Shown here: positions 1-21,180 of the stretch, in pieces | Position numbering within the stretch: position 1 is the stretch's first letter | Layout of the letters: every line of letters starts with the position of its first letter | Virus record (IMG/VR): IMGVR_UViG_3300027759_000499 | Coordinates: 1 to 21,180 of that record | Origin: a virus | Length of the DNA: 21,180 bases | Direction: 5' to 3' (one strand) | Translations under genes and position numbers: made by a program | The notes under the pieces: generated by a model | The model's database searches: none | Told to the model about the DNA's origin: nothing | Seen by the model: only the letters and a program-made list of their open reading frames with translations

Positions 1-1746
1 GCCGATGAGATGGCGTTTGCCCGTCGCATGAGCGAAGCCAAAGCCGCCAGAGACATCGAGCAGGCACGCAAGCACGAGGTGGTTGCGGATGTGGTCGGTC
101 AAATCTGGGCCGACTGCATTGGTGCCTCACCAGATCACCCGTACCTCAAGCGCAAGGGCATCGCACCCCACGGAGCCAGAGTCACAGGCGATGGCAGGCT
201 GGTGGTGCCGCTGTACGATCAGGACGGCACGCTGTCGTCGCTCCAGTACATTGACAACGAAGGCGGTAAACTCTACCACCCAGGCGGGCAGACGAATGGC
301 AAGTTTTGGGTGCTGGGGTCAATGGACGAGCCTGGCAGCATTTACGTTGCCGAAGGCTTTGCCACCGCCGCCACGATCCATCAGGTCACCTCAAGGCCGG
401 TTGTCGTTGCATACTCAGCGTCCAACCTTGTGCCTGTGACCGCAACCATGCGCGGCCTGCACCCAACTTGCGACCTAGTGATTGTGGCCGACAATGATAA
501 AAGCGGAGTCGGCCAGCGGTACGCAGAGCAAGCCTGCGCCAAGCACGGGGCACGCATGGTGATGCCACCAGACCTTGGCGATGCCAACGATTACGCTCAA
601 GCCGGAAACGACTTGACCGCATTGTTGATTCAGCAAACCGGCACCGCTGTCTTTGATAAGCTGAAGGTGGTCTTTGGTGACCAGCTCGGCAGCGAATATG
701 AAGCACCAAACGAGTTGGTTGAGGGCTTGATGACCATTGGCAGCTCGGTGGTGGTATATGGCGATAGCAACTCAGGCAAAACATTTTGGGCGCTATCAGT
801 TGCCACCGCAATCGCAACAGGTACGCTGTGCTATGGACGCAAGACTGACCCAGGTTTGGTGATCTACTTGGCAACCGAGGCCCCAGCCAGCATCAGATCA
901 CGGATGCAAGCCATTAAAAAGTATCACAACTGCAACCTTGAGAACTTGGCAATGGTGCCCGTGCCCATCAATTTTTACACCGGCGATCAAGATGCCTACG
1001 ATGTGATTGAGTTGGTGCGCTCCATTGAGCAGATGAAGGGCCAACCCGTGCGACTCATCATTGGCGATACCTTGGCACGCATGAGCGCAGGAGCCAACGA
1101 AAACAGCGGTGAAGACATGGGGCCGGTTATGGCTCGTTTTGATCAAGTAGCTACCGCCACCAAAGCCGCGTTGATGATCGTCCACCACAACGGCAAAGAC
1201 GCAGCCAAAGGCGCTCGCGGCTGGTCAGGCATCCGCGCTCACATTGACACCGAGATTGAGGTGATTGAAAAAGACGGCATCCGCATGGTCAACGTGACCA
1301 AGCAACGCGAACTACCAAGCAAGGGAGAAACCATCTACTTCAAACTGGAGGTGGTTGAGATGGGTGTATCCAAGTTTGGTAACCAAGCAACGACTTGCGT
1401 GGCTATTCAAGACGATGAATCCACCAACAATAAACCAAACAAGAAACCATCAAAATATGATGAGAATGTCAGAATGGTTGAGCGTGCTTGGTGGGCTTCT
1501 GGTACAGAGGAGCGCAAAGGATTACCTTATTTGAGTAGGGCAGGGTTGCGGGATTTGTTAATTAAAGATGGGGTGGCTGAACGCACCGCCAGGAATAAAA
1601 TGGATGCTTCTCGGCCAGACGCATTGATTGCCCAGTTGCTCAACTCAGGCACCTTGGAGTCTTATGCGAGCGGTTGGGTGTTCGTCAATGAGGTGCAGGC
1701 GAGCGTCATGTTGATGCAAAAAAACGAGCCAACACAATGCCCCTAA
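1..1746 (+). CDS. Phage DNA primase/helicase (Toprim plus RepA-like ATPase), 5' end outside window
   Basis: The frame is open to the left edge (codons GCC GAT GAG precede the first Met at 10), and full-length relatives carry more N-terminal sequence, so this is probably a 5'-truncated view. Numbering from that Met, residues about 60-200 form a Toprim-like region: an acidic motif VAEGFATAATI near 113 and VIVADNDKSG near 158, as in primases that bind metal through Glu and Asp-x-Asp. Residues about 230-460 are a RecA/RepA-like ATPase: Walker A GDSNSGKT at 251-258, a Walker B-like LIIGDTLARM near 350, then MIVHHNGKDAAKGARG, typical of hexameric RepA-type helicases. The last 90 residues look like a small helical, winged-helix-like tail. 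Expected role: primer synthesis and unwinding at the phage fork. Family assignment is confident; the exact division of primase and helicase activity is inferred. Confidence 0.85.
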   Translation, partial: ADEMAFARRMSEAKAARDIEQARKHEVVADVVGQIWADCIGASPDHPYLKRKGIAPHGARVTGDGRLVVPLYDQDGTLSSLQYIDNEGGKLYHPGGQTNGKFWVLGSMDEPGSIYVAEGFATAATIHQVTSRPVVVAYSASNLVPVTATMRGLHPTCDLVIVADNDKSGVGQRYAEQACAKHGARMVMPPDLGDANDYAQAGNDLTALLIQQTGTAVFDKLKVVFGDQLGSEYEAPNELVEGLMTIGSSVVVYGDSNSGKTFWALSVATAIATGTLCYGRKTDPGLVIYLATEAPASIRSRMQAIKKYHNCNLENLAMVPVPINFYTGDQDAYDVIELVRSIEQMKGQPVRLIIGDTLARMSAGANENSGEDMGPVMARFDQVATATKAALMIVHHNGKDAAKGARGWSGIRAHIDTEIEVIEKDGIRMVNVTKQRELPSKGETIYFKLEVVEMGVSKFGNQATTCVAIQDDESTNNKPNKKPSKYDENVRMVERAWWASGTEERKGLPYLSRAGLRDLLIKDGVAERTARNKMDASRPDALIAQLLNSGTLESYASGWVFVNEVQASVMLMQKNEPTQCP

Positions 1747-1849
1747 TGCCCCTTTGTGCCCCTAGGGGCGGCAGGGGCAACAGGGGCAAAAGCCCGTTAT
1801 TTGTGCCCCTCCCTGCCCCTAAAACGTATACGTTAGGGGCATGAGGGGC
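1739..1849. repeat. Array of ten GCCCCT/AGGGGC hexamers in two inverted-repeat blocks
   Basis: GCCCCT occurs at 1739-1744, 1748-1753, 1758-1763, 1805-1810 and 1815-1820. Its complement AGGGGC occurs at 1764-1769, 1773-1778, 1782-1787, 1835-1840 and 1844-1849. In block 1, three direct copies are followed at once by three inverted copies, joined at CCCCTAGGGG. In block 2, two copies face two inverted copies around the 12-bp palindrome AACGTATACGTT (1823-1834). Either block could form a cruciform or RNA hairpin, or bind a dimeric protein repeatedly. The first hexamer overlaps the primase stop codon. Function is not known: operator, origin iterons and RNA structure all fit. Confidence 0.85.
1823..1834. 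promoter_or_regulatory. 12-bp perfect palindrome AACGTATACGTT, possible operator core
   Basis: The 12 bases read identically on both strands and lie at the centre of the second hexamer block. With a two-base bulge (1821-1822) the stem continues into GCCCCT/AGGGGC on both sides. Palindromes of this size often bind dimeric regulators; no regulator gene is in the window to pair it with. Confidence 0.4.
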
Positions 1850-1904
1850 AACGGGATGCGGTGGGGGCGGAGCAGGTTTTTTAACAAAGTTGGGGAGCAC
1901 TAAC

Positions 1905-2144
1905 ATGGGGATGGAGAAGGGAAAGTTCTTCCACACGGTGGATGAGAACGGCGAGGTGGCGTTGCAAGGCATTGTGCTGGGGAGGTCGAACGGGAGGGTG
2001 ACAGTGGAGTTGTTCTCTTGGATTACAGGGGCGCCAGTTAGTGAAGAAACATTTACTGAGGCAGAAGCTGCTCAGTGGAAGTTTTATCGAACAGAAAATC
2101 AATGGTTGAATGCTGGTGATAAAGCGTTTGATGGTGAGTATTAA
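1905..2144 (+). CDS. Small phage protein of unknown function (79 aa)
   Basis: I chose the ATG at 1905 because GGGGAG at 1892-1897 sits seven bases upstream; an upstream TTG at 1890 lies inside that ribosome site, and an ATG at 1911 is a second option. The product begins MGMEKGKFFHTVDENGEV and contains VELFSWITGAP and a QWKFYRTENQW stretch. I recall this pattern (a charged start with FFHT, then LF-W-TG and W-FY) from small proteins next to phage terminase genes, with no assigned function. It has no signal peptide or membrane segment. It lies directly before the terminase small subunit, 14 bases apart, and is probably cotranscribed with it. Composition suggests a compact beta-rich soluble fold; nothing more can be said. 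Confidence 0.75.
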   Translation: MGMEKGKFFHTVDENGEVALQGIVLGRSNGRVTVELFSWITGAPVSEETFTEAEAAQWKFYRTENQWLNAGDKAFDGEY

Positions 2145-2158
2145 ATGGAGGTGCGGTT

Positions 2159-2803
2159 GTGAGTAATTCAAGAGTGAAGGAGTTGGAGAGGGAGTTGAGG
2201 GAGGTGGAGGGGAAAATTAAAAGCGGCGCAAATCAATATAGCGGCTTGAATAAGCAGGGAAAGAGAGATGGGAGGTTGCGTGCAATTCGCCCAAACTCTG
2301 TTGAACTACGCGCAGATGCGCTGCCAGTTCCGCACGGCCCGCAGACCATATACCCACCTAGTCACCCTTGCTGGGACATCATCATCAACGGCATCCGTAA
2401 CGGCGGCAGTCTCAGCTTGGTGCTTGAGCGCAACCCTGGCTTTCCAAGCGGCAATTCGGTGCGAGATCGCATTGCCAAAGACCTCGACTTCCAAGCGAAA
2501 TACGAGAAGGCGCTACAAGACCGCGCAGACAGGCTAGCCGAGGAGATACTTGAGATCAGCGATTCAACGCCGCCAGAGGGCTTAGAGCCGGCTGCAATGA
2601 GCGCTTGGGTGGCAGACAAACGGCTGCGCGTTGACGCACGCAAATGGGTGGCCGCGAAGCTGCAACCTAAACGATACGGTGACCGTATTGATGTAGCCGT
2701 GACCGACACGCGCATCAGCGTCATGGATGCGCTGGCCCAGGCGAAGCAGCGCGTACTGAATGACAACAGCGATGTGGTGGATGTCGAGTCGCGGGATGTC
2801 TAA
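2159..2803 (+). CDS. Terminase small subunit-like protein
   Basis: The start is GTG with a good ribosome site, GGAGG at 2147-2151, seven bases upstream. The 214-aa product has a charged N-terminal helix (residues 1-25), a linker, then a helix-turn-helix-like segment around 75-110 (IINGIRNGGSLSLVLERNPGF) that fits DNA recognition. The signature of this small-terminase family follows: YEKALQDRADRLAEEILEI, then RLRVDARKWVAAKLQPKRYGD near 160-180. The subunit recognises the phage packaging site and loads the large subunit. In most phages the large subunit follows directly; here a 419-aa ADP-ribosyltransferase-like gene intervenes. The call rests on the C-terminal motif and synteny and is fairly secure. 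Confidence 0.8.
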   Translation: MSNSRVKELERELREVEGKIKSGANQYSGLNKQGKRDGRLRAIRPNSVELRADALPVPHGPQTIYPPSHPCWDIIINGIRNGGSLSLVLERNPGFPSGNSVRDRIAKDLDFQAKYEKALQDRADRLAEEILEISDSTPPEGLEPAAMSAWVADKRLRVDARKWVAAKLQPKRYGDRIDVAVTDTRISVMDALAQAKQRVLNDNSDVVDVESRDV

Positions 2804-2891
2804 TGTGGACAACGGGTGTTATGTTAACTGCGACGTGAGCACTTACTAACGTCCGGCAGGGGGGGGTGCCCCGCCCGCCCGCCGTGGTCGG

Positions 2892-2961
2892 GGGGCCGGG
2901 TAGGGCCGACGCGAAAGGGCCACGGGAACGGTAGCCCCGCGCCCCTTTTTTTTCTTTTTTT
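2892..2961 (+). terminator. Possible intrinsic terminator after the terminase small subunit gene
   Basis: GGGGCCGGG at 2892-2900 can pair with 2936-2945 as a nine-pair GC stem with one bulged C (2940). The loop is long, about 35 bases, and contains a smaller GGCC/GGCC pairing. The stem is followed at once by eight T, one C and seven T (2946-2961), a strong U-tract. The long loop makes it atypical. Upstream at 2859-2866 there is also a G run of eight. The 175-base gap 2804-2978 holds no gene. Confidence 0.45.
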
Positions 2962-2978
2962 AATTTATCATCTGCCCC

Positions 2979-4238
2979 ATGCCCAAGTACAACCCCACCA
3001 CCTCCGGCAACCCTTACGTCACGGCGTTCCATGACCTCATGGCGACGTCCAAGGACTTTGCCAAGTTCTTGTCTGACTCTGCTGAACGCCAAGGCATCAG
3101 GCAGGGCTTTACAGATGCCGTCAATCGAGGTGCCGTAGCTGCCACCCTTGGTGCGCCGGTGGACATGGCGAACACGGCGCTCAACTTGGGCAAGGCAGCG
3201 GTGGGCTACTTGGGCAACAAGGCTGGCGTCTTGTCGGCCGATCAGATGCCGCAACTAATAGATAACCCAGTTGGCGGGTCTGAGTACATTGGCAACCAGA
3301 TGCGACGGTTTGGCGTGGTCAGTCCCAATCGCAATGCCTTGGCCGAGAGCATTGCTGGCTTCTTGCCCGTCAGCCCATCTACGTCTGGCAAAGCCGTCGC
3401 GGCAATTGCTGGTGGTGGGATGGTGCCAGGGTTGGATTTGGCCGCTACCGTGTTCCACGGCTCGCCGCACAAGTTTGATCGCTTTGACAGCAGCAAGATC
3501 GGCACCGGCGAGGGTGCGCAGGCGTATGGGCATGGGTTGTATTTGGCTGAGTCGCCGGAGGTGGCGAAGTCCTATCGTGAGTCGCTGACAAACCTGTACG
3601 GCACACCCACCACGATTGATGGCGGCGGCAAGTCGGTGCCGATCCCGCTATGGCTTGCCGACAAGATAAAGCAGGGCGGCAGCGTAGACACAGCCATTGC
3701 AGAGTGGACGCAGCGCGCAGCGGAATCGAGGGCCGCGATGAAGTCCAGCCTACAGCCGTGGATTCAAGAGGGAAACGCGGTTAGGTTTGAGGATGAATTG
3801 AGGAATCTGCAAGCAATCAAGGCTGCGGGTGGCGGGAAAGTCGCGGACGCGGGTTCCCTCTACAAAGTCGACCTCCCCGACGAAGCCATAGCCAAGATGC
3901 TGGACTGGGACAAGCCGCTGAGTCAGCAGGCGCCGGCTCTTGAGGCTTTGAGTAAAAACAAAGATTTTGCTCAATATGTTGAGAGAATTATGGAGCGCCC
4001 TTTGTCTGAATTAGACGGCAAAACGCTTCAACGAATGGCAATAGGTTATGCGGCAGACAAAGGGTTAGGCGGCGCATCTGGCGCGGCTGACGTACTTCGC
4101 CAAGCAGGCATCCCCGGCATCCGTTACTTAGACGCAGGCAGTCGCGGTCAAGGGCAGGGCACCAGCAACTACGTCGTCTTTCCCGGTGAGGAAAATATGC
4201 TGCGGATTTTGGAGAGGAATGGGCAGGTGCTCAAGTAA
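2979..4238 (+). CDS. ADP-ribosyltransferase-like protein (ART of phage polyvalent-protein type)
   Basis: This is a 419-aa protein. Residues 1-155 form an Ala/Gly-rich N-terminal region with helical segments (VNRGAVAATLGAPVDMANTAL near 50) of the sort found in virion-associated polyvalent proteins. Residues 158-200 carry the ART core: VFHGSPHKFDRFD with His160, then QAYGHGLYLAESPEVAKSYRE with Tyr188. Residues 290-315 contain LYKVDLPDEAIAKMLDWDKPLS, and the C terminus has AGIPGIRYLDAGSRG and NYVVFPGE. These match the ART domain described in phage polyvalent proteins, which would transfer ADP-ribose from NAD+ to a target. His and Tyr fit the first two positions of an H-Y-x triad; the third position seems not to be the Glu of classical PARP-like enzymes (SNYVVF), so activity is unproven. 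No Shine-Dalgarno sequence precedes the ATG at 2979, nor the next Met at 3039. Its place between terminase genes is unusual. Confidence 0.7.
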   Translation: MPKYNPTTSGNPYVTAFHDLMATSKDFAKFLSDSAERQGIRQGFTDAVNRGAVAATLGAPVDMANTALNLGKAAVGYLGNKAGVLSADQMPQLIDNPVGGSEYIGNQMRRFGVVSPNRNALAESIAGFLPVSPSTSGKAVAAIAGGGMVPGLDLAATVFHGSPHKFDRFDSSKIGTGEGAQAYGHGLYLAESPEVAKSYRESLTNLYGTPTTIDGGGKSVPIPLWLADKIKQGGSVDTAIAEWTQRAAESRAAMKSSLQPWIQEGNAVRFEDELRNLQAIKAAGGGKVADAGSLYKVDLPDEAIAKMLDWDKPLSQQAPALEALSKNKDFAQYVERIMERPLSELDGKTLQRMAIGYAADKGLGGASGAADVLRQAGIPGIRYLDAGSRGQGQGTSNYVVFPGEENMLRILERNGQVLK

Positions 4239-4254
4239 TGCACCCCTATCGGCT

Positions 4255-4259
4255 AGGAG
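4255..4259 (+). promoter_or_regulatory. Ribosome binding site AGGAG that supports a TTG start for terminase
   Basis: AGGAG ends six bases before TTG at 4266. A second site, AGGAGGAG at 4291-4298, lies nine bases before ATG 4308 in the same frame, so a shorter product starting MTTLWSP is also possible. I prefer 4266 because the residues EEEQELM encoded between the two starts look like family sequence. Confidence 0.55.
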
Positions 4260-4265
4260 CTTGAT

Positions 4266-5789
4266 TTGCAATCGACCATCTACAAGCCCGAGGAGGAGCA
4301 AGAGCTCATGACCACCCTGTGGTCACCAGCGATTGCTGATGACCCGGAGGCGTTTGTTTTGTTTGCGTTTCCCTGGGGTCAGGAAAACACCCCGCTGGCG
4401 AACTTCAAGGGGCCACGCAAGTGGCAGCGGGAAGTGTTGCGGGAGATTGCAGCGCACGTTAAGCGGCAGCAGGGGTTGGTGGATTTTGAGACCCTGCGCC
4501 ATGCAGTCAGCTCGGGGCGAGGGATTGGCAAGTCTGCCTTAGTCAGTTGGCTTACCATCTGGATGCTGTCCACCCGCATAGGCTCAACGACCATCATCTC
4601 AGCCAACTCTGAAAGCCAATTGAGAGCAGTCACCTGGGCCGAGATCACCAAGTGGCTGGCGATGAGCATCAACAGCCATTGGTTTGAGGTCAGCGCCACC
4701 AAGCTAGCTCCGGCGTCGTGGTTGACGCAACTGGTGGAGAAGGACTTGCGCAAGGGCACGCGCTACTGGGGTGTTGAGGGTCGGTTGTGGTCGGCTGAGA
4801 ACCCAGATGCTTATGCTGGTGTACACAACTTTGATGGCGTGCTGGTGATCTTTGATGAGGCGTCGGGTATTGACGACTCGATCTGGGCGGTGACGGCTGG
4901 TTTCTTTACCGAAAACACGCCGAATCGTTTGTGGTTGGCGTTCAGCAACCCGCGGCGAAACACGGGGTATTTCTACGAGTGCTTTAACAGCAAGCGGGAT
5001 TTTTGGACGAATAAGGTGGTGGATGCTAGGACGGTGGAGGGCACCGACAAGGCGGTGTACCAGAACATCATTGACGAATACGGCCCCGACAGCAGTCAGG
5101 CGCACGTTGAGGTGTACGGGCAGTTTCCAAGCGAGGGCGATGACCAGTTTATTCCGGCAGACATTGTGGATGATGCGATGGCGCGGGAGAAGTACAAGGA
5201 TCAGACGGCACCAACCATTATTGGGGTTGATCCTGCTCGGTTTGGGGCTGATGCCACGGTGATTGTGGTAAGGCAGGGCCGCGACATTGTGCGTATTGAC
5301 CGGCACCGTGGCGACGACACCATGACCGTGGTGGGGTACATCATTGAGGCCATCGAGGAATGGAAACCCGACATGGTGGTGATTGATGAGGGTGGTCTGG
5401 GTGCGGGTATCGTTGACCGGCTGAAGGAACAACGCTTTAAGATCAAGGGTGTGAACTTTGGCAATAAGTCAGTCAATCCCATCATGTACGGCAACAAACG
5501 CGCCGAAATGTGGGGCAAGATGAAAGAATGGTTGAGGACGGCGAGTATTCCGAAAGATCGTTTCTTGAAAACCGATCTGATTTCGCCTATGATGAAACCG
5601 GACTCGCGGGGTACAATCTTTCTGGAAAGCAAGAAAGAGATGAAATCTCGCGGTCTTGCCTCGCCAGATGCAGCGGATGCGCTGGCTGTGACGTTTGCAT
5701 TTCCGGTGGCGCACCGGGAGTACAAGGAACCAGCGCGGCGGGTTAACGCGCAAGGCAGTAGCGTGAATACATCTTGGATGGGATCATGA
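4266..5789 (+). CDS. Terminase large subunit (packaging ATPase and nuclease)
   Basis: The 507-aa product matches the usual length of large terminases (about 500 in P22). The ATPase half shows a Walker A-like SSGRGIGKS at residues 82-90 and Walker B VLVIFDEAS with Asp197-Glu198. The nuclease half has the RNase H-like acidic set: IIGVDPARFGAD with Asp322, VVIDEGGLGAG with Asp374, and LASPDAADALAVTFAF with Asp468 and Asp471. The enzyme pumps DNA into the prohead through the portal and cuts the concatemer. N-terminal FAFPWGQENTPLANFKGPRKWQREVL is typical of the version found in many proteobacterial podoviruses. The start is a TTG (see the ribosome site entry). The stop overlaps the next gene's ATG. 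Identification is secure; the packaging mode (headful or cohesive ends) cannot be told. Confidence 0.95.
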   Translation: MQSTIYKPEEEQELMTTLWSPAIADDPEAFVLFAFPWGQENTPLANFKGPRKWQREVLREIAAHVKRQQGLVDFETLRHAVSSGRGIGKSALVSWLTIWMLSTRIGSTTIISANSESQLRAVTWAEITKWLAMSINSHWFEVSATKLAPASWLTQLVEKDLRKGTRYWGVEGRLWSAENPDAYAGVHNFDGVLVIFDEASGIDDSIWAVTAGFFTENTPNRLWLAFSNPRRNTGYFYECFNSKRDFWTNKVVDARTVEGTDKAVYQNIIDEYGPDSSQAHVEVYGQFPSEGDDQFIPADIVDDAMAREKYKDQTAPTIIGVDPARFGADATVIVVRQGRDIVRIDRHRGDDTMTVVGYIIEAIEEWKPDMVVIDEGGLGAGIVDRLKEQRFKIKGVNFGNKSVNPIMYGNKRAEMWGKMKEWLRTASIPKDRFLKTDLISPMMKPDSRGTIFLESKKEMKSRGLASPDAADALAVTFAFPVAHREYKEPARRVNAQGSSVNTSWMGS

Positions 5790-6040
5790 AGAAAAGTGTT
5801 TCTCTGTCTGTAGGGCGCGGCGAGAAGTTGCCTGTGAGCAAGGGTGCGGGGCTGACGGAAAAAGGGCGTGAGAAGTACAACGCAGCCACCGGCAGTAACT
5901 TGAAAGCGCCTGCGCCCAATCCTAAGACCGAGGCAGACAAGGGGCGCAAGGCGTCATTTTGTGCCCGCATGGGTGCCGTTGCGGCTAATGCCAAAGACGG
6001 CGAACGTGCCAAGGCGGCGCTTAAACGATGGAAGTGCTGA
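5786..6040 (+). CDS. Small basic phage protein, DUF6321-like (84 aa)
   Basis: The ATG at 5786 overlaps the terminase stop as ATGA, implying translational coupling; an in-frame TTG at 5774 is less likely. The product holds 14 Lys and 6 Arg against 7 acidic residues, about +13 net. The central stretch GLTEKGREKYNAATGSNLKAP followed by SFCARM and a C-terminal ALKRWKC matches what I recall as the phage family DUF6321, whose function is unknown. Two Cys are present, one in SFCARM and one as the last residue. Its charge and its place between terminase and portal are compatible with DNA or head binding, but this is inference. Confidence 0.8.
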   Translation: MKKSVSLSVGRGEKLPVSKGAGLTEKGREKYNAATGSNLKAPAPNPKTEADKGRKASFCARMGAVAANAKDGERAKAALKRWKC

Positions 6041-6041
6041 C

Positions 6042-6203
6042 ATGAAAAAACCCGGTAGCCCTGGCTTGTATGCTGCAATCCACGCAAAGCAAGAGCGCAT
6101 CAAGGCTGGCTCTGGCGAGAAGATGAACAAGCCCGGCAGCAAGGCAGCGCCTAGCGCCAAGGACTTCAAGGACTCGGCCAAGACTGCCAAAAAGGGTAAG
6201 TAA
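6042..6203 (+). CDS. Small basic phage protein of unknown function (53 aa)
   Basis: The ATG at 6042 lies one base after the preceding stop, so the start is set by coupling; the open frame extends further upstream but inside the previous gene. The product MKKPGSPGLYAAIHAKQERI and onward has 13 Lys and 1 Arg against 4 acidic residues, about +10 net. It has a short amphipathic start (GLYAAIHAKQERI), a GSGEKMNKPGSK linker and a Lys-rich tail. I recall close look-alikes in phages next to portal genes, without function. The stop overlaps the next ATG as TAATG. Confidence 0.75.
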   Translation: MKKPGSPGLYAAIHAKQERIKAGSGEKMNKPGSKAAPSAKDFKDSAKTAKKGK

Positions 6204-6334
6204 TGCTGAAGAAATCACCTACACCCAAGGCGTTCAAAGAGAACGTCAAGACTGAAGTCAAGGCCGGCAAGCCCGTCAAGCAGGCCGTGGCGATTGCTTA
6301 CAGCGTCAAGCGCGAAGCGCAAAAGAAGAAATGA
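6203..6334 (+). CDS. 43-aa lysine-rich microprotein, DUF6496-like
   Basis: The ATG shares its A with the TAA of the gene before, and its own stop overlaps the portal ATG as ATGA, so it is locked into the coupled chain of genes. The product begins MLKKSPTPKAFKENVKTEVK and continues with GKPVKQAVAIAYSVKREAQKKK. It has 12 Lys and 1 Arg against 3 Glu, about +10 net. The KAFKENVKTEVKAGKPVKQAVAIAYSVKR pattern, split here as KAFKENVKTEV and KQAVAIAYSVKR, resembles the phage family I know as DUF6496. One helix is likely across AVAIAYSVKREA. Role unknown. Confidence 0.8.
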   Translation: MLKKSPTPKAFKENVKTEVKAGKPVKQAVAIAYSVKREAQKKK

Positions 6335-8499
6335 ACGATAACGGGATTACGGCAGCGAAGGCTGTAGCCAGCGGGAACGAAGACCTACTGTCAACGGCTC
6401 GCAGTCGGTTGGACATGGCTATGTCGGCGCTGTCTGAATCCCGCGAAGACGAGATTGACGATCTGCGGTTCTACGCAGGCAGCCCTGACAATCACTGGCA
6501 ATGGCCGAGTGACGTTTTGGCGACCCGTGGCGCGGTGCAGGGGCAGACGATCAACGCACGCCCGTGCCTGACGATCAACAAGCTGCCGCAGCACGTCCGT
6601 CAGGTCACCAACGACCAGCGCCAGAACCGGCCTGCGGCGAAGGTCATTCCGGTGGACGACAACGCCGACATTGAGGTGGCCGACATCTTCAACGGCATGA
6701 TCCGGCACATTGAATACATCAGCGACGCTGACGTAGCCTACGACACGGCGTGCGAGAACCAGGTGGCGTATGGCGAGGGCTACATCCGACTGCTGACCGA
6801 GTACTGCGACGACAACACGTTTGAGCAGGACATCAAGATCGGGCGGGTGCGTAATTCGTTCTCGGTGTACATGGATCCGATGATCCAAGACCCGACTGGC
6901 GCGGACGCCAAGTATTGCTTTGTCACGCAAGACCTGACCCGCGAGGAGTACGAGCGGATGTACCCTAACGCAGCGCCTGTGACGACGTTGCAATCATTGG
7001 GCGTTGGCGATCAGTCCATCAGCAACTGGCTGAACGAGGACACGATACGAGTCGCTGACTACTATTACATTGACTATGACCGCGCTACGCTGAATTTGTA
7101 CCCAGGCAACCAGACGGCGTTTGCCGGCACGCCGGAAGACAAGCAATTGAAAGCGTTTTTTGGCAAGCCACTACGCTCACGCGAGTCGGACAGGCCGAAA
7201 GTCAAGTATTGCAAGATCAACGGCTACGAGGTTTTGGAACAAAACGATTGGGCCGGGAAGTGTATTCCGGTCATTCGCGTTGTCGGCAACGAATACGAGG
7301 TTGATGGGCGTCTGTATGTGAGCGGTCTAGTGCGAAATGCCAAGGACGCACAACGGATGTACAACTATTGGGTGTCCCAAGAGGCAGAAATGCTGGCTTT
7401 GGCTCCAAAAGCACCGTTTATTGGTTACGGCGGGCAGTTTGAGGGTTACGAAAACCAATGGAAGACCGCCAACACGCAAAATTGGCCGTATTTGGAGGTC
7501 AACCCTGACGTAACTGACGGCCAAGGTGCTATTTTGCCGCTGCCGCAGCGGGCACAACCGCCAATGGCGTCATCTGGTCTGTTGCAGGCCAAGGCTGGTG
7601 CTTCTGAGGACATCAAATCCACCACCGGGCAGTACAACGCATCGTTGGGCATGGGTTCTAACGAGCGTTCTGGCAAGGCTATTTTGGCTCGCCAGCGCGA
7701 GGGTGATGTTGGGACGTATCACTACGGCAATAACTTGGCCCGCAGCGTGCGAAACGTCGCTCGGCAACTGGTGGACTTGATCCCCAAGATTTACGACACG
7801 CAGCGTGTGGCTCGGATCATTGGCGAAGACGGCGATACCAAGATGGTGAGGGTCAACCCTGACCAACAGCAACCTGTCAACAAGATCGTTGACCAATCAG
7901 GCATTGTGATTGAGAAAATCTACAACCTGAGCGTTGGCAAATACGATGTGGTGGCTGTGACCGGCCCCGGCTATGCAACCAAGCGCCAAGAGTCGCTGGA
8001 GGCTATGGGCCAGATGTTGCAAGCCAACCCATCATTGTGGGCTGTGGCTGGCGATTTGTTCGTCAAGAACATGGATTGGCCTGGGGCGCAAGAAATGGCA
8101 AAACGCTTTGCCAAGACCATTGATCCGAAACTGATGGGTGATGGCGAGGACAATCCTGCGCTTGCTGCTGCCCAGCAGCAAATGGAAGCAATGGGGCAGG
8201 AGATGGAGCAGATGCACCAGATGCTGCAAAACGTCGGCAAGTCTATTGAAGTGCAAGATCAAGAGCGCAAGGACTATGAAGCCAAGATCAAGGCGTTTGA
8301 CGCCGAGACCAAGCGCATTTCTGCCGTGCAGGCCGGTATGTCACCAGAGCAGATTCAAGAAATTGTGCTTGGCACGGTTCATGGCATGATTACCAGCGGC
8401 GACTTGATTGCCGAGATGCCGGGTCAGGATGTTGATATGGGGGCCGAAATGCCAATGGAAAACATGGAGCAACAACCACCACAAGGGATGCCACAATGA
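6331..8499 (+). CDS. P22-type portal protein
   Basis: The 722-aa product is nearly the length of the P22 portal (725) and has the family start: a helical N terminus with DEIDDLRFYAGSPDNHWQWP, then RPCLTINKLPQHVRQVTNDQR and NRPAAKVIPV near 85-110. VAYGEGYIRLLTEY (about 150) and SVYMDPMIQDPTGADAKY (about 180) are also typical. KSTTGQYNASLGMGSNERSG near 430 is a hallmark segment of P22-like portals. The last 120 residues turn into a Gln/Met-rich coiled coil (QQQMEAMGQEMEQMHQML) and an acidic Met-rich tail, which would form the C-terminal barrel. Twelve copies should make the ring through which DNA is packaged and ejected. The stop overlaps the next ATG. Confidence 0.95.
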   Translation: MNDNGITAAKAVASGNEDLLSTARSRLDMAMSALSESREDEIDDLRFYAGSPDNHWQWPSDVLATRGAVQGQTINARPCLTINKLPQHVRQVTNDQRQNRPAAKVIPVDDNADIEVADIFNGMIRHIEYISDADVAYDTACENQVAYGEGYIRLLTEYCDDNTFEQDIKIGRVRNSFSVYMDPMIQDPTGADAKYCFVTQDLTREEYERMYPNAAPVTTLQSLGVGDQSISNWLNEDTIRVADYYYIDYDRATLNLYPGNQTAFAGTPEDKQLKAFFGKPLRSRESDRPKVKYCKINGYEVLEQNDWAGKCIPVIRVVGNEYEVDGRLYVSGLVRNAKDAQRMYNYWVSQEAEMLALAPKAPFIGYGGQFEGYENQWKTANTQNWPYLEVNPDVTDGQGAILPLPQRAQPPMASSGLLQAKAGASEDIKSTTGQYNASLGMGSNERSGKAILARQREGDVGTYHYGNNLARSVRNVARQLVDLIPKIYDTQRVARIIGEDGDTKMVRVNPDQQQPVNKIVDQSGIVIEKIYNLSVGKYDVVAVTGPGYATKRQESLEAMGQMLQANPSLWAVAGDLFVKNMDWPGAQEMAKRFAKTIDPKLMGDGEDNPALAAAQQQMEAMGQEMEQMHQMLQNVGKSIEVQDQERKDYEAKIKAFDAETKRISAVQAGMSPEQIQEIVLGTVHGMITSGDLIAEMPGQDVDMGAEMPMENMEQQPPQGMPQ

Positions 8500-8858
8500 C
8501 CGCCGCACAATTTGTTGGTTTGCTGTTTCTTGGGCGCGATGTAGCGCATAGCGTACACCTCAACACTCGCAGTTTCAGCAAGCACATGGCGCTGAACACG
8601 TTCTACAACGAGATTGTGGAACTAGCCGATACGTTTACCGAGGCATACCAAGGTCGGCATGGTTTGGTAGGGCAGATTGTTGTTCCTCCCAACAAAAAAG
8701 CCGCCAACATCATTGAGTTTTTGCAAGCTCAACTCGATGAAATTGAGGCTGTGCGATACGACGTGGTGGACAAAAAAGACACCGCTTTGCACAATTTGAT
8801 TGACGAAATTGTGGCGTTGTACTTGTCTACCTTGTACAAACTGAGGTTTTTGGCATAA
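8496..8858 (+). CDS. Dps/ferritin-like four-helix protein, DUF5856-like (120 aa)
   Basis: The ATG at 8496 overlaps the portal stop (ATGA). The product is predicted all-helical with four segments: about 3-25, 30-52, 68-90 and 94-118. Helix A carries His18 and His21; then come His30, Glu42, Asp45 and Glu49. The set His18, His30, Asp45, Glu49 has spacings 12, 15 and 4, the same as the ferroxidase residues His51, His63, Asp78 and Glu82 of E. coli Dps; the fifth Dps ligand, Asp67, would fall on Asn34. I recall this phage family as DUF5856, without a proven function. At 120 aa it is shorter than Dps (about 167). It could bind iron or be a head-associated mini-ferritin, but iron binding is inferred from spacing only. 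It sits between portal and head-fibre-like genes. Confidence 0.7.
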   Translation: MTAAQFVGLLFLGRDVAHSVHLNTRSFSKHMALNTFYNEIVELADTFTEAYQGRHGLVGQIVVPPNKKAANIIEFLQAQLDEIEAVRYDVVDKKDTALHNLIDEIVALYLSTLYKLRFLA

Positions 8859-10427
8859 ATGGCACTTTACGCAGATCGTGTAAAAGATAGTACCTCACTT
8901 ACGGGTACTGGTGCAGTCACTTTGAGTGGTACTGCGCCAACTGGTTTTCAATCTTTTGCCACGGCGTTTGGTGCTAGTCCTGTTACGGTTGCATACTGTA
9001 TTGCCGACCAGACGGGGAACAATTGGGAAGTTGGCACAGGCGTGTTTAACGGCACAACTGGTTTGACTCGCGTTACTGTTCTTGGGTCAAGCAACGGCGG
9101 TTCGTTGGTCAACTTTACTGGCGGCACGCAGGATGTGTTTTGTACCATTCCGGCCAACTACATTAATACACCTGTTGCACAAGCACAACTACTGGGATTT
9201 ACCTCTACTTTAACCACTGCTGCACTTAGTATAACAGGTGCATCTGGTGCTAGTGGTACAGCAACCCTAACTTTTGCATTGCAGGGGTCTGCACCCTATG
9301 CTATTAATTCATATATAGTTGTTGCCGGTGTAGGAAATACGGGCTATAACGGCCTTTACCAAGTAACAGCTTGTACAACTACATCTGTTTCTTATCTTAA
9401 TGCAACAACAGCTGCATCTTCCGGGGGTACAGTTGTTGCACCCGTATTATTAACAAAAGACAGCAGTGTTTACCAATTAATTGCAGCTACTAGCACCCAG
9501 AGTGCCTTTGTTTTACCAGATGTTACAACACTTCAACCGGGTTGGTTATTTAAAATAATAAATGGAACATCAAACTCGGTGCTAATGCAGGTCTATACAT
9601 TTGGGGGCACAAATATTGTTAGTGCTCAGCAAAATACAGGATACAATTTTACTTGTATTAGTGCTTCAGCTAATGATGCTACTGGTTGGAGATTGGGTGT
9701 TAGTGAAGTATACTCAGGTGTTTCAGGAACTCAGACCACAGGCTCTGGATCTATGGTTCTGTCTGTTAGTCCAACAATTACTGGTACAATGAGTTTTACC
9801 GGCACTAGTACCTCAAACGCATTTTTTGGTACCGCACAAACAACAGGCCAGATGCAAATTGGTGGTACTGGGCAAACAGGTTTGATAAGACTAGGTCAAT
9901 CAACAGCCTCGCAACCCATCCAAATTGGCTCCGGCGTAACTACTACTGCGACCACTGCGTCTGGTACAGCAAGTTCAATTTCTTCTACTACACTCACAGT
10001 AGGCGGCACTGTAACAGGAACATTCTCTATTGGTATGACACTGTCTGGTACCAACGTATTGCCAGGCACTTATATTACCGCAGGTTCGGGTACTAGTTGG
10101 ACTGTTAACCAAACCCAAACCGTTACGTCTACCACTATCACAGGCACAACTCAAAAGTCTATTGATATCGGAATCAATGGTGCTTCTGGATCTATAACAG
10201 CTATCACACTTGGTTCAGCCACTACTGGTGCTACGTCTACAATTACTGTAAATGGAACGCTAAGACTAAAAGGGTATACAGTGAGTACATTGCCTGCTGC
10301 TGGTATTGCTGGTAGAATAGCATATGTTACTGATGCAACAGCTCCGAGTTATAATGATACTTTAACCGGCGGTGGAACAACAACAATCCCAGTTTTTGAT
10401 AACGGAACTGCTTGGACAGCTCACTAA
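8859..10427 (+). CDS. Head- or tail-fibre-like protein with modular, AT-rich interior
   Basis: The ATG follows the preceding TAA without a gap. Residues 1-105 (MALYADRVKDSTSLTGTG, with GFQSFATAFG, NWEVGTGVFNG and VFCTIPANYI) match an N-terminal module I know from virion fibre proteins of many phages. The middle, about residues 110-465, is low-complexity Thr/Ser/Gly-rich sequence expected to form beta structure. The last 55 residues (LRLKGYTVSTLPAAG, AYVTDATAPSYNDTLTGGGT, VFDNGTAW) are a common fibre C-terminal cap. From about 9180 the DNA is much more AT-rich than its surroundings (19 of 60 bases are G or C in 9541-9600, against 39 of 60 in 6541-6600), suggesting acquisition from another phage. 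Placement among head genes favours a head fibre, but a tail role is not excluded. Confidence 0.7.
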   Translation: MALYADRVKDSTSLTGTGAVTLSGTAPTGFQSFATAFGASPVTVAYCIADQTGNNWEVGTGVFNGTTGLTRVTVLGSSNGGSLVNFTGGTQDVFCTIPANYINTPVAQAQLLGFTSTLTTAALSITGASGASGTATLTFALQGSAPYAINSYIVVAGVGNTGYNGLYQVTACTTTSVSYLNATTAASSGGTVVAPVLLTKDSSVYQLIAATSTQSAFVLPDVTTLQPGWLFKIINGTSNSVLMQVYTFGGTNIVSAQQNTGYNFTCISASANDATGWRLGVSEVYSGVSGTQTTGSGSMVLSVSPTITGTMSFTGTSTSNAFFGTAQTTGQMQIGGTGQTGLIRLGQSTASQPIQIGSGVTTTATTASGTASSISSTTLTVGGTVTGTFSIGMTLSGTNVLPGTYITAGSGTSWTVNQTQTVTSTTITGTTQKSIDIGINGASGSITAITLGSATTGATSTITVNGTLRLKGYTVSTLPAAGIAGRIAYVTDATAPSYNDTLTGGGTTTIPVFDNGTAWTAH

Positions 10428-10440
10428 AAGAAAGAATAAC

Positions 10441-10551
10441 ATGGCTATCATCAAATCAATTGAAACCGGCTACGGCACTTACGCTGCAAGCAAAAGGCGA
10501 AATTGGCATTGCTTAATCGTACTGTGTACGATAAGGGATAAAAATTGTTAG
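10441..10551 (+). pseudogene. Probable remnant of a small phage gene (36-codon open frame)
   Basis: The frame starts with ATG and MAIIKSIETGYGTYAA, which resembles the N terminus of a family of roughly 100-aa phage proteins I recall in this neighbourhood. After about 15 residues the similarity ends in SKRRNWHCLIVLC and an early TAG. A neighbouring frame reads KGEIGIA then stop, which looks like a plausible end of a longer ancestral gene, so an internal deletion or frameshift would explain it. It overlaps the next start codon. It has no strong ribosome site. It could still be a real 36-aa gene. Confidence 0.4.
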
Positions 10552-10583
10552 GTTTTTCTCCCATCTCGGCGTTGCCAATTTCG
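10498..10583. repeat. Nested inverted repeats around a possible promoter/operator
   Basis: The outer pair is CGAAATTGGCA at 10498-10508 and its exact complement TGCCAATTTCG at 10573-10583. Inside lies a perfect 7-3-7 palindrome, ATCGTAC TGT GTACGAT, at 10516-10532. The element spans the end of the gene remnant, the ribosome site and the start of the 40-aa gene. TTGGCA (10503-10508) and TACGAT (10527-10532), 18 bases apart, also resemble a weak sigma-70 promoter with the palindrome in its spacer. It could equally act as RNA structure controlling the TTG start. Confidence 0.6.
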
Positions 10584-10667
10584 ACTATAGTTGCGCCGAC
10601 GCCTCCAGCGCCTGGGGCTGTGCAGCTTTTGATTGAGATTAGATCGTTTACTGAACGGAGATTTTAA
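10545..10667 (+). CDS. 40-aa phage protein of unknown function, TTG start
   Basis: AAGGGA at 10533-10538 lies six bases before TTG 10545, and the stop TAA shares its last base with the ATG of the next gene (TAATG), the arrangement used by other genes here. The product reads MLGFSPISALPISTIV then a Pro-rich turn (APTPPAPGA) and a basic end, SFTERRF. Short proteins beginning with GFxxISxxPIS are common in phage head regions and have no known function. A hydrophobic first half could associate with membrane or capsid. The coding call rests on start signal and coupling. Confidence 0.6.
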   Translation: MLGFSPISALPISTIVAPTPPAPGAVQLLIEIRSFTERRF

Positions 10668-10972
10668 TGGCTCTTACCCTCAAAGCTGTAACCACTCGGC
10701 TAGGTTACCAACAGATCACTTCTTTGAGCGCGTCAACCGCGCTCACCGTGCCCATCGTGGACGTTAACGGTTTGTCGTGCAAGCCTAGCATTGCTATCAT
10801 CACCGCTGAGACTCAAGCAGTCCGGTGGCGTGACGACGATGTGGCCCCGACCGCTTCAGTCGGTATGCCTTTGGCCGCAGGCGTTACGCTGCAATACGAC
10901 GGCGATCTGACCAAGATTCGGTTTATTGAGCAGACGGCCAGCGCCAAGATCAACGTCAGTTATTACGCATAA
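10667..10972 (+). CDS. Small conserved phage head-region protein (101 aa)
   Basis: The product MALTLKAVTTRLGYQQITSL contains AETQAVRWRDDDVAPTASVGMPLAAGVTLQYDGDLTKIRFIEQ. The phrase TQAVRWRDD with PTASxGMPL is a pattern I recognise in small beta-rich phage proteins found near head genes and sometimes called virion-associated; no biochemical role is established. It has no membrane segment and ends in INVSYYA, a likely edge strand. Its start is coupled to the 40-aa gene and its stop overlaps the ribosome site of the next gene. Decoration or head completion is plausible. Confidence 0.75.
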   Translation: MALTLKAVTTRLGYQQITSLSASTALTVPIVDVNGLSCKPSIAIITAETQAVRWRDDDVAPTASVGMPLAAGVTLQYDGDLTKIRFIEQTASAKINVSYYA

Positions 10973-10982
10973 GGGGTCAGTC

Positions 10983-11471
10983 ATGGACATTATTAACGAT
11001 ACTGCCGGTATGGACTACTTGACGTACTTTACGACCCAGATGCCAAAAGATTTGGCGTCTATGGCCGCGTTGCGCGATGAACTGGCGATCCGTCAGGGCG
11101 CATTGTCGGCAGCAGCAGACACCGTGAAACTGAAGGCCGATGCTGCGGCGGCGCTGGAAGTTGCCAAAACTGACGCTGCGGCAATTTTGGCTGATGCCAA
11201 AGAGCAAAACGCTGCGGCTAAAGCCAAGAAGACTGCACAAGACGCCCGTGAAAAAGAATTGAGCACCCGCGAAACTGACATGGCGGCTGCGTTTAGTGCC
11301 CGCGACAAAGAATTGAGCCTGCGTGAAAAGCAAGTTCAATCGCAGCAAGACTCTTTGGATGCCAAGGACGCCAGATTGTTTGCTGATGAAGCACAATTGT
11401 TTTCAGACCGAGCTGCGCTGGACGCACGCATCAAGGCGTTTCAAGACAAAGTGGCAGCACTTAACATTTAA
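10983..11471 (+). CDS. Coiled-coil protein of unknown function (162 aa)
   Basis: I chose ATG 10983 because AAGGGG at 10971-10976 sits six bases upstream; the frame extends further left but inside the preceding gene. After a short N-terminal segment (MDIINDTAGMDYLTYFTTQM) nearly the whole protein, residues about 30-160, is Ala/Lys/Glu/Asp-rich heptad-like sequence such as AAAILADAKEQNAAAKAKK and LREKQVQSQQDSLDAKDARL. A long rod-like coiled coil is expected. It precedes the scaffold gene by 41 bases, so a helper role in capsid assembly is possible. It is also compatible with an internal or ejected protein. No enzymatic motif is seen. Confidence 0.7.
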   Translation: MDIINDTAGMDYLTYFTTQMPKDLASMAALRDELAIRQGALSAAADTVKLKADAAAALEVAKTDAAAILADAKEQNAAAKAKKTAQDAREKELSTRETDMAAAFSARDKELSLREKQVQSQQDSLDAKDARLFADEAQLFSDRAALDARIKAFQDKVAALNI

Positions 11472-11512
11472 CCGTACTGGCCCAATGACCAGGGAATCTC
11501 AGGATTCAATAG

Positions 11513-12265
11513 ATGAACGAAGAAGTTGAAGTAGTAGCGGAAGCACCCGCGCCGGAACAGGTGGCTACGGCAGCGCCTGCACCAGAAGACCAAACGCCGG
11601 AAGTAGCTGATGAAGCGCCTTCAGAAAAACTGTTCACGCAGGAAGAACTGAACGCTGAATTCGGCAAGCGTCTCGCAAGAGAACGCCGCAAGATGGAACG
11701 AGAGTTTGCTGCAAAGCAGGCACCTACCCCGTTAGTGGAAAACGCTGACACGCCAGAGGCTTACGCCGAGGCGTTGGCCTATCAAAAAGCCGAGCAGATT
11801 ATCCGAGAGCGTGAGGTGCAAAAGCAGCAGTCGGAAACTCTTGAGAGCTACCGCGACAGGGAAGAAGAAGCACGGGACAAGTACGAGGACTTCGAGCAAG
11901 TTGCGTACAACCCCAACCTTCGGATTACTGAAGTGATGGCTCAGTCGATCCAAGCATCTGAAATCGGCCCTGATGTGGCTTATTTCTTGGGGGCCAACCC
12001 CAAAGAAGCAGATCGCATCTCCAAGTTGCAGCCTATTTTGCAGGCCAAAGAAATCGGGAAACTTGAGGCCAAATTGGCTGATAATCCCGTTGTCAAGAAA
12101 ACGACCAGCGCACCAACTCCAATTGCGCCGGTCACCGCACGTTCTTCTGGTGCGCCTGTTTACGACACTACCGATCCTCGATCAGTCAAGACTATGAGCA
12201 CAAGCGAATGGATTGCGGCTGACAGAGCTAGGCAGATGAAAAAACTTGAGCGCAACCGTTACTAA
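11513..12265 (+). CDS. Scaffolding protein
   Basis: The 250-aa product lies directly before the coat gene, where P22-like phages keep their scaffold (gp8, 303 aa). The first 45 residues are highly acidic, rich in Pro, Ala and Glu. LFTQEELNAEFGKRLARERRKMERE follows, here seen as LFTQEELNAEFGKR and LARERRKMERE, typical of phage scaffolds. A charged helical core runs to about 180 (AEQIIREREVQKQQ, YRDREEEARDKYEDFEQ), then a Pro/Ala linker, and a basic C terminus (ARQMKKLERNRY) that in P22 binds the coat. It should guide coat assembly and leave the prohead. Family assignment is by position and composition, not by strict motif. Confidence 0.85.
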   Translation: MNEEVEVVAEAPAPEQVATAAPAPEDQTPEVADEAPSEKLFTQEELNAEFGKRLARERRKMEREFAAKQAPTPLVENADTPEAYAEALAYQKAEQIIREREVQKQQSETLESYRDREEEARDKYEDFEQVAYNPNLRITEVMAQSIQASEIGPDVAYFLGANPKEADRISKLQPILQAKEIGKLEAKLADNPVVKKTTSAPTPIAPVTARSSGAPVYDTTDPRSVKTMSTSEWIAADRARQMKKLERNRY

Positions 12266-12283
12266 CTTCATAAGGAAATTATT

Positions 12284-13498
12284 GTGGCTAATTCGATTCT
12301 TACCATTGACATGATTACGCGGAAGGCTCTCGAAATCCTCGAGAACAATCTGGTAATCACCCGCAATTGCAACCGACAGTACGACGACAGTTTTGCTGTT
12401 GAAGGTGCAAAGATTGGTTCAACCCTGCGTATTCGCTTGCCAGACCGCGCTCTGGTGACGGACGGTGCCGCTCTGCAAGTGCAGGACGACAACGAGCAGT
12501 ACACCACTCTGTCTGTTGCTTCGCAAAAGCACATCGGTGTGAACTTCACTTCTGCTGAACTGACCATGCAGTTGGACGACTTTGCAGACCGCGTGCTAAA
12601 GCCTCGTATCAGCCAATTGGCATCGTCCATTGATGCTGACGTTGCGAACGCCTACAAGTCGATTTATTCGGCTGTTGGCACCCCAGGTACGACCCCCGGC
12701 ACCTCGCTGGTTCTGCTGCAAGCGCAACAGAAACTCAACGAGAACGCAGCGGTTATGTCGCCACGTTACGCCACCGTCAACCCTGCTGCCAACGCCGCTC
12801 TGGTTGAAGGTATGAAAGGTCTCTTTAACCCAACCGATACTGTTTCAAAGCAGTTTAAGAACGGCATGATGGGCACCGGCGTGCTTGGCTTTGATGAAGT
12901 CAATATGTCGCAGTCAATCAAGCAGCACACTACTGGCTCACGTTCTACGACTGACACGATTTTGGTTAACGGTGCTGTTAGCACCCAAGGCCAAGCAACG
13001 ATTAGCATTGACGGCGGTACTGGCTCGGCAACGATTGCTGTTGGCGACATTTTTACCATTGCCAACGTGTATTCGGTCAATCCACAGACCCGTGAGTCTA
13101 CTGGTTCGTTGCAGCAGTTTGTTTGCACCGCCACCGCTACTGCATCTTCTGGTGCTTGGACGAACATTGCAATCAGCCCAGCAATCTATACCAGCGACAG
13201 CGCCTTGGCTACCGTTAACAGCTTCCCTGCTGATAACGCTGCTGTGACCTTCTTGGGTTCTGCTTCTACGCAGTACGCTCAGAATCTGGTCTACCACAAG
13301 GATGCGATCACGTTTGCTACTGCTGACCTCTTGATGCCGCAAGGTGTTGACATGGCCGCACGCGCTGTTCACAACGGTATCAGCCTGCGCGTTGTTCGTC
13401 AGTACGACATCAACAACGACCGTATGCCTTGCCGTATTGACGTTTTGTACGGCTTCAGCACTATTCGTCCACAGATGGCCTGCCGCATCTGGGGTTAA
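12284..13498 (+). CDS. Major capsid (coat) protein, P22 gp5-like
   Basis: The start is GTG, six bases after AAGGAA at 12272-12277, a strong ribosome site suited to an abundant protein. The 404-aa product is close to P22 gp5 (430). MANSILTIDMITRKALEILENNLV, read as MANSILTIDMITRKALEI and ENNLV, with NRQYDDSF and GSTLRIRLPDRA, is the family N terminus of the HK97 fold. VNFTSAELTMQLDDFADRVLKP and DADVANAYKSIYS follow. Residues about 215-335 (ISIDGGTGSATIAVGDIFTI, NPQTRESTG) look like the inserted beta domain of P22-type coats. The C terminus ends NDRMPCRIDVLYGFSTIRPQ and CRIWG. The protein forms the icosahedral shell. Confidence 0.93.
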   Translation: MANSILTIDMITRKALEILENNLVITRNCNRQYDDSFAVEGAKIGSTLRIRLPDRALVTDGAALQVQDDNEQYTTLSVASQKHIGVNFTSAELTMQLDDFADRVLKPRISQLASSIDADVANAYKSIYSAVGTPGTTPGTSLVLLQAQQKLNENAAVMSPRYATVNPAANAALVEGMKGLFNPTDTVSKQFKNGMMGTGVLGFDEVNMSQSIKQHTTGSRSTTDTILVNGAVSTQGQATISIDGGTGSATIAVGDIFTIANVYSVNPQTRESTGSLQQFVCTATATASSGAWTNIAISPAIYTSDSALATVNSFPADNAAVTFLGSASTQYAQNLVYHKDAITFATADLLMPQGVDMAARAVHNGISLRVVRQYDINNDRMPCRIDVLYGFSTIRPQMACRIWG

Positions 13499-13523
13499 TT
13501 CTTAATTTTTAGGGGTAAATATC

Positions 13524-13946
13524 ATGGCACTTCCTACTATTGGTGGCGGTCAGCAAATTGGCGACGGCAACCTGAATGAGCTTCTTCTTGGTTTTAACGC
13601 GGCTCCACAGACTGCAACTGCAACCGCAACGCTGACTGTTACTCAAATCATCAACGGTCTTTTGGTTGGCAACCCTTCCACTAGCGCCGCAAGTTACACC
13701 CTGCCAACCGCAGCATTGATTGACGCTACGCTCACCAATGCCAAGGTCGGCAGCACGTTTGACTTGACCATCGTTAACTTGGGCACTTCATCGGGCCTGA
13801 TTACGGTGGTGGTTGGTACTGGCATTACGGCTGTTGGAAACTTGGTTATCGCCATTACCGGCAGCGCGGCTGGCGTTGGAGGCGCGGCGCAATTCAAGTT
13901 CCGCAAAACTGGTGATGCTGCCTACACGGTGTATCGCATTGCATAA
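13524..13946 (+). CDS. Putative capsid decoration protein (140 aa)
   Basis: AGGGG at 13511-13515 precedes the ATG. The product begins MALPTIGGGQQIGDGNLNEL, then is almost entirely alternating hydrophobic and Thr/Ser/Gly beta sequence: TATLTVTQIINGLLVGNPS, YTLPTAALIDATL, TFDLTIVNLG and a C-terminal FRKTGDAAYTVYRIA. This pattern occurs in small proteins next to coat genes in many phages. Its place right after coat and before a strong terminator suggests a highly made structural protein that decorates the capsid. No signal peptide is present. Function is inferred from position. Confidence 0.65.
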   Translation: MALPTIGGGQQIGDGNLNELLLGFNAAPQTATATATLTVTQIINGLLVGNPSTSAASYTLPTAALIDATLTNAKVGSTFDLTIVNLGTSSGLITVVVGTGITAVGNLVIAITGSAAGVGGAAQFKFRKTGDAAYTVYRIA

Positions 13947-13950
13947 AAGA

Positions 13951-13972
13951 GGGGGCTTCGGCCCCCATTTTT
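13951..13972 (+). terminator. Intrinsic terminator with TTCG tetraloop
   Basis: GGGGGC at 13951-13956, loop TTCG, GCCCCC at 13961-13966, then A and five T (13968-13972). It is a textbook stem-loop and U-tract, starting six bases after the decoration gene stop. Because structural genes continue downstream without an obvious new promoter, it probably lowers rather than ends transcription. Confidence 0.85.
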
Positions 13973-13986
13973 CAAAGGACTAGAAA

Positions 13987-14505
13987 ATGGCTAATACCAA
14001 GTCAGTCGGCGTTGCGTTTAGCGACCCAGAACTGGTGGCTGGCACGACGATCACGGGCGCTGTTATTGACTCTACGTCAAAGATTGCGTCCAATATCGCC
14101 AGCGGTTTTTCGGAGATGCAGCAAGGCGCGACTATCGCCACCACCAGCAACAGCGATGTGTACATGATTGTTGACGCGGCTGGTGTGCTTACCGGCGCTC
14201 GTTTTTCGGGTACTGATGCGTTGGCTGCTAGTGACACCAACTACATCACGTTTTCAATCACCAATCTAGGCACTAGCGGTTCTGGTTCAGCCGCTATGTT
14301 GGCGGCTACTGATGCCAATACGACCAAAACTACTGGTGGAACCGCGCTGACGGCTAACGCAGCTCGTTCGTTGACGCTCAACGGCACCGCAGCCAATCTG
14401 GTTGCGGCCGCTGGTGATCGTCTGCGTATCCGCGCAGCCGCAACTGGTACGCTTGCCAATACGGTGACATTCCCGGTTTACAACCTAATTTTTAGCGTTG
14501 CATAA
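13987..14505 (+). CDS. Putative virion protein with shared NTKSxGVAFSD start (172 aa), copy 1
   Basis: AAAGGA at 13974-13979 precedes the ATG. The product starts MANTKSVGVAFSD, which is almost repeated at the start of the next gene, and continues as Ala/Thr/Ser-rich beta sequence: DVYMIVDAAGVLTGARFSG, NYITFSITNLG, LTANAARSLTLNG, ending NTVTFPVYNLIFSVA. No catalytic motif, signal or coiled coil is seen. Together with its neighbour it looks like a surface protein attached by a common N-terminal peptide, for example a decoration protein or capsid-bound spike. It lies just downstream of the TTCG terminator, so it may be made in lower amounts than coat. Confidence 0.65.
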   Translation: MANTKSVGVAFSDPELVAGTTITGAVIDSTSKIASNIASGFSEMQQGATIATTSNSDVYMIVDAAGVLTGARFSGTDALAASDTNYITFSITNLGTSGSGSAAMLAATDANTTKTTGGTALTANAARSLTLNGTAANLVAAAGDRLRIRAAATGTLANTVTFPVYNLIFSVA

Positions 14506-14507
14506 CC

Positions 14508-14533
14508 AAGGAGCTTTAGCCCCTTCCTTTTTT
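14508..14533 (+). terminator. Weak stem-loop with T-tract between the paired virion genes
   Basis: AAGGAGC (14508-14514) can pair with GCCCCTT (14519-14525) around TTTA with one A-C mismatch, and six T follow at 14528-14533. It is much weaker than the terminator at 13951 and may be only an attenuator or chance pairing. Confidence 0.35.
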
Positions 14534-14544
14534 AAGGAATAAAA

Positions 14545-14997
14545 ATGGGTAACACCAAATCAATCGGCGTCGCGTTTAGCGATCAAGACATTGATGGCGG
14601 CACCATTGGTGCCGTTACGCCGTCAACTGTAGTTGGCACGACTGTCTACGCAACCAGCGAAATCGGCTACACAGCCGCAGCACAGGGCACGGTCACTCAG
14701 TTGACCAGCAAGGCTACGGCTGTCACGTTGAACAAAGCTGCTGGCCGCATCACGATGAACAGTGCTGCTTTGGCTGGCAATACTGCGGTGTCGTTTGCAC
14801 TAAACAACACGTTCATCAGTTCCAACGACATTGTTGTTTTGAACATCTCGGGCGGCGCGGTGGCTGATGTTACGGCGTACACCGTTTACGTTAGCAGCAT
14901 GACTGCTGGTTCGGTAACGATTACGTTGCGTAATCTTACCGGCACTTCGCAATCGGAAGCGGTAATTGTAAACTTTGCGCTGATTCATTGCGTGTAA
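14545..14997 (+). CDS. Putative virion protein with shared NTKSxGVAFSD start (150 aa), copy 2
   Basis: AAGGAA at 14534-14539 precedes the ATG. The start MGNTKSIGVAFSD matches copy 1 at 11 of 13 residues, while the rest differs: QLTSKATAVTLNKAAGRITM, AVSFALNNTFISSNDIVVLN, VYVSSMTAGSVTITLRNLTG and SEAVIVNFALIHCV. The C-terminal two thirds resembles a beta-sandwich module I recall from small phage structural proteins. Shared N terminus with divergent body suggests duplication followed by module exchange. The role is probably on the virion surface; nothing links it to an enzyme. Confidence 0.65.
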   Translation: MGNTKSIGVAFSDQDIDGGTIGAVTPSTVVGTTVYATSEIGYTAAAQGTVTQLTSKATAVTLNKAAGRITMNSAALAGNTAVSFALNNTFISSNDIVVLNISGGAVADVTAYTVYVSSMTAGSVTITLRNLTGTSQSEAVIVNFALIHCV

Positions 14998-15013
14998 CGA
15001 AAAGGGGGTAGTC

Positions 15014-15724
15014 ATGACGACTGCTGGAGATCAGATCAACGCCGCTCTGCGGCTTTTGGGTGTTCTGGCAGAAGGCGAGACTACCTCCCCCGACGCATCT
15101 CAAGATGCGCTTTCGGCGCTGAACCAGATGATCGACTCTTGGTCTACTGAGCGTCTAATGATCTACAACACCATCGACCAGATTTTCACTTGGCCGTCTG
15201 GTGTGATTGAGCGCACGCTTGGGCCTACGGGTGACTTTGTTGGCGTGCGACCTGTGTTGCTGGACGATTCGACGTATTTCCGCGACCCAGGCACCAATGT
15301 TTCGTATGGCATCAAGTTCATCAATCAGTCCCAATATAACGGAATTGCTGTCAAGACGGTAACTTCAACGTATCCACAAGTGATGTGGATCAACATGGAG
15401 TTCCCCAACATCACCATGACCATCTATCCCAAGCCTACACGGGATTTGGAATGGCACTTTGTATCGGTGCAGCAACTGGCTGCGCCAGCCACGCTGGCAA
15501 CGCAGATTTATATGCCGCCGGGTTACTTGCGGTGTTTCAAGTACAACTTGGCCTGCGAGATCGCGCCTGAGTTTGGTGTGGAGCCATCGCCTACGGTGCA
15601 GCGGATTGCCATGACCAGCAAGCGCAACCTCAAGCGCATCAACAACCCTGACGATGTGATGTCAATGCCTTACGCAATCGTGGCGACTCGCCAGAGGTTC
15701 AATGTGTACGCTGGAAACATGTAA
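15014..15724 (+). CDS. Head-tail adaptor / tail accessory factor, P22 gp4-like
   Basis: AAAGGGGG just before the ATG gives a strong ribosome site. The 236-aa product begins MTTAGDQINAALRLLGVLAEG followed by DALSALNQMIDSWSTERLMIYN, the helical opening of the gp4-type adaptor that plugs onto the portal ring. A beta region follows (SGVIERTLGPTGDFVGVRP, FPNITMTIYPKPTRDLEWHF), then YMPPGYLRCFKYNLACEIAPEFG and SKRNLKRINN. It is longer than P22 gp4 (166 aa), as in many distant relatives. It should be the first tail protein added after packaging and the base for gp10. The stop overlaps the next ATG (TAATG). Confidence 0.85.
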   Translation: MTTAGDQINAALRLLGVLAEGETTSPDASQDALSALNQMIDSWSTERLMIYNTIDQIFTWPSGVIERTLGPTGDFVGVRPVLLDDSTYFRDPGTNVSYGIKFINQSQYNGIAVKTVTSTYPQVMWINMEFPNITMTIYPKPTRDLEWHFVSVQQLAAPATLATQIYMPPGYLRCFKYNLACEIAPEFGVEPSPTVQRIAMTSKRNLKRINNPDDVMSMPYAIVATRQRFNVYAGNM

Positions 15725-17172
15725 TGCACACTCCTATTCTGGGCTCAAGCTATGTGGCTCGCAGCGTCAACGCTGCGGCAAACCGCATGGTCAATCTGTT
15801 TCCAGAAGTGATTCCAGAAGGCGGCAAAGAGCCTGCTTTCCTTAACCGAGCGCCTGGGCTGGCGTTTTTGCAGACCGTTGGCACCGGCCCGATCCGAGGC
15901 TTGTGGGCGCATCAGACCAACGGGTCAAGTTTTTTTGTAGTGTCAGGCACAGAAGTTTACAAACTGACTTCCACTACCGCCACGCCGGTTAAACTTGGCG
16001 ACGTGTCTGGCACGGGGCAAGTCAGCATTGCTGACAACGGCACGCAGATTTTCTTTGCCTGTAACGGCCCGAGCTACATTTATAACGAAGTTACCAACGT
16101 ATTCCAGCAGATCACCGACATTGACTTTCCCGGTGCAAAGACGGTTGGCTACTTGGACGGCTACTTTATTTTTAACGAGCCAAGCGGTCAGCGTATCTGG
16201 GTCACCTCGATTCTGGAAGGCACTCAGATTGACCCGCTAGATTTTGCCAGCGCAGAAGGATCGCCCGACGGGCTGGTGGCCGTCAACGTCAACAACCGCG
16301 AAGCGTGGCTGTTTGGCACCGATTCGGTCGAAGTCTGGTACGACGCAGGGCTGGCCGACTTTCCACTTACGCGCATCCAAGGCGCGTTTTCTGAGGTTGG
16401 TTGCGTTGCGCCGTACTCTGTTGCCAAGCTGGACAACTCGCTGTTTTGGTTGGGCACCGATGCCCGCGGCCAAGGCATCATCTATCGGACGGTGGGCTAC
16501 AACGCGCAGCGCGTCAGCACGCACGCCATTGAGTACGCCATCGCCCAGTACGCCGACATCAGCACGGCTGTGGCCTACACCTACCAGCAAGAGGGCCACG
16601 CCTTCTATGTGCTGAGTTTTGCCGAGGCCACTTGGGTGTTTGATGTGGCAACGACGGCTTGGCATGAGCGTGCCGGGTTTGAGGCTGGTGAATTTACCCG
16701 GCACCGCGCCAACACTCAATGTAACTTTGGCGGCACAACGGTTGTTGGCGACTACGAGAACGGCAACATCTACGCGCTTGATCTGGATGTCTATGCCGAT
16801 AACGGTGAAATTCAGAAGTGGCTGCGGTCTTGGCGGGCGATCCCAACCGGCGAAAACACTCTCAGACGCACCGCGCACCATGCGTTGCAATTGGATTGCG
16901 AGTCTGGCGTCGGCTTGGATTCTCTTGACCCGCTAGGCGGGATGATGAAACCCCGCGTGATGTTGCGGTGGTCAGATGACGGTGGGCACACCTGGAGCAA
17001 CGAGCATTGGTCTGACATGGGCGAGATAGGCCAGTTCAGCCACCGCGTGTTCTGGCGTCGGTTGGGCATGACGCTCAAGCTGCGGGATCGGGTGTATGAA
17101 GTGTCCGGCACCGACCCGGTGAAGATCGCCATCATGGGCGCTGAACTTCAAGTGAGCGGCACTAATGGCTAA
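15724..17172 (+). CDS. Packaged-DNA stabilisation protein, P22 gp10-like
   Basis: At 482 aa it is near the length of P22 gp10 (472) and occupies the same place after gp4. The family start is clear: GSSYVARSVNAAANRMVNLFPEV and PAFLNRAPGLAFLQTVGTGP, in shorter quotes SYVARSVNAAANRMVNLFPE. Repeated beta blades follow (IRGLWAHQTNGSSFFVVSGT, VGYLDGYFIFNEPSGQRIWV, REAWLFGTDSVEVWYDAG, NSLFWLGTDARGQGIIYR), suggesting a propeller-like fold. The C terminus has MLRWSDDGGHTWSNEHW. The protein closes the tail hub and keeps packaged DNA in the head. The stop overlaps the next gene's start by eight bases. Confidence 0.9.
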   Translation: MHTPILGSSYVARSVNAAANRMVNLFPEVIPEGGKEPAFLNRAPGLAFLQTVGTGPIRGLWAHQTNGSSFFVVSGTEVYKLTSTTATPVKLGDVSGTGQVSIADNGTQIFFACNGPSYIYNEVTNVFQQITDIDFPGAKTVGYLDGYFIFNEPSGQRIWVTSILEGTQIDPLDFASAEGSPDGLVAVNVNNREAWLFGTDSVEVWYDAGLADFPLTRIQGAFSEVGCVAPYSVAKLDNSLFWLGTDARGQGIIYRTVGYNAQRVSTHAIEYAIAQYADISTAVAYTYQQEGHAFYVLSFAEATWVFDVATTAWHERAGFEAGEFTRHRANTQCNFGGTTVVGDYENGNIYALDLDVYADNGEIQKWLRSWRAIPTGENTLRRTAHHALQLDCESGVGLDSLDPLGGMMKPRVMLRWSDDGGHTWSNEHWSDMGEIGQFSHRVFWRRLGMTLKLRDRVYEVSGTDPVKIAIMGAELQVSGTNG

Positions 17173-17803
17173 CAATCTTACCCAAATCCCTGCTATTCGA
17201 GTGCCTATCATTGACAGCCAAACCGGGTTGATGTCTCGGGAGTGGTATCGGTTTTTTGTCAATTTGTTTGATTTGACGGGCGAGGGGTCAAACGTTACAT
17301 CTTTGGCTGATTTGCAAGTTGGGCCACCGACCGACACGGCGGTGCAGATTGGTGTTCCATACACCGACCTGTCGCCACGCGACGAACTGGGCACGCTAGC
17401 GTCAAAAAACAGCGTTAGTTTGACGACTGATGTCAGCGGCGTTTTGCCAACGGCTAACGGCGGCGCTAACGCTACTGCTGTTGCTACAGATAGTGTTACG
17501 TCACCACTTGCGTGGAACAGTTCATCCTATTCCCAGTACGCTCTGACTGCGTTGGCAAATGCGTTGACAATCAACGCAGACGAAAACGCCGCGCCGGTAG
17601 ACGGTCAAAAAATGACGTTTCGGCTGAAGGACAACGGCACTGCTAGAGCGTTGACATGGACAACTGGTTCTGCCAAATCATTTCAAGTGATTGGCACGAC
17701 GCTTCCAACAACCACTGTTGCAAATAAAACTGTGTACGTTGGTTGCAGTTATAACGCCGCTGACTCTCGTTGGGATGTACTTGCTGTTGGGCAAGAAGTC
17801 TAA
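17165..17803 (+). CDS. Fibre-base or tail protein of unknown function (212 aa)
   Basis: It takes the slot held by the tail needle (gp26) in P22, but its sequence does not show the long coiled coil of a needle. Residues 1-50 (LTQIPAIRVPIIDSQTGLMS, REWYRFFVNLFDLTGEGSN) are a common N-terminal piece of podovirus proteins after gp10. The middle has a VLPTANGGANAT linker that recurs in fibres. Residues 120-212 form a beta module (ALTINADENAAPVDGQKMTF, LKDNGTARALTW, TTVANKTVYVGCSYNAADSR) found at the ends of many phage fibre-like proteins. It is probably a virion tail component. Its stop overlaps the ATG of the glycine-rich gene. Confidence 0.65.
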   Translation: MANNLTQIPAIRVPIIDSQTGLMSREWYRFFVNLFDLTGEGSNVTSLADLQVGPPTDTAVQIGVPYTDLSPRDELGTLASKNSVSLTTDVSGVLPTANGGANATAVATDSVTSPLAWNSSSYSQYALTALANALTINADENAAPVDGQKMTFRLKDNGTARALTWTTGSAKSFQVIGTTLPTTTVANKTVYVGCSYNAADSRWDVLAVGQEV

Positions 17804-18783
17804 TGGCTCAGACCGTTACAACCCTTGCCAATGGCGACAAACAGATCGTCATTACAGGCACAGAAACGTGGACTTTCCCGTCTGATTGGAATGATGCTGC
17901 CAACAAGCTAGAGGCGTATGGCCGTGGCGGTAATGGCGCAACAGGAACTGCAAGTGTCAGCGGCGGTGGCGGCGGCAGTGGTTCATATCAAAAAGTATTA
18001 AATTTTCCGTTAAAGCTATATTCCCAAACGCCAAACCCGATTGACGGTCAGTTTGCAGTATTGCTTTCTACTGTTGATACGGAGTCAACTACACAGTATA
18101 CGTTTTTCCTTGTTTACGCAGGCGATGATGGATTGAGTCCTCCCTCGCCTGTTTACAGTCGAGGAATAGGGGCCGGTGCGGGGCAAAACGCATCGGGTAA
18201 CTTTGGCGGGAATGGGGCGGGTGACCCCTCGTACAACATTGATGTTGCCGTTACTGCAACTACTCCCAGCGCCAGTTATACAACCACTCACTTTGGCGGC
18301 AGTGCTGGCGGGGATGGTAGAATATCAACTACAGCCGCTGGTGGCGGCGGCGCTGGCGCAGCAGGCCCAAACGGTGCTGGCGGCGCAGGTGGAACAAACA
18401 CCGCAACTCTTGGCACTACTGGCCGAGGCGGTGGCGGCGGTAACGGTGGCACAGCAGGATCAAATACCTCCGCAACAGGTGGCACAGCAGGAACTGGTGC
18501 GGGCGCTGGCGGTGCTGGTGGAGCAGCAAGCACATCAGGCAGCGCAGGCGGTGCTGGCACTAACGCCGCCACAACTTATATATTTTCTGGTGGTGGCGGT
18601 GGCGGTGCTGGTGACGGTACAGGTACTACGGTTGGTGGTGCTGGTGGCTTGTACGGTGCTGGCGGTGGCGGCGGCGCTTCGTCTACAATTTCAACGCAAG
18701 GCTTAGGTTCAAGCGGCGCATTGGTGATTACCTATACGCCAGTGGTTACAGCTACAAGCAGCAATTTTTTCTTGCTGTTTTAA
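17803..18783 (+). CDS. Glycine-rich adhesin-like tail protein
   Basis: I chose ATG 17803, which overlaps the previous stop; an in-frame ATG at 17770 lies inside the preceding gene. The N terminus (residues 1-45) has ITGTETWTFPSDWNDAANKLEAYGRGG, seen as ETWTFPSDWND and KLEAYGRGG, a module that often opens glycine-rich fibre proteins. Residues about 45-310 hold many Gly runs (GGGGGSGS, GGGGAGAAGPNGAGGAGG, GGGGNGGTAG, GGGGGGAGDG), as in the polyglycine-helix tips of T-even gp38-like adhesins. A single non-glycine insert lies at about 60-110 (YQKVLNFPLKLYSQTPNPID and following). The end LGSSGALVITYTPVV closes the fold, followed by a hydrophobic FFLLF. Likely role: host-surface binding. Confidence 0.7.
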   Translation: MAQTVTTLANGDKQIVITGTETWTFPSDWNDAANKLEAYGRGGNGATGTASVSGGGGGSGSYQKVLNFPLKLYSQTPNPIDGQFAVLLSTVDTESTTQYTFFLVYAGDDGLSPPSPVYSRGIGAGAGQNASGNFGGNGAGDPSYNIDVAVTATTPSASYTTTHFGGSAGGDGRISTTAAGGGGAGAAGPNGAGGAGGTNTATLGTTGRGGGGGNGGTAGSNTSATGGTAGTGAGAGGAGGAASTSGSAGGAGTNAATTYIFSGGGGGGAGDGTGTTVGGAGGLYGAGGGGGASSTISTQGLGSSGALVITYTPVVTATSSNFFLLF

Positions 18784-18805
18784 ACAAAATAATTTTGAGG
18801 TTTTT

Positions 18806-20260
18806 ATGACCACAGCACTTACGCCTTCACCTAAAGCGCAGTTTTTGGCTAACGACGGCACGCCGCTGGTTGGGGGCAAGCTGTACACCTATGCTGCGGG
18901 CACCACGACACCGCTGGCAACGTACACCAGCTACTCAGGTCTTACGGCCAACACCAACCCCATCATCTTGGACTCGCGCGGCGAAGCTAATGTGTGGCTA
19001 AACGTTGGCCCGTACAAACTAGCGTTGTACGATGCCGATAACGCGCTAATTTGGACAGTAGATAACATCTATTCTGCTGGCAGCGGCGTTTTTAACGGGC
19101 CTGTTTCCGGCACTACAGCCACGTTCAGCGGTGCTTTGTCTGCTGCATCAGGCACATTCAGCGGCAATGTGTCTGCTGGCGGCAATGTGTTTACTGGGGC
19201 AGTAAGCGGCACTACGGGCACGTTTTCTGGCGCAGTTTCTGGCACTACGGGCACGTTTTCAGGTGCAATCTCAGGCACTACGGGAACGTTTTCAGGCAAC
19301 GTGCAGATGTCATCAGCAAATGGCGGTCAGCTAGGAGGACTTCGGAATCGTGTCATCAACGGTAATTTCTACGCTGACCAAAGAAACTCCGGCGCATCAC
19401 AGGCCATCACCGCAGGCGCGGCGCTGGCCTACACGGTAGACCGTTTTTACGCCTATTGCACGGGTGCAAACGTCACCGGACAGCGAGTAGCGGGAACAGC
19501 GCCCAACGCCTATCTGTATCGTTTCACAGGCGCTGCGTCTACCACCAAGATTGGTTTTGCCCAGCGCATTGAAAACCTCAACTGTCAAGACCTTGCGGGG
19601 CAGACCGCAACGTTGTCAATAGACTTGTCTAACAGCCTGCTGACCACCGTCACCTGGACAGCTTGGTACGCCAGCACCGCCAACACTTTTGGCACCTTGG
19701 CCGCGCCTACGCGGACGCAAATTGCCACGGGCACTTTCACAATAACTTCAACGCTGACCCGCTACAACACCAATATTACTATCCCATCTGCCGCCACCAC
19801 GGGTATTGAAATTGAACTAAGTGTTGGGGCGCAAACTTCTGGAACGTGGAATATTGGAAACTGGCAGTTGGAATTTGGCAGTACCGCCACGCCATTCGAG
19901 CAACGTCCGATTGGGATGGAGTTGTCGTTATGTCAGAGGTACTACAACCGAATTACGCCGGGTGCCGCCAATACATTTGGTATCGGGCATGGTGTAAGCA
20001 CCACACAAGTTGATACTGTAATTTATTTTTCGCCAATGCGTTCCGCAATAACTGCAATTGAACAGAGCGGTACGGCGACTGATTATCAACTGATAGGGGG
20101 TGTATCAACTGTATGTTCTGTTGTTCCAACATTTGTTGATGGGTCAATTTCTACATTAACAACTAGGTTTACCATTGCAAGCGGTGCAACAGCAAATGGC
20201 GCATATAGGTCAAGAGCAAATACTGCAAATGGTTATCTTGGATGGAGTGCAGAACTGTGA
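18806..20260 (+). CDS. Tail fibre protein with repeat stalk and receptor-binding end
   Basis: The 484-aa product begins with an anchor module, residues 1-92: SPKAQFLANDGTPLVGGKLY, TYAAGTTTPLATYTSYSG, PIILDSRGEANVWLNVGPYK and ADNALIWTVDNI. Residues 96-161 are six 11-residue repeats of the form FSGAVSGTTGT. Residues about 175-375 are a beta-sandwich-like region (NRVINGNFYADQRNSG, YTVDRFYAY, KIGFAQRIENLN, NIGNWQLEFGSTATPFEQRP, MELSLCQRYYNR) common in phage fibres and compatible with carbohydrate binding. The final 110 residues are lower in GC (20 of 60 bases at 20101-20160) and end GYLGWSAEL, probably the variable receptor-binding tip. The stop overlaps the next GTG. Confidence 0.85.
   Translation: MTTALTPSPKAQFLANDGTPLVGGKLYTYAAGTTTPLATYTSYSGLTANTNPIILDSRGEANVWLNVGPYKLALYDADNALIWTVDNIYSAGSGVFNGPVSGTTATFSGALSAASGTFSGNVSAGGNVFTGAVSGTTGTFSGAVSGTTGTFSGAISGTTGTFSGNVQMSSANGGQLGGLRNRVINGNFYADQRNSGASQAITAGAALAYTVDRFYAYCTGANVTGQRVAGTAPNAYLYRFTGAASTTKIGFAQRIENLNCQDLAGQTATLSIDLSNSLLTTVTWTAWYASTANTFGTLAAPTRTQIATGTFTITSTLTRYNTNITIPSAATTGIEIELSVGAQTSGTWNIGNWQLEFGSTATPFEQRPIGMELSLCQRYYNRITPGAANTFGIGHGVSTTQVDTVIYFSPMRSAITAIEQSGTATDYQLIGGVSTVCSVVPTFVDGSISTLTTRFTIASGATANGAYRSRANTANGYLGWSAEL
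19091..19288 (+). repeat. Six in-frame 33-bp tandem repeats in the tail fibre gene
   Basis: Six units of exactly 33 bases code for FNGPVSGTTAT, FSGALSAASGT, FSGNVSAGGNV, FTGAVSGTTGT, FSGAVSGTTGT and FSGAISGTTGT; a seventh begins FSGNV. The last three units are nearly identical in DNA, so they are the most recent copies. The unit should form a repeating beta stalk whose length can change by slippage or recombination. Confidence 0.95.
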
Positions 20261-20637
20261 AAACGTACAAATATACCGACGAATCCAACACAGTTGTCCA
20301 AGTTTTTGACGAGGACAGCATTAGCAGGATGTCCATGATTGCATCTGCTTTGCCAGAGGGCACGGTGATTGACGCATACGTCGCCCCACCACCACCCATC
20401 CCCAGCAGCGTGACGCGCTTCCAAGCCCTTGCTACGCTCTCGGCTGGCGGTTATTTGGACACGGTGCACGCATACATTGACACCCTGCCGCGCAGCAATA
20501 TCACAAGGTTGGCATTTGAGAACGCAACCGATTGGGAGCGCGCCAGCCCAACCGTCAATGCGCTGGCTACAATGCTGGGCTTGACAGACGCACAAATTGA
20601 TGAGTTGTTTATCGCAGCCGCCGAGGTTTTTGCATGA
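20257..20637 (+). CDS. Small protein downstream of tail fibre, possible fibre-assembly factor (126 aa)
   Basis: I chose GTG 20257, which overlaps the fibre stop as GTGA; an ATG at 20242 would lie inside the fibre gene. The product reads MKTYKYTDESNTVVQVFDED, then SALPEGTVIDAYVAPPPPIP, a Pro hinge, then helical VTRFQALATLSAGGYLDTVH, RLAFENATDWERASPTVNAL and MLGLTDAQIDELFIAAAEVF. The C-terminal pattern (RFQAL, ATxWxRxSPTVxAL, LGLTDAQID-LF) is one I recall from proteins coded after phage tail fibres. Its position fits a tail fibre assembly chaperone, but the sequence is not a clear member of the known Tfa families, so the role is inferred. Confidence 0.65.
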   Translation: MKTYKYTDESNTVVQVFDEDSISRMSMIASALPEGTVIDAYVAPPPPIPSSVTRFQALATLSAGGYLDTVHAYIDTLPRSNITRLAFENATDWERASPTVNALATMLGLTDAQIDELFIAAAEVFA

Positions 20638-20969
20638 CAGTCACCGTTAAAGTCCTTATCCCGGCCAAGACCGCTGAGGCCACGCAAACGACGCAGTACA
20701 CCGCGACCAACGTCACAACGATCATCGACAAGTTTACAGCGACGAACTACAGCGCCAGCGCCGCAACGATTAGCGTGAACTTGGTGACGGCAGCAGGGTC
20801 TTCCAGCGATAGCAACCTGATCACCAAGGATAAGACGCTGCAACCATCTGAGGTGTACACTTTCCCCGAAATCGTCGGCCAGGTGCTGTCGCCGTCGGCG
20901 TTCATCTCAACCATTGCTGGCACGGCCAGCGCGATCAACATTCGGGCGTCTGGGCGTGAAGTGACATGA
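20634..20969 (+). CDS. Small beta-rich phage protein of unknown function (111 aa)
   Basis: Start and previous stop overlap as ATGA. The product MTVTVKVLIPAKTAEATQTT continues with TQYTATNVTTIIDKFTATNY, SAATISVNLVTAAGSSSDSN, DKTLQPSEVYTFPEIVGQVL and a final INIRASGREVT. It appears to be a single beta-sandwich domain. I recall similar small proteins in phage structural regions where they lie behind the fibre genes; they have no assigned role. It has no signal peptide, and a head-surface or tail accessory role is possible. The stop overlaps the ATG of the following gene. Confidence 0.65.
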   Translation: MTVTVKVLIPAKTAEATQTTQYTATNVTTIIDKFTATNYSASAATISVNLVTAAGSSSDSNLITKDKTLQPSEVYTFPEIVGQVLSPSAFISTIAGTASAINIRASGREVT

Positions 20970-21180
20970 AAATAGCCGTTGAAAAATTGACGCCTGAGTT
21001 GTTTGCCGAGGTGCTACCCCTTGGGCAAGAGGCTTGGGATGAATGTAGCGAGATTAAAAAAGACACTTGCTCGTTTCATGGTGAGCGCGGTTTTAAGATT
21101 GAACCCTTTGAAGCTCGATACTTAGACCTTGCGGAAAATGATCTGCTGCTTGCGTTTGTATTGCGCGACGACGAAAATGT
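20966..21180 (+). CDS. Possible GNAT-family acetyltransferase, 3' end outside window
   Basis: The ATG overlaps the previous stop (ATGA). Seventy-one codons are visible: MKIAVEKLTPELFAEVLPLG, QEAWDECSEIKKDTCSFHGE, RGFKIEPFEARYLDLAENDL and LLAFVLRDDENV at the edge. The pattern of a PLxxxxWDE helix, IEPxxxRYLDLAENxLL and a following strand ending in an acidic turn resembles the first third of phage-encoded GNAT enzymes, which acetylate proteins or small molecules with acetyl-CoA. The acetyl-CoA binding motif (R/Q-x-x-G-x-G/A) would lie beyond the window, so the call is tentative. If right, it would be an accessory enzyme in the late operon. Confidence 0.45.
   Translation, partial: MKIAVEKLTPELFAEVLPLGQEAWDECSEIKKDTCSFHGERGFKIEPFEARYLDLAENDLLLAFVLRDDEN

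Follow-up and report, generated by a model that had tools for sequence, protein, structure and literature searches.

A predicted ADP-ribosyltransferase in an exchange slot between the terminase genes of a P22-like podovirus

Organization of the locus

The stretch analysed here, called the window, is a virus record of 21,180 bases that covers the late region of a P22-like podovirus, with a P22-like portal (PF16510, 1.3e-176) and a P22-like coat protein (PF11651, 1.6e-44) both recognized by Pfam. The gene under study is an open reading frame (ORF) at 2979..4238 on the plus strand, which starts with ATG, encodes 419 residues and is located between the genes for the small (TerS) and large (TerL) subunits of terminase. 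A first-pass annotation had already placed it there, and the matches of the neighbouring genes to PF20901, phrog_1482 and phrog_2 confirm the placement. In 200 shuffled windows of the same composition, the longest stop-free run had a mean of 164 codons and a maximum of 268 codons; therefore, the ORF exceeds the length expected by chance. The features of the locus are as follows.

2159..2803, plus strand: TerS, terminase small subunit (Sf6_terminase PF20901, 5e-24; phrog_1482, 3.8e-28)
2804..2978, plus strand: 5′ noncoding stretch with a conserved GC-rich element, TAGGGCCGACGCGAAAGGGCCACGGGAACGGTAG, then an AT-rich tract (alignment with L001, L002, L003 and L172)
2979..3434, plus strand: leader, residues 1–152, type A, mostly helical (74–90% identity with L001, L002, L003 and L172; AlphaFold2 secondary structure)
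3435..4238, plus strand: predicted ADP-ribosyltransferase (ART) domain of the ART-PolyVal type, residues 153–419 (Pfam PF18760; BFVD fold match)
3456..3458, plus strand: codon for the first catalytic residue, His160, in strand 1 (His in 89/89)
3540..3542, plus strand: codon for the second catalytic residue, Tyr188, in strand 2 (Tyr in 89/89)
3591..3833, plus strand: hypervariable insert, residues ~205–285, between catalytic strands 2 and 3 (identity bins)
3936..4088, plus strand: second hypervariable stretch, residues ~320–370 (identity bins)
4191..4193, plus strand: codon for Glu405, located behind strand 5 and a candidate for the third catalytic residue (Glu in 82 and Asp in 4 of 89, counts inflated as explained below)
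4239..4265, plus strand: 27-nt spacer with a Shine-Dalgarno-like AGGAG (4255–4259) for TerL (sequence)
4266..5789, plus strand: TerL, terminase large subunit, TTG start (phrog_2, 2.3e-43)

The GC-rich element and a T-rich tract at 2880–2960 lie just upstream of the cargo start and are kept in filled and empty sites alike; in relatives with an empty slot (compared sites L102–L118), an element matching that of the window is found directly 5′ of TerL. The start codon of the cargo gene has no evident Shine-Dalgarno sequence, and the 5′ gap of the window cargo gene gave no match in Rfam. DnaA-box-like 9-mers (TTATCCACA and variants) occur as clusters of two or three between TerS and the next gene, cargo or TerL, in L102, L106, L112, L118 and L100, where about 0.02 are expected per gap, and they adjoin the GC-rich element and the AT-rich tract. 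This arrangement might mark a replication origin or a packaging site. Strict DnaA-like boxes are absent from the window, in which the GC-rich element is kept.

Several other features of the late region stand out. Just behind the portal, 8496–8858 encodes a 120-residue protein that matches phrog_858, 'starvation-inducible transcriptional regulator' (3.6e-25), and is 78–82% identical in relatives. The gap between TerL and portal (5790–6330) varies among relatives from an overlap (L003) to more than 1.5 kb (L138), and is a possible second insertion site. Two proteins among the structural genes, a long Thr/Ser/Gly-rich one (8859–10427) and a Gly-rich one (17770–18783), fall into no PHROG family.

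Identity of the ADP-ribosyltransferase domain

The ART signature described by the first-pass annotation is present with correct residue numbers: VFHGSPHKFDRFD with His160, GHGLYLAES with Tyr188, GIPGIRYLD and NYVVF. The Pfam match of the window protein to ART-PolyVal (PF18760) is weak when taken alone (24.6 bits, E 4.6e-5, below the cut-off of 31.2) and covers residues 157–204 only. However, 47 of 49 aligned members, one of which is the leader of L172 alone, match the same profile at E ≤ 0.01, the best at 1.3e-9, which makes the assignment firm. One effector domain is recognized in the window protein, whereas a multidomain polyvalent protein would carry two or more. Searches of NCBIfam and PADLOC returned nothing useful, apart from one PADLOC match at E 0.009 over the ART motif region, and PDB sequence searches with the protein and with profile A2 gave nothing relevant.

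A scan of viral contigs with search words retrieved 293 relatives, 80 of which were kept. In the family alignment of 89 sequences, His160 and Tyr188 are invariant (89/89 each), and neither lies inside a search word; they are located in the predicted strands 156–162 and 187–190, respectively. The third catalytic residue of the ART-PolyVal family, after the His and the Tyr, is an Asp in strand 5 (PMC5512222). In the window protein this place, after VVF, is occupied by Pro402, and Pro is found there in 82 of the 89 sequences. The first-pass remark that the third position does not look like Glu therefore holds for the canonical place, but it overlooks Glu405 just behind strand 5, which is Glu in 82 and Asp in 4 of the 89 sequences, figures that are inflated since Glu405 lies within the search word VFPGEENM. 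Judging from the alignment, Glu405 is probably the best candidate for the third catalytic residue, which would give an H-Y-E set. The homologue of Sulfitobacter phage phiGT1 keeps Asp at the third position (VVFDD).

An AlphaFold2 model was built on the family alignment with the phiGT1 row left out, and has a mean confidence of 75 and a pTM of 0.53 for the whole protein. The ART core is predicted confidently, with nearly all ten-residue blocks from residue 290 on scoring 85–95, and the predicted strands are 156–162, 187–190, 293–299, 380–384, 396–400 and 409–413. When the model was compared by Foldseek with the BFVD viral models, the best matches were named ART-PolyVal-like (E 4.5e-20 and 4.9e-18), so that the predicted structure bears out an ART fold. 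In the PDB fold search the list is led by H-Y-E ARTs (exotoxin A, cholix and relatives), with a RES toxin further down, but no match is significant (E 0.18 or worse), so that this search lends the ART fold weak support. Evidence from family, fold and catalytic residues thus supports residues ~155–419 as an ART-PolyVal-type domain, a variant with a changed third position for which ADP-ribosylation is the predicted activity.

A conserved leader in front of a variable domain

The four nearest phages (L001, L002, L003, which is the same as L171, and L172) have TerL 97–99% and TerS 75–82% identical to those of the window. The leader, the first 152 residues, shares 90% (L001), 89% (L002), 84% (L003) and 74% (L172) identity with that of the window, and no other long stretch of the protein is as well conserved in close relatives. 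The rest of the protein is an ART at 53%, 49% and 40% identity in L001, L002 and L003, respectively. In L172 it is not an ART: the type-A leader is followed by LPD23 (PF18838, 2.6e-12), a metallopeptidase-like HELQH stretch with a weak match to DUF6782 (2.6e-4), and a further domain, D_GRSGF (D_GRSGF and D_TTANM are the names given here to two unknown cargo domains). In L001 a ParB_N-like domain, below the cut-off (1.3e-4), follows the ART.

Within the ART, identity is distributed very unevenly. In 30-residue bins of the window against L001–L003, residues 151–180 are 97–100% identical and the C-terminal bin 83–90%, whereas residues 211–270 fall to 10–27% and residues 331–360 to 7–23%. The leader model has low confidence at its ends. 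Up to E 0.1 in Pfam, the window protein has no match to MuF, nor was a secretion domain found in it, and the leader contains no recognized packaging domain. The Ala/Gly-rich character given to the N-terminal region in the first-pass annotation is there in mild form (27% A+G vs 24% in the rest). A DPRRxQ motif shared by leaders and an ejection-region protein of a relative was followed by a regex scan, gave no convincing link and was dropped.

Exchange of cargo between TerS and TerL

The slot was surveyed by a scan with TerL, blind to cargo, which yielded 80 phages. Among the more similar of these loci with TerS and TerL both in view, about 17 have a large cargo ORF (340–800 residues) and about 14 are empty, holding just a gap of ~350 nt. 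Over 83 distinct TerLs, 15 slots have no cargo and each of the others contains a single ORF, in most cases a leader of one of three types (A, that of the window, B and C) joined to a cargo. The C-terminal types are the window-type ART, other ART-PolyVal-like domains, LPD23, D_GRSGF and D_TTANM. The junctions are sharp: L100 and L101 are 99% identical over their shared 120 residues and then differ, and L122 and L124 are 95% identical over their shared 150 residues and then differ. The window-type ART is also found behind leader B (L075, L210 and L233), which indicates that leader and effector recombine. The slot hence shows the constant N-terminus with exchangeable C-termini by which polymorphic toxin systems are recognized. 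A further insertion is seen in L091, where a 155-residue ORF resembling an HNH homing endonuclease by eye lies between TerS and the cargo gene (L091:2041-2508).

On a tree of the 83 TerLs with eight cargo states, 41 cargo changes are required, compared with a least possible number of 7 and a mean of 50 after shuffling; none of 200 shuffles needed as few. Cargo thus follows phage ancestry just slightly and has been swapped independently many times, although many branches of the tree are poorly supported and several loci share a contig or are close relatives. The share of empty slots in the tree is not a frequency, since the leader-B and D_GRSGF scans favour filled slots. In the clade of the window, seven near-identical TerLs are accompanied by four cargo types: the window-type ART, another ART, LPD23 with D_GRSGF, and D_GRSGF.

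This exchange bears directly on whether the ART modifies the packaging motor (TerL or TerS) or the portal, a role also raised in the first-pass annotation, for which the position between the terminase genes is the only argument. Many relatives have nothing in the slot, others carry unrelated domains there next to a TerL that has hardly changed, and in other phages the same ART is found at different positions: between the portal and scaffold genes, after gp10 or as part of a giant protein. Since the content of the slot is exchangeable while TerL stays the same, we regard such a role as very improbable.

Convergent partner genes of other cargoes

The spacing between cargo and TerL depends on the cargo. 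It is 218–219 nt for D_GRSGF and 203–205 nt for D_TTANM, but 3–4 nt for most ART and LPD23 cargoes, and the 27-nt spacer of the window leaves no room for a small gene. Each longer spacer contains a gene for a small protein of about 60–70 residues on the opposite strand, which ends at or just inside the end of the cargo gene. The features concerned are the following.

L107:1056-2030: D_GRSGF domain, about 325 residues, the commonest cargo in the fetched set
L107:2031-2250 and equivalents, convergent: partner gene of D_GRSGF
L096:2704-2908 and equivalents, convergent: partner gene of D_TTANM

The small proteins of the two cargoes show no resemblance, and each is found strictly with its own cargo type. 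In viral contigs the partner is present in 97/97 D_GRSGF loci with room for it and in 18/18 D_TTANM loci, and a small gene lacking its cargo was found in none. Phage C72C1 has a D_TTANM-type protein at 27% identity without the small gene. The median dN/dS of the coding frame is 0.16 for the D_GRSGF partner and 0.05 for the D_TTANM partner; of the five other frames, four have values close to 1 or higher, and the remaining one, on the plus strand, is at 0.26 and 0.15. The low value in the coding frame, a sign of purifying selection, argues that the small ORFs are real genes. ART and most LPD23 cargoes have no linked small gene.

D_GRSGF and D_TTANM are distantly similar (about 20% identity). D_GRSGF is predicted with a pLDDT of 87 and a pTM of 0.85, has no match in Pfam and gave no meaningful match in the PDB fold search (best E 0.12). 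The obvious reading of the small genes, from their arrangement and association, is that they are candidate immunity or antitoxin genes, and with such cognate partners the D_GRSGF and D_TTANM cargoes are probably harmful to the producing cell. The first-pass interpretation of the locus was partly right but too narrow. What the window alone could not reveal is that the slot is a hotspot of exchange behind a constant leader, and that other cargoes in it come with cognate small genes.

Placement of homologues elsewhere

For 52 of the 80 homologous ART loci, a recognized terminase, portal, scaffold, coat, tail or ejection gene lies in the fetched stretch. In one large group, about 300 nt separate the ART from a different TerL downstream of it, which the portal follows; the order is TerL-ART-portal in L005, L036 and L054, and portal-gene 4-ART-scaffold in phiGT1. 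Some homologous ARTs lie behind gp10 or are embedded in proteins of 1,300–3,100 residues. Most fetched homologues are 300–450 residues long, so the first-pass view that such ARTs are usually parts of huge polyvalent proteins does not apply to this subfamily. In a Manatee Spring phage (MW202710), a protein that joins leader B to an LPD23-type cargo adjoins terminase. One relative of the window phage, with a record of 35.6 kb and a TerL at 98% identity, carries its own DNA-ejection gene (phrog_598, 3.2e-37) and a different cargo. No tyrosine integrase (PF00589) was detected in this 35.6-kb relative or in the records of L257 and L005, although the records may be incomplete.

Discussion

We propose that the gene is the cargo of an exchangeable leader–effector locus in P22-like podoviruses and that its product is an ART delivered in the virion to act on the host, a reading to which we give a probability of slightly under 0.6. 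The common leader of ~150 residues would recruit the protein to the virion, and the effector domain would enter the next host together with the phage DNA, where the ART would ADP-ribosylate a host macromolecule. The hypervariable inserts between the catalytic strands may set the target and change under host pressure. The data establish the identity of the domain, the exchange of modules, the placement and the association with partner genes; beyond these, delivery, target and toxicity are inferred. Location among the packaging genes, a constant leader and the precedents of T4 Alt, N4-type virion RNA polymerase and polyvalent proteins together favour a virion-borne effector (for virion-borne ARTs and polyvalent proteins, see PMC5512222 and PMC9503650), and an injected, host-directed effector is the most likely role. 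Against this stand a leader with no recognized packaging domain, an ART with no linked immunity gene and the Pro in place of the strand-5 Asp. Late expression, as judged from gene position, would also fit a protein that does its work inside the producing cell as the cycle ends.

In a second explanation, the locus would encode a polymorphic toxin for competition. The protein would be made late and act on neighbouring cells or co-infecting genomes through release at lysis or superinfection exclusion, with the small proteins protecting the producer and virion loading unneeded. A constant N-terminus, swapped C-termini and small genes tied to cargo type are indeed the hallmark of toxin–immunity systems (PMC5576092, PMC11699363). 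However, the small gene is missing for ART and most LPD23 cargoes, Pfam finds neither a secretion nor a MuF domain, and the 35.6-kb relative shows no tyrosine integrase, so the classic setting of competition between lysogens is not supported. We consider this explanation unlikely, though it deserves serious attention.

Counter-defence appears improbable as the main role. Here the ART and the other cargoes, injected or made early, would neutralize anti-phage systems of the host, and cargo turnover would track defence repertoires. The fast turnover of cargo on near-identical phage backbones agrees with this, as do the proposals that domains of polyvalent proteins act at the start of infection (PMC5512222) and that ARTs near portal and terminase genes may counter immunity aimed at packaging parts (PMC9503650), but the cognate convergent small genes are left unexplained. 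That the gene is a moron, a passenger with no role in infection that is tolerated in the slot, would suit the many relatives lacking a cargo (about 14 empty vs 17 filled TerL-selected loci with TerS in view), but is scarcely credible given invariant catalytic residues, a conserved leader and the purifying selection that acts on small genes accompanying other cargoes.

Among known systems, the best reading is that the locus resembles the MuF polymorphic toxins (Jamet et al. 2017, PMC5576092; Bxa of Bacteroides stercoris, PMC11699363) in its working but with a leader that is not MuF. Both combine one N-terminal phage module with exchangeable C-terminal effectors, ARTs among them, in the packaging region, and both have small putative immunity genes. 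In contrast to MuF toxins, the leader here is non-MuF by Pfam, the slot lies between TerS and TerL rather than just behind the portal, the small genes converge on the cargo gene rather than following it on the same strand and accompany only some cargoes, and the near relative shows no tyrosine integrase. The ART shares its fold, H-Y motif and phage late-gene context with ART-PolyVal (PF18760; Tox-ART-HYD2 clade; Iyer et al. 2017, PMC5512222), but the proteins here are mostly leader–ART proteins of 300–450 residues and not giant multidomain ones, Pro stands in for the strand-5 Asp and a Glu follows behind it, and large hypervariable inserts are present. T4 Alt is likewise a phage ART and a model for ART action at the start of infection; it belongs to the R-S-E clade and is known to be packaged and injected (PMC5512222), whereas the present protein belongs to the H-Y clade and its packaging is presumptive. 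Gene 5 of phiGT1 (QLB38217) encodes a similar leader–ART protein of 387 residues in the head module, with 32% identity over residues 130–415, but lies between portal and scaffold and has an Asp behind VVF (H-Y-D). Virion mass spectrometry of phiGT1 has been reported, in a paper whose main text does not name gene 5 (PMC10386132).

The occurrence of ARTs near terminase and portal genes has been noted in general (PMC9503650), and the logic of constant and variable parts is already present in MuF polymorphic toxins (PMC5576092, PMC11699363). In the open-access literature we found no description of an effector between TerS and TerL, nor of the non-MuF leader family, the TerS–TerL exchange slot and the type-specific convergent partner genes. 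We tentatively entertain a wider idea, possible but on the doubtful side: a non-MuF leader would load interchangeable effectors (ARTs, LPD23/peptidase and unknown folds) into the virion, the locus would sit next to terminase in several phage groups that are not related, and convergent immunity genes would protect the infected cell. Together these would constitute an undescribed family of polymorphic effector–immunity systems in phages. If true, this would mean warfare of phage against phage or phage against host by virion cargo, in phages with no detected integrase. The range of cargoes suggests a phage arsenal against bacteria or rival phages.

If the leader is a virion-loading signal, it would be a portable tag, and a short-tailed phage would deliver any domain placed behind it; the natural cargo library would then reveal the activities that are of benefit during infection. 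A further use of the locus is as a cheap route to new effectors and their partner proteins, such as D_GRSGF with its ever-present partner gene, and the locus makes testable whether small phages carry injected effectors directed at the host.
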